DNA of 48,282 nt from Candidatus Omnitrophota bacterium (lineage in GTDB: Bacteria > Omnitrophota > Gorgyraeia > Aquiviventales > Aquiviventaceae): NCBI GenBank assembly GCA_016180575.1, contig JACPAY010000012.1, positions 1 through 48,282 on the forward strand, written 5' to 3'. The notes under the pieces were generated by a model, which was not told the DNA's origin, did not search any database, and saw nothing but the letters and a program-made list of their open reading frames with translations. This document shows, one piece after another, positions 1 to 48,282 of the stretch; positions within the stretch are counted from its first letter, which is position 1; every line of letters starts with the position of its first letter. The position numbers and the translations under genes are program-made.

Positions 1-624
1 TCGAAATTCCTGCTCTGGCTCTTCTTCCGCGTCGGCTTCGGCCTGGAGGTCGTCGGCCAGGAGCACGTGCCGAAGCGCGGGGCCTTCCTCGTTGCCTCCA
101 ACCACGTCAGTTACCTGGATCCGCCGCTCATCGGGGTCGCCTGCCCGCGCCGGCTGCGCTTCATGGCGCGGGCGGACCTCTTCCGCCACCTCCTCCTGGG
201 GGCGTTCCTCCGGGGCGTCCACGCCATCCCGCTGAAGCGGGAGGCAGGCGACATCGCCGCCTTCCGGGCGGCGCTCGCCGCGCTGCGGGGCGGGGCGGGG
301 GTGGCCATCTTCCCGGAGGGAGGCCGGCAGCTGTCGGGGACGCCCGGGGCGCCCAAGCGCGGGGTCGGGCTCTTGGCCGATGCCGCCCGCGTTCCGGTCA
401 TCCCGGCGCTCGTGCAGGGCACCTTCCAGGCGCTCCCCCCGCATGAGCGGCGCCTGCGTCGGGCGAAGATTCGAGTTGCGTTCGGCGAGCCGATTCCCTA
501 TACTTTTATCTCTGCGCCCCGTCGGCACGAGCAGGTGGCGGAGGCCGTGGCCCAGGCGTGGCGGCGGCTGGCGCAACAGGTGAACGAGCAATCCTCCGGC
601 ATCGAACGAACGGATCCCAGTTGA
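1..624 (+). CDS. plsC: 1-acyl-sn-glycerol-3-phosphate acyltransferase (PlsC family), 5' truncated
   Basis: Transfers an acyl chain to lysophosphatidic acid at the inner membrane to make phosphatidic acid. The reading frame is open from base 1, so the true start lies outside the window; the GTG at 67 is internal. The family blocks are visible: NHVSYLD (the NH-x4-D catalytic motif) and FPEGGRQLSG (the FPEG substrate-binding motif). The frame ends in TGA at 622-624, 4 nt before rpsA. The order plsC-rpsA, often preceded by cmk, is a known conserved arrangement, so cmk may lie to the left. Family assignment is firm; acyl-donor specificity cannot be read. Confidence 0.93.
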   Translation, partial: SKFLLWLFFRVGFGLEVVGQEHVPKRGAFLVASNHVSYLDPPLIGVACPRRLRFMARADLFRHLLLGAFLRGVHAIPLKREAGDIAAFRAALAALRGGAGVAIFPEGGRQLSGTPGAPKRGVGLLADAARVPVIPALVQGTFQALPPHERRLRRAKIRVAFGEPIPYTFISAPRRHEQVAEAVAQAWRRLAQQVNEQSSGIERTDPS

Positions 625-628
625 TTCC

Positions 629-2227
629 ATGACCATGGTAGAAGACAGCCCATCCACCTCGCTCTCCGACCTGTACGCGCAGAGCCTGCGGGTCATCACC
701 GAGGGCCAGATCGTCAAGGGGCGCGTCATCGCGCTGACCGCGCAGGACGTGGTGGTGGACATCGGCTTCAAGTCCGAGGGCTCCATCCACCGCGGGGAGT
801 TCAGCGACCTGCCCAACCTCGCCGTCGGCGACGAGGTCGAGGTGTTCGTCGAGAGCGTCGAGGATGAGCAGGGCATGGTCATCCTCTCGAAGCACAAGGC
901 GGACCGCCAGAAGGGCTGGGAGCGCATTGTCAACAACTTCAAGGAAGGGGATATCATCGACGGCCGCCCGGTCCGCAAGGTGAAGGGCGGCCTGATGGTG
1001 GACATCGGCATCGAGGCGTTCATGCCGGCGTCGCTGGCCTCCTTCAAGGGGTACGCCAACCTCGACAGCCTCGTCGGCCAGCCGCTCAAGTTCATCATCC
1101 TCAAGATCAGCCGGGCCCGCAAGAACATCGTCGTCTCCCACCGCGACTACCTGGTGCGGGAGAAGGACCAGCAGCGCAAGACGCTCATCGAGTCGCTCAC
1201 GGTGGGCGAGCGCCGCACCGGGACGGTCAAGAACCTCACCGACTTCGGCGCCTTCGTCGACCTCGGCGGGATCGACGGCCTGCTCCACATCGGGGACATC
1301 TCCTGGGGCCGCATCGGCCACCCCTCGGACGTCCTCACCGTGGGGCAGCAGCTCGACGTCGTGGTGCTCTCGGTGGACCGGCAGTCGAACAAGGTCTCGC
1401 TGGGGCTGAAGCAGCTGCTCCCGAGCCCCTGGGAGCACGCGCAGGAGCGGTATCCGGTCGGCAACAAGATCAAGGGGAAGGTCGTCAACCTGATGCCCTA
1501 CGGGGCGTTCGTCGAGGTGGAGCCGGGGATCGAGGGCCTCGTGCACATCTCCGAGCTCTCCTGGTCCAAGCGCATCGCCCACCCCTCCGAGCTGCTCCAG
1601 GTCGGGCAGGAGATCGAGGCGGTGGTCCTCGCCGTGGATCCCAAGAACCAGCGGCTCTCGCTCGGGATGCGCCAGGCGATGGGCGACCCCTGGCAGACGG
1701 CGAAAGAGAAGTACGTCCCGGGGACCAAGGTGGTGGGCCGGGTGCGCCAGCTCACCGACTACGGGGCGTTCATTGAGCTGGAGGACGGCCTGGAGGGGAT
1801 GCTCCACAACGCCGACATCTCCTGGACGCGCAAGATCAACCACCCCTCGGAGGTGCTCAAGAAGGGCCGGATGGTGGACGTCGTCGTCCTCACCTGCGAG
1901 CCCGACAACCACCGCATCACGCTCGGGATGAAGCAGCTGATGGAGGACCCCTGGCCGGAGCTCGTCCAGCAGTTCTCGCTCAACGCCGTCGTGGAGGGGG
2001 TCGTGACCAAGGTGGCGGGGTTCGGGCTGTTCGTCGAGATCGCCAAGGACGTCGAGGGGCTCATGCACCTCTCGGAGCTGGAGCTGGGGCCGAACGAACG
2101 GCTCGATGACCGCTACAAGGTCGGCTCCAAGATCCGCGCCCAGGTCATCAAGCTCGACGAGATCGAGCGCAAGATCGGGCTGAGCAACAAGAATCTCCCC
2201 CCCGATGCGACCCCCCAGGGGTCCTGA
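629..2227 (+). CDS. rpsA: 30S ribosomal protein S1
   Basis: Binds mRNA on the small subunit and helps load structured messages. The 532-residue product contains six consecutive S1 (OB-fold) repeats, roughly at residues 25-92, 107-173, 190-258, 275-345, 362-432 and 449-515. Each has the pattern G-x-V-x-x-[LV]-x-x-[YF]-G-[AF]-F-[VI], for example [20 protein letters not shown] at 629 is used; a second in-frame ATG at 635 cannot be excluded, and no strong Shine-Dalgarno precedes either. The 3' end overlaps tyrS by 23 nt. The long antisense open frames here are codon-bias shadows. Confidence 0.97.
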
Positions 2228-3470
2228 GGGCGCCGCCGACCAACTCGAGGCCATCCGGCGTGGGGCCGTCGAGATCGTGACGGAAGCGGACCTGCGCCGG
2301 AAGCTCGCCGAACGCCGCCCCCTCGTCATCAAAGCCGGCTTCGACCCGACCGCGCCCGACCTCCACCTCGGCCACACCGTCCTCCTCCGGAAGCTGCGCC
2401 AGTTCCAGGACCTCGGCCACAGGGTCGTCTTCCTCATCGGCGACGCCACCGCCCTGGTGGGCGACCCGTCCGGCCAGTCCCGGGCGCGGCGGCCGATGAC
2501 GTGGGACGAGGTCGACGCCAACGCGCAGACCTACGAGCAGCAGGTCAGCAAGCTCCTCCGGGTGGACGACCCCCGGCTGTTCCAGCGGCGGCACAACAGC
2601 AGCTGGTTCGGCCGCTCCGGCTCCGTCTCGCGGGAGACCTTCGGCATCGACCAGCTCGTCGAGCTGACGTCGCGCTACACGGTGGCGAGGCTGCTGGAGC
2701 GGGACGATTTCCGGAAGCGGATGCGCGCCGGCCAGGAGGTCAGCGTGCTGGAGCTGCTGTATCCGCTCATGCAGGGCTACGACTCGGTCAAGCTCACCGC
2801 CGACGTGGAGCTGGGCGGCACCGACCAGACGTTCAACCTGCTCGTCGGCCGCGACCTGCAGCGCGCCTACGGCCAGGAGCCGCAGGTGGTCATCACGATG
2901 CCGCTGCTCGAGGGGACCGACGGTGTGGCGAAGATGTCGAAGTCGGCGGGCAACCACATCGGCATCAACGAGCCGCCGGGGGAGCAGTTCGGCAAGCTCA
3001 TGTCGATCCCGGACGCGCTGATCGTGAAGTACTTCACCCTGCTGACGGACGTGGACGCCGCGCAGCTCGCCAGGCTGGCGGGGGACCTGAAGCGCCGGGC
3101 GGTCAACCCGCGCGATGCCAAAGCGGAGCTGGCCCAGACGGTCGTGGCCATGTACCACGGCGCGGAGGCCGCGTCGCGGGCCCGGGCGGAGTTCTCCAAG
3201 GTCTTCTCGCGGCGGGAGCCTCCGAGCGAGATGAAGACCGTCGTGCTGCGGGCCAACGCCGCCGGCAAGGTGGATCTGATCGGCCTCCTCCTGGCTGAGG
3301 GCCTCGCGAAAACGAAGAACGAGGCGCGCCGCCTCCTGAAGCAGGGCGCCCTCACGCTCAACGGCGCCCCCCTTTTGGCGCCGGAGCGCCCCCTCGCCGA
3401 ATCGACCGGGGTGCTGCAGGTCGGCGCCAGGCGCTTCCGCCGCCTCGTCGCGCCCGGGGACAGCCACTAA
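2205..3470 (+). CDS. tyrS: Tyrosyl-tRNA synthetase
   Basis: Charges tRNA-Tyr. The 421-residue class I synthetase shows the HIGH-type motif HLGH (in [12 protein letters not shown]), the KMSKS loop ([11 protein letters not shown]) and a C-terminal S4 RNA-binding domain (about residues 355-415). ATG at 2205 lies inside the end of rpsA and begins a leader resembling other TyrS N-termini. Oddity: the last codons (Gly-Asp-Ser-His-stop, 3456-3470) are the first 15 bases of a dispersed 18-bp palindromic repeat arm, so the repeat has supplied the C-terminus and stop codon. Confidence 0.96.
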
Positions 3471-3519
3471 TTTACGCTTGGACACGTTTGTCTCCATTCG
3501 CAAATTAGTGGCTGTCCCC
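3456..3519. repeat. REP-like palindrome, family B, copy 1
   Basis: Two perfect 18-bp inverted arms, GGGGACAGCCACTAATTT at 3456-3473 and its reverse complement at 3502-3519, are separated by 28 nt. The left arm contains the tyrS stop codon. The right arm ends in CCCCG directly before ATTGACA, the -35 box of the next promoter. An identical 18-mer lies at 6406-6423. The layout resembles REP elements mobilised by tyrosine (Y1/RAYT) transposases, but no such gene is in this window. It could also act as a bidirectional terminator hairpin. Confidence 0.85.
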
Positions 3520-3521
3520 GA

Positions 3522-3549
3522 TTGACAAACCAGGCAGAATTGCTATACT
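3522..3549 (+). promoter_or_regulatory. Sigma70-type promoter
   Basis: TTGACA (3522-3527), a 16-nt spacer and TATACT (3544-3549) precede the secreted protein gene at 3604. The -35 box abuts the right arm of the family B palindrome. Transcription should start near 3556, leaving a leader of about 48 nt that contains an AGAGGAGG Shine-Dalgarno. Confidence 0.75.
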
Positions 3550-3603
3550 GGCCTCACCTTTCAGTGCCATACCGGCCCATCCATCACAGAGGAGGAACCG
3601 AGG

Positions 3604-4140
3604 ATGAAGTCTGCATTCGCGCGGGTTGCTCTCGGGGTTGTGTTGGCAAGCGGTTTCTCGGCTGCGCGGGGGTTCGCCGAAGAGGGGGCCAAGGCGCTGC
3701 CGACGCTGCTCATCAAGGGGGAAGTGGTGTCGCTCGACACGGCCGACCCCGCCGCCTCGCTCCTGAAGGTGAAGGACCGCTATGGCTTCGAGACGCCCAT
3801 CTTCCTCACGCCGGAGACCAAGGTGTCCCAGGACGGCGCGGACCAGCAGCTCTCCAACCTTGCGGTGGGGACCCAGGTCGAGGTGGAATACAATTTTGAC
3901 GTCAACACGGCCAAGCGCCACGCGGTGTCCGTGAAGGCCGCCGCCGCAGCGCCCGCCGCGCCGGCTGAGACCGCCGCGCCGGCTGAGACCGCGCCCGCTC
4001 CTGTCGAGGAGCCCGCAGCGCCAGCCGAGGCGCCGGCTGCGCCCCCCGCTGAAACCCAGGCCCCCGCTGAATCGCAGCCTCCGGCAGCGCCGAGCGAGGC
4101 CGTGCCGCCCCAGCCGGAGGAATCGGTCCCCGCGCAGTAA
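3604..4140 (+). CDS. Secreted OB-like (DUF5666-type) protein with Ala/Pro/Glu-rich tail
   Basis: A 178-residue protein. Residues 1-25 look like a Sec signal peptide (MKSAFARVALGVVLASGFSA, probable cleavage before AEEGAK). Residues about 33-105 form a small beta-rich domain (IKGEVVSLDTADP ... LAVGTQVEVEY) resembling DUF5666-type OB domains. The rest is low-complexity Ala/Pro/Glu, probably an unstructured periplasmic extension. A strong GAGGAGG Shine-Dalgarno ends about 8 nt before ATG 3604, so this start is secure. It appears monocistronic with its own promoter. The biochemical role is unknown; the domain call is by pattern only. Confidence 0.75.
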   Translation: MKSAFARVALGVVLASGFSAARGFAEEGAKALPTLLIKGEVVSLDTADPAASLLKVKDRYGFETPIFLTPETKVSQDGADQQLSNLAVGTQVEVEYNFDVNTAKRHAVSVKAAAAAPAAPAETAAPAETAPAPVEEPAAPAEAPAAPPAETQAPAESQPPAAPSEAVPPQPEESVPAQ

Positions 4141-4216
4141 GCGCCAGACGCCCGGGTCTCCGGTTCCCGCGGTCCCCGGCACACCCGCGCGACGCGGGGA
4201 GCGCGGGACCATTCCC

Positions 4217-5236
4217 ATGCAACCGCAGCAGTCGCCCTACGCGCTTGCGACCCCGGCGTTCCAGTATCGCAAGCCCGTGAGAGGCTCGCTGGTCTGGTGG
4301 CTGCGTTTCGCCGGGATCGCCGCCTTCCTTGCCATCCTGCTCGTCCAGCTCCCCCGCTCCCAGGAAGTCCACCTCGCCCGCATCGACCTCCGGTGGCTCG
4401 GCCTGTGCATGCTGCTCACGATCGGGCAGCTGCTGCTGGAGGCGCTGGTCTGGCAATGGCTGCTGTCGGCGCAGCGCATCCGCCACCCCTACCCCAAGAC
4501 GCTGATGACCTACCTGGCCAGCCAGTACCTGGGCCTGGTGACGCCGGGGCACGTCGGGGAGTTCCTGGCGGCGGGCTACATCTCGATGAACACCGGCATC
4601 ACGTTCGGGTACGCGCTCTCGAGCGTGGTGATGAAGAAGGCGCTCTTCTGGCTGACCATCGTCGGCTTCGGCATCTGGGGGCTGCCGCTCCTGGCCGAGA
4701 TGTCGTTCCTCCGCGGCGTTCAGCAGATCGTCTGGGCGAGCCTTGGGGTGCTGGTGGCGCTGTCGGTGGGCATCACCCTGTGGGTGCTCTCGCTGCGGCG
4801 CCTGGCGCGCAAGTGGGAGAAGCTCTCCCCCTGGCAGGTGGACATGACCGAGTTCTGGTCCGGCATCCGGCACCTGTGCTCGCTGCGGCTCGCCGGGCCG
4901 CTGGGCCTGGCCATCCTCGCCTTCAGCATCCTGTTCTTCCAGTTCGACGCCGTGCTGCGCGCGATGGGCCTCGCCCTGCCGTTCGTGCTCCTCAGCCGCA
5001 TCATGGCGCTGAGCCGGATCGCGGCCCGTCTCATCCCGATCTCCGTGGTGGGGTTCGGCGCGAAGGACGCCGCCATCATCGTGCTGCTCTCCCAGCAGGA
5101 CATCGCGCTGCCCGTGGGCCTCACCGCGACCCTCCTGTTCCTCCTGTGCTCCTACCTCGTGACCCTGCTCCTCAGCGGGGTCTGCTGGTGGATCAAGCCG
5201 CTGGTCATCCGTCGCGTTGCACCGTCCAGCTCATGA
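4217..5236 (+). CDS. LPG-synthase/UPF0104-like integral membrane protein
   Basis: A 339-residue polytopic membrane protein with about eight hydrophobic helices, starting with VWWLRFAGIAAFLAILLVQLP. It matches the lysylphosphatidylglycerol synthase transmembrane region (UPF0104/AglD-like) without the cytosolic aminoacyltransferase domain. The motif TPGHVGEFLAAGYI is typical of this family. Such stand-alone domains are thought to move lipids or lipid-linked intermediates across the inner membrane, though this substrate is unknown. ATG at 4217 follows a short GC-rich gap. The 3' end overlaps the convergent methyltransferase by 32 bp. Confidence 0.8.
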   Translation: MQPQQSPYALATPAFQYRKPVRGSLVWWLRFAGIAAFLAILLVQLPRSQEVHLARIDLRWLGLCMLLTIGQLLLEALVWQWLLSAQRIRHPYPKTLMTYLASQYLGLVTPGHVGEFLAAGYISMNTGITFGYALSSVVMKKALFWLTIVGFGIWGLPLLAEMSFLRGVQQIVWASLGVLVALSVGITLWVLSLRRLARKWEKLSPWQVDMTEFWSGIRHLCSLRLAGPLGLAILAFSILFFQFDAVLRAMGLALPFVLLSRIMALSRIAARLIPISVVGFGAKDAAIIVLLSQQDIALPVGLTATLLFLLCSYLVTLLLSGVCWWIKPLVIRRVAPSSS

Positions 5237-6383
5237 GGTAGCGGGTCATCGGCATCTGCAGGACCCACGGGTGGTCCGCCGCCTGCATCGTCACCGCCCG
5301 GACGCAAAGGCGCGTCCCCCGCTCCTCCGCCGCGATGCGGAGGACCTCCTCGGCCACCCCCAAGAGGTGATAGGTGCACACGCTCAGGACGAGCGTGCCC
5401 TCCGCCGAAAGGAGGCCAAGCGCCTGCACGAGCAGGTGGTGCAGCGCGCGGCGGCCCTTGAAGGCCTCCGCGCGGCTCTTCGCGAGCGACGGCGGGTCGA
5501 GCAGCACCCAGTCGAACCGCTCCCGTCCCGCTGCCTTCGCCTCCAGCCAGTAGAACGCATCCCCGGCCACGTAGTCGATCCGCTCCTCCACGCCGTTGGC
5601 TCGTGCGTTCTCCCGGGCCAGCGCGAGGTACGCTTCCTGCTGCTCGACGCACACGACGCGCGCGCCGCGCGCGGCCGCCCCGATGCCGAAGCTGCCGGTG
5701 TAGGCGAACACGTCCGCCACCCGCTCATCCGGGCGGATGAGGCTGCGGATGAGCGCGCGCGTGTCGCGCTGGTCCAGGTAGAAGCCGGTCTTCTGCCCGT
5801 GGTGAGGGTCGACCCAGAACGAAAGCCCCTCCTCCTCGATGCGGATGCGCTCAGGCACCGTTCCGGCGTGCACCTGCGTCACCGGCGGCAGGCCTTCCGC
5901 GTCGCGGAACTCCTTGTCGCTGCGCTCCAGGATCCCGGCCGGATGCAGGGCGTCGCGGAGCAGGTCGATGAGGACGGGCTTCCACGGCTCAAGCCCGGCC
6001 GTGCGGCTCTGAAAGACCAGGACGTCGCCGTACTGGTCGGCGATGAGCCCGGGCAGGCCGTCGGCCTCGCTGAAGACGAGCCGCTTCGCGTTGGTGCCGC
6101 GCAGGGCCTCACGCTGGCTCAGGGCGGCCGCGAGCCGGCGCGCCAGGAGGCTGCGGTCCACGAGAGCAGAGCGGTCGGTGCTCACGACCCGCGCCGCGAC
6201 GGGCGCGTGGGCGCTGTAGAAGGCGTACGCGAGGAAGGCCTCGTGCGGATCCACCAGCTCTACCACGGCGCCGTTCGGCAGCGAGCCGTCCGGCGCTGCC
6301 AGCTCGTCGCGGAACACCCAGCAGTCGTGATGGCGGATGCGCTTGGCCGCGGAGGGCAGGACGGCGAGCTGCGGGTAGGCCAT
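5205..6383 (-). CDS. RlmI-like class I SAM-dependent rRNA (cytosine-5) methyltransferase
   Basis: About 392 residues from MAYPQL: an N-terminal PUA-like domain (residues about 8-80), a linker domain, then a Rossmann methyltransferase with the SAM motif VADVFAYTGSFGIGAAA, the acidic VVCVEQQ strand and DWVLLDPPSLAKS (DPP motif). Together these mark the RlmI/COG1092 family that methylates 23S rRNA. The start at 6383 is preferred over an ATG at 6401, because a TACAAT -10 box (6395-6390) sits only 6 nt upstream, implying a leaderless message. It is convergent with the upstream membrane protein. The exact target nucleotide cannot be read. Confidence 0.85.
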   Translation of the reverse strand: MAYPQLAVLPSAAKRIRHHDCWVFRDELAAPDGSLPNGAVVELVDPHEAFLAYAFYSAHAPVAARVVSTDRSALVDRSLLARRLAAALSQREALRGTNAKRLVFSEADGLPGLIADQYGDVLVFQSRTAGLEPWKPVLIDLLRDALHPAGILERSDKEFRDAEGLPPVTQVHAGTVPERIRIEEEGLSFWVDPHHGQKTGFYLDQRDTRALIRSLIRPDERVADVFAYTGSFGIGAAARGARVVCVEQQEAYLALARENARANGVEERIDYVAGDAFYWLEAKAAGRERFDWVLLDPPSLAKSRAEAFKGRRALHHLLVQALGLLSAEGTLVLSVCTYHLLGVAEEVLRIAAEERGTRLCVRAVTMQAADHPWVLQMPMTRYLMSWTVQRDG

Positions 6384-6389
6384 GGCGCT

Positions 6390-6395
6390 ATTGTA
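6390..6395 (-). promoter_or_regulatory. -10 element (TACAAT) for the RlmI-like gene
   Basis: TACAAT reads on the minus strand, 6 nt before the ATG whose A is at 6383. No good -35 is seen in the adjacent repeat sequence. The spacing implies transcription starting at or very near the start codon. Confidence 0.45.
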
Positions 6396-6405
6396 GAGCA
6401 AAATC

Positions 6406-6572
6406 GGGGACAGCCACTAATTTCCTGGTCGTGTCTTAATTTGGCGGGTGACGCAGAGCCGGGGACCCCGTCGCCTGCCCGCAGGCGAAGGCCGAGGACA
6501 GCCGACGGGGTGGCGGCGCGGCAGGACCCGCCAAATAATTGAGACAGTACCAATTTCCTCCCCCGATTGACA
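6406..6572. repeat. Composite repeat: family B arm with nested family F element
   Basis: The exact family B arm GGGGACAGCCACTAATTT lies at 6406-6423. It is followed by an imperfect inverted repeat (family F): TGTCTTAATTTGGCGGGT at 6432-6449 against ACCCGCCAAATAATTGAGAC at 6526-6545. The right side, AATTTCC...CCCCGATTGACA (to 6572), looks like a decayed family B right arm. A second family F copy begins at 8889. No open frame here is credible. The element ends in the -35 box of the next gene. Confidence 0.7.
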
Positions 6573-6595
6573 TCCATCGCGCTTCGCCGTACAGT
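6567..6595 (+). promoter_or_regulatory. Sigma70-type promoter (near-leaderless)
   Basis: TTGACA (6567-6572), a 17-nt spacer and TACAGT (6590-6595) lie only 9 nt before ATG 6605. The expected start point is about 6602-6603, so the mRNA would have almost no 5' leader. The -35 is the end of the CCCCGATTGACA string also seen at 3516-3527. Confidence 0.75.
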
Positions 6596-6604
6596 AGCGC
6601 TGCG

Positions 6605-7249
6605 ATGAGTGAGCCTGACATCTATCTCAAACAATTGGAGCTGGGCCCGATGCAGAACTTCGTGTACCTCATCGGCGATCCGGAGAGGCGCGAGGCGGCG
6701 GTCGTGGATCCCGGGTGGGAGGTCCCGCGGATCCTCGACGCCGCGGCCCAGGACGGCTACCGCCTGACGAAGGCGTTCGTGACCCACCACCACTTCGACC
6801 ACGTCATGGGCCTGGCGGAGCTGCTGCAGGCGGCGGACGTGCCGGTCCACGTCCACCGCGACGATGCGCCGCACCTGTCGGTCGCGCGCTCGAGCCTGAA
6901 GCCGGTCGGCGGCGGCGACACCGTCCTCGTCGGCCGCCTGCCGGTGCAGCTCCTCCACACGCCCGGCCACACGCCGGGCTCCCAATGCCTCCTCGTCAAC
7001 GGCCGTCTGCTCTCCGGCGACACGCTCTTCATCCGGGCCTGCGGGCGCTGCGACCTGCCGGGCGGCGACCCGGCGGCGCTGTACGACAGCCTCGTGAACA
7101 AGCTGAAGCCGCTCGACGAGGCCACCGTCCTGTATCCGGGACACCACTACGCCGACACCCCCACCTCTACCATCGGGGAAGAGAAGCGCGCCAACCCGTT
7201 CCTCCAGATCCCGACGCTGCAGGACTTCCTCCGCGTGGTGGGCCGATGA
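6605..7249 (+). CDS. Metallo-beta-lactamase-fold hydrolase (glyoxalase II-like)
   Basis: A 214-residue MBL-fold protein. The metal site THHHFDHVMG fits HxHxDH except that the second metal-proximal pattern reads H-H-H-F-D-H. Further ligands are in LLHTPGHTPGSQC and the aspartate of LLSGDTLF, and the terminal PGHHY provides the last histidine. This is the GloB/hydroxyacylglutathione-hydrolase-like group, which hydrolyses thioesters or related substrates in the cytoplasm. The start at 6605 (MSEPDIYLKQLELG) is set by the promoter and by homology length; upstream in-frame codons lie in repeat DNA. Substrate unknown. Confidence 0.88.
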   Translation: MSEPDIYLKQLELGPMQNFVYLIGDPERREAAVVDPGWEVPRILDAAAQDGYRLTKAFVTHHHFDHVMGLAELLQAADVPVHVHRDDAPHLSVARSSLKPVGGGDTVLVGRLPVQLLHTPGHTPGSQCLLVNGRLLSGDTLFIRACGRCDLPGGDPAALYDSLVNKLKPLDEATVLYPGHHYADTPTSTIGEEKRANPFLQIPTLQDFLRVVGR

Positions 7250-7325
7250 TGGTTCGACTCGCCCCAGGCGGCCTCCGCGATGGGCTCGCTCACCATCATC
7301 CCGAGCGAGCGAAGCGAGTCGAGGG

Positions 7326-7916
7326 ATGAGCGCCATCGAGCTTCCGCCGGCCTGCGCGGTCGCGCTCAAGGAGTGGGCGACGGTGCTGGAGGCGATGGCG
7401 CGGGGGGAGCAGCTCGTGCTCATCCGCAAGGGCGGCCTCATCGAGCCGGGCAGCGGCTTCGAGCTCGCCGCGCCGGCGTTCGTGTTCTACCCGACCTTCG
7501 AGCACCAGGCGGTCAACTACCTCCGCCCGGAGTTCCGCCGCTATTTCGAAGAGGCCCAATCCCGCCGCGCGCCGGAGGGCGAGGTCCGCATCGACCTCAT
7601 CGGGGCGGCGGTCTCCTCGGTCCAGTCCGGCGACCCCGGCCTCATCCAGCGCCTCGCGCCGTTCCATGTCTATAACGAGGCGTTCGTCACCCAGCGGCTC
7701 AAGTGGCAGCCGGACCAGCCGCTGACCATCGTCGTGGTGCGGGTCTTCCGGCTGCCGTCCCCGCAGGTCCTGACCGTCGCGCCCCGATACGCCGGCTGCA
7801 AGTCATGGGTGGACCTGGACGCGCCGCTTGCCCTCACGGGGGCCGTCCCGGCGCTCGACGAGGCGGCCTTCCAGCGCCGCCTGCACGTCCTCCAACCCCT
7901 CCTGCCTCCCGCCTGA
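7326..7916 (+). CDS. DUF1802 family protein
   Basis: A 196-residue soluble protein beginning MSAIELPPACAVALKEWATV. It has the DUF1802/COG4293 pattern: ALKEW near the start, an ILRKGG-like element (VLIRKGGLIE), a central FYPTFEHQ and a C-terminal GCKSWVDL. Function is unknown for the family. The 76-nt gap from the MBL gene contains GAGCGAGCGAAGCGAGTCGA, a simple CGAG/CGAA-rich repeat ending just before the ATG at 7326. It probably belongs to the transcription unit 6605-8877. Confidence 0.75.
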   Translation: MSAIELPPACAVALKEWATVLEAMARGEQLVLIRKGGLIEPGSGFELAAPAFVFYPTFEHQAVNYLRPEFRRYFEEAQSRRAPEGEVRIDLIGAAVSSVQSGDPGLIQRLAPFHVYNEAFVTQRLKWQPDQPLTIVVVRVFRLPSPQVLTVAPRYAGCKSWVDLDAPLALTGAVPALDEAAFQRRLHVLQPLLPPA

Positions 7917-7929
7917 CCTCCACGCCCGG

Positions 7930-8877
7930 ATGCGCATCCTCGTCTTGGGAGCCGGGGCGGTGGGGAGCGTCCTCGGCGGGTTCCTCGCCAAGGCGGGCCA
8001 CGACGTGACGCTCCTGGGGCGGGCCTGGCATCTCGACGCGGTCCGGCGGGACGGCCTGGCAATCACCGGCCTCTGGGGCGAGCACCGCGTCACCGGCCTG
8101 GCGGTCGCGACCCGCCCCGAGGAGGTCGCGCGAGCGCCGGCGTTCGATTGGGTGCTGGTCTGCGTGAAGGCCTACCAGACGGCTGAGGCGGCCGCGCTCC
8201 TGCCCGGCCTGCTGGGGTCCCCCGGCTCGCTTGTGTGCGCGTTTCAGAACGGGTTGGGGAACTACGAGGCGCTGACCCAGGCGGTGGCGCCTGAGCGGGT
8301 GGCCCTTGCCCGGGTGATCTTCGGGGCGGACCTCGAGCCGGGGACGGTGCGGGTCACCGTCTGCGCCGACGACGTGCTCGTCGGCGCCCCGGATGCGCGC
8401 TTTCCCCGGGAGCGGGCGGTTGCGCTCGCCGCCGCGCTGCAGGCGAGCGGCATCCCCGCCCGGGCCACGGCGTCGATCGTGGTCGAGCTGTGGGCCAAGG
8501 TGCTCTACAACTGCGCGCTCAACGGCCTCTCGACCCTCTTCGAGGTGCCCTACGGCAGGCTGCTCGAGCGCGAGACGCCGCGCCGCGTCATGGCCGCCGT
8601 CATCGACGAGGCCTACCGGGTCGCCGCCGCGCACCGGATCAAGCTGAAGCCCGCCGCCGCGAAGGCCTACCGGGAGCTGCTCTTCACGCGGCTCATCCCC
8701 GACACGGCCGCGCACCAGTCCTCGATGCTCCAGGACGTGCGCCGGGGACGTGTGACGGAGATTGAGTCGCTCAACGGCGCCCTCGTGCGCCTCGCCGCGG
8801 CGGCGGGCGTGCCGGTTCCGATGAACGCCCTGGTGACGCGCCTGGTGCACGCCAAGGAACGGTTCATGGGGATCTGA
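7930..8877 (+). CDS. panE: 2-dehydropantoate 2-reductase (ketopantoate reductase)
   Basis: NADPH-dependent reduction of ketopantoate to pantoate in pantothenate/CoA synthesis. The 315-residue product starts MRILVLGAGAVGS (GxGxxG Rossmann motif). It continues with VCVKAYQT, QNGLGN and the C-terminal ApbA_C domain (LWAKVLYNCALNGLS, conserved Lys and Asn, and SSMLQDVRRGRVTEIESLNG). ATG 7930 places the nucleotide-binding motif at the N-terminus; more upstream frames would overlap the DUF1802 gene. It lies 13 nt after that gene, probably co-transcribed. Confidence 0.92.
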   Translation: MRILVLGAGAVGSVLGGFLAKAGHDVTLLGRAWHLDAVRRDGLAITGLWGEHRVTGLAVATRPEEVARAPAFDWVLVCVKAYQTAEAAALLPGLLGSPGSLVCAFQNGLGNYEALTQAVAPERVALARVIFGADLEPGTVRVTVCADDVLVGAPDARFPRERAVALAAALQASGIPARATASIVVELWAKVLYNCALNGLSTLFEVPYGRLLERETPRRVMAAVIDEAYRVAAAHRIKLKPAAAKAYRELLFTRLIPDTAAHQSSMLQDVRRGRVTEIESLNGALVRLAAAAGVPVPMNALVTRLVHAKERFMGI

Positions 8878-8888
8878 CGCCCTGCAGC

Positions 8889-9075
8889 GGTCGTGTCTCA
8901 ATGTGGCGGGTGACGCAGAGCCGGGGCCTACGGCCCCGTAGGGCCGGAGGCTGCCGCTGCGCCATCCCACGGCGGTCCTCGGCACGGGGGGCCCCGACCC
9001 TACTGGATCCGACCCCTTCCGCGCCTGCGGTCCGGCGTGGGAATGGCTGCGCGGCACCCCTCAAATGAGGACGCC
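8889..9075. repeat. Family F repeat, copy 2 (MITE-like)
   Basis: GGTCGTGTCT-AAT-TGGCGGGTGACGCAGAGCCGGGG is shared, with two base changes, between 8889-8926 and 6428-6464. The far end (about 9052-9072, ACCCCTCAAATGAGGAC) resembles an inverted copy of the left arm. The interior is GC-rich with further short palindromes (GGGGCCTACGGCCCC). No open frame of note; it fills the panE-cobO gap. Confidence 0.55.
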
Positions 9076-9093
9076 ACCCCTGCGGCGCAAGCG

Positions 9094-9122
9094 TTGACAC
9101 CGTCGGGGCCGCTTGGTAGACT
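9094..9122 (+). promoter_or_regulatory. Sigma70-type promoter (near-leaderless)
   Basis: TTGACA (9094-9099), 17 nt, TAGACT (9117-9122), then ATG at 9134, 11 nt later. The expected mRNA leader is about 5 nt. It fixes the adenosyltransferase start at 9134 rather than the GTG at 9113. Confidence 0.7.
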
Positions 9123-9133
9123 GGCACCGTCGC

Positions 9134-9629
9134 ATGTCCGCCGCTCCCCGTCGAGGTCTCAGCATCATCTACACCGGTCCCGGCAAAGGGAAGACGACCG
9201 CGGCATTGGGCATGGCGCTGCGGGCGCTCGGCCACGGGCTCCAGCTGGGCCGGGGGTTCGTGAAGCACATGGGCGATAAGAAACCGTTTGAGGAGCACCT
9301 GGCCGCGGCGAAAGACGCCCTCAAGGTCGCGCGGGAGCGGATCGTCTCAGGGGCCTACGACCTCATCGTGCTGGATGAGCTCATCTACGCCATCGACTAC
9401 GCGGGCGTCCAACTCGTGACGCTGGAAGAGGTGCTGGGCCTCTTGGACGCCAAGCCGCCGGCGCTCCACCTCGTCCTGACGGGACGCGACGCCCCGCAGG
9501 CGCTGATCGATCGGGCAGACCTGGTGACGGAGATGCGGGAGGTCAAGCACCCCTGGGGTGACGGAGATGCGGGAGGTCAAGCACCCCTGGCAGCGGAAGA
9601 TCCCCGCGCAACTGGGAATCGATTACTGA
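9134..9629 (+). pseudogene. cobO: Cobalamin adenosyltransferase (CobO/BtuR), doubly damaged
   Basis: ATP:cob(I)alamin adenosyltransferase of the P-loop BtuR/CobO family: YTGPGKGKTTAALGMALRA (Walker A), DLIVLDELIYAID (Walker B), HLVLTGRDAP. Two lesions are visible. First, GHGLQ runs directly into LGRGFVKHMG; in intact homologues a segment of roughly 25-35 residues with the VxxVQFxKG strand lies between. Second, a 34-bp direct repeat (9523-9556 = 9557-9590) shifts the frame. Removing one copy restores an ending in QRKIPAQLGIDY and TGA at 9627-9629. As it stands, the frame runs on into the next gene to 10060, giving a 308-residue chimera. Confidence 0.8.
9523..9590. repeat. 34-bp tandem duplication inside cobO
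   Basis: Two identical 34-bp units (9523-9556 and 9557-9590), each beginning GGTGACGGAGATGCGGGAGG and ending GCACCCCTGG. The length is not a multiple of three, so it changes the reading frame. It is either a recent slippage/duplication mutation or an assembly artefact. Confidence 0.95.
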
Positions 9630-10060
9630 TGGAATTCAGTCCACGGGAAAAGCGGTTGATGGCAAGGATTGAACGGGATCAGCAGCCAATGATGAGGCGA
9701 TTCGGGCGAATCGCGATGGTACTTGCATTCGTGCTAATCCTCGGCCAGTGGTATGTCAGTTATTCTCGGGACGTGAAGAAAGAACGCCGTGTAGACGCCT
9801 CGTACAGCAAGCTGCACTACGCAGTCCTGGAGATGTTGCAACAGCCCAATATGACGCCGGCTAAGTTAGCCGACTATCTCCTGCCTGTGAGCGAAGCACA
9901 ATGGGGTGCGATCCTCACGTTAAGGCGCCGATATCGTCAGGATATGACCTGGTTGGGATGTGGCGTGCTAGTGCTATTGGGACTTATGGGGATTGCCATT
10001 CGTCAGCGGGATCAAATCATCGCGAAATTGATGGCGCGATCACGCAATCAGCCTGAATGA
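9629..10060 (+). CDS. Small two-helix membrane protein of atypical composition
   Basis: 143 residues from ATG 9629 ([17 protein letters not shown]), which overlaps the ancestral cobO stop as TGATG. Two membrane spans are visible: [18 protein letters not shown] (about 30-47) and [17 protein letters not shown] (about 109-125). They flank a charged, helical 60-residue segment that ends LRRRYRQDM. By eye the DNA is near half GC and uses AT-ending codons, clearly unlike both neighbours, so recent acquisition is possible. Because of the upstream 34-bp duplication it is now in frame with cobO. It overlaps ilvD as ATGA. No family recognised. Confidence 0.6.
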
Positions 10061-11784
10061 AATCCTCGCAGCGGATAAGACGTCACAGCAGCGTATTGCT
10101 CGATGGCATTGACCGGGCGCCGGCCCGGGCCATGCTGAAAGCCGTCGGCTTCACCGACGAGGACCTGCGGCGGCCGCTCATCGGCATCGCCAACACGTGG
10201 ATCGAGGTGATGCCCTGCAACATCCACCTGCGTCGCCTCGCGGAGCGGGTCAAGGCCGGGGTGCGGGCCGCCGGGGGCACGCCGATCGAGTTCAACACGA
10301 TCGCCGTGTCGGACGGCATCAGCATGGGCACGGAGGGCATGAAGGCCTCGCTCGTCAGCCGCGAGGTGGTGGCGGACTCCATCGAGCTGGTGGCGCGCGG
10401 CCACCTCTTCGACGGCCTCGTGGCGCTCTCCGGCTGCGACAAGACGATCCCGGGCACGGTGATGGCGCTCATTCGCCTGAACCTGCCCTCGCTCATGCTC
10501 TACGGCGGCTCGATCGCGCCCGGACACGTGGACGGGCGAGCCGTCACCATCCAGGACGTGTTCGAGGCGGTCGGCGCCTGCGCCGCCGGCCGGATGAGCG
10601 CGGGCGCGCTGCATGAGCTGGAAGACCGCGCCTGTCCGGGCCCGGGGGCGTGCGGCGGCCAGTTCACCGCCAACACGATGGCGATGGCGTTCGAAATCCT
10701 CGGCATCTCCCCGATGGGAAGCGCCAGCGTCCCGGCGATGGCCCCGGCCAAGGACGATACGGCCTTCGAAGCGGGACGGCTGGTCATGGAGCTGCTCCGG
10801 CGCAACATCCGGCCGAGCCGCCTCGTGACCCGCCAGGCGCTGGAAAACGCCATCGCCGCGGTGGCGGCGACCGGCGGGTCGACCAACAGCGTGCTGCACC
10901 TCCTGGCGATCGCCCGGGAAGCGGGCGTGCCGCTCTCGATCGATGATTTCGACCGCATCAGCCAAAAGACCCCGCTCCTCGCTGACCTCAAGCCCTGGGG
11001 GCGGTTCGTCGCCACCGACCTCTATGAGGCGGGCGGGGTCGGCCTCGTGGCCAAACGGCTGCTGCAGGCCCGCCGCCTCCATCCGGGGTGCATGACGGTG
11101 ACGGGCCGGACGATCGGAGAGGAGGCGCGGGGCGCCTCCGAGACGGCGGGACAGCCGGTGGTGCGCCCCGTGTCCAAGCCGCTGCGGCCGACCGGGGGCC
11201 TGGTGGTCCTCCGCGGCAACCTGGCGCCCGACGGCTGCGTCGTGAAGATGACCGGCCACGAGCCGATGCGCCACCGCGGGCGGGCCCGCGTCTTCAACTG
11301 CGAGGAGGACGCGTTCGCGTCGGTGCAGCGGCGGAGGATCAAGCCGGGCGACGTGGTGGTCATCCGCTACGAAGGCCCGAAGGGCGGGCCGGGCATGCGC
11401 GAGATGCTGGGCGTGACCGCGGCGATCGTGGGGCAGGGCCTTGGCCGGTCGGTCGCGCTGCTCACCGACGGCCGCTTCTCCGGCGCGACGCGCGGGCTGA
11501 TGGCGGGGCACGTGGCGCCCGAGGCGGCGGCGGGCGGCCCGATCGCGCTCCTGCGCGACGGCGACCGGATCGCCTTCGACGTCCCGCGCCGCCGGCTGGA
11601 CGTGCAGTGCTCCGATGAGGAGCTGGCGGCCAGGCGCGCGCGCTGGCGGCCGCCGTCGCCGCGCTACACCCGCGGGGTGATGGCCAAATACGCCCAGCTT
11701 GTGTCATCGGCGTCTGAAGGCGCCGTCACCGGCTACACAGTTGATACAGGAAGGGGGAGACCAGGGAGGCCCTCGTCCTCATGA
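10057..11784 (+). CDS. ilvD: Dihydroxy-acid dehydratase
   Basis: An Fe-S dehydratase that makes 2-ketoisovalerate and 3-methyl-2-ketovalerate for valine, isoleucine and CoA precursor synthesis. The 575-residue protein keeps the cluster cysteines in MPCNIHL, SGCDKT and GACGGQF, plus the C-terminal [14 protein letters not shown] signature. Start ATG 10057 overlaps the preceding stop by ATGA. The family normally ends soon after AKYAKLVSSA; here about 17 extra residues (from GYTVDTGRG) run into the tRNA-linked repeat element, which has probably replaced the original end. It functionally complements panE upstream. Confidence 0.96.
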
Positions 11785-11877
11785 CCGTCAGCAGTTTCCT
11801 TTTGGGCCGACCGATAGGAGGGGGAAACCACGTTTCCCCCTCCTATGGAGCGACCCTCGTTTGACCATTGTCGCGAC
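11752..11877 (+). repeat. tRNA-linked hairpin element, copy 1
   Basis: A roughly 125-bp element shared with 45313-45447. Common blocks are AGGGGGAGACCAGGGAG, ATGACC, CGACCGATAGG, a long hairpin, CTATGGAGCG and CGCGAC. In this copy the hairpin is GATAGGAGGGGGAAAC, CAC, then GTTTCCCCCTCCTAT. From the end of CTATGGAGCG to the tRNA-Leu 5' end is exactly 25 nt. Its start overlaps the extended C-terminus of ilvD. It may be a regulatory or processing leader of the tRNA, or a mobile repeat that targets tRNA 5' ends. Confidence 0.75.
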
Positions 11878-11959
11878 GCTGGGATGGTGGAACTGGCAGA
11901 CACGATAGGTTGAGGGCCTATTGCCGCAAGGCGTGGGGGTTCAAATCCCCCTCCCAGCA
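11878..11959 (+). tRNA. tRNA-Leu (GAG)
   Basis: Acceptor GCTGGGA (11878-11884) pairs with TCCCAGC (11952-11958), discriminator A. The anticodon stem ATAGG/CCTAT has loop TTGAGGG, anticodon GAG. A class II long variable arm (TGCCGCAAGGCG) and T-arm GGGGGTTCAAATCCCCC are present. CCA is not encoded. Confidence 0.95.
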
Positions 11960-11982
11960 TTTATTCGATCCCTCTTTCCGTA

Positions 11983-12011
11983 TTGACAAGACGCAGCCCA
12001 ATTGGTAGTGT
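11983..12011 (+). promoter_or_regulatory. Sigma70-type promoter of the coiled-coil/PilZ operon
   Basis: TTGACA (11983-11988), 17-nt spacer, TAGTGT (12006-12011). The predicted start point is about 12018, next to an ATG at 12019 that opens a 25-codon frame. The true operon start codon is at 12093. Confidence 0.65.
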
Positions 12012-12018
12012 GTGTGCG

Positions 12019-12096
12019 ATGAATTCAACGCAAGGGCTTGTCGCGATGGCCTCCCCACGGACGTCCTGTCGGTGGGGATTTTTTGCTGCCCGATGA
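12019..12096 (+). CDS. Possible leader peptide upstream of the PilZ operon
   Basis: A 25-codon frame (begins MNSTQGLVAMASPRT, ends RWGFFAAR) whose ATG coincides with the predicted transcription start and whose TGA overlaps the next gene's ATG as ATGA (12093-12096). It spans the terminator-like hairpin at 12052-12084. The geometry allows translational coupling or attenuation. There is no homology support, so it could be chance. Confidence 0.35.
   Translation: MNSTQGLVAMASPRTSCRWGFFAAR
12052..12084 (+). terminator. Rho-independent terminator-like hairpin
   Basis: TCCCCAC (12052-12058) pairs with GTGGGGA (12072-12078), and six T residues follow (12079-12084). It can end the tRNA-Leu transcript, or act as an attenuator between the promoter at 11983 and the operon starting at 12093. 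Confidence 0.65.
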
Positions 12097-12767
12097 AGCG
12101 CCGTTACCTCGTCCTCGCAACAGCCGGGGTGGCTGCGGCCGGCGTCATGGTCTGGGAAGACGCCGCGCGCCGGGCCGCCGAGCATCGGTACCATGCGGCG
12201 GTCGAGGACCGCCGGCAGCTGGAGCAGCGCGTGGGCGAGATGTTGGCGACCCATGACCAGCTGAAGGGCGACCTTGCGCGCGAGCAAGGCCGTTCGCAGG
12301 AGCTGTCCGACACGCTGGCGGCGGCGCGCGGGAAGCTGGATGAGATGACCGCCCGCCTCTCGGATGAGAACGGCAACGTCAGGAAGCTCCAGGCCCGCCT
12401 CGCCGCCATGCAGGGGCAGATGGACCGGCTGCAGGGGGAGCTGGCTCTGACGCTGCAGGAGCGCCAGCAGGCCGGGGGAACGGAGGGGCCCGGCCCGGTT
12501 CAGCTGGAGCGCATCCTGGTGAGCGGCGATGCCTCCTCGGGTCTTCACGGCCGCGTCCTGTCCGTCTATCAGGAGTGGGACTTCGTGGTCATCAACCTCG
12601 GCTGGGATGTCGTCCGGGTGGGGGACACCGTGTCCATCGTCCGCGGCGGGCAGCTGCTGGCCAAGGCGCGTGTCGAGCGGGTCCAGGAGGATCTGTGCGC
12701 CGCCACGGTTCTGCCGGAATGGGATGCGGCGGCGGTCAACGTCAATGACGCGGTCCAGCTTCTCTAG
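12093..12767 (+). CDS. Membrane-anchored coiled-coil protein with C-terminal beta domain
   Basis: 224 residues. A short basic start and hydrophobic helix (YLVLATAGVAAAGVMVW, residues 4-20) form a signal anchor. Residues about 35-130 are a long Leu/Glu/Arg heptad coiled coil (LEQRVGEMLATHDQLKGDL). The last 80 residues form a compact beta-rich domain (GRVLSVYQEWDFVVINLGW ... VGDTVSIVRGG), reminiscent of FlgT-C-like or other OB folds. It is probably periplasmic. It is first in an operon of three genes that overlap each other, and shares its coiled-coil design with the next two. No named family recognised. Confidence 0.7.
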   Translation: MKRRYLVLATAGVAAAGVMVWEDAARRAAEHRYHAAVEDRRQLEQRVGEMLATHDQLKGDLAREQGRSQELSDTLAAARGKLDEMTARLSDENGNVRKLQARLAAMQGQMDRLQGELALTLQERQQAGGTEGPGPVQLERILVSGDASSGLHGRVLSVYQEWDFVVINLGWDVVRVGDTVSIVRGGQLLAKARVERVQEDLCAATVLPEWDAAAVNVNDAVQLL

Positions 12768-14817
12768 CATCAGGCTCCTCTTCTTGCTGGCGGCCGCGGC
12801 GGCATGGGCGCTGCCGCGCGGAGGCTTCGCCGCGGAGACGAGCGACCCGGTCACGATGACGAAGACCATCGTGGTCATCGCGGTCGATTCCAAGGAGCCG
12901 CTGGACGTCCGCTCCGACGCCAAGGAGCGCCCGCCGGTCATCACGCTGACGTTTCCCAAGCGGCGGGTCATGGGCTCGCTCCCCGAGCGGTCGTCATTCG
13001 CCAAGGGCGTCGTCCGGACCATCGCCGCGCGCTACGACCGTTCGCTCAGACCGAGGAAGTCGGCGAAGCGGTTCCTCCACGCCCTCCAGATCGGCCTGAG
13101 CGCGCCGTACCCCTCCCAGGTCCGGTCGGAGCCCGGGCGCGTCGTGATCGAGATCAGCCATCCGCACTCCATCGACAGCGCGTCGATGGAGGTGGGGCTG
13201 CGCGGCGGGACGATCGCCGGCGCGATCGGGCAGAGCGCGATGACCCAGCGGTTCCGCGCCATGCAGGATGCGCTGGCGCAGGCGACGGCGGCCCCGACCG
13301 CCTGGGCGATCTCCTTCACCGCCGACGGCCCGCAGCCGCCCGCCGGCGGCGTGACGGCGCGCAACGAGGCCGCAGCGATCCCCCAATCGACAGCCACCCC
13401 CGAATTGAAGCCAGCGGCCGGCGCCGGGCCGCTCGCCTCGGCCTCCGGTCCTGCAGGTCCCTCGCGATCAGCCGGGCGGGGGCCGCTCGTTGGGACCGCC
13501 ATCCTCATCGTGGCCGGGGTGTCGCTTGGCCTCTGGTGGCTCGCCCGCGGCCGTCCCCTCCGCCTCTCGCCGGGCGCCGCGCCTGCTCCGTCCAATGCCC
13601 CGCGGCTGCCGTCGGCGGCCCTGCTGGTCGACCAGCTGATCTGGCGGGCGTTCGAGCGGCGGGGCTACCAGCTCGTGCAGGAGACGGAGCTCGCCCAGCC
13701 GTCGCCGGCAACGCTGCGGGTGATGGCCAAGGACGGCGCCAAGGCGGCATTGCTGTTCGCCGGGCAAGGGACCTTCTTTGAGAAGCAGACGGTCGAGCGG
13801 TTCGTCCGGACCATGGAGGGCGCCGAGGCCCAGCAGGGCTTCCTCGCCGCGGCAGGGTCATTCACCGTGCCCGCGCAGCGCCTGGCTGAGCAGCACCAGA
13901 TCACGCTGATCGGCCGCGAGCAGCTGACCGAGCTGCTGAGCCTGGGGGCGGGCAGCGAGTACTTCGCGAAACAGATCGAGCAGAGCCACGCGCGCCTGGA
14001 GGAGGCCAAGGAGACGCTTCGCCAGTACGCCGGGGAGCTGGAGACCCTGCGCCGCCAGCGCAACGAAGCCAGCTGGTACCTCGGGGAAGAGCGCGCGCAG
14101 GCCGCCAAGCTCGAGGCTCAGCTGAACGACGTGGGCCAGCAGATCCGCCGGCATGAGGCGGAGCTGCGCCAGTGGGAGCAGGAGGCCGCGACCTTGCGCC
14201 GCCGGTGGGAAGAGAGCCAGTGGTATCTCGGAGAATCCGTGGCGCGCGTGCGCCACCTGGAGACCCAGCTCGGGGCGCTCCAGGAGGCGGCGAAGCGCGC
14301 CGAGACCGCCGAGCAGGAGCGGCAGGCGCTGCAGGGGGATCTCGCCAAGGAGCGGGCGCGGAGCGAGGCCGTGGAGGAACAGCTGGGATCCCTGCAGCGG
14401 AACCTCGAGGAGTCGGCGAAACGGGAACTGGCGCTGCAGATGGCCTTGGAGCAGCTCAAGCAGGAGATGCGCGTGCTGCAGACGTCCGGGGACCGCCGGG
14501 TCCAGGCGCGGGCAAACATCCCCCAGGCGCTCGTTGAGCTGTTCAACGGCCGGAACAGCCCGGTCTTCTCGGGCGCGCCGCGCGATGTGAGCAGCATCGG
14601 GCTGGGGCTTGAAACCGAGCAGGAGCTGCCTGCCGGCTCCCCGCTTCGGGTGCGGCTGACGCTTCCGGGCCGCGACCCCATCGAGTCGAAGGGACGGATC
14701 GTCTGGCAGCAGGCGTCTGGGCGCCCGCGCCGCTACCGAAGCGGCTGCCGGCTGCTGCGCGTGCCCGCGGCCACGCGGGCGCTCATCGGGAAGGCGCTGC
14801 AGGAGATCCCGACCTAA
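12745..14817 (+). CDS. AMIN - TM - restriction-endonuclease-fold - coiled coil - PilZ fusion protein
   Basis: 690 residues from ATG 12745 (MTRSSFSSIRLLFLLAAAAA, signal peptide), overlapping the preceding gene by 23 nt. In order: an AMIN-like domain, residues 35-160 (TIVVIAVDSKEPLDV); a Pro/Ala linker; a membrane span, 248-270 (LVGTAILIVAGVSLGLWWLA); an Mrr-like nuclease-fold domain, 285-400 (LLVDQLIWRAFERRGYQLVQ); a coiled coil, about 411-582; and a PilZ domain, 585-686, with RVQAR (RxxxR) and DVSSIG (DxSxxG). So an envelope-binding outer half is tied to a cytoplasmic c-di-GMP receptor. The usual nuclease Lys after the beta strand is not apparent (LLFAGQG), so that domain is probably non-catalytic. 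Domain calls are by motif reading only. Confidence 0.7.
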   Translation: MTRSSFSSIRLLFLLAAAAAWALPRGGFAAETSDPVTMTKTIVVIAVDSKEPLDVRSDAKERPPVITLTFPKRRVMGSLPERSSFAKGVVRTIAARYDRSLRPRKSAKRFLHALQIGLSAPYPSQVRSEPGRVVIEISHPHSIDSASMEVGLRGGTIAGAIGQSAMTQRFRAMQDALAQATAAPTAWAISFTADGPQPPAGGVTARNEAAAIPQSTATPELKPAAGAGPLASASGPAGPSRSAGRGPLVGTAILIVAGVSLGLWWLARGRPLRLSPGAAPAPSNAPRLPSAALLVDQLIWRAFERRGYQLVQETELAQPSPATLRVMAKDGAKAALLFAGQGTFFEKQTVERFVRTMEGAEAQQGFLAAAGSFTVPAQRLAEQHQITLIGREQLTELLSLGAGSEYFAKQIEQSHARLEEAKETLRQYAGELETLRRQRNEASWYLGEERAQAAKLEAQLNDVGQQIRRHEAELRQWEQEAATLRRRWEESQWYLGESVARVRHLETQLGALQEAAKRAETAEQERQALQGDLAKERARSEAVEEQLGSLQRNLEESAKRELALQMALEQLKQEMRVLQTSGDRRVQARANIPQALVELFNGRNSPVFSGAPRDVSSIGLGLETEQELPAGSPLRVRLTLPGRDPIESKGRIVWQQASGRPRRYRSGCRLLRVPAATRALIGKALQEIPT

Positions 14818-15788
14818 TGCAGGAACGCCGAGCCGCCATTCGAATCTCCCGCCGATGCCGCACGCAGTACTGCTCCTCCGAAGACCTCGTGCCTCGGGAC
14901 GGCAAGATGACGTCTCTGAGCGAGCAGGGAATCGGCTTGCTGGTGCAGGAGGCCCATCGGGCCGGCGAGCTGTTGAGCGTGGGGTTTTCGCTCCCGGGAG
15001 AGCGGGAAGCGCTCACCGCGACGGGGGTGGTCCGGTGGTCCGGGCCGCCTCGGGACGGCCGCTGGCACCCGGTCGGGTTGAACTGGCTGCAGCTTGAGGA
15101 GTCGGTCCGGAACCGCCTCCAGCAGTTCCTCGATGGCGCCGCGGCCGAGACCGCCCCGCCCCCCGCCGCGGCGAAGCGGCGGCGCAGCCTGGCCGTGCCG
15201 GCCGCCGCAGCGCTCCTGGCCCTCGGCGCGGTCCTCATTGGGTGGTGGACGCTGTCGGTGCGCCGGGAGAACCGCCAGCTGCAGGGCGCGGTTGAGCTGC
15301 GCGACCAGGTCATCGACGAGCTGGGGACGCAGGGCACCCAGCTCGTCGCGGAGCTGGGGGAGGCCAGGGCGCATCTCATGGAGACCGCCGCCGAAGTGGC
15401 TCGGCTGGACCAGCAGGCCCAGGCGTTCGGCACGGCGATGGAGCGCATGGACGGCGAGCTGGCCGCCTTTCAGGCGTCGTACGCGGCGGTGCGGGAAGAG
15501 CGCGATGCCCTCATCAAGCAGGTGCTGGATCTTGAGCAGGCGAGGACCTCGATGCTGAAGCGGTTCTCATCCGTCGATGAGCTGCGGCTGGCGATCCGGG
15601 AGGCGATCGATGCCCGGAAACAGGCCCGGCAGGCGGTGTGGTTCTCGCGGCTCGCCGCCAGGCGGACGGCCTTCGACCAGCAGCTCGCGGACGGCAACCG
15701 CGGCTACCTCATCCGCGACGGCCAGCCGACGCTCGGCGCCGGCGGCGCGATGTCAATCCGCGTCCACGAGCCCGAGCCGCTCCCCTGA
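14817..15788 (+). CDS. PilZ - TM - coiled-coil protein
   Basis: 323 residues; ATG 14817 overlaps the upstream stop as TAATG. N-terminal PilZ domain (residues 3-100): RAAIR supplies RxxxR, and SLSEQG occupies the DxSxxG position with Ser replacing the acidic residue. One membrane span follows (VPAAAALLALGAVLIGWWTL, about 125-145), then a periplasmic coiled coil (about 148-250) and a short tail ending VHEPEPLP. It mirrors the neighbouring fusion with the order reversed (PilZ at the N-terminus), suggesting the two assemble through their coils. c-di-GMP responsiveness is inferred from the motifs. Confidence 0.75.
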   Translation: MQERRAAIRISRRCRTQYCSSEDLVPRDGKMTSLSEQGIGLLVQEAHRAGELLSVGFSLPGEREALTATGVVRWSGPPRDGRWHPVGLNWLQLEESVRNRLQQFLDGAAAETAPPPAAAKRRRSLAVPAAAALLALGAVLIGWWTLSVRRENRQLQGAVELRDQVIDELGTQGTQLVAELGEARAHLMETAAEVARLDQQAQAFGTAMERMDGELAAFQASYAAVREERDALIKQVLDLEQARTSMLKRFSSVDELRLAIREAIDARKQARQAVWFSRLAARRTAFDQQLADGNRGYLIRDGQPTLGAGGAMSIRVHEPEPLP

Positions 15789-15809
15789 TCCTCCCCGCGT
15801 GAGCCTGCC

Positions 15810-16754
15810 TCAGGCCCCCGTCCGCCGCTCCTTCACGTAGAGGCTCCGGTCGAACTGCTTGGCATAGGCCTTCAGCTCCGCCCCGATCTTGGCGATCTGC
15901 CCGGGGTGCGTCACCTTGCCCCCCTCGTTCGTCACCACCGCGATGGAGATCGAGAGCGGCGGGACCTTCACCTGCTGCCCCTTGCGGTCCGTGTGCAGCA
16001 GGTGGCCGCGGGCGCGGTCCTCCGCATCGTAGAGCTGCGGGACCATCGCGTCGAACGCCTGGATGACGGCCTCGCAGAGCGCATCGACGCGGTCCCTGGT
16101 CGTGACCGCGATGAAATCGTCCCCGCCGATGTGGCCGACGAAATCGCCGGGGGCGCCCTGCGCCTTCACCGCCTTGAGGAGGATCTCCGCCGTCCGCTGG
16201 ATGACCTCATCCCCGCGCTTGAACCCGTAGTGGTCGTTGAACGCCTTGAAGCGGTCGAGGTCGAGATAGCAGACGGCGTACGCGCCGCCTGAGGCGATGC
16301 GCCGCTCCAGCTCCCGCTGGATGGAGACGTTGCCCGGCAGCCGGGTCAGCGGGTTGGCCTCAAGGTCCGTGATGGTGCGCCGCAGCACCATCCGCACGCG
16401 CGCGAGCAGCTCCGCCGGCTCGAACGGTTTGATGAGATAGTCGTCGGCGCCGGCATCGATCCCATCCACTTTGTCCTGCAGCTCGCTCTTCCCGGTGAGC
16501 ATGATGATGGGCACATGGCGCAGCAGGGTGTCCTGCTTGAGCTGGCGGCACACCTCCGGGCCCGTCACCTGCGGCATCATGTAGTCCAGGATGAGCAGGT
16601 CCGGCGGGCGGCGGCGGATGGCGTCGAGCGCCGCAGCGCCGTCCTCGGCTTCCGTGACGGAAAACCCGGCCGGCTCGAGCACGGACCGGAGGATGTCCCG
16701 GAGATCCGGGTCATCATCCGCCACGAGGATCTGTTTCACTGGCTGCTGCGGCAT
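15810..16754 (-). CDS. Response regulator with degenerate diguanylate cyclase output (REC-GGDDF)
   Basis: 314 residues: a receiver domain (1-120) with acidic pocket DDD, phosphoacceptor Asp in LLILDYMMP, Thr in IIMLTGKSE and Lys in YLIKPFEPAE; then a GGDEF-family domain (about 130-310) with YLDLDRFKAFND and the active-site loop IGGDDF. The loop is GGDDF and no RxxD inhibitory site precedes it (APGD), so activity could be altered or lost. It starts 3 nt after the kinase gene, its probable phosphodonor. This is PleD-like architecture with one receiver. Confidence 0.9.
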   Translation of the reverse strand: MPQQPVKQILVADDDPDLRDILRSVLEPAGFSVTEAEDGAAALDAIRRRPPDLLILDYMMPQVTGPEVCRQLKQDTLLRHVPIIMLTGKSELQDKVDGIDAGADDYLIKPFEPAELLARVRMVLRRTITDLEANPLTRLPGNVSIQRELERRIASGGAYAVCYLDLDRFKAFNDHYGFKRGDEVIQRTAEILLKAVKAQGAPGDFVGHIGGDDFIAVTTRDRVDALCEAVIQAFDAMVPQLYDAEDRARGHLLHTDRKGQQVKVPPLSISIAVVTNEGGKVTHPGQIAKIGAELKAYAKQFDRSLYVKERRTGA

Positions 16755-16757
16755 CAG

Positions 16758-18296
16758 TTACTCTGCCGGCAGGGTGACGGAGAACGTGCTGCCCTTGCCC
16801 CGCTCGGACGCCACTGCGACGCGGCCCTGGTGCGCTTCCACGATGCGCTTGACGAGGGCCAGGCCGAGGCCCGTCCCCCGCACCTGCTGGTTGATGGGGT
16901 CGTTGGCGCGGTAGAACTCCTGGAACAGCTTCTCCAGATCCTCCGGGCCGATGCCGCAGCCGGTGTCGCTCACCGTCGCGAGGATCGACGGGCCCTCCCG
17001 CTTCAGCCCCATGCGGATGGCGCCTTTCTCCGGCGTGTACTTGATGGCGTTGGACAGCAGGTTGATGAAGACCCGCGGCAGGTGCTGCGGGTCGCCCACC
17101 AGCGCCGTGACCCCGTCGCGGTCGACGGTGTACCGGATGCGCTTGGCCTGCAGCTGCGGCTGGATGACGTCGTGGACGGCGCTCAGGAACTCCTCGATCG
17201 GGATCGCGCGCCGCTCCATCGTGACGCGCCCGGACTCGATGCGGGCGATGTCGAGGAGGTTGGTGATGAGCTGGGTCAGCAGGTCGGCGTGCTTCTCGAT
17301 CTTGGCGATGCGCTCGCCCTGGAGCTTGGCCAGCGCGCCGAACTGGCCGCTGCAAAGCAGCGACGCATAGCCCTTGATGGCGGCCAGCGGCGTGCGCAGC
17401 TCGTGCGAGACGGAGGAGACGAAGTCGCTTTTGGCCTTGTTCAGCCGGACCAGCTCCGCATTCGCCTCGGCCAGCTCCCGGGTCCGCTCCTGCACCTTGC
17501 GCTCCAGCTCCCGGCGCGACGCCCACGTCTCTTCGTACAGCGCGGAGTTCTCCACGGCGATCGCCAAGCGGTTGGTCAGGATCGCGACGAGCTCCTCGTC
17601 GGCCTTCGAGGTGGCCGCGCCGGCGCTCGCGCGGCCCAAGACGAGGAAGCCCGCGGGTCCGGAATGGGGCAGGATGCCCGCGATGACGGCGCCCGGGACC
17701 TGGAGCAGGTCCAGCAGCCGCTGCTGCGCCGGGTCGAGCGACGCGATGGCCCGCAGGATCTGGGGGGCGGGGTTCGTCAAGACACGCTTCAGCAGCCCGC
17801 TGGCCTGCAGGTGCGCCTTGAGCGCCTCGGCGTCAGTCTCGCTCACGCCGATGAGGGAGCACCACTGGATGGCGTCCAGGGAACCGCACATCCCGATGGC
17901 GCCCTTGGAGAAGCCGAAATTGGAGACCACCGCAGCGTCCAGCTTGCTGTACACCTCGTCGGGACGGAGGCTCACTTCAAGCTGCCGCCCAAGCTGGTGC
18001 AGCGACATCAGGGACGCCAGCCGCCGGTCCAGCTCCTCCTGGGTGCGATGGAGCTCCAGGTCCGTGCGGATGATCAGCTTGGTCTGCTGGTCGAGCTGGT
18101 CGTAGGCGGCCTGCAGCCGGCGAAGCTCCCCGAGCTTCCGCCGCGCCGCCTCCGCCTTGAAGGCAAGATACCCGAGCACCCCGAGCAGCGTCAGGGTCAT
18201 GCCGGCGGCGTGAGGCGGCAAGTTGGCGCCCAACGCCAGCAGCAGCACCGCCAGCACGCCGATCGTGAACACGATGTAGATCAGATATGGCGCCAT
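16758..18296 (-). CDS. Membrane sensor histidine kinase (GAF-HisKA-HATPase)
   Basis: 512 residues. Two hydrophobic helices at the N-terminus (LIYIVFTIGVLAVLLLALGA and AAGMTLTLLGVLGYLAF) are followed by a coiled region, a GAF-like domain (about 90-235), then HisKA with SVSHELRTPLAAIKGY (phospho-His). The HATPase_c domain has N-box LLSNAIKYTPE, G1 DTGCGIG and G2 GTGLGLALVK. All catalytic motifs look intact. The start is 2 nt beyond the FIST gene's end and its stop is 3 nt before the response regulator, so the three form one operon. Confidence 0.92.
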   Translation of the reverse strand: MAPYLIYIVFTIGVLAVLLLALGANLPPHAAGMTLTLLGVLGYLAFKAEAARRKLGELRRLQAAYDQLDQQTKLIIRTDLELHRTQEELDRRLASLMSLHQLGRQLEVSLRPDEVYSKLDAAVVSNFGFSKGAIGMCGSLDAIQWCSLIGVSETDAEALKAHLQASGLLKRVLTNPAPQILRAIASLDPAQQRLLDLLQVPGAVIAGILPHSGPAGFLVLGRASAGAATSKADEELVAILTNRLAIAVENSALYEETWASRRELERKVQERTRELAEANAELVRLNKAKSDFVSSVSHELRTPLAAIKGYASLLCSGQFGALAKLQGERIAKIEKHADLLTQLITNLLDIARIESGRVTMERRAIPIEEFLSAVHDVIQPQLQAKRIRYTVDRDGVTALVGDPQHLPRVFINLLSNAIKYTPEKGAIRMGLKREGPSILATVSDTGCGIGPEDLEKLFQEFYRANDPINQQVRGTGLGLALVKRIVEAHQGRVAVASERGKGSTFSVTLPAE

Positions 18297-18298
18297 CT

Positions 18299-19513
18299 TT
18301 AGACCCCAATCGCCGCCACCAGCACCGAGCCGGTCTGGGTGGCGATCGGCTGCCCCGTCAGCCCATCAGCGGACAGGCCCGCGTCGAACGGCGCCTGCTC
18401 CGCGTAGGTGTAGCAGCCGGCGAGAGGGACCGACGGCCCCACGGCGCCTCGGATGCGCTCGATCTCCATCGCCGCGTGATGCGGGCCCAGGAGCGCCCGG
18501 CGGACCGCCGAGTCGAACACGAGGACGCAGGCGATCCGGTTCAGCGGCCGGATGGCCTGCCGCGCCGCACGCTGAGCCGCCTCCAGCGCCAGCTCCCGGC
18601 TGCCGATCATGAGCTGCAGCCAGGCGCCTTCCCGCATCTCGCCGTTGCAGGCGAGGCTGCCGTCGTCCCCGAACGACACGACGTTTCGGAGCAGCCATTG
18701 GTTCGCCGACTCGCCCTGAATCCCGAGGGGATAGGCGATCCCCTGCCGGTTCAGCCCCTCCTCCCGCATCCGCCGGACGACGTCCACCCCGAAGTACTCT
18801 TCGTACACGGAGGCGGCGGGTTTGCGGTCGAGCGTCAGGAGGACGTTGGCGCTGGCGCGGGTGATGCGGCGCGGTTTGCTGATGGGGGCGAAGCCGTGCT
18901 CCAGGCCCACGCCGAGCCTCGCCGAGCCGCCGAGCAGCACCCCCACCACCGAGCGGCTGGCGACCTCCCCATGGCAGTACTGATAGGTTTCGGCAAACCG
19001 CAGGTCATCGCCCGCCATCCCGCCGGCGATCAGGAAGCTCGTGCCGAGCACTTCCTGCAGCCCCCGGACCACCTCCGCGTAGCCGGTGACCATCCCATCC
19101 CCCAACAGCAGCAGCCCCGCCCGCGGACTTCCCCGAAACGCCTGCAGCGCGGTGAACGCGGCCCGCTGTCCGGCCACGCGGGGCGCCCGATCCGCGTCCC
19201 GTCCCATCCCGACCCCGCAGGCGAGCCCGTCGATGGCCAACAGGACCACCACGCAGCTATGGCTGGCCGGTCCCTCGGCGGTGATCTCGCCGGCCGTACT
19301 TTCGCCGGCGAGCGGGAGCTCGCCCAGCACCGACCGGACCCCCTGGAGCAGCGCGCGCTGGTCGAACCAAGACGAGCCGAAGACCAGCGCCAGCTGCGGG
19401 GGGGCGAATGGCAAGAGCCGCTCCAAGGCCCGGGAGGCCGCTTCCGTGCCGGCCTGCGCCGCCTGCCGGTTTGCGCTCCATCCGACGGTTGCCGCAACCA
19501 CTTGAGCCGCCAT
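18299..19513 (-). CDS. FIST domain signal-transduction protein
   Basis: 404 residues matching FIST_N (residues about 20-220, with the typical LPLAGESTAGEI and GGMAGDD) plus FIST_C (about 225-385, ending in PLAGCYTYAEQAPFD). FIST proteins are predicted to sense small molecules, perhaps amino acids, and commonly sit beside two-component or GGDEF genes, as here. The upstream TATACT (19525-19520, minus strand) lies 6 nt before ATG 19513, suggesting a leaderless operon message. No membrane segment is seen; it is presumably cytoplasmic, feeding the adjacent kinase. Confidence 0.9.
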   Translation of the reverse strand: MAAQVVAATVGWSANRQAAQAGTEAASRALERLLPFAPPQLALVFGSSWFDQRALLQGVRSVLGELPLAGESTAGEITAEGPASHSCVVVLLAIDGLACGVGMGRDADRAPRVAGQRAAFTALQAFRGSPRAGLLLLGDGMVTGYAEVVRGLQEVLGTSFLIAGGMAGDDLRFAETYQYCHGEVASRSVVGVLLGGSARLGVGLEHGFAPISKPRRITRASANVLLTLDRKPAASVYEEYFGVDVVRRMREEGLNRQGIAYPLGIQGESANQWLLRNVVSFGDDGSLACNGEMREGAWLQLMIGSRELALEAAQRAARQAIRPLNRIACVLVFDSAVRRALLGPHHAAMEIERIRGAVGPSVPLAGCYTYAEQAPFDAGLSADGLTGQPIATQTGSVLVAAIGV

Positions 19514-19519
19514 ATCCTG

Positions 19520-19525
19520 AGTATA
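19520..19525 (-). promoter_or_regulatory. -10 element (TATACT) for the FIST operon
   Basis: TATACT on the minus strand, 6 nt before ATG 19513. No convincing -35 lies 17 nt upstream (AGCCGA). Confidence 0.45.
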
Positions 19526-19600
19526 TCTGATATCTGTTGATTTCGGCTAATAGCGGTTACGGAAAACTAAGGGGGGAGGAGAGCCGGGACTTCTTGCCGC

Positions 19601-21010
19601 TCAGCGACTCGGGCGCAGCGCGTGGTGCTCTTGCGAGTGGCTTTGCCGCTTGTAGGCATACAGCGAGCGGTCGGCGGCGTCCAGCACCGCCTGGGGGCTG
19701 TCCGTGGGCGGCTGCGCGCGGCTCATGCCCACGCTGAGGCTGACGGCGGGCGCCGCCATGTCGGGGACGCGGATGCGCAGCTGCCGCAGCTTCTCGGCGA
19801 CCAGCGCCGCCTGGTCGGGGCCGGTTTCCGGAAGGGCGATGACGAACTCATCCCCGCCGAGGCGAGCGAGGATGTCGGATTGCCGCAGGAGCGCCTGGAG
19901 TTCCCTGGCCACTTGCTGCAGGACCAGGTCGCCGGCGAGATGCCCCAGCCGGTCGTTCACCTGCTTGAAGCCGTTGACGTCCACCATGAGGCACGCCAGC
20001 GGCCGGCGGTACCGCTTGGCCCGGTCGCACTCCCACGCCATCCGGTTCAGGAAGAACCGGCGGTTGTAGAGCCCGGTCAGCTCATCCGTGATGGCCATCT
20101 GCCGCAGCCGCTGTGAGGCGCGCCGCAGGGCCGCGGTCCGCCGGGCGACCGCCCGCTGCAGGATCCACGTCCGGGCCGCCAGGATCCAAACGACGGTTGT
20201 GATGCCAAGGCCCGCGATGGCGCTCAAGGCCAGGAGCAGGACGTTGAGCCACGAGAGCGTCTTGACGACGCCCGTCTTGCCGGGCTGCATCTGGATGGTC
20301 CACCGCGCCGCGTCCACCCTCAGCGAATGCTCCACGACGAGCGCGCGGGCGCCCTCCCCGTCGGCCTGCCAGTCGCCGGACCGATGGAGGAGCGTTTTGC
20401 CGTCGAGCACCTGCACCGGGTAGTGCTGCGGCAGGCCGGAGGAGAAGAAATCGTTCAGGAGCGGCTTCACCTCGAAGACGCCGAAGACCGCCCCCTGCCG
20501 GATGGGACCGGCCTGCGACGGCTCGAACATGATGAGCAGCGGGTCAGCCGGGGACGGGGAGACGCTGAACGTCGAGGGCACGCGCCAGACGCCGCGCAGG
20601 CGCGTGCGCTGGACGATGGCGCTGTTCACCTCGTTGAGCGCCTGAGCGGACAGGCGCGGGGCCGCCCACCAGACGGGCGGCTGGCCGCGCTGGACCAGGC
20701 CCGCGCCGATGAGGTGGCGGGTGTGCTGCACCGCGCTGGCCCCCATGGCACTCAGGGCCGCCGGCGCGAGGTCCGGCTGCCGCTTCAGGGTGTCCCGGAG
20801 GAAGGTGAGCGTCCCGCGGCGGCTCTCGAGCCGCCGCACGAGCTCGTTGCCGGTCTGGACGATGACGGTCCGGGTGTCCTGCTGGACCGCCTGGCGGCCG
20901 TGCCAACGGGTGACGCCCACCAGCCCAAGCAGCACGACGCTTGTCAGGAGCGTCGCGACAGCCGCCAGGAGGATCCGGCGGTGCTTCCGCCTGGTGCCGA
21001 AGCGTCCCAT
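19601..21010 (-). CDS. Membrane diguanylate cyclase with periplasmic sensor domain
   Basis: 469 residues. Membrane helix at about 13-33 (LLAAVATLLTSVVLLGLVGV), a periplasmic region of about 215 residues possibly of CHASE type, and a second helix (about 258-280, LNVLLLALSAIAGLGITTVVWI). A cytoplasmic GGDEF domain (about 310-460) has DELTGLYNRRFF, the catalytic loop LGGDEF and the product-inhibition site RQSD five residues before it. Both sites are intact, so an active, feedback-regulated cyclase is likely. It follows the FIST operon on the same strand with an 87-nt gap. The ligand is unknown. Confidence 0.88.
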   Translation of the reverse strand: MGRFGTRRKHRRILLAAVATLLTSVVLLGLVGVTRWHGRQAVQQDTRTVIVQTGNELVRRLESRRGTLTFLRDTLKRQPDLAPAALSAMGASAVQHTRHLIGAGLVQRGQPPVWWAAPRLSAQALNEVNSAIVQRTRLRGVWRVPSTFSVSPSPADPLLIMFEPSQAGPIRQGAVFGVFEVKPLLNDFFSSGLPQHYPVQVLDGKTLLHRSGDWQADGEGARALVVEHSLRVDAARWTIQMQPGKTGVVKTLSWLNVLLLALSAIAGLGITTVVWILAARTWILQRAVARRTAALRRASQRLRQMAITDELTGLYNRRFFLNRMAWECDRAKRYRRPLACLMVDVNGFKQVNDRLGHLAGDLVLQQVARELQALLRQSDILARLGGDEFVIALPETGPDQAALVAEKLRQLRIRVPDMAAPAVSLSVGMSRAQPPTDSPQAVLDAADRSLYAYKRQSHSQEHHALRPSR

Positions 21011-21045
21011 ACGCTCATTCTAGACCTGGCGGCAAGGGCAGACAA

Positions 21046-21074
21046 ACAAAAACGCCCCGCCGATCGGCGGGGCG
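21046..21074 (-). terminator. Rho-independent terminator for the rhodanese operon
   Basis: Perfect 9-bp stem CGCCCCGCC / GGCGGGGCG with loop GATC (21053-21074). On the minus strand it is followed by GTTTTTGTTTG. It lies downstream of the small gene ending at 21119. Confidence 0.85.
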
Positions 21075-21080
21075 CGCCTT

Positions 21081-21115
21081 CCGGTATCAGATACCAGGCT
21101 GGTATCTGATACCGG
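21081..21115. repeat. REP-like palindrome, family A, copy 1
   Basis: Perfect 16-bp arms: CCGGTATCAGATACCA (21081-21096), loop GGC, and the reverse complement (21100-21115). Each arm itself contains the palindrome GGTATC-A-GATACC. Other copies are at 28824 and 45529. It sits between the 3' end of the small gene at 21119 and its terminator. Confidence 0.9.
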
Positions 21116-21118
21116 ACG

Positions 21119-21373
21119 TCAGAAGCCGGGGACCGATGTGCAGCCGGTGGGCGGTTTGCTTTTCTTGACCTTCTCCATGAGCGCCTGCGCGTCCTTCAGC
21201 GCCTGGGACTCCGCGGCCTCTTTCGTGGCGCCCTGGGCCTTGACGACCCATGCCCCCGGGTCGGTGTTGTCGATGGTCGTGTAGTAGGTCGTCCCCAAGC
21301 GGTAGGTTACGATGTGGACCGGCCAGCCGGCGAGCTGGGTCTTCCGCTCGGAGTAGTCCTCGGGTTTCGGCAT
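21119..21373 (-). CDS. Small hypothetical protein coupled to rhodanese
   Basis: 84 residues from ATG 21373 (MPKPEDYSERKTQLAGW), overlapping the rhodanese stop as ATGA, so it is translationally coupled. The N-terminal half is beta-rich (GWPVHIVTYRLGTTYYTTID). The C-terminal half is helical (ATKEAAESQALKDAQALMEK) and ends in a Lys-rich tail. There is no signal peptide or cysteine motif apart from one near-terminal Cys. It resembles short conserved hypotheticals but I cannot name a family. Coupling suggests it works with, or is dosed like, the sulfurtransferase. Confidence 0.7.
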   Translation of the reverse strand: MPKPEDYSERKTQLAGWPVHIVTYRLGTTYYTTIDNTDPGAWVVKAQGATKEAAESQALKDAQALMEKVKKSKPPTGCTSVPGF

Positions 21374-22230
21374 CACGGCTTTTCCACTGGGGCCGCGACG
21401 AGGTTGCCCCACTCAGTCCAGCTGCCGTCGTAGTTCTTGACGTTCGAGTAGCCGAGGAGGTGCTTCAGGACGAACCAGGTGTGGCTGGAGCGCTCGCCGA
21501 TGCGGCAGTACGCGATGACGGGTTGCTTGCCGGTGATGCCCGCCCCGCCGTAGAGCGCGCGCAGCTCCTCCACGCCCTTGAAGGTCCCGTCGTCGTTGCA
21601 GGCCTTGGCCCACGGGATGTTCGCAGCACCCGGGACGTGCCCGCCCCGCTGGCACGTTTCCGGAAGGCCCGGAGGCGCCAGGATCTCGCCGGAGAACTCC
21701 TGCGGGCTGCGCACATCCACCAGTTGGGCGGCGCGCGCGGAGGAGGCCTTCATCACCTCGGGGAGAAAGGCCCGGATGGAGGTGTCGGGTTCCTGGGCCT
21801 TGTACGACGCCCGGGCGGGCTTCGGTACCTCGGTGGTCAGCTCGCGGCCCTCGGCAATCCATTTCTTCCGGCCGCCGTCCATGAGCCGGACGTCCTTGTG
21901 GCCGTACACCTTGAGCTGCCAGAACGCCCAGGCGGCGAACCAGTTGTTGTTGTCGCCGTAGAGGATGACCGGGGTGGCGGTGCCGATGCCCGACTCGGCC
22001 ATCAGCTGCTCGAACTTGGCTTTGGGGATGATGTCGCGGCGCAGGGTGTCGCAGAGCTGCGTGTCCCACGCCCAGCCCACCGCGTTGGGGACATGGCCCT
22101 CGCCGTAGGCCTTCGTGTCCACGTCCACCTCCACGATGCGGATCGCCGGATCACTGAGGTGCTGGGCCACCCAGTCCGTGGAGACGAGCACTGCGGACTT
22201 GGTGGTCGCCTGAGATGTTTGGGTCGCCAT
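21373..22230 (-). CDS. Two-domain rhodanese-like sulfurtransferase
   Basis: 285 residues: an N-terminal inactive rhodanese domain (about 10-135, DWVAQHLSDPAIRIVEVDVD) and a C-terminal active one (about 160-280) with catalytic Cys in VIAYCRIGERSSHTW. It transfers sulfur from thiosulfate or a similar donor to a thiophilic acceptor; the CRIGERS loop fits the thiosulfate group. Start MATQTSQATTK at 22230 is chosen because AAAGGAGG lies 4 nt upstream. The promoter TTGACA-17-TACAAT (22296-22268) and a palindromic candidate operator between promoter and ribosome site imply dedicated regulation. It is expressed with the 84-residue protein. Confidence 0.9.
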   Translation of the reverse strand: MATQTSQATTKSAVLVSTDWVAQHLSDPAIRIVEVDVDTKAYGEGHVPNAVGWAWDTQLCDTLRRDIIPKAKFEQLMAESGIGTATPVILYGDNNNWFAAWAFWQLKVYGHKDVRLMDGGRKKWIAEGRELTTEVPKPARASYKAQEPDTSIRAFLPEVMKASSARAAQLVDVRSPQEFSGEILAPPGLPETCQRGGHVPGAANIPWAKACNDDGTFKGVEELRALYGGAGITGKQPVIAYCRIGERSSHTWFVLKHLLGYSNVKNYDGSWTEWGNLVAAPVEKP

Positions 22231-22245
22231 AGCGCCTCCTTTGGG

Positions 22246-22263
22246 TTCGTTCCGGGGAACGAA
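22246..22263 (-). promoter_or_regulatory. Candidate operator palindrome in the rhodanese leader
   Basis: TTCGTTCC-GG-GGAACGAA is a perfect 8-bp inverted repeat lying just downstream of the -10 box and just upstream of the Shine-Dalgarno, where a repressor dimer would block transcription. The cognate regulator is unknown. Confidence 0.5.
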
Positions 22264-22267
22264 GGCC

Positions 22268-22296
22268 ATTGTATCGACGGTGACCGAGGCTGTCAA
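22268..22296 (-). promoter_or_regulatory. Sigma70-type promoter of the rhodanese operon
   Basis: On the minus strand: TTGACA (22296-22291), 17-nt spacer, TACAAT (22273-22268). The expected start is near 22261, giving a leader of about 30 nt with AAAGGAGG before ATG 22230. Confidence 0.8.
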
Positions 22297-22314
22297 GGGA
22301 AACTCCGCCGCAGG

Positions 22315-22989
22315 CTAGCCGCCCTGAAGAGCGGCGCCGGTTTCGTAGGCGTGCCAGAGGGCGGCCAGCATGAGCATCTCGGTGAAGAGGTATGGCCTGA
22401 AGTACCAAGCACCCCGCGCGAGGAGGAGGCCGTCCAGCGCCAGCAACGCCTGTCCGAGGGCCAGGCCGAGCAAGGCGATCCGGATGGGGCGCAGGGGGAT
22501 TTTACGGAAGAGCAGGACGCACACCGTGAGGAATCCCGCGACGAACAGGCCGTGCGCCGCGGCCAGCACCACCCGCCAGGCCGGGCTCAGGCGGAGGCTC
22601 CACCCGACCACGCGGTCCGGCATCGCCTCGACATCGGCGAACAGGATGACAGCGCCATAGACGAGAAGGAAGGGAGCCAGCCACCGGAGCAGCCGCTTCG
22701 AGGACATCGCCGGGTGGCGCACGAGCTGGTCGACCGCAAAGGCGCTCTGGAGCGGCAGCGCCAGCGAGGTGGCGAACCAGCAGTAGCGCCACCCCCAGAC
22801 GCGCTCCGGGCTCTGGGCGGTCGCGAAGAGCGCCAGGGTGACGTACCGGCTGACGACGAAGAGGGCGCTGGCCGCCAGCAGCCCCTTCAGCCATGGCGGC
22901 GAGACGCGCCGGAACGCGCTCGCCGTCAACAGCGCGGCCCCGCTCGCCAGCCCCAGCAAGAAGAGGTACGCGCCCGCCAGCGGCGCCAT
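22315..22989 (-). CDS. Seven-helix integral membrane protein, unknown
   Basis: 224 residues from ATG 22989 (MAPLAGAYLFLLGLASGAAL), almost entirely hydrophobic, with about seven predicted helices. The last helices read ALLGLALGQALLALDGLLLA and YLFTEMLMLAALWHAYETG. It begins 8 nt after the DUF6580-like gene, so the two are co-transcribed downstream of the cobalamin-riboswitch receptor. No catalytic motif or named family is recognised. The operon position suggests a membrane component of the same uptake or processing route, by inference only. Confidence 0.7.
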   Translation of the reverse strand: MAPLAGAYLFLLGLASGAALLTASAFRRVSPPWLKGLLAASALFVVSRYVTLALFATAQSPERVWGWRYCWFATSLALPLQSAFAVDQLVRHPAMSSKRLLRWLAPFLLVYGAVILFADVEAMPDRVVGWSLRLSPAWRVVLAAAHGLFVAGFLTVCVLLFRKIPLRPIRIALLGLALGQALLALDGLLLARGAWYFRPYLFTEMLMLAALWHAYETGAALQGG

Positions 22990-22997
22990 CGGGCGGG

Positions 22998-23522
22998 CTA
23001 GCGCCCCGTCTGCCCGGCCGCCTCCCGCGCCGGCCGGAGCGCCGTCGCCGCGGCGTAGCCCCCGAACAGCGCGACGGTGTACACGAGGTCGCCGAGCAGT
23101 GTGGCGCGGAAGAAGGGGATCCCCGCCGCGTAGCACGCCCAGAGGCCGGCGGCCGTCGGCGGATAGAGGCGCTCGAGGACCCACACCCCGAAGTTCGAGA
23201 TGAGGAAGAAGAGCAGGGAACCGGCCAGGGCGCCCCCGAGGATCCGCGCCGCGCTCAGGCGGCGCCGGAGCCACCACCCCAGCATGCCGGTCAGGGCGAA
23301 CGCCCCCCAGGTGAAGGGGATCGTCCGGTGCCAGCCGATGAGGAGGTCGCTCAACGCGACGATGGCCAGCGGGAGGATGATGCTCCACCTTTTAGAGAGG
23401 TAGGTCCCGCCGAAGAGCGCGATGGCCATGACCGGCGTCGCGTTCCAGGGGTGGGGGACGAGCCGGGCCACGATGCCCAGCAGGATGAGACCCAGGACCA
23501 GCCACGGGCGCGATTGGCGCAT
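22998..23522 (-). CDS. DUF6580-like membrane protein, possible uptake component
   Basis: 174 residues from ATG 23522 with an AAAAGGAGGAG ribosome site. The N-terminal family pattern is LVPHPWNATPVMAIALFGGTYL. It continues LPLAIVALSDLLIGWH, LLFFLISNFGVWVLERLYP and GLWACYAAGIPFFRATLLGD. About five helices, of ECF S-component-like size. The same pattern occurs in DUF6580 proteins, whose function I do not know to be established. Its location directly after a riboswitch-controlled BtuB-like receptor suggests an inner-membrane cobalamin or cofactor transporter; this is inference. Confidence 0.7.
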   Translation of the reverse strand: MRQSRPWLVLGLILLGIVARLVPHPWNATPVMAIALFGGTYLSKRWSIILPLAIVALSDLLIGWHRTIPFTWGAFALTGMLGWWLRRRLSAARILGGALAGSLLFFLISNFGVWVLERLYPPTAAGLWACYAAGIPFFRATLLGDLVYTVALFGGYAAATALRPAREAAGQTGR

Positions 23523-23587
23523 GCGCTCCTCCTTTTGCAATGTGTCAGTGTGGGCTATTCTAGCCTCCGCCACCCCGCCTGTAAAGC

Positions 23588-23776
23588 CTAGAACCGGTTT
23601 CATAAATCCGCGCGAACCGCGTTGCGCGCGCCAGCCGGCCAGCTGCAAGGAACGACGACGAAGCTGTACCCCCTGTGGTACTGCGAGGAGGAGTGACGCC
23701 GCAGCGGGCCGGCTGCCGCCGCAACCCCTCGGCATCTCATGGGCTGGGCCGATCGGCGTCGGCCCAACCGGTTCTA
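23588..23776. repeat. Intergenic element bounded by inverted TAGAACCGGTT arms
   Basis: TAGAACCGGTT (23589-23599) and AACCGGTTCTA (23766-23776) bound about 165 bp of GC-rich, hairpin-rich sequence. It contains GCGCGAACCGCGTTGCGCGC and CCGATCGGCGTCGG. The right arm includes the stop codon of the TonB receptor. The arms share ACCGGTTCTA with the family C palindrome at 35728. No credible gene. Confidence 0.5.
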
Positions 23777-25798
23777 CCACTCGATGCGCACCCCTCCGAA
23801 GAAGCCGATCGGCGGCATCGGGGCTTCGCCCGCGCCGAGCAGGGTGACGCTGTTGCTGGACTGGTACGTGACGTACTCCTCGTTGGTGAGGTTCTCGATG
23901 CGGCAGTAGATGTTCGCGCGGGGGCCCTGCTCGCCGAGGAGCCCCTGCGGCACGTCGTACTGCGCCACGAGGTTCACCACCCCGTAGTTGTCGGCGGCCG
24001 GGAGGATGTTGCCGAAGTCGTTGATGCGCACGAGATCGTGCACGAGGCGCCAATCCAGGTCAATCCAGAGGCCCTGCGCCGGCGACACGCCGAGGCTCGT
24101 ATGCAGGGTGTGCTCAGGGCTCCCCGGGATGGTGTTCGCGTTGAACTGGCCCTTGCGGAACTCGGCGTCCACGAAGGTGTACGCCGCCGAGGCCCGCGCC
24201 CGGCCCTCGAGCGGCTGGGCCCTGGCGCTCAGCTCGCAGCCGAACCGGCGGGTGTCGTAGTTCTGGTTCGTGAAGGCGGCGTTGTTGTAGAGGATTTCAT
24301 CCTTGATCCGGATGTAGAAGCCGGTGGCGCTCGCCTCGACCCCATGCGCGGCGCCCTTGACGCCGAGCTCATAGGTATCCGCCTGCTGGGGCTGCAGGTC
24401 GGCGTTGCTGCGGGCGATGGTGCTGACCCGCGAGGAGAAATCGTCCACGTTCGGCGCCTTGAACGGGCGGCTGAACGACCCGAAGACGCGCAGCCGCTCC
24501 GGCACCAGGACGACGGCGGCGCCGAGCTTGGGGCTCCAGCCTTCAAAGCGCAGCGTCCCGTTGTAGTCAGGAAAACTCAGGGACGCGGCGTAGCGCGACT
24601 TGTCAAACCGCAGCCCGCCGACCAGCGTGAGGCGTTCCCCGAACGTCAGCGTCTCTTCGAGGAAGAGCCCGTAGCCGTCCCGGGTGGTCTCGCTGTCCGC
24701 TCCGGCCCCCGGGTCGCCGGTCGTGGCCTTGTCCTCGCCCAGCTCGATGCCGCTGACGAGCAGATGGCTCGCGGCATCGCCCACCCACTCGTGGTTGCTG
24801 CGCAGGCTCACCCCGCGCGAGGGGGTGACCGTGAACGAGTTGAAGTTGATGGAGTCCTCCGAGGTCTGGACCCGGCGGGACCAGAAGCCGGACAGCACCC
24901 CGGAGAGGCCGTCGACCGGACCCAGCGTGGTGTCGAGGGAGACCTGGTCCGTCTCGGTCGTGTTGAACCCGTGGAACGCGTTCGTCTGCTCCGTCCGCTG
25001 CTCCACCTGCGCCAGCGTCAACAGGCCGGGGAACGCGGTGGTGTCGTCGCTGTGCGCGACGTGGAGGTCGGTGACGAGGCCCGGCAGCCAGTCGACGCCC
25101 GTGTTGGAGCGGATCGTGGTGTTGCGCGACCAGCTGGACTCGCGCTCGTTGTCAACCAGCCTGCGGGAGTAGTGCGCGCCGTAGCGCACCCGCTCCACGC
25201 GCCCCTGGACGCTGGTGAAATACCGCTCCCAGCCATGGGAGCCGGCCTCGGCGCCGGCCTCCGAGCGGATGGGGCGCTCCCCGCCCTCCTTGGTGATGAT
25301 GTTGATGACGCCGGCGAGCGCCCCCTCGCCGTAGACCGATCCGCCGCCGCCCCGGATGACCTCGATGCGCTCGATCTGCTCCACGGGGATGGACTGCCAG
25401 TGGACCTCGTCCCCCGTGAGGCGGTTCTGGCGGATGCCGTCAATCAGGACGAGGACGTTCGTGCGGGAGCTGTTGACGATCCCCCGCAGGTTCAGCGTGG
25501 CGTTGGACGCCAGCCCGTACCCCTGCTGGTCGGAGAACGTCACGCCTTCCAGGGGAAGGAGCAGCTGCTGCACGGTCAGCGCCTTCGAGCGGCGGATCTC
25601 CTCAGCCGTGATCACGCTGACGTTGGCCGGCAGGCGCTCGGCGTCGAGCGATTGGCGGGGCATCCGGCGGGGGGAGAGGAGCCCGCCGCCTTCCGTGGAG
25701 GGGGAGGCGGTCCAGCCGGGAGCGGGGAGCCCGCCGATCACCAGCCCGACGGCGCAGACGACCGCCCCCGCATTCCGCTTCCGCATCTTCCGCGACAT
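23774..25798 (-). CDS. btuB: TonB-dependent receptor, BtuB-like
   Basis: An outer-membrane beta-barrel that imports a scarce ligand using TonB energy. 674 residues from MSRKMRKRNAGAV (GAGG Shine-Dalgarno, 5 nt upstream), with a signal peptide to about residue 30. The plug domain (about 50-165) shows VSVITAEEIRRSKALTVQQL, NLRGI and IERIEVIRGGGGSVYGEGAL. A barrel of about 500 residues follows, ending in the C-terminal aromatic signature GVRIEW. The cobalamin riboswitch immediately upstream identifies the ligand as cobalamin or a related corrinoid. Co-transcribed with two inner-membrane proteins. Confidence 0.9.
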   Translation of the reverse strand: MSRKMRKRNAGAVVCAVGLVIGGLPAPGWTASPSTEGGGLLSPRRMPRQSLDAERLPANVSVITAEEIRRSKALTVQQLLLPLEGVTFSDQQGYGLASNATLNLRGIVNSSRTNVLVLIDGIRQNRLTGDEVHWQSIPVEQIERIEVIRGGGGSVYGEGALAGVINIITKEGGERPIRSEAGAEAGSHGWERYFTSVQGRVERVRYGAHYSRRLVDNERESSWSRNTTIRSNTGVDWLPGLVTDLHVAHSDDTTAFPGLLTLAQVEQRTEQTNAFHGFNTTETDQVSLDTTLGPVDGLSGVLSGFWSRRVQTSEDSINFNSFTVTPSRGVSLRSNHEWVGDAASHLLVSGIELGEDKATTGDPGAGADSETTRDGYGLFLEETLTFGERLTLVGGLRFDKSRYAASLSFPDYNGTLRFEGWSPKLGAAVVLVPERLRVFGSFSRPFKAPNVDDFSSRVSTIARSNADLQPQQADTYELGVKGAAHGVEASATGFYIRIKDEILYNNAAFTNQNYDTRRFGCELSARAQPLEGRARASAAYTFVDAEFRKGQFNANTIPGSPEHTLHTSLGVSPAQGLWIDLDWRLVHDLVRINDFGNILPAADNYGVVNLVAQYDVPQGLLGEQGPRANIYCRIENLTNEEYVTYQSSNSVTLLGAGEAPMPPIGFFGGVRIEW

Positions 25799-25851
25799 CC
25801 CATCCTCCTTGCCCCAAGCGCCGTGGGGCATTGCGGAGCGGGCCGAGGGGA

Positions 25852-25880
25852 TAAAAAAATCCCTGACGGATCGTCAGGGA
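25852..25880 (-). terminator. Riboswitch expression-platform terminator
   Basis: On the minus strand TCCCTGACG-ATC-CGTCAGGGA is followed by seven T residues. It lies between the cobalamin aptamer and the btuB-like start, as expected for a transcription-termination switch that turns the gene off when B12 is abundant. Confidence 0.88.
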
Positions 25881-25949
25881 AAGTCCCGGTTGCCTTCACC
25901 CTGGCCTGGCTCCACGAGCTGCAGTGAAGTCCCCGCCTAGCGGGGCTGT

Positions 25950-26115
25950 TCGAGGGGCAGGTCTTCTGGCTCCCCCACCTCCCTTGCGCCTTCCCACCCC
26001 ATCATGCTGGCTGGGGCAGTGGCCCTTGCAAGGGCAACGACCTGGGGGTTACAGCGGCGGGTCCGCGCCTGAGTTGCACAGGCTTCCCTTGACCCTTCGA
26101 ACGTCCAATTGTGGA
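25950..26115 (-). ncRNA. Cobalamin riboswitch (B12 element)
   Basis: Minus-strand features in order: GGGAAGCCTGTGCAA, GCCGCTGTAACCCCC (the CCGCnnCTGT-type core), CACTGCCCC, and the B12 box AGCCAGAAGACCTGCC (25971-25956). It is followed by hairpin CCCCGC-TAG-GCGGGG and the terminator at 25852-25880. It controls btuB and probably the two genes beyond. A weak promoter TTGACA-16-TGTAGG (26148-26121) lies upstream. Confidence 0.93.
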
Positions 26116-26120
26116 GTCAC

Positions 26121-26148
26121 CCTACACCCAGCGGGGGCAGGGTGTCAA
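26121..26148 (-). promoter_or_regulatory. Candidate promoter for the riboswitch transcript
   Basis: TTGACA (26148-26143) with a 16-nt spacer to TGTAGG (26126-26121) on the minus strand. The -10 is poor, but the position fits the riboswitch 5' end. Confidence 0.4.
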
Positions 26149-26158
26149 GTACAAATGA

Positions 26159-26212
26159 GGAGACCGTTTCCCTTTCCCTATCGGCCAACGCTGGGAAAAG
26201 GGAAATGGTCCC
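26159..26212. repeat. REP-like palindrome, family D (imperfect)
   Basis: GGAGACCGTTTCCCTTTCCC (26159-26178) is inverted imperfectly as GGGAAAAGGGAAATGGTCCC (26193-26212). It has the same GGGACC... / ...GGTCCC outline as family C. It lies just after the stop of the gene ending at 26216 and may serve as its terminator. Confidence 0.55.
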
Positions 26213-26215
26213 GGA

Positions 26216-26617
26216 CTATTGCTGTCCCATACAGATGGGGCAGTCGGTCGAAAAGCGCAGGTAGCGGTCCTGCACCTTCGGCGTCCAGAAGGTGAGCGCC
26301 TCGCCGACGCCGGCCAGGGTTCGCCGCACGCCTTGCTCCACGCCTTTCCCGATGCCGACCAGCACGTTGCCGCCGGCCTTCGCTTCCTGCGCCGGCTGGC
26401 GGATCAGCTCGGTCCATCCGAAGAAGGCGTTGGCGACCCCGCGGCCCAGCGTCGAGGCGGCCTTCGCCGGATAGGTGGGGGAGGCTTCGTTGGCGTGCGC
26501 GCAGATGGGACAGGTGGTGCGGGGCACCTCGTCCGCGAGGGCGGCCCCCGGCCCGAGGAGCCAGGCCGCGAGCCCGCTGCAAAGGATGATCCAAGACCGT
26601 GACGGACGTGAACGCAT
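26216..26617 (-). CDS. TIGR04073-like exosortase-associated secreted protein, paralogue 1
   Basis: 133 residues from ATG 26617 (TTAGGAG Shine-Dalgarno). Signal peptide (SWIILCSGLAAWLLGPGAALA). The mature part has two CPIC pairs, TTCPICAHAN near its start and TDCPICMGQQ at the end, flanking the TIGR04073 pattern LGRGVANAFFGWTELIRQP ... GIGKGVEQGVRRTLAGVGEAL. That family was defined by co-occurrence with PEP-CTERM/exosortase systems and its function is unknown. The paired CxxC motifs could bind metal or form disulfides. It is preceded by a second paralogue on the same strand. Confidence 0.75.
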   Translation of the reverse strand: MRSRPSRSWIILCSGLAAWLLGPGAALADEVPRTTCPICAHANEASPTYPAKAASTLGRGVANAFFGWTELIRQPAQEAKAGGNVLVGIGKGVEQGVRRTLAGVGEALTFWTPKVQDRYLRFSTDCPICMGQQ

Positions 26618-26628
26618 GGCACTCCTAA

Positions 26629-26665
26629 CACACAAGCCCTTGCAGGGCTGCAAGGGCTTGGTGTG
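26629..26665. repeat. Intergenic hairpin between the two TIGR04073 paralogues
   Basis: CACACAAGCCCTTGCA (26629-26644), loop GGGC, and TGCAAGGGCTTGGTGTG (26649-26665) form a near-perfect 16-bp stem with one bulge and no T tract. A role in mRNA processing or differential stability between the two genes is possible. Confidence 0.75.
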
Positions 26666-26699
26666 AAATGAGAGGAAGAAGCAAATGGAGGTAAACGAC

Positions 26700-27053
26700 T
26701 TACGCGGTCTCGCCGCCTCCCCAGACGTCCGTGCCGCCTTCGGGCAACGGGATGTCGAGCTGCGGGATCGGGAACGTCACGAGGTGGACGATGCCGCCCA
26801 CCGTCTGGCCCACCGCGTTCCACACCCCCCGGCCGATCCCGACAAACACATTCTCGCCCGCCTGGCTGGCCTGCATCGGGGTCCGGAAGAGGGAGGTCCA
26901 CCCGAGCAGCGTGTTTTTCAGCCCGTACTTCAGCTTCGCGACCGACTTATCGCCGTAGGTCATTTCGCTCGCCCACGGGCTCGCGGCCGAAGCGGTCAGG
27001 GGGGCGGCCAACAACGCCACGCCTAACACCATCCACCCGATTCGCTTCCCCAT
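26700..27053 (-). CDS. TIGR04073-like exosortase-associated secreted protein, paralogue 2
   Basis: 117 residues from ATG 27053 (AGGAGG, 5 nt upstream; a GTG at 27059 is less likely). Signal peptide (IGWMVLGVALLAAPLTASA), then KLKYGLKNTLLGWTSLFRTP and FVGIGRGVWNAVGQTVGGIVH, the same core as its neighbour, but without the CxxC pairs. It ends in an acidic/Gly tail (VWGGGETA). The pair probably arose by duplication and forms one transcription unit interrupted by the 26629 hairpin. Confidence 0.75.
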   Translation of the reverse strand: MGKRIGWMVLGVALLAAPLTASAASPWASEMTYGDKSVAKLKYGLKNTLLGWTSLFRTPMQASQAGENVFVGIGRGVWNAVGQTVGGIVHLVTFPIPQLDIPLPEGGTDVWGGGETA

Positions 27054-27133
27054 TCCCACCTCCTATGGTTGGGGCGAGTCTAGCACGGCCCCCCTGCCTT
27101 TGCAAGCACGTTTTTTTATGATAGCATTACAGC

Positions 27134-27562
27134 ATGTCGGAACACGCCAACGGCCTCGTGCAGATGGAGGTGAGCAAGATCCGCATCGACGAGCGCCGGG
27201 GGGAGCAGGTCGTGGTGCTGAAGGAGCGGGGCGGCAACCGGTTCCTGCCGATCATCATCGGCATCTCCGAGATCACCGCCATCAAGATGAAGATCAGCGG
27301 CATCCAGCCGCCGCGGCCGCTGACGCACGACCTGTTCAAGGACACGATCGCGCAGCTGGGCGCTCGGCTTGAGCGCATCGTCATCACGAAGCTGGAGTTC
27401 AACACGTTCTTCGCGAAGCTGATCCTGCGGACGAGGGAAGGGGAAAGCCGCGAGGTGGACGCCCGCCCCTCCGACAGCATCGCCGTCGCCCTCCGCCTCG
27501 ACGCGCCCATCTTCGTCGCCGAAGAGGTCCTGAACCAGGTCGCCTCGAGTTACGGGCTCTGA
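27134..27562 (+). CDS. Bifunctional nuclease (BFN/DUF151) family protein
   Basis: 142 residues matching the BFN domain: FLPIIIGISEITAIKMKISG, RPLTHDLFKDTI, the acidic EVDARPSDSIAVALRLDAPIFV and the C-terminal VAEEVL. Homologues are small proteins assigned DNase/RNase activity in plants and found with UvrB/UvrC-type domains in bacteria. ATG 27134 lies 6 nt after TAGCAT, or 11 nt after TATGAT, so the message is probably leaderless. The stop overlaps the next gene as TGATG. Confidence 0.88.
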   Translation: MSEHANGLVQMEVSKIRIDERRGEQVVVLKERGGNRFLPIIIGISEITAIKMKISGIQPPRPLTHDLFKDTIAQLGARLERIVITKLEFNTFFAKLILRTREGESREVDARPSDSIAVALRLDAPIFVAEEVLNQVASSYGL

Positions 27563-28266
27563 TGCGGCGGTGCTACCTGGTGCGCCACGCCCAGACGGCG
27601 TGGAACGGCGAGAACCGGATCCAGGGCCACTCCGACATCCCGCTCAGCCCCCTGGGACAGCAGCAGGCCGAGCGGCTGAGCCGGTGGTTCGCCTCGCGGC
27701 ACCTTTGCGGCATCTTCACGAGCAACCTCCAGCGCAGCCGACAGACCGCCCACGCCATCGCCGCGGGCCTGCCTGCCGCGCCGATGACAAGTGGCACCAT
27801 GCATGGCGCGGCGCAGGCAGGCAACGGCTCTCACAGGATTGAGCCGGTCATCGAGCCGCACCTGGCCGAGATCCATCTGGGGGCGTGGGAAGGGCTCACC
27901 CCGGTGGAGGTTGACGCGCGCTTTGCCAACGCGTATCAGCAGTGGCGGGTGCGCCCGTCGTCCGTGGTGATCCCGGGCGGCGAGCCGCTCGGGGCGTTCC
28001 GGGAGCGGGTGCGGGAGGCGCTTTCGCGGATCCTGGATGGGTTGGGGGAGGGCGAGTACGTCCTGGTCTCTCACGGGGGGGTCATCGCCGCGCTGCTCGC
28101 CGACCTGCTGAGCGCGGATTACGACCTGCTCATGCGCCGCCTGCGGCTCGACAACGCCGGCGTCACGGCGGTGGAGTTCGGCGAGCGCCCGCACGTCCTC
28201 TGGATCAACGCGACCGCCCACCTCGACGCGCTCGCCCCGGCCGAGGAGGCCGGCGGCTGGTGGTGA
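27562..28266 (+). CDS. Histidine phosphatase family protein (GpmB/CobC-like)
   Basis: 234 residues, phosphoglycerate mutase superfamily. The active-site loop is YLVRHAQTAWN (RHA instead of the usual RHG). The second arginine is in NLQRSRQTA, the acidic residue in EIHLGAWEG, and the second catalytic His in LVSHGGVI. Substrates in the family range from sugar phosphates to alpha-ribazole phosphate; with a B12 locus nearby the latter is possible but unproven. Residues about 74-90 are an unusual insertion encoded by a palindrome (27767-27822). It overlaps the convergent YbaK gene by 62 bp. Confidence 0.85.
   Translation: MRRCYLVRHAQTAWNGENRIQGHSDIPLSPLGQQQAERLSRWFASRHLCGIFTSNLQRSRQTAHAIAAGLPAAPMTSGTMHGAAQAGNGSHRIEPVIEPHLAEIHLGAWEGLTPVEVDARFANAYQQWRVRPSSVVIPGGEPLGAFRERVREALSRILDGLGEGEYVLVSHGGVIAALLADLLSADYDLLMRRLRLDNAGVTAVEFGERPHVLWINATAHLDALAPAEEAGGWW
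27767..27822. repeat. Palindrome inserted in the phosphatase coding sequence
   Basis: GCCTGCCTGCCGCGCC (27767-27782) is inverted as GGCGCGGCGCAGGCAGGC (27805-27822) with a 2-nt bulge. It encodes an extra in-frame segment between the arginine motif and EIHLGAWEG where homologues are shorter. Confidence 0.6.
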
Positions 28267-28810
28267 GGCGAGCCTTCCGTCCGCTTCGCCGGCGCGTGGC
28301 GCCCTTGCGCGCGGCGGCTTTCTTGGCCCGCGGCGGCGGGCTGATCGGCTGCCCGAACGCGCCGACCTTGGGTTTGACGAGGGCGGCGAAGTCCGCGTAG
28401 CGCATCGTGACGGTGTCCGCGTGCGTGCCCGCGTTGAAGACGATCGTCTCCGACTTGCTCAAGCCCCCCTCCGCCGCCACCGGCACCCCGTAGAGGTTGC
28501 CGAACGGCGACATGGCGCCCACCTCGACGTCCGGGAAGTGCGCTCTTATGTCGGCCTCCTTCGCGATCGTCAGGGTCTTCGCGCCCAGCAGCGCCTTGAG
28601 CCGCTTGAGGTCGATCAGCTGGACCGCCGGCAGGACCGCAAGGGCCGCCCCGCGGTCCGTCTTGACGAGCACGCACTTCGCCAGCTGCCGCCCGGGCACG
28701 TGCTGGGCCGCCGCAATCTCCTGCGCCGTATAGACGACGGCATGCCTCCCGGCGGTGTACTTGATGCGGGCCCCATCCAGAAATGCCTTCAGCTTGTCCG
28801 AGATCGCCAT
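28205..28810 (-). CDS. YbaK/EbsC-type aminoacyl-tRNA deacylase with basic tail
   Basis: 201 residues. Residues 1-150 are the YbaK/ProX fold: a TAGRHAVVYTAQEIAAA-like start, QLAKCVLVKTDRG (conserved Lys), VGAMSPFGNLYGVPV and SETIVFNAGTHADTVTMRYADF. The family hydrolyses mischarged aminoacyl-tRNAs. The last 45 residues are a Lys/Arg-rich extension (AKKAAARKGATRRRSGRKAR) that may bind RNA. The part after about residue 165 lies antisense to the phosphatase 3' end, so the tail may have arisen by stop-codon loss. ATG 28810 is preceded by AAAGGAGGGGG. Confidence 0.85.
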   Translation of the reverse strand: MAISDKLKAFLDGARIKYTAGRHAVVYTAQEIAAAQHVPGRQLAKCVLVKTDRGAALAVLPAVQLIDLKRLKALLGAKTLTIAKEADIRAHFPDVEVGAMSPFGNLYGVPVAAEGGLSKSETIVFNAGTHADTVTMRYADFAALVKPKVGAFGQPISPPPRAKKAAARKGATRRRSGRKARLTTSRRPPRPGRARRGGRSR

Positions 28811-28823
28811 GCCCCCTCCTTTT

Positions 28824-28857
28824 TCGGTATCAGATACCTGCAGGTATCTGATACCGA
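28824..28857. repeat. REP-like palindrome, family A, copy 2
   Basis: A perfect 34-bp palindrome without loop: TCGGTATCAGATACCTG followed by its reverse complement. It lies 13 nt upstream of the YbaK start (28810, minus strand). Confidence 0.9.
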
Positions 28858-28907
28858 TACTAGCTCAACGCCTTGCGCTTGACAACCGCAAATTGGGCGG
28901 GATTTCT

Positions 28908-28937
28908 TTGACGCTCCGCGCCGCAGCCAGGTACAAT
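28908..28937 (+). promoter_or_regulatory. Sigma70-type promoter (near-leaderless)
   Basis: TTGACG (28908-28913), 18 nt, TACAAT (28932-28937); ATG 28947 is 9 nt further. GAAAGG between -10 and ATG could be a vestigial ribosome site, but the mRNA would start inside it. Confidence 0.65.
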
Positions 28938-28946
28938 TGAAAGGCT

Positions 28947-30311
28947 ATGAGAGTCTTTTGGGTGCTGTTTTGGGTGCTGGCCGTGGCGGCCCTGTTCGCC
29001 ATCGCGATCGCCCTGACGGGGGGGTTCGCGCTCCCCGATCGCCTGACGGCGGTGTTTTTTCAGGTCCAGCCCTGGCTGCCCATCACCTTCGAACTCGAGC
29101 ACTTCCTGGTGGTGCTGGTCGTGGCCAGCCTCCTCCTGGCGGCGCTCGGCTTCGCGGTGAGCGGGGCGGTCGTTTCCCGGCTGCTGCTCAGGCAGAGCCG
29201 CAAGCTCGGCGAGGTCGCCGCGGCCCGGCGGGAGGGCGAGCGCACCCAGGAGCTGCACCTGCAGCAGTACGACCAGCTGGGCTCGCTGGGCCAGATCCTC
29301 AGCGGGCAGCTCGATAAACGGGCGCTGGCGCAGCACATCGTCGAGGCGGCCAGCCGGTTCACCAGCCTTCCCCAATCCAGCAGCCTCGCCAGCCTCTGGA
29401 TCCTCCATTTCGAGACGGACACCTTCCGGTTTGAGCGGGGCTTCTACTGCGACGAGGCGCTCTTCACGAAGACGGTGTTCGAGCTGAACGAGCCGCCCTT
29501 CGCGCAGCTGGTCTCCACGCAGCAGCCCTGGATCACCGTCGAGGCGGGGGTGTGGAAGCCGCTGGTGAAGGCCGAGAAGGCCGACCGCCTGGGGGCGGCG
29601 ACCGGCCTGATGCTCATCCCGCTCATCATCGAGAACAGCGTCCTGGGGGTGCTCGCGGTGTTCTGCCACCCGGAGGTCGTCAAGGCAGCCGGGAGGCACT
29701 CCGCCTTCTACGCGGCGGTGTGGGCGGAGCTGACGCTGGCGCTGGCGATCGCCGTGCAGGGCGAGGTGGCCATCCTGGACCGGCTGACCGGGGTGCACAA
29801 CCGGGAGTACTTCATGAAGCGGCTCATCCAGGAGATCGAGCGCGCCGACCGCTACCACCTGCCGCTCTCGCTCCTGATGATCGACATCGACAACTTCAAG
29901 CCCGTCAACGACACGCTCGGCCACCAGCAGGGCGACGCGGTGCTCAAGATCATCGCGAAGCTCATCAAGAAGGCGGTCCGGGCGATCGACCTCGTCGGGC
30001 GCTACGGCGGCGAGGAGTTCATCGTCATGCTGCCGGAAACCGGCTACGGGGACGAGGCGGGGGCGAGCGGCGGCGCCCTGACGGTCGCGGAGCGCATCCG
30101 GAAGGCGGTGGACGAGGAGTTCCGCGGCCTGCAGAAGCCGCTCAACCTGACCATCAGCCTGGGTGCTGCGGCGCGCCGGTTCCCCGAGGACCGCGCGATG
30201 GGCCACCAGGACCTCATCCGCCACGCGGACGAGCAGCTCTACCAGGCCAAGACGACGGGCAAGAACAAGGTGTGCCTCTTCCAGCCGGAAAAGCCGCAGC
30301 AGGTCTCCTGA
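28947..30311 (+). CDS. Membrane GAF-GGDEF diguanylate cyclase
   Basis: 454 residues. Two N-terminal helices (about 4-26, FWVLFWVLAVAALFAIAIAL, and 49-75) with a short loop, a GAF-like sensor (about 110-275), and a GGDEF domain (about 280-445) with DRLTGVHNREYF, IDIDNFKPVND and active loop YGGEEF. The inhibitory RxxD is RAID, five residues upstream. All features point to an active, product-inhibited cyclase making c-di-GMP. It overlaps the M23 peptidase start (TGATG), so it heads the transcription unit running through to 35717. Confidence 0.9.
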   Translation: MRVFWVLFWVLAVAALFAIAIALTGGFALPDRLTAVFFQVQPWLPITFELEHFLVVLVVASLLLAALGFAVSGAVVSRLLLRQSRKLGEVAAARREGERTQELHLQQYDQLGSLGQILSGQLDKRALAQHIVEAASRFTSLPQSSSLASLWILHFETDTFRFERGFYCDEALFTKTVFELNEPPFAQLVSTQQPWITVEAGVWKPLVKAEKADRLGAATGLMLIPLIIENSVLGVLAVFCHPEVVKAAGRHSAFYAAVWAELTLALAIAVQGEVAILDRLTGVHNREYFMKRLIQEIERADRYHLPLSLLMIDIDNFKPVNDTLGHQQGDAVLKIIAKLIKKAVRAIDLVGRYGGEEFIVMLPETGYGDEAGASGGALTVAERIRKAVDEEFRGLQKPLNLTISLGAAARRFPEDRAMGHQDLIRHADEQLYQAKTTGKNKVCLFQPEKPQQVS

Positions 30312-30868
30312 TGCGATGGCGGCGCTGGCGGCGGCGCGCGTGGCTCGTATGGCTGGCGGTCGGCGGCGGCCTCGTCGCGGCGGGGTATGAGCTGCCCTAC
30401 GTCAACTGGCAGCCGGTGGTTCCGCCGGTGGATGCGCACCCGCTCATCGTCCGCATGGATGCCAAGGGCGACGGGCGCTTCTGGTCGCCCCGCAGCGGGA
30501 ACCGCCGCCATCGGGGCGTGGACCTGGCGGCGCCGCTCAACAGCCCGGTGCGCGCCATCCGCAGCGGGACGGTCGCGGAGGTCGGCACCCACCGCGGGCT
30601 GGGGCGGTTCATCGAGCTTGAGCACCGCGGGGGACTGCGCAGCCTGTACGCGCACCTGGCCCGCGTGCAGGTCGAGCCCGGGGCGCGGGTCCGGCAGGGC
30701 GATGTCATCGGCTTGGTCGGGAAGACGGGCAACGCCCGCCATCGCTGGATCACCCCGCATGTCCACCTGGAGGTGTGGCGGGGGGGCGAGCCCGTCGATC
30801 CCGCGACGCTGGGCCTTGAGATGACGGAACCTGATGCGGAGAGCCGGCATGCGCATCGAAGCGGCTGA
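30311..30868 (+). CDS. M23 family (LytM-like) peptidase
   Basis: 185 residues: a signal anchor (RAWLVWLAVGGGLVAAGY), then a LytM domain with zinc ligands in RHRGVDLAAP (H and D) and HVHLEV (HxH), plus YAHL. The set needed for metallo-endopeptidase activity on peptidoglycan cross-bridges appears complete. The protein is much shorter than enzymes with coiled-coil or LysM modules. Start ATG 30311 overlaps the cyclase stop; the 3' end overlaps pgeF by about 20 nt. Confidence 0.88.
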   Translation: MRWRRWRRRAWLVWLAVGGGLVAAGYELPYVNWQPVVPPVDAHPLIVRMDAKGDGRFWSPRSGNRRHRGVDLAAPLNSPVRAIRSGTVAEVGTHRGLGRFIELEHRGGLRSLYAHLARVQVEPGARVRQGDVIGLVGKTGNARHRWITPHVHLEVWRGGEPVDPATLGLEMTEPDAESRHAHRSG

Positions 30869-31592
30869 GGTACCGCGCCTGGTCGAGACCGCCGGCGGGG
30901 CCTTTTGCCTTCGCGGCTGGGCCTCCGGCCGCGTGATCGCCGGCGTGAGCGGCCGGTCGCTGGACGGCGCTGCGCTGCTGCAGGCGCTCCGCCCCTCCGC
31001 GCGCGCGGTGGAGGCGGAGCAGGTGCATGGGGCGAGCCTCGCGGTGATCGCGCACCCCGCCACCAACTGTGGTGGCGGGGCAGGTCCGGGGCCTGCCGCG
31101 CAGATGGTGCCGGGCTGCGACGCGCTGCTGACCCACGCATCCGGGGCCGCGCTGCTTGTGCGCACGGCGGATTGCCTGCCCATCTTCTTCGCGGACCCGC
31201 GGCGCGGGGTGGTGGGCCTGGCGCACGCGGGCTGGCGCGGCTTGAGCTCGTCGCTGCCGGCGCGGGTGGTGGCGGCGTTCCGCCACGTCTACCACGTGCC
31301 GGCCGAATCGCTGCACGTCGCCATCGGTCCGGCGATCCGGGCCTGCTGCTATGAGGTGGGGCCGGAGTTTGCCGGGCGGTTCGGGCCGTTCGTGCAGGAG
31401 CGGGGGGGCCGCCGCACCTGCGATCTGGTCGGGGTCGTGCGCGAGCAGCTGCGGCGCTGCGGGGTCCGTTCGGACCGGGTGGCGGACACGCGGGCCTGCA
31501 CCGCCTGCGACACGCAGCGGTGGTTCTCCCTCCGGCGGGAGGGGCCGTCGACGGGGCGCCTCGTGTCGCTCATTGCCCTGCGGGGACCGTGA
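30849..31592 (+). CDS. pgeF: PgeF/YfiH laccase-domain protein (peptidoglycan editing factor)
   Basis: 247 residues if ATG 30849 is used (a second candidate ATG at 30834 adds five residues). Family motifs: AEQVHG, VRTADCLPIFF, GLAHAGWRG and CYEVG. The Cys/His ligands of the copper/zinc site are conserved. PgeF homologues remove misincorporated UDP-MurNAc-L-Ser and have also been described as multi-copper polyphenol oxidases or purine nucleosidases. The segment after AVIAHPA is an insertion encoded by two tandem palindromes (31055-31097). Its placement beside a peptidase supports a cell-wall role. Confidence 0.88.
   Translation: MRIEAAEVPRLVETAGGAFCLRGWASGRVIAGVSGRSLDGAALLQALRPSARAVEAEQVHGASLAVIAHPATNCGGGAGPGPAAQMVPGCDALLTHASGAALLVRTADCLPIFFADPRRGVVGLAHAGWRGLSSSLPARVVAAFRHVYHVPAESLHVAIGPAIRACCYEVGPEFAGRFGPFVQERGGRRTCDLVGVVREQLRRCGVRSDRVADTRACTACDTQRWFSLRREGPSTGRLVSLIALRGP
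31055..31097. repeat. Tandem palindromes within pgeF
   Basis: CCCCGCCACCA-ACTG-TGGTGGCGGGG (31055-31080, perfect 11-bp arms) is followed by GGCAGG-TCCGGGG-CCTGCC (31079-31097). They encode a Gly/Pro/Ala-rich insertion in a loop of the protein. Confidence 0.75.
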
Positions 31593-33904
31593 TGCACCGC
31601 GCGATCGGCTATCTCTCCAAGCGGTTCGTGCAGATCCGGCCGGGGGAAGGGCGCCGGACCGTCCTGACCTTCCTCTACTTCTTCCTCATCATCACCGCCT
31701 ACTACCTCATCAAGCCGGTCAGCCGCTCGCTCGTTCTGGGGGAGCTCGGCTCGCGCCTGGTGCCGTACGCGGACCTCATCTGCGCCGTGCTGATGGGGCC
31801 GGTCGTGACGCTGTTCGCCCGGCTCGTGGACCGCGTGCCAAAATCCACGCTGGTCAGCGGCTCGTTCGGGGCCGTCATCGCCATCCTCCTGGTCTTCTGG
31901 AAGCTGCTCGGGTTGCCGGCGCCGTGGGTGGCGGGCGTCTTCTACATCTGGGTGGCCATCTTCTCCGTCCTGGTCGTGACGCTGTTCTGGCTGGTGGCCA
32001 ACGACCTCTACCGCCCGCGGGAGGCGAAGCGCCTGTTCGGGTTCATCGGATCCGGCGGGATCCTCGGCGGGATCGTCGGCTCCTCGCTCGCCGCGGCCTG
32101 GGCCAAGGTCCTGGGGACCGAGAACCTCATCCTCCTCTCGGCGGCGCTCTTGTGCCTCTGCTGGCTGCTCGTCCAGGAGCTGTGGACGCTCACCCCGGAG
32201 CGGGCGGCCGAGGAAGAGCGCAGCTCGTCCCACCCGCGGCGGGAGACCTTCCTCTCCAACGTGGGCGGGTTCGTGAAGCTGCTCCTGGAGTCCCGCTACC
32301 TGCTGCTCCTCGTGGCGGTCGTGGGCTTGAGCAAGCTCGTGGGCACGCTCGTGTACTACCAGTTCAACCCGTTCATCGAGCGCACCTTCCCGGACCTGGA
32401 CGCGCGGACCGCCTTCACGGGGGCGTTCTTCGGCGGGATGAACGTCGTGGCGTTCATCATCCAGTTCTTCTTCACGAGCTGGGTCCTCCGACGCTGGGGG
32501 ATCTTCACGGCGCTCCTGGCGATGCCGCTCGGGCTCCTGCTGGGCACGGCGGGCCTGCTCGTGTTCCCGGCCTTCTGGCTGGCGGCCGGGACCGAGCTGT
32601 ATGACGGATCGCTGAACTACTCGCTCCACCAGACGACGAAGGAGGTCCTGTACCTTCCCATCGACCGGTCCATCCGCTACAAGGTCAAGCCGTTCATCGA
32701 CATGGTCGTCTTCCGGTTCGGCAAGGGGATCGCGGCGCTCATCGGCATCGTCCTGCTGGACGGCTTCCACATGGCCCCGCAAGGCCTCAGCTACGTCGCG
32801 ATCCCGCTGGTGGGGGCCTGGCTGCTGGCGGCGGTGCAGCTGCGCCGGGACTACGTGGTCCGCATCCGCACGATCCTCCAGGCGCGGGCGGCCTCGCGGC
32901 ATGCCGCCCCGCCGGCCCCCTCCTCGGAGGCGCCGCCGGCTGTCCGGATGGCCGGCACCATCCTGTTTCGCTCGCTCGCCGACGCGCCGTCATCGGGGCG
33001 GAAGCTCGCGCTGGTCAACCGCCTCGTCGGCGCATCGGCGCGGTGGTCGGCGGACGCCGCGGCGTTCCTCGCGGAGCTGGCCGCCTACGAGACGCGGGGA
33101 GAGCAGCCGGCGGCGGACCGCCTGCGGGTCGCGGAGCTGTTGAGGCGGACCATCAGCGATCCGCGCGAGCCGATGGCCGCCCGCTGCCAGGCGATCCGGC
33201 GCCTGGCCGGCCTGCCGGAGCAGGCGACGGTGGACTACCTCTTCGGGATCGCCATGGTCGAGGCCGATGTGGTGCTGCGCCAGGAGGCGCTCTGCGGGCT
33301 CGTGCGGCTGCGCCTGCGCGGAGGGGGGACGCTTGAGTTCCTGCCGCAGCCGGTCCGTCGGCAGATTGCGCGGGAGGTCGCCAACTACGAGCGGATCGCC
33401 CAGGTCGCGCAGGTCTACCGCCGGCACCACGGCGGGGCCGTGTCGGCGGATGACCCGCTGCTCGGGCTCTTCCGCGCGCTCATGGAGGAGACGGTCGAGC
33501 AGGTGTTCCGCCTCCTCGTCCTCCTCTATCGGCCGGATGACATCCAGCTCGTCTACGAGCAGCTCTCCGCCCCGGACGCGTACCTCCGGGCCGACGCGAT
33601 CGAGCTGCTGGACAACCTCGTGGACCCGCCGATGCGGCGGGTCATCGCGCCCATCCTGGATGAGGACCGGTTCCTCTCCGCGCTGGAGGGGCCGCCGCCT
33701 GTCGCCGACCCGGTCCAGACGCACCGGCTGCTGCAGGACGCCATCTGGGACCACAACTGCTGGCTGAGCGTGACGACGCTCTGCGTCGTGGGCCGGCTGC
33801 GCCTGCCCGCGATGCGCCCGGAGCTGGAGAAGGCCGCCCACCACACGACGGCGCTCGTCTCGAAGGCGGCGAAGCTCGCCCTGCATTTCTCGGAGCAGCC
33901 GTGA
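31592..33904 (+). CDS. NTT-type (ATP:ADP antiporter family) transporter with helical-repeat C-terminus
   Basis: 770 residues from ATG 31592 (TGATG overlap with pgeF). Residues about 20-430 are a 12-helix membrane domain with the family patterns FLYFFLIITAYYLIKPVSRS and LWLVANDLYRPREAKRLFGF-like text, GSGGILGGIVG and TKEVLYLPIDRSIRYKVKPF. Residues about 470-770 are a soluble alpha-helical region resembling HEAT repeats (VRQEALCGLVRLRLRGG-like units). NTT proteins exchange ATP/ADP or other nucleotides; they mark intracellular parasites but occur elsewhere too. The substrate here is unknown. Confidence 0.8.
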   Translation: MHRAIGYLSKRFVQIRPGEGRRTVLTFLYFFLIITAYYLIKPVSRSLVLGELGSRLVPYADLICAVLMGPVVTLFARLVDRVPKSTLVSGSFGAVIAILLVFWKLLGLPAPWVAGVFYIWVAIFSVLVVTLFWLVANDLYRPREAKRLFGFIGSGGILGGIVGSSLAAAWAKVLGTENLILLSAALLCLCWLLVQELWTLTPERAAEEERSSSHPRRETFLSNVGGFVKLLLESRYLLLLVAVVGLSKLVGTLVYYQFNPFIERTFPDLDARTAFTGAFFGGMNVVAFIIQFFFTSWVLRRWGIFTALLAMPLGLLLGTAGLLVFPAFWLAAGTELYDGSLNYSLHQTTKEVLYLPIDRSIRYKVKPFIDMVVFRFGKGIAALIGIVLLDGFHMAPQGLSYVAIPLVGAWLLAAVQLRRDYVVRIRTILQARAASRHAAPPAPSSEAPPAVRMAGTILFRSLADAPSSGRKLALVNRLVGASARWSADAAAFLAELAAYETRGEQPAADRLRVAELLRRTISDPREPMAARCQAIRRLAGLPEQATVDYLFGIAMVEADVVLRQEALCGLVRLRLRGGGTLEFLPQPVRRQIAREVANYERIAQVAQVYRRHHGGAVSADDPLLGLFRALMEETVEQVFRLLVLLYRPDDIQLVYEQLSAPDAYLRADAIELLDNLVDPPMRRVIAPILDEDRFLSALEGPPPVADPVQTHRLLQDAIWDHNCWLSVTTLCVVGRLRLPAMRPELEKAAHHTTALVSKAAKLALHFSEQP

Positions 33905-35199
33905 GCCTCTGGACCCGCCGGCTGGCGGCCGCCTGCCTCGCCGGTCTCGCCCTCTGCTCGCTCGCCGGCTGCGGCACCTGGCCGCGCCGATGGGGACGGA
34001 GCCCATGCTGCATTGAGACAAAGCCCGCCGTGCACCGCACGCCGATCGCGTGGCATCTGTTCGACGTGACGGTCGAAGAGCCGGTGGAGCGGCTCTTCGA
34101 GGTCGGGCGCAACAGCCGGCGATGGTTCGGGCTGCCGGTCAGGGCGCTGAACCTCCGCCGCGGCGAGGTGGCGGACAGCGCCTTTTTCACGAACCGCGAC
34201 CCCGCGGGCCTGACGGCCGACGAGGTGCGACGAGGCCCCAGCCGCCCTGACGACGTCGGCCAGCCGCCCTTCACCGTCACCAAGGCCAAGACGGAAGGGA
34301 AGACCCCGGGATTTTTCGTCACCGACGGGCGGGGCGCGCGGTACCTCTTCAAGCTGGACCCTCCGGAAGCGCCCGAGCTGCTCTCCGGCGCAGAGGTCGT
34401 GACGAGCAAGCTCCTCCACGCCCTGGGCTACCATGTGCCCAGCTACGAGGCCGCGTTCGTGCGGCCCGAGGAGCTGCGGGTGACGGCGGGGCTGACGGTC
34501 AAAGGCCCGCTCGGCCGGCGGCATCCGTTCAGGGAAGAGGAATTGCGGGCGCTCCTCGAGCCCCGGCTCCGCGATGGGACGCTGCGGGTCTCGGCCAGCC
34601 GCATCGTTGAGGGGGAGATCCTCGGCCCGGCCTCGTTCAAGCGCTTCCGCGACTGCGCGGAGGTGCGGGCGCTCAAAGTCGCATACGCGTGGGTGAACAA
34701 CATCGACACGAAGGACCACAACACCCTGCTCGTGTGGAGCGGCTCCGAGACCGTCGGCTACCTGATCGATTTCGGGACGTCGCTGGGGGCGGATGCCGGC
34801 GTGGCGGGCGGCCTGGCAGGTCCCAAGCATCCTTGCGCCGGCTGGACCTACCGCGTCGACTTCAAGGAGGCGTGGCTTGAGCTCGTGACGCTCGGCTTCC
34901 ATCGCCCGCCGTGCGATAGGCCTGCGCCTGCGGTGAGCCCCGCCGTGGGATTCTTCACGAGCCGCGTGGACCCGGAGCGGTGGAAGCCCTACGCGCCCAA
35001 CTGGGCCTTCGCGGAGATGAACGATGACGACGCCCGATGGATGGCGCGCCGGATGAGCCGCCTCACGCGGGCGCACCTCGAAGCGGCGGTGGCGGCGGGC
35101 CGGTACAGCGACCCGGCGGACGCCGCGTATCTTGTGGACACGCTGGAGCGGCGCCGCCAGGCGATCACCCAGGAATATGTGGAGGACGATGTACGATGA
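33901..35199 (+). CDS. Lipoprotein with kinase-like fold, unknown function
   Basis: 432 residues starting at GTG 33901 (overlaps the transporter by 4 nt). Signal peptide with lipobox CSLAGC, so it is membrane-anchored outside the cytoplasm. Internal elements resemble a HipA/CotH-type kinase core: YLFKLD (Lys, about 150), NNIDTKDHNTLL (HxN, about 266-277) and YLIDFGTSLGA (DFG-like, about 287-297). Comparable proteins are unstudied. An extracytoplasmic protein kinase would need ATP outside the inner membrane, which the neighbouring nucleotide exchanger might supply. This is inference; no database match was available. Confidence 0.6.
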   Translation: MSLWTRRLAAACLAGLALCSLAGCGTWPRRWGRSPCCIETKPAVHRTPIAWHLFDVTVEEPVERLFEVGRNSRRWFGLPVRALNLRRGEVADSAFFTNRDPAGLTADEVRRGPSRPDDVGQPPFTVTKAKTEGKTPGFFVTDGRGARYLFKLDPPEAPELLSGAEVVTSKLLHALGYHVPSYEAAFVRPEELRVTAGLTVKGPLGRRHPFREEELRALLEPRLRDGTLRVSASRIVEGEILGPASFKRFRDCAEVRALKVAYAWVNNIDTKDHNTLLVWSGSETVGYLIDFGTSLGADAGVAGGLAGPKHPCAGWTYRVDFKEAWLELVTLGFHRPPCDRPAPAVSPAVGFFTSRVDPERWKPYAPNWAFAEMNDDDARWMARRMSRLTRAHLEAAVAAGRYSDPADAAYLVDTLERRRQAITQEYVEDDVR

Positions 35200-35717
35200 T
35201 CCTTTCCTATCGCGGGGTGTCCCCCATCATCCACCCGAGCGCGTTCGTGGCGCCGGGCGCGGATGTGATCGGGCGGGTCCGATTGGCGAGGGACGCCAGC
35301 GTCTGGTTCGGCTGCGTGCTGCGCGGCGACGTGAGCCGCATCCAGATCGGTGCGGCCACGAACATCCAGGACGGCTCCATCCTGCACGTCGACGATGACC
35401 ACCCCTGCCTCGTCCGCGACCACGTGCACGTCGGCCACCACGTCAACCTGCACGGCTGCGTGGTCGAGCGGGGCGCGATGATCGGGATCGGCGCGATCGT
35501 CCTGAGCGGGGCGCGGGTCGGCGCCGGGGCGATCGTGGGAGCGGGCAGCGTGGTGCTGGAGGGGATGCGGGTGCCGCCGCGCACGCTGGTGGTGGGCGCG
35601 CCGGCGCGCGTCGTGCGCAAGGTCACCGCCCGAGACCTCGCCTATATCCGCGGCTGGGTGAAGAAATACGTCCAGCTCGCCAAGCACTACCGCGTTATTC
35701 GCCGAGGAGCTGGATGA
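35196..35717 (+). CDS. Gamma-carbonic anhydrase-like hexapeptide-repeat protein
   Basis: 173 residues from ATG 35196 (ATGA overlap, GGAGG upstream). A left-handed beta-helix of hexapeptide repeats (VIGRVRLARDASVWFGCVLRGD), with the three metal histidines in ILHVDDDHPC and VGHHVNLHGC, then an Arg-rich C-terminal helix. It matches the YrdA/CaiE-type gamma-CA group: possible zinc or iron enzyme hydrating CO2, or another metal-dependent role. Last gene of the run beginning at 28947; a family C hairpin follows. Confidence 0.9.
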   Translation: MILSYRGVSPIIHPSAFVAPGADVIGRVRLARDASVWFGCVLRGDVSRIQIGAATNIQDGSILHVDDDHPCLVRDHVHVGHHVNLHGCVVERGAMIGIGAIVLSGARVGAGAIVGAGSVVLEGMRVPPRTLVVGAPARVVRKVTARDLAYIRGWVKKYVQLAKHYRVIRRGAG

Positions 35718-35727
35718 GGTAACAATT

Positions 35728-35782
35728 GGGACCGGTTCTATTTTTCCTGCCGTCTTGGGGAAAATAGAACCGGTCCCGTTTT
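35728..35782. repeat. REP-like palindrome, family C, copy 1 (possible terminator)
   Basis: GGGACCGGTTCTATTTT (35728-35744) and its exact inverse (35761-35777) with a 16-nt loop, followed by GTTTTT. It lies 10 nt after the gamma-CA stop and could end that operon. Copy 2 at 41758 has GGGTC in place of GGTTC in both arms. Confidence 0.85.
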
Positions 35783-35803
35783 TGCGCGGCGTTCGTGAAG
35801 AAA

Positions 35804-35888
35804 TGGTGCGGAGGGGGGGAGTTGAACCCCCAAGCCTTTCGGCACGGGCTCCTGAGGCCCGCGTGTTTGCCAGTTTCACCACCTCCGC
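35804..35888 (-). tRNA. tRNA-Leu (CAG)
   Basis: Minus strand. Acceptor GCGGAGG pairs with CCTCCGC, discriminator A, CCA encoded (35806-35804). Anticodon stem CGGGC/GCCCG with loop CTCAGGA, anticodon CAG. Long variable arm (TGCCGAAAGGCT) and T-arm GGGGGTTCAACTCCCCC. Confidence 0.95.
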
Positions 35889-35898
35889 AGGGAACGCC

Positions 35899-35928
35899 AG
35901 TATACCGGCGGGTTCCTTCCGGTGTCAA
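35899..35928 (-). promoter_or_regulatory. Promoter of tRNA-Leu(CAG)
   Basis: Minus strand TTGACA (35928-35923), 18-nt spacer, TATACT (35904-35899), 10 nt before the tRNA 5' end. Confidence 0.8.
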
Positions 35929-35934
35929 TGCGCG

Positions 35935-35943
35935 TGGTATAAT
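35935..35943 (+). promoter_or_regulatory. Extended -10 promoter of the ATP-grasp gene
   Basis: TGGTATAAT (TGn plus a perfect TATAAT at 35938-35943), 12 nt before ATG 35956; no strong -35. It is back-to-back with the tRNA-Leu promoter, and the predicted mRNA leader is about 5 nt. Confidence 0.65.
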
Positions 35944-35955
35944 CCTTCACCGACG

Positions 35956-36933
35956 ATGCGCATCGGATTGACGTACGACCTCCAGACCGACCCGGCCGAT
36001 GAGCGGCAGGCGGAGTTCGATCCGCCCGCCGTGCTGGACGCCGTGAGCGGCGCGCTGGCGGCGCTCGGACACGAGCCGGTCCGCCTGGGCGGCACCGCCG
36101 AGCTGCTCGAGCAGCCGCAGCGGCTCCGCGAGGTCGCGCTCGTGCTCAACCTCGCCGAGGGGCGCGACGGGCGCTGCCGCGAGGCCTGGGTCCCCATGCT
36201 GCTTGAGCTGCGCGGCGTCCCGTACGTCGGCTCGGACCCGCTGGCCCTCTCGCTTGGCCTCGACAAGGTGATGAGCAAGCGGCTGGCGGCGGCGGAGGGG
36301 ATCGCGACGCCGCGGTGGGCGAGCGCGGACCATCCGTCGAGGCTGCCGCGGCAGCTTCCGTTTCCGTTTCCGGCGATCGTGAAGCCGCGCTGGGAGGGCT
36401 CAGGAAGGGGCATCGGCGCGGGCGCCGTCGTGCGCAGCCCGGAGGCGCTCGCCGCGCGCGCAGCCTGGCTTGCCGCGCGGTGCGGGGGGCCGCTCCTCAT
36501 CGAGGAGTTCATCCCGTCCGGCGAGCTGACGGTCTGCGTCATCGGGAACAGCCCGCCGGCCGCGCTGCCCGCCATCCAGCGGCCGCTCGACCCGGCCACG
36601 CGCCTGTCCTGCCACGTCATCCGTCCCATCCCATCGACCGGGGAGTGTCCGCTAGTGCTCGACGAACCGCTGGACGCGGAGGCGCGCCGCATCGCGGTGC
36701 GGATGTTCGAGGCCATCGGCTGCCGGGATGTCGCGCGGGTGGACCTCCGCGCGGACGCGCAGGGGCGGCTCTTCTTCCTGGAGATCAACCCGCTGCCGTC
36801 GTTCGATCCCGAGGGCAGCCTGGGCCTGATCGCGGAGTGTCTCGGCACGACGTACGCGGCGCTCATCGGCCGGGTCCTCGATGCGGCGCGGCAGCGGTTG
36901 GCGGCGCCCGCTCCCCGCGCGGCCATCCCATGA
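35956..36933 (+). CDS. ATP-grasp ligase (D-Ala-D-Ala ligase-like)
   Basis: 325 residues from ATG 35956 (MRIGLTYDLQTDPADE). ATP-grasp features: LVLNLAEGRDGRCREAWVP, DKVMSKRLAAAEGI, FPAIVKPRWEGSGRGI (ATP-binding Lys and Gly loop), LIEEFIPSGELTV and the metal-binding LFFLEINPLPSFDPEGSL. Similar to stand-alone D-Ala-D-Ala ligase relatives that form peptide bonds between amino acids. Substrates are unknown and it may not be the essential Ddl. ATGA overlap with the next methyltransferase. Confidence 0.85.
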   Translation: MRIGLTYDLQTDPADERQAEFDPPAVLDAVSGALAALGHEPVRLGGTAELLEQPQRLREVALVLNLAEGRDGRCREAWVPMLLELRGVPYVGSDPLALSLGLDKVMSKRLAAAEGIATPRWASADHPSRLPRQLPFPFPAIVKPRWEGSGRGIGAGAVVRSPEALAARAAWLAARCGGPLLIEEFIPSGELTVCVIGNSPPAALPAIQRPLDPATRLSCHVIRPIPSTGECPLVLDEPLDAEARRIAVRMFEAIGCRDVARVDLRADAQGRLFFLEINPLPSFDPEGSLGLIAECLGTTYAALIGRVLDAARQRLAAPAPRAAIP

Positions 36934-37712
36934 GCCCCTCCGCGGTCTACCAGCATCCCCGCTACTACGCCATCGGCTATCAGTGGAACACCGAGGCGGA
37001 GTGCGATTTCATCGAGGCCTGCCTCAAGGCGCACGGCCCGCCCGGCGCCACACGGCTGCTCGACATCGGCTGCGGGTCCGGACGGCACATGAGCATCCTG
37101 GCGGCGCGGGGCTACCGCATGGCCGGCATCGACCTTTCGCCGGAGATGGTCGCCTACGTCAACGAGGCTGCGGCGCGGGAACATCTGGACATCTCGGCCT
37201 CGGTCGGCGACCTGCGCCGCCTGGCCCTCGCCGGCACCTATGACGCCGCCTTCTGTTTCATGGACACCTTCCGCTTCCTGCTGACAAATGACGCGATCGT
37301 CTCCCACCTGCGCGCCGTCGCGGGCCACCTGGCGCCCGGCGGGCTCTACCTGACCGACTTCTGGGTCCCGAGCCGCTGGGAGCTCATCGGCAACGAGATC
37401 CACCAGTGGGAGCAGACCGAGGGCGACACCACCGTGCGGGTGTTCTACCTTCAGCACCCGGAGTCCATCGACCCCGTCGCCCAGACCTTCGATGACGAAC
37501 TGGTGTTTGAGGTGCAGGAGGGCGGCACGACCCGCGAGATTCGCGGCGGGCCGACCCGCACCCGCCTGATCCTTCCCCAGGAGTTCGGGGCGCTCGTCGA
37601 GAGCTCCGGGGTGTTCACGCTGCTTGGGCGCTACGGCGACTTCGACCTCGCCAGGCCGTTTTCCCGCGACTCGCTCTCCTGGCGGATGGTCAGCGTCTTG
37701 AAGCGGCGATGA
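36930..37712 (+). CDS. Class I SAM-dependent methyltransferase
   Basis: 260 residues. An N-terminal SAM-binding Rossmann domain (LLDIGCGSGRHMSILAARGY, then GIDLSPEMV; acidic SVGDLRRL; FCFMDTFRFLL), followed by a beta-rich C-terminal half typical of small-molecule methyltransferases (Methyltransf_25 type). ATG 36930 overlaps the ATP-grasp stop and its stop overlaps the next gene (ATGA), so the three are translationally linked. The pair ligase plus methyltransferase suggests modification of the same small peptide or amino-acid product, by inference. Confidence 0.8.
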   Translation: MSPSAVYQHPRYYAIGYQWNTEAECDFIEACLKAHGPPGATRLLDIGCGSGRHMSILAARGYRMAGIDLSPEMVAYVNEAAAREHLDISASVGDLRRLALAGTYDAAFCFMDTFRFLLTNDAIVSHLRAVAGHLAPGGLYLTDFWVPSRWELIGNEIHQWEQTEGDTTVRVFYLQHPESIDPVAQTFDDELVFEVQEGGTTREIRGGPTRTRLILPQEFGALVESSGVFTLLGRYGDFDLARPFSRDSLSWRMVSVLKRR

Positions 37713-38452
37713 TCGCCCGGCGCCCAGCGGTCGTCCTCAGGCTGGCCCTCGCGTTCACCGCCGCGGGCAGCCTGGCCGCTCCCGCCGGCCACGGCCTCGA
37801 CGAAGACGCCTCGTTCGCCGAGGCGCGCGAGCGCATGGTGCAGGAGCAGCTCGCCGCAGGGCCCTTCCGCCACCCCATCACCGACCCGCGCGTGCTCGAG
37901 GCCATGCGGCAGGTCCCCCGCCATCGCTTCGTCCCGCCGGAGATCGCCCGCCTGGCGTACACCGACCAGCCGCTCCCCATCGGCGAGGAGCAGACGATCT
38001 CCCAGCCGTACATTGTCGCCTTGATGACGGAGCTGGCGGCGGTCCAGCCGGGCGACCGGGTGCTGGAGATCGGCACCGGCTCTGGCTACCAGGCCGCGGT
38101 GCTGGCCTCGCTCGGGGGCGAGGTGTACTCCATCGAGATCCTCGAGGGGCTTGCCCGGCGCGCCGGCGAGACGCTGCAGGCGCTGGGCTATGCCGTCCGC
38201 GTCCGCGCCGGCGACGGCTTCTTCGGGTGGCCGGAGGCGGCGCCCTTCGACGCGATCCTCGTGACCGCCGCGGCGCCCCGCGTGCCACAGCTGCTCATCG
38301 ACCAGCTCAAGGAGGGCGGCCGCCTGGTCATCCCGCTGGGGGAGGCGGCGCAGGAGCTGGCGGTGTTCCGCAAGTCCGCGGGCGGCTTGAGCGAGAGGCG
38401 CGTCATCCCGGTGCGGTTCGTCCCGATGACCGGGGCGGTTGAGCGCCCGTGA
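37709..38452 (+). CDS. pcm: Protein-L-isoaspartate O-methyltransferase, apparently secreted
   Basis: 247 residues. Typical PIMT core: MRQVPRHRFVPPEI, the substrate loop IGEEQTISQPYIVALM, the SAM motif VLEIGTGSGYQAAVLA and FDAILVTAAAPRVP. It repairs isoaspartyl residues in aged proteins. Unlike the cytosolic enzyme, the N-terminus carries a probable signal peptide (RRPAVVLRLALAFTAAGSLA), implying periplasmic action, where SAM supply is puzzling. It overlaps the previous gene by 4 nt; smpB follows after 3 nt. Confidence 0.9.
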   Translation: MIARRPAVVLRLALAFTAAGSLAAPAGHGLDEDASFAEARERMVQEQLAAGPFRHPITDPRVLEAMRQVPRHRFVPPEIARLAYTDQPLPIGEEQTISQPYIVALMTELAAVQPGDRVLEIGTGSGYQAAVLASLGGEVYSIEILEGLARRAGETLQALGYAVRVRAGDGFFGWPEAAPFDAILVTAAAPRVPQLLIDQLKEGGRLVIPLGEAAQELAVFRKSAGGLSERRVIPVRFVPMTGAVERP

Positions 38453-38455
38453 GCG

Positions 38456-38947
38456 ATGGCAGCACCCCGCAGGCCGGGCTCGACGGAAGGGCTGTTCGCC
38501 ACCAACCATAAGGCGCGGCGGGACTACGACATCCTCGAGGCGTTCGAGACGGGCATCGAGCTCCGGGGGACCGAGGTCAAGTCGATCCGCGGGCACCGGG
38601 TCAGCCTCGACGACAGCTTCGCCCGCATTGATGGGGGGGAGCTGTTCCTGTATAATATGCATGTCACGCCGTACGAGCAGGGCGGGCGCTGGAACGTCGA
38701 GCCGACGCGGGTGCGGCGGCTGCTGATGCACCGCCGGGAGATCGAGCGGCTCGCCGGGCTGCTGACGCAGAAGCGCGTGACGCTCATCCCCCTGCGGGTC
38801 TACCAGCGGCACGGGCTCGTGAAGGTGGAGCTGGCGGTGGGGAGGGGCAAACGGGTCTTTGAGAAGCGCGACCGCATCCGGGAGCGGGAGATGGACCGCG
38901 AGATCCAGCGCGCGGTGCGCACCCGGCAGAAGCGGCAGCGCGAATGA
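38456..38947 (+). CDS. smpB: SsrA-binding protein SmpB
   Basis: Partner of tmRNA in trans-translation. 163 residues: NHKARRDYDILEAFETGIEL, GTEVKSIR, DDSFARI, LFLYNMHV (SmpB OB core), KLL-like RRLLMHRREIERL, and the basic C-terminal tail KRVFEKRDRIREREMDREI that inserts in the mRNA channel. The tmRNA gene begins 8 nt downstream, so the RNA and its protein partner are adjacent. An internal TTGATG-17-TATAAT (38628-38656) may be a promoter for the tmRNA. Confidence 0.97.
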   Translation: MAAPRRPGSTEGLFATNHKARRDYDILEAFETGIELRGTEVKSIRGHRVSLDDSFARIDGGELFLYNMHVTPYEQGGRWNVEPTRVRRLLMHRREIERLAGLLTQKRVTLIPLRVYQRHGLVKVELAVGRGKRVFEKRDRIREREMDREIQRAVRTRQKRQRE

Positions 38948-38955
38948 AGGCACAC

Positions 38956-39343
38956 GGGGGCGAATAGAATCGATTCGGACCTGTGAGCTGTGAGGGGCAT
39001 GCCGAGGTGGTCAGGAGGCCTCGTAAAACACCTGACAACAACACAAGTGCCAACTACAACCCTGTAGCAGAAGCGGAGTCCATTCTCGCTTCTGAGGCAC
39101 TTCAAGTCGCCGCCTAAGCAATTAGGCAGCGCCGTCGCCCGGTCGGCCTGCGGACCGGGTGGGCGTTCGTCGCAGGCTGGCTCGCGCGGCGCCGCTGACG
39201 CGCGGGTGAGACGAAGGCGGCTCAGCCCTGGCGCGCCCGCTCCGCAGGCGGGTCAGGGCGAAGAGCTCGATGCGGGGCTACGCATGTAGAGGGCTCACGC
39301 TCTCGATCCGAAGACGGGAGTGCAATTCTCCCCGCCTCCACCA
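38956..39343 (+). ncRNA. ssrA: Transfer-messenger RNA
   Basis: 388 nt. The 5' GGGGGCG pairs with CGCCTCC at 39333-39339, including the G3-U70 pair that marks alanylation, followed by A and encoded CCA (39341-39343). T-arm GGGAGTGCAATTCTCCC. The tag frame ends at TAA 39115-39117. Read from ACA 39028 it gives 29 residues beginning TPDNNTSANYNPVAE and ending ASEALQVAA, a typical hydrophobic Ala-Ala degron but longer than most tags. The exact resume codon is uncertain by one or two codons. Confidence 0.95.
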
Positions 39344-39368
39344 CTTGATCATTATCGAGCCGCAGCTG

Positions 39369-40181
39369 TTGAAGAGCAGTCCCCTGTCGTCCCGCCGTCC
39401 CGTCCGCGTTCTCGCGCTGGCCGCGTGCCTCGCGGCGGCCGGCTGCGCCACCGAGCCGATGGTGGGCGAGCCGCTGCGAAGCCCCGTGCGGGCCGCCGCC
39501 CCGCCGCTCCTCAGCGAGGTCCGCACCATCGTCATCGACGCCGGCCACGGCGGCCACGACCCCGGCACGTCCCACCACGGCCTGAAGGAAAAATACGTCG
39601 TGCTGGACATCGCCAGGCGGCTGCGGGCGCGCCTGCAGGCCGCCGGCCTCGCCGTGGCCATGACGCGCGACACGGACCGCTTCATCCCGCTGAGCGGGCG
39701 GCCCGCGGTGGCCAACCGGATGCGGGCGGACCTCTTCGTCAGCGTGCACGCCAACGCCAACCGCAACCGGCGGGTGTCCGGCATCGAGGTCTACTATCCC
39801 CGCACCTCCGTCGTCTCCTCCTCCGCCCAATGGCCTCCCTCGATCTCCGCCGCCGAGGTCGGCATCCCCTCGACGACGGTGAAGCAGGTCCTCTGGGACC
39901 TCGTCCTGCGCGAGACCCGGGTGCAGTCGCGGCAGCTGGGCTCCGCCGTCTGCCGCGCCATGGAGCGCCAGCTCCAGGCGCCGTGCCGGGTGGTGAAGCC
40001 GGCCCGGTTCGTCGTCCTGCGCGAGGCGTGGATGCCCGCGGTGCTCGTGGAAGTCGGCTACGTGTCGAACTACGCGGAGGCGAAGCGCCTGGGCCAGGCG
40101 GCCTACCGGGACGCGGCGGCCGCGGCCATCGCGGCGGGCATCCTCGCGTACATCCGCGAGCGCGGCGCGCAGCACATCTGA
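39369..40181 (+). CDS. N-acetylmuramoyl-L-alanine amidase (Amidase_3), lipoprotein-like
   Basis: Cleaves the MurNAc-L-Ala bond of peptidoglycan. About 270 residues. Amidase_3 motifs: VIDAGHGGHDPG (His ligand), EKYVVLDIARRL (Glu), VSVHANANRN (His) and VLVEVGYVSN (catalytic Glu). The N-terminus RVLALAACLAAAGC is a lipobox, so the enzyme is probably lipid-anchored. All ATG-initiated upstream frames fall inside the tmRNA; TTG at 39369 (or 39345) is the most plausible start, lowering confidence in the exact 5' end only. A 15-20 residue insert follows EVYYPRTS. Confidence 0.88.
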   Translation: MKSSPLSSRRPVRVLALAACLAAAGCATEPMVGEPLRSPVRAAAPPLLSEVRTIVIDAGHGGHDPGTSHHGLKEKYVVLDIARRLRARLQAAGLAVAMTRDTDRFIPLSGRPAVANRMRADLFVSVHANANRNRRVSGIEVYYPRTSVVSSSAQWPPSISAAEVGIPSTTVKQVLWDLVLRETRVQSRQLGSAVCRAMERQLQAPCRVVKPARFVVLREAWMPAVLVEVGYVSNYAEAKRLGQAAYRDAAAAAIAAGILAYIRERGAQHI

Positions 40182-40191
40182 TGGGGATGCG

Positions 40192-40998
40192 ATGAACGGG
40201 GCGCGGCAACCCATCGGCGTCTTCGACTCGGGCATCGGGGGGCTGACGGTCGTCAAGGCGCTCATCGAGGACCTGCCCCAGGAGTCCATCGTCTACTTCG
40301 GCGACACGGCCCGGGTGCCGTACGGCACCAAGTCCAAGTCGACGATCGTGCGGTTCTCGCTGGAGAACGTGGAGTTCCTGCTGCGGTTCGGGGTCAAGTG
40401 CATCGTCATCGCCTGCAACACCTCCTCGTCGTGGGCGCTCCCCACCCTGCGCAAGTACTTCAAGGTCCCCATCGTGGGGGTCATCCGCCCGGGGGCGCTC
40501 GCCGCGGTCCGGCAGACGAGGACCAAGCGGGTCGGCGTCATCGGCACGACCGCCACCATCCACAGCCGCGCCTATGAGACCGCCATCCATCGGCTCGACC
40601 CGACCGTCAAGGTGTTCTCCCAGGGCTGCCCGCTGTTCGTGCCGCTGGTGGAAGAGGGCCGGCTCAACGGCACCATCTCCCTGCAGGTGGCGGGGGAGTA
40701 CCTGCGGCCGCTGATGCGCCAGCGCATCGACACGCTCATCCTGGGCTGCACGCACTATCCCCTGCTGGCGCCGACGATCCGGCGGGTGCTCGGGCCGAAG
40801 GTGACGCTGGTGGACTCGGCGCGGCAGACGGCGAGCGAGGTTCGCGGGGTCCTGCTGGGGACCGACACGCTCAGCGACCGGCGCGCCAGGCCGCGGCACC
40901 GGTTCTTCGTCACCGATGAGCCGGGGCATTTCAACCGCATCGGCCACCAGTTCCTCGGCCAGCTGATCGGCTCGGTGGAGCGGGTCAACTCCCACTGA
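40192..40998 (+). CDS. murI: Glutamate racemase
   Basis: Supplies D-glutamate for peptidoglycan. 268 residues with [29 protein letters not shown], the first catalytic Cys in [12 protein letters not shown] and the second in [11 protein letters not shown]. Full family length. ATG 40192 lies 10 nt after the amidase stop; rph follows after 2 nt. It is grouped with the amidase as a cell-wall block. Confidence 0.96.
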
Positions 40999-41000
40999 CG

Positions 41001-41750
41001 ATGGCCGCTCCGCGACGGCCCGACGGCAGGACGCCCCGGCAGCTGCGCGCCGTCACGCTCACGCGCGGCGTCATGAAGTTCGCCGAGGCCTCGTGCCTCG
41101 TCGAATGGGGCGACACCAAGGTCATCTGCACCGCCACGGTGGAGGAGCGGGTGCCGCCGTTCCTGCGCAACAGCGGCACCGGGTGGGTGACGGCGGAGTA
41201 CGGGATGCTGCCGCGCTCGAGCCTCCAGCGCATCGAGCGGGAGGCGGTCCGGGGCAGGCCCGGCGGCCGCACGCAGGAGATCCAGCGGCTCATCGGCCGC
41301 AGCCTGCGGACGGTGGTGGACCTCAAGCGCCTGGGCGAGCGCACCATCATCGTGGACTGCGACGTGGTGCAGGCCGATGGCGGGACGCGGTGCGCCAGCA
41401 TCACGGGCGGGTTCGTCGCGCTCGTGGAGGCGCTGCGGCACCTGCGCGCGCGGCGCGTGCTGCCGTCGGCGCTTCCCCTCAAGGACTTCGTGGCCGCGGT
41501 GAGCGTGGGCGTCGTCAGGGGCGGGCCGGCGCTCGACCTGAGCTACGCGGAGGACGCGGCGGCCGACGTGGACATGAACGTCGTCATGACCGGCCGCGGC
41601 GGCTTCGTCGAGGTTCAGGGCACCGCGGAGCGCGAGCCCTTCTCGCAGGCGCAGCACCTGCGCATGCTCCAGCTCGCCGGGCAGGGCATCCGCCGGCTCC
41701 TCAGCCTCCAGCGCAAGGCCCTTGGCGCTCACTCGCTCCGCAACCTCTGA
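41001..41750 (+). CDS. rph: Ribonuclease PH
   Basis: Phosphorolytic 3'-5' exoribonuclease that trims tRNA 3' ends. 249 residues: [66 protein letters not shown] (phosphate-binding Arg), [19 protein letters not shown] and [21 protein letters not shown]. Length and motifs are canonical. Located between murI and rdgB, a common rph-rdgB neighbourhood. Confidence 0.97.
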
Positions 41751-41757
41751 GAAAAAC

Positions 41758-41813
41758 GGGACCGGGTCTATTTTTCCACCCGCTTCAACGAAGGAAAAAA
41801 TAGACCCGGTCCC
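41758..41813. repeat. REP-like palindrome, family C, copy 2
   Basis: GGGACCGGGTCTATTTTTCC (41758-41777) is inverted at 41793-41813 with one extra A. Relative to copy 1 (35728) the TT/AA of the stem has become GT/AC, a paired change that keeps the hairpin. The right arm ends 9 nt before the rdgB ATG at 41823. Confidence 0.88.
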
Positions 41814-41822
41814 AATTTTCCC

Positions 41823-42425
41823 ATGCTGGACATCGCCATGGCGACACGCAACCGGCACAAGTTTCGCGAGCTGACGGCGCTCCTGCGCGTGCCCGGCGTC
41901 CGCTGGCGCTCGCTCGCCGCGCATCCTGACGTGCCGGCGGTGCGGGAGACCGGCCGTACGTTTGAAGCAAATGCCACGAAGAAGGCCCTTGCGGTGGCGC
42001 GGGCGACGGGCCGGCTGGCGGTGGCCGACGACTCCGGGCTCGAGGTCGAGGCGCTCCGCTGGGGGCCGGGCGTGCGGTCGGCGCGCTTCGCCGGCTCGCA
42101 TGGCGACGACCGGGCCAATAACCGCAAGCTGCTCCGCCTGCTCGATGGGCTGCCGCCGGCTCGTCGCCGGGCGCGGTACCGGTGCGTCCTGGCGCTCGCG
42201 TCGCCTTCAGGGGTGGTCGCGGTGGCCCGCGGCGCGTGGACCGGGCGCATCGCGGACCATCCGCGCGGGCGGGGAGGGTTCGGGTACGATCCGGTGTTCC
42301 TCGTGCCTGCGCTGGGGAAGACGGTCGGGGAGCTTTCGCCCGCGGTGAAGCAGCGGCTCAGCCACCGCGCGCGCGCGGCCCGGCGCCTGGTACCGAGCCT
42401 GCGGCGCCTGGCGCGCGCCGCTTAG
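41823..42425 (+). CDS. rdgB: XTP/dITP pyrophosphatase (RdgB/HAM1)
   Basis: Removes non-canonical purine triphosphates from the pool. 200 residues: IAMATRNRHKFRELTALL (TxNxxK-type start), TFEANATKKALAVA, VADDSGLEVEAL, PGVRSARFAG, GGFGYDPVFLVP and the C-terminal KQRLSHRARA. Start ATG 41823 lies directly after the family C palindrome with no recognisable Shine-Dalgarno. It overlaps the convergent AsmA-like gene by 4 bp. Confidence 0.94.
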   Translation: MLDIAMATRNRHKFRELTALLRVPGVRWRSLAAHPDVPAVRETGRTFEANATKKALAVARATGRLAVADDSGLEVEALRWGPGVRSARFAGSHGDDRANNRKLLRLLDGLPPARRRARYRCVLALASPSGVVAVARGAWTGRIADHPRGRGGFGYDPVFLVPALGKTVGELSPAVKQRLSHRARAARRLVPSLRRLARAA

Positions 42426-45100
42426 CGGGCGGCGTCGAAGAGGTTCTGGAAGAGCGTGGACGGGCCGGGCGCCAGCTGCCGCAGGATCTCCTGCGTGCTG
42501 AACTCGAAGCGGTAGACGGGGTGCTTCAGCGTCCCGGTCAGGCGGTGGCGCCCGATGAGCCGCCGCAACCGGTCGAGCTGCCCGGCCGCCTTCAGCACGG
42601 TGCTGGCGAGCGTCGAGGTCCTCGGGGCCTGCAGCAGCGCCATCTCCGAGAGCTCCGGCTCGATGATGAAATCCAGCGTCTGATCGAAGCCGACGCTCCC
42701 CTGCGCGTACACCGTGACCGGCTCGATGCCCGCCCGGCCGCCGATCCGCAGGTCCTCGGTCGAGAACCGCTCACGGGCCAGGCGCCACTTCACCGAGGCC
42801 TCCGTGATCTGCGCCCGCCGCAGCGACTCAAGGCCGAGCCGCTCGGCCAGGACCCCGAAGAGCCCCTCGGACACCTTCTCCAGGAAGGGGACATCGCCCA
42901 GCCGCTCGCCCGACGCGGTCAGCCAGCCCTCGCCGAGCCAGGTGGCCCGGTCCTTCCATTGGCCCGAGAACAAGAGGTGCGTCGAGGTCTGCCCGGTCAG
43001 CTCGCGGGATTGCCAGGCGGGGATGGATTGCGCCAGCGTCCCCAGCTGCAGCCCGATGACGTCGGCCTGCAGCAGATAGCCCCGCGTCCCGGGCCGGTCA
43101 TCGACGGTGAGTTCGCCGGTCAGCCGCCCCTCCGCCAGCAGGCCAGAGACGATGCGCAGCCGCGTCACCCGGTGGCTCTGCTCGAGCGTGCCGACGAGCT
43201 GGTCGAGCGGCACGCCGCGCGCGCGCAAGGCGCGCGTCCGGAACCGGCCGCGCATCTCGGCTGACGCCCAATCCGACAGGTCCCCGCGGACCTGCGCCTC
43301 GACCTGAGCCTCGCCCTCCAGTTTCCACGACGAGACCGCGGGCAGACTGATGAACGGCAGCGTGCCCAGCTCGCCGAGCTGGATGACGCCTGAGAGGTTG
43401 AGCGCGCTCGGGCCGCCCGCCATTCGGGCAACCCTCCCCTCCAGGCTGAGCCGGGTCACGGCCATCGTGAGCTGGGCCTGGGTGAGCACCACGTCTTCGG
43501 GGGTCAGGCTGCCGAGGAGCTGCAATCGGCCCTGGGGGAATGCGACGGCGGCCTCAATGCCTGGCAGGTCCTGGAGGCTCACGATCCCGCCGGGCTTGGG
43601 CGTGAGCGTCGCACTGAGGGTGAGCGGTTGGCCGTTCAGGCGCAGCGCGGCCTCCGGGATCTCAATGTGGTCGCGGGTGAGGTGAACGGCGCCCGTGAGC
43701 CCTTCCACTTGGAGCGCCGGTTTCGCCAGCCGCAGGCGAAGGTCCCGCAGCTCCAGCTCGCCGAGCAGCCAGGGCGCGGTCGCCGCCCCGCGGGCCTCCA
43801 CGTCGAAGCGCACCACGCCGCCAAGATCGCTCACCGCGTCCGCGCCAGGCAGCCAGGGTCCGGCCATGTCGAGCGGGAGCGCGCCGGCGACGCGGAGCCC
43901 CAGCAGGGGCGGATCAGCGACGCGGATCGCGCCCGCAATCGTGAAGGGCTCGTCCCGCAGCTGGCCGGTGAGCCGGTCGGTCGCGATTTCCCGCATGAGC
44001 AGGTCATAGGTCACCCGGCCGCTGAGGTTGGTGAGCGGCTCCGCCAGCTTCGCGCCGGCGAGCGTCGCGCCCAGGAGATCCGCCTGCGCCAGGCAGTCGA
44101 GCAAGAGCGACGGCGAGAAGGCCCCCCGACAGACGACCCGCAGATCCGCAATACCCCTCGGCTCCCATGTCGGCGACAGGGCGGGGAGCGCTTCGGCCAC
44201 GCTCGCCAGCTCCGCGCGGGAGTTCGCCAGCGCCTCGAGCCGCAGCGGCTGCAATCCGACGTCGCCTTCCAGCGTCCACGGCGAGCCGAGGAACGTGCCG
44301 GTCAGCGTCTCGATCTCGATGCGATCGCCTTGAAACCGGGCGCTGCCTTCGACCTGCGTGATGGTGCCCGCCACCGGCACGTCAGCCAGCTCCGCGCGCT
44401 TCAACGTCGCGAGCCCCGTGAATGACCAGCGGCCGCCCGGGGCGGTCGGCGGGCTGGCGGTCCCGTTGACCATGAGGTCGCCGGAGATCCGGCTTTGGCC
44501 CACCGCCCAGGCGAGGCCGGTGCCGAGCACGCGGCCGGTGATGGTGGGGAGCGCCCCGGCGGGCCGCCGCAGGTGGAGCTGGCCGCGCACCGCGCCCTGG
44601 CGCAGGGCGGGCGGCACGCGGCGCGCCAGCGGGCCGCTGAGCGAGTCCAGGGGCAGGTCGGTGGTCTGGGCGCTCAGGACGAGCGATCCGTCGCTCAGGC
44701 GGTAGCGGCCCGAGAAGGCCAGCGTCGTGTTGGCCGGCGCCTCGAGGATGGCTCGGCCGCGGAACCGCACGCGCCGGGCGAGCAGGAGCGTCAGCCAGTC
44801 GGCCTGCGCGTGCATCGAGGGGATGACGCCCCACGGCTCCTCGCTCTCGCGGTCCACGATCCGGACCTGCGCGAGCCGGAAGCCCCGCACCGGCCCGTAG
44901 CGGACCGAGTCGACGGTGACGGTGACGGGCCACGCCCGCTCCAGCGCCTGGATGAGCCGCGCCTTGCCATGGACCGGCGCCCAGGAGGAGAGGAACGCCC
45001 ACAGCGCGAGGTGGCCGATGAGGACGATGGCCGCGGCCGCCGAGACGGCGATGAGCGCGAGACGGCGTCCCTTGCCTGCGGTCTTCAGCCTGGGCCACAT
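42422..45100 (-). CDS. Large AsmA/YhdP-like envelope protein
   Basis: 892 residues. N-terminal membrane anchor (LALIAVSAAAAIVLIGHLAL, about 14-33). Then a long repetitive beta-rich body typical of AsmA-like/DUF3971 proteins, with short strands such as GRVLGTGLAWAVGQSRISGD and a C-terminal AsmA-type region (about 640-890, SRELTGQTSTHLLFSGQW ... FDQTLDFIIEPEL). These bridge-like proteins are implicated in phospholipid transport to the outer membrane. TATAAT sits 6 nt before ATG 45100, so the transcript is probably leaderless. A second AsmA/DUF748 protein is encoded divergently at 45568. Confidence 0.8.
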   Translation of the reverse strand: MWPRLKTAGKGRRLALIAVSAAAAIVLIGHLALWAFLSSWAPVHGKARLIQALERAWPVTVTVDSVRYGPVRGFRLAQVRIVDRESEEPWGVIPSMHAQADWLTLLLARRVRFRGRAILEAPANTTLAFSGRYRLSDGSLVLSAQTTDLPLDSLSGPLARRVPPALRQGAVRGQLHLRRPAGALPTITGRVLGTGLAWAVGQSRISGDLMVNGTASPPTAPGGRWSFTGLATLKRAELADVPVAGTITQVEGSARFQGDRIEIETLTGTFLGSPWTLEGDVGLQPLRLEALANSRAELASVAEALPALSPTWEPRGIADLRVVCRGAFSPSLLLDCLAQADLLGATLAGAKLAEPLTNLSGRVTYDLLMREIATDRLTGQLRDEPFTIAGAIRVADPPLLGLRVAGALPLDMAGPWLPGADAVSDLGGVVRFDVEARGAATAPWLLGELELRDLRLRLAKPALQVEGLTGAVHLTRDHIEIPEAALRLNGQPLTLSATLTPKPGGIVSLQDLPGIEAAVAFPQGRLQLLGSLTPEDVVLTQAQLTMAVTRLSLEGRVARMAGGPSALNLSGVIQLGELGTLPFISLPAVSSWKLEGEAQVEAQVRGDLSDWASAEMRGRFRTRALRARGVPLDQLVGTLEQSHRVTRLRIVSGLLAEGRLTGELTVDDRPGTRGYLLQADVIGLQLGTLAQSIPAWQSRELTGQTSTHLLFSGQWKDRATWLGEGWLTASGERLGDVPFLEKVSEGLFGVLAERLGLESLRRAQITEASVKWRLARERFSTEDLRIGGRAGIEPVTVYAQGSVGFDQTLDFIIEPELSEMALLQAPRTSTLASTVLKAAGQLDRLRRLIGRHRLTGTLKHPVYRFEFSTQEILRQLAPGPSTLFQNLFDAAR

Positions 45101-45106
45101 GCCGCC

Positions 45107-45112
45107 ATTATA
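45107..45112 (-). promoter_or_regulatory. -10 element (TATAAT) of the AsmA-like gene
   Basis: A perfect TATAAT on the minus strand, 6 nt before ATG 45100; the -35 (TAACAT, 45135-45130) is weak. Confidence 0.6.
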
Positions 45113-45157
45113 CGATGTGTGAGACTGTTATGTTATACTTCGCTGGAGCGAGCGGCC

Positions 45158-45232
45158 CGGGGCGTAGCTCAGCTTGGCTAGAGCGCCACGTTTGGGACGT
45201 GGATGTCGCAGGTTCGAATCCTGCCGCCCCGA
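45158..45232 (+). tRNA. tRNA-Pro (TGG)
   Basis: Acceptor CGGGGCG/CGCCCCG, discriminator A, no CCA. Anticodon stem CCACG/CGTGG with loop TTTGGGA, anticodon TGG. T-arm GCAGGTTCGAATCCTGC. A T-tract (TTTTT) follows directly. Confidence 0.96.
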
Positions 45233-45312
45233 TTTTTCTCCATTTACTGAGTGACTGTCCGTAGGCTCTGACTCGGCGGGTTCCCACTCAGGAAGGGGAA
45301 CGGTGAGCTTCG

Positions 45313-45447
45313 CTCGCATGGGGAGGGGGACCAGGGAGCCCCATCGGGTTGCATGACCATCCAGTACGATTCCTTACGGGGGCGACCGATAGGGGGGAAC
45401 CTTGGTTCCCCCCTATGGAGCGTCCCCCGATTAACTGTAGACGCGAC
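45313..45447 (+). repeat. tRNA-linked hairpin element, copy 2
   Basis: Second copy of the element at 11752-11877: AGGGGGACCAGGGAG, GCATGACC, CGACCGATAGG, hairpin GATAGGGGGGAACC-TT-GGTTCCCCCCTAT, CTATGGAGCG, then exactly 25 nt ending GCGAC before the tRNA-Arg. The stem differs from copy 1 by paired changes. The preceding 45233-45312 holds nothing I recognise. Confidence 0.75.
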
Positions 45448-45520
45448 GCGCCCGTAGCTCAATTGGAAGAGCAGCGGGTTTCTAACCCGTTGGTTGGGGG
45501 TTCGAGCCCCTCCGGGCGCG
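45448..45520 (+). tRNA. tRNA-Arg (TCT)
   Basis: Acceptor GCGCCCG/CGGGCGC, discriminator G, no CCA. Anticodon stem GCGGG/CCCGT with loop TTTCTAA, anticodon TCT. T-arm GGGGGTTCGAGCCCCTC. Confidence 0.95.
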
Positions 45521-45528
45521 CCTCCTCT

Positions 45529-45561
45529 CCGGTATCAGATACCGCTGGTATCTGATACCGG
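45529..45561. repeat. REP-like palindrome, family A, copy 3
   Basis: CCGGTATCAGATACC (45529-45543), loop GCT, inverse arm 45547-45561; perfect 15-bp stem. It starts 8 nt after tRNA-Arg and ends 6 nt before ATG 45568, occupying the usual ribosome-binding region. Confidence 0.9.
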
Positions 45562-45567
45562 CAAGTA

Positions 45568-46959
45568 ATGAAGCATCCACGCTACTGGCTTCGCGGACTC
45601 CTCCTCGCCGGCGCCATGTTCCTCAGCGCGGCGTTCCTCCTGCTGCGGTGGGTGGCGCCGCGGCACGCCGTGCAGCTCCTCGAGCGGCTCACCGGCGGCG
45701 AGGTGGCGGTCGAGCAGGTGCGCCTCTCCTTTCCCCTCACGACGACGCTGACCGGGGTCCGCCTTGCCGGCAACACCCCGGAGGCCGCCCTGACCATCCA
45801 GGAGCTGGTGATCACCCCGCGGTGGGTGTCCTTCCCGCCGTGGACGCTGTGGATCGACGCGATGGAGATCCGGCGGCCGCTGCTGCGCGTGACGAGGACA
45901 CAGGCCGATGTCCTCCGCTGGCCGGCGCTGCCCCAGCCGGAGCCTGCCGGACCGGGCGGCGGCATCGGCCCGCGCTGGCAGATGCACATCAATTCGCTCC
46001 ACATCATCGACGGGGCCATCGAGTTCCTTGACCAGCATCCCGCAGCGCCATTCCATGGACTCGTGGACCACCTCTCGGTGCTGCTCGGCCCGGTGACCCT
46101 CGCGGCCGACGGCGATGGGATCAGACCCGCCCCGCACCTTGGCCCCTCGAATCCGTCATTGGCCGGCGTGAGCTTCGCGGGCCGGGGCCGGCTGGTTGGC
46201 GATGCCGGGGCGGCCGCGCCGGGCTACTGTTCCGGCTGGTTTGATCCGGTCGCCAAGGACCTGCAGGCCTCCTGCCGCCTCGAGCCACTGGCCATGAAGG
46301 CGTTCGACCCCTATTACCACGGCCGGTCGGAGCTGCGGGTCTACACCGCGACCGTCAAATCCACGAGCCAGTGGGAGGCGAAGGCCAACGCCTTCATTGG
46401 CCGCGTGCAGCTGGAGCTCGATGACCTCAGCGAGGGCGATCTCTCCATCCGCGGGCGCACCATCGTGGACGTGAAGCGGATCACCGCGGGCCAGGAACCC
46501 CGGCTCACGGGGGAGATCGGCATCAGCGGCCCGCTGGACCGGCCGAGCGAATGGGAGGCGGCGTTCCTGCCGGGCGATGAGCGGGTCCAGGGCCTGGTGG
46601 AGCGGCTGCTCGAGCACCGGGTCACCGGGATCAGAGTGGCGATGGGCGGGCACCGGCTGCTGATCGCCGTCAGCCCCTCCACCGAGGCCACGATGACCGA
46701 GATCGAGGCGATGAGCCGGGAAATCCAGGAGGCGCTGGAGATCCTCGCGGCACCCCCGATTGAGCCAACCCCGCCCGCGGCCACCGAAGCGGAGGCGGCA
46801 TCGCCGCCAGCCGAGGCTGCGGTCACGCCGCCGTCACCCGAGGCTGAGGCGCCCCCGGCGCCCGAGCCCCAGCCCGCTGCGCCGCCGCCTCCGGCAGAGT
46901 CCGCGCCGCCCGCCTCAGACCCGAGCACCCCGGTTGCGGCTCCCGACGCAATCAGGTAA
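45568..46959 (+). CDS. DUF748/AsmA-like membrane-anchored protein with Pro/Ala tail
   Basis: 463 residues. Anchor helix (LLLAGAMFLSAAFLLLRWVA, about 11-30). Then DUF748-like segments (ALTIQELVITPRWVSFPPW, RWQMHINSLHIIDGAIEFLD) and a domain to about residue 395. The last 70 residues are a low-complexity Pro/Ala/Glu tail like that of the 3604 gene. Probably periplasmic, anchored in the inner membrane. No Shine-Dalgarno is visible because a family A palindrome fills the region before ATG 45568. Related in type to the AsmA-like gene on the other side of the tRNAs. Confidence 0.72.
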   Translation: MKHPRYWLRGLLLAGAMFLSAAFLLLRWVAPRHAVQLLERLTGGEVAVEQVRLSFPLTTTLTGVRLAGNTPEAALTIQELVITPRWVSFPPWTLWIDAMEIRRPLLRVTRTQADVLRWPALPQPEPAGPGGGIGPRWQMHINSLHIIDGAIEFLDQHPAAPFHGLVDHLSVLLGPVTLAADGDGIRPAPHLGPSNPSLAGVSFAGRGRLVGDAGAAAPGYCSGWFDPVAKDLQASCRLEPLAMKAFDPYYHGRSELRVYTATVKSTSQWEAKANAFIGRVQLELDDLSEGDLSIRGRTIVDVKRITAGQEPRLTGEIGISGPLDRPSEWEAAFLPGDERVQGLVERLLEHRVTGIRVAMGGHRLLIAVSPSTEATMTEIEAMSREIQEALEILAAPPIEPTPPAATEAEAASPPAEAAVTPPSPEAEAPPAPEPQPAAPPPPAESAPPASDPSTPVAAPDAIR

Positions 46960-47005
46960 GATAGTCGCGCATTCCCCAATCATCGCCTCGCCATCCGTCC
47001 GTTGC

Positions 47006-47079
47006 GGTGGGTGTAGCTCAGTTGGCAGAGCGGCTGAATGTGGCTCAGCAGGTCGCGGGTTCGAGTCCCGTCACTCACC
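47006..47079 (+). tRNA. tRNA-His (GTG)
   Basis: G-1 (47006) plus acceptor GTGGGTG (47007-47013) pair with CACTCAC (47072-47078) and C73, the histidine identity pair. Anticodon stem GCTGA/TCAGC, loop ATGTGGC, anticodon GTG. CCA is encoded (47080-47082). Confidence 0.94.
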
Positions 47080-47121
47080 CCATCTCATACCCGCTGCGCA
47101 ATCCTCTCTGGACCCTTTTTG

Positions 47122-47130
47122 TGATACAAT
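47122..47130 (+). promoter_or_regulatory. Extended -10 promoter of the radical SAM gene
   Basis: TGATACAAT (TGn-TACAAT, -10 at 47125-47130), 8 nt before ATG 47139; no clear -35. It implies a leaderless mRNA. Confidence 0.55.
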
Positions 47131-47138
47131 AAAGCGGC

Positions 47139-48282
47139 ATGCATTCCTTCCCACGGCGGCAGACGAACGGTCATGCCACACCAGGCCGCAAGATTTTCCA
47201 CCTGATCCTGATCAAGCCGTCGCATTACGATGACGACGGGTACGTCATCCAGTGGGTGCGCTCCTCGATTCCCTCCAATACGCTGGCTGCGCTCTACGGT
47301 TTGGCTCTCGACGCCGCGCGCCGCCAGGTGCTCGGCCAGGACGTGGAGATACGTCTCGACGCGTACGATGAGACCAATACCCGCATCCAGGCCAAGCGGC
47401 TGGCAGCGCTGATCCGCTCATCGGGCGGGGAAGGGTTGGTGGCGCTGGTGGGCGTTCAATCCAATCAATATCCCAGGGCGATGGACCTGGCCCGCCAGTT
47501 GCGCGCCGAGGGCGTTCAGGTGTGCATCGGCGGGTTTCATGTGAGCGGCTGCCTGGCGATGCTGCCGACGGTTCCCGCGGACCTGCAAGAGGCTCTGGAT
47601 CTGCACGTGGCGCTCTTTGCGGGTGAGCTGGAGGGGCGCATGGACGAGCTCCTCCGGGATGCGTATCGCCGCGAGATGAAGCCGCTCTACAACTACATGA
47701 AGGACATGCCGGATTTGGGCGGCAGCCCGGTGCCGTTCTTGCCGGCAGAGGTCATCCACCGCCGCACCGGCTCCAAGACGAGCTTCGACGCCGGGCGCGG
47801 CTGCCCCTTCCAGTGCAGCTTCTGCACCATCATCAATGTGCAGGGGCGCAAGTCCCGTTTCCGGAGCCCGGACGACGTCGAGCATCTCGTGCGGACCAAC
47901 GCCGCCCAGGGCGTGCGGAACTTCTTCATCAGCGATGACAACTTCGCCAGGAACAAGGCCTGGGAGCCCATCCTCGACCGGCTCATCCACCTGCGGGAAG
48001 CGGAGCGGTTCAACATCAGGCTGATCATCCAGGTCGACACGCTCAGCCACAAGGTCCCGGGCTTCATCGAGAAGGCCGGCCGGGCGGGCGTCAACCGCGT
48101 GTTCATCGGTCTGGAAAACATCAACCCCGAATCGCTCGTGGGCGCGCAGAAGCGGCAGAACAAGATCGAGGAGTACCGCGCCATGCTGGACGCCTGGCAC
48201 GGCGTCGGCGCGCTGACGCTGGCCGGGTACATCCTCGGCTTCCCGGCGGATACGCCCGAGAGCATCCTGCGCGACATCAAGA
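47139..48282 (+). CDS. B12-binding-type radical SAM protein, 3' truncated
   Basis: The frame is open from ATG 47139 to the window edge (381 codons), so the C-terminus is missing. An N-terminal cobalamin-binding-like domain (about 35-150) has VGVQSNQYPRAMDLARQL and VQVCIGGFHVSG. It lacks the DxHxxG motif, as usual for the radical SAM subgroup. A radical SAM domain follows with the Fe4S4 motif AGRGCPFQCSFC (CxxxCxxC), FFISDDNFARN, VFIGLENINPESL and YILGFPADT. Such proteins perform methylations or ring and C-C chemistry; the reaction is unknown. The B12 uptake locus in the same window is consistent with a cobalamin cofactor. Confidence 0.88.
   Translation, partial: MHSFPRRQTNGHATPGRKIFHLILIKPSHYDDDGYVIQWVRSSIPSNTLAALYGLALDAARRQVLGQDVEIRLDAYDETNTRIQAKRLAALIRSSGGEGLVALVGVQSNQYPRAMDLARQLRAEGVQVCIGGFHVSGCLAMLPTVPADLQEALDLHVALFAGELEGRMDELLRDAYRREMKPLYNYMKDMPDLGGSPVPFLPAEVIHRRTGSKTSFDAGRGCPFQCSFCTIINVQGRKSRFRSPDDVEHLVRTNAAQGVRNFFISDDNFARNKAWEPILDRLIHLREAERFNIRLIIQVDTLSHKVPGFIEKAGRAGVNRVFIGLENINPESLVGAQKRQNKIEEYRAMLDAWHGVGALTLAGYILGFPADTPESILRDIK

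Follow-up and report, generated by a model that had tools for sequence, protein, structure and literature searches.

Inside-out relays for cyclic di-GMP (c-di-GMP) are exemplified by LapD, which is built from a degenerate GGDEF-EAL module, a HAMP domain and a PAS-like periplasmic domain. The elongasome protein MreC has a layout of membrane helix, coiled coil and beta domain. The PilZ motif for c-di-GMP comprises RxxxR and [DN]xSxxG (PMC10333796), and the AMIN domain of PilQ binds septal and polar peptidoglycan (PMC10653833). Few cases are documented in which a second messenger controls peptidoglycan-binding proteins on the other side of the inner membrane, and one polypeptide carrying both ends would offer a direct route that can be tested. 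The Omnitrophota are mostly ultra-small and probably host-associated cells, for which attachment and remodelling of the wall are important. The stretch of DNA analysed here (48,282 nucleotides, hereafter the window) comes from a Candidatus Omnitrophota genome (1.31 Mb, 84.6% complete) most of whose named relatives are MAGs of this phylum from groundwater. It encodes three proteins, A, B and C, whose domain order the preliminary description could assign to no named system, and literature text searches likewise returned no report of the combination: AMIN domain and PilZ co-occurred in a reference list only, and Omnitrophota together with c-di-GMP gave nothing.

Layout and conservation of the locus

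Three overlapping genes on the same strand follow ilvD and a tRNA-Leu gene (Table 1), and their open reading frames occupy exactly the interval 12093-15788 in which they had been placed. The overlap is 23 bp between A and B (ATG start of B at 12745) and 1 bp between B and C (TAATG). Apart from the signal peptide of B, each protein has one predicted membrane helix (TM), and all three have a long coiled coil, as had been proposed; the window's A has a weak helix (KD 1.46), most of its orthologues a clear one. The convergent operon anticipated as FIST-kinase-GGDDF is resolved by Pfam into REC-GGDEF, HisKA kinase and FIST genes plus a TM-GGDEF gene. Elsewhere in the window, a cobalamin riboswitch (89 bits, 25939-26139, minus strand) lies upstream of a gene (23774-25798) whose 674-aa product resembles outer-membrane receptors.

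Table 1. Features of the A-B-C locus and its convergent neighbours, in window positions; topology as predicted
Feature	Positions	Strand	Description or basis
Gene A	12093..12767	+	224 aa; membrane helix at the N-terminus, coiled coil in the periplasm, beta-barrel resembling FlgT_C at the C-terminus
FlgT_C-like six-stranded barrel of A	12546..12764	+	Pfam weak, AlphaFold, Foldseek
Gene B	12745..14817	+	690 aa; in order, signal peptide, AMIN-like domain, membrane helix, Mrr fold without catalytic residues, coiled coil with WYLGE, PilZ
AMIN-like periplasmic beta domain of B, residues 40-142	12862..13170	+	AlphaFold all-beta, pLDDT mostly 82-93
Single TM helix of B, residues 248-266	13486..13542	+	Hydropathy 2.09; modelled helix
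Mrr-like PD-(D/E)XK fold of B, catalytic D and QxK absent	13600..13974	+	Pfam Mrr_cat, Foldseek
WYLGE motif of B, first copy (W444)	14074..14088	+	Near-invariant
WYLGE motif of B, second copy (W493), 49 residues on	14221..14235	+	
PilZ of B, with RVQAR and DVSSIG	14488..14781	+	Pfam E=6.5e-9
Gene C	14817..15788	+	323 aa; N-terminal PilZ, TM, coiled coil, conserved tail
PilZ of C, SLSEQG instead of [DN]xSxxG	14817..15134	+	Pfam E=1.7e-8
REC-GGDEF (GGDDF) response regulator, convergent; candidate local c-di-GMP source	15810..16754	-	Pfam
HisKA histidine kinase, convergent	16758..18296	-	Pfam
FIST sensor protein, convergent	18299..19513	-	Pfam
Membrane TM-GGDEF protein, canonical GGDEF, convergent	19601..21010	-	Pfam E=8e-41

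Within the window's GTDB family (f1), B is present in 22 of the 27 genomes searched. Since B is conserved along its length (32-82% identity to relatives) and the order A-B-C persists among relatives of 32-85% identity, the trio is not a product of chance. A lies upstream of B in all 20 testable relatives and C downstream in 17 of 19, being absent in G002 and G017 and partially matched in G006. The conservation on which the preliminary description had staked its reading is thereby upheld; of the two findings that would have spoken against it, neither dispersal of the trio in relatives nor lack of an AMIN or nuclease fold was encountered. A diguanylate cyclase (GGDEF) gene is convergent with the trio in 19/19 testable relatives, and REC-GGDEF in 17/19. 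Because the block is generally syntenic, housekeeping neighbours such as ilvD and a rhodanese gene included, adjacency to the c-di-GMP operon is weak evidence when taken alone; in G006 the link to ilvD is broken, yet the trio and TM-GGDEF remain together. In G019, B and C seem to be fused (L075, 1018 aa), but this was dismissed as a frameshift inside the PilZ domain of B, the remainder of which lies in another frame. The full A-B-C locus also occurs in a MAG labelled Planctomycetales (L134, SBAZ01000020.1) that sits in the Omnitrophota family; the label seems wrong.

Domains of the three proteins

The first part of B is modelled by AlphaFold as an all-beta domain, a membrane helix and then an alpha-beta-beta-beta-alpha-beta domain. 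Assignment of the beta domain to AMIN, made in the preliminary description, is supported by homologues that pass the Pfam cut-off; the model of B is confidently all-beta, and the match of B's own sequence is weak. Pfam AMIN (PF11741) is marginal in the B proteins of f1 (two of 19 orthologues reach E<=1, the lower value being 0.11 and below the cut-off; E = 0.016 in G008). It scores 22.5 bits in the homologue from family f19, above the cut-off of 20.5 for the whole protein, and 20.4 and 19.5 bits in whole proteins from f24 and f20, which rise above the cut-off when searched as genome segments. The Foldseek list for this part of B is dominated by the Mrr portion, with AMIN structures absent among the top matches, and a PDB sequence search with the N-terminus of B yielded chance POU matches only.

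Behind the membrane helix, Mrr_cat is detected above the Pfam cut-off in the window copy (E=7e-8) and in all 19 orthologues, and Foldseek aligns the domain with MspJI (4f0p), AF1548 (1y88), RPB5 and EcoT38I. The proposed Mrr-like nuclease is thus present as a fold, but its catalytic residues are lost: the catalytic D and QxK are replaced in the B orthologues (L183, for comparison, has GGID..IQAK), and their absence rules out B as an active nuclease. In the coiled coil that follows, W[YF]LGE occurs two or three times, its W, L and G never varying; among 36 intervals between copies, 24 measure 49 residues and 27 are multiples of seven, counts that derive from orthologues and hence not from independent observations. 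Small soluble proteins of 82-138 aa, which match no specific Pfam family, are likewise built almost entirely from W[YF]LGE coiled-coil repeats in heptad phase, two or three per protein; such repeat proteins occur elsewhere in the class (L106:487-735, L105:1492-1821 and, on the minus strand, L114:1498-1914), one small member adjoins PilZ near GGDEF genes, and a Rokubacteriota protein joins a WYLGE repeat to PilZ. The C-terminal PilZ of B is canonical, as had been read from its motifs, with 36.5 bits against a curated cut-off of 22.5; RxxxR and [DN]xSxxG are both canonical in 18 of 19 orthologues, L079 being missed by the regular expression solely because of the search window used.

C carries PilZ at its other end, in agreement with the earlier reading and with a Pfam match above the cut-off, but lacks the canonical D/N in this species. 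RAAIR is present, the D/N position is lost (SLSEQG) in the window copy and in G001, and most other C orthologues have it; the motif is degenerate in this genus. The tail of C matches a phylum-wide stand-alone TM-coiled-coil protein (L083:8356-8931 on contig C13 of the same genome; L085-L089, L095), whose conserved neighbours are a membrane protein with an MPSTHA motif, a TPR-like gene and an accA-like gene.

A is modelled as a helix (residues 2-127) followed by a six-stranded barrel (pLDDT 81), for which Foldseek returns FlgT (3w1e) and the LPHT ring (8z5n). Pfam FlgT_C remains below its cut-off, with matches in 5/19 members (best E=0.0018) and 26.1 bits against 27 in a paralogue from the same genome; a PDB sequence search with A gave coiled-coil matches. 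The A profile matches 205 of 237 genomes of the phylum. Seven paralogues (L173:7927-8670, on contig C20 of the same genome, L174, L175, L178, L179, L181 and L280) adjoin aroA, most of them together with mreB-mreC-mreD-mrdA-rodA, the neighbours having been named from sequence by eye. The phylum-wide paralogue is a candidate for an unrecognised elongasome-associated protein. Identity of A with MreC was ruled out, there being neither a sequence match nor a top Foldseek match.

An older core in other families

Beyond f1, searches with the B profile hit AMIN-TM-PilZ proteins in f10, f19, f20 and f24, encoded immediately downstream of an A-like gene, and in the f19 homologue both AMIN and PilZ exceed their Pfam cut-offs. 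The survey of these proteins covers the Omnitrophota, as the GTDB scan was based on WYLGE patterns only. The form in these families is signal peptide-AMIN-TM-PilZ, devoid of Mrr, and its pairing with A is an older core than the full trio; the tree of A gave no decision on a single origin of all A-B pairs. In f20 the halves of B are encoded as separate proteins, AMIN-TM-PilZ-CBM and Mrr-WYLGE. The AMIN-TM-PilZ proteins of f10, f20 and f24 end in AMPK1_CBM/CBM48 (AMPK-type glycogen-binding) domains (examples L169, L170 and L180). In six genomes of one f19 genus, A and AMIN-TM-PilZ are followed by a divergent polysaccharide deacetylase (Polysacc_deac_2) and a LysM-Amidase_2 lipoprotein, a murein amidase; the Pfam domains were tested in G193, the other five genomes being recognised by gene order and similar protein starts. 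No peptidoglycan enzyme adjoins the trio in f1.

Possible signal route, alternatives and known systems

We tentatively favour, at a probability somewhat short of even, that the three proteins assemble in the inner membrane into a complex relaying c-di-GMP from the cytoplasm to the cell wall. The preference arises from the combination of a PilZ predicted to be cytoplasmic and an AMIN domain predicted to be periplasmic in one polypeptide, together with the f19 deacetylase and LysM-amidase operon, which supports an inside-out, peptidoglycan-directed reading from one genus of another family. According to this proposal, c-di-GMP would bind the PilZ of B, and probably also that of C in many orthologues; the signal would travel via the cytoplasmic WYLGE coiled coil and the catalytically dead Mrr, the latter serving as a protein- or DNA-binding fold, and would cross the single membrane helix of B to AMIN, which might then, in concert with the FlgT_C-like barrel of A and the coiled coils that A and C would place in the periplasm, hold or release peptidoglycan-acting machinery. 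Of the interpretation offered in the preliminary description, domain order, predicted topology and gene conservation are supported (Pfam, AlphaFold/Foldseek, 21 relatives, AMIN above the cut-off in homologues); it is to be corrected for the loss of the catalytic residues in Mrr and of the canonical D/N in the PilZ of C in this species. The tests run did not link B to a secretin in particular.

A positioning role for pili or secretins, in which the AMIN domain of B would mark septal or polar peptidoglycan while PilZ in the cytoplasm governs how a type IV or Tad pilus is assembled or works there, draws on the localisation of pili by PilQ AMIN domains in Myxococcus (PMC10653833) and on the presence of T4aP in nearly all Velamenicoccia (PMC10066038). 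The window's genome has five secretins with no Pfam AMIN match in any of its proteins, and a PilT-like gene shares a contig with an A paralogue. We nonetheless hold this unlikely, as the f1 loci inspected show no recognisable pilus gene close to the trio and the f19 operon has a murein amidase instead. Reversal of the signal, such that AMIN and A would sense the state of the wall and alter the PilZ/coiled-coil assembly toward cytoplasmic partners, with c-di-GMP only setting the threshold, would fit the fact that the portion of B predicted to be cytoplasmic is both its biggest and its best conserved (residues of WYLGE and Mrr are invariant) and the occurrence of Mrr-WYLGE in f20 as a protein without AMIN; yet B has no fused output enzyme and its Mrr is inactive, and outside-in sensing appears rather unlikely to us. 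The Mrr/MspJI/RPB5-like fold and the long coiled coil could also suggest a c-di-GMP-gated tether between chromosome and envelope, with the dead Mrr bound to DNA and the coiled coil and TM-AMIN anchored to the wall. DNA binding is hypothetical here, however, inactive nuclease folds can also make protein contacts, and the AMIN-TM-PilZ homologues of other families are devoid of Mrr; we give the tether very little weight.

In its widest form, the cytoplasm-to-wall relay might represent a lineage-specific class of transmembrane c-di-GMP receptor in the Omnitrophota, A plus AMIN-TM-PilZ, related to an elongasome-linked scaffold and controlling peptidoglycan remodelling from the cytoplasm, to which one family would have added an inactive nuclease fold, a coiled coil with WYLGE motifs in heptad phase and a further protein with PilZ. 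We regard this generalisation as speculative and, on balance, doubtful. Like relays of the LapD type, B would couple a cytoplasmic c-di-GMP receptor (putative in B) across the inner membrane to a periplasmic domain, but the degenerate GGDEF-EAL, HAMP and PAS-like domains are all missing from A, B and C as judged by Pfam. With PilZ receptors such as YcgR and the effector-PilZ fusions of BcsA type, B shares the PilZ fold and the RxxxR...[DN]xSxxG motif, except that its PilZ is tethered through coiled coil and membrane helix to an AMIN-like domain predicted to be periplasmic and has no flagellar or synthase module. AmiC and PilQ have an N-terminal periplasmic AMIN following a signal peptide, as is predicted for B, and differ in carrying an amidase or a secretin where B has a membrane helix and cytoplasmic domains. 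FlgT, the Vibrio flagellar ring protein, has a C-terminal barrel that resembles the barrel of A by Foldseek and weakly by Pfam FlgT_C, whereas A is a TM coiled-coil protein encoded outside any flagellar cluster. The layout of A is finally that of MreC, and its paralogue adjoins mreBCD.
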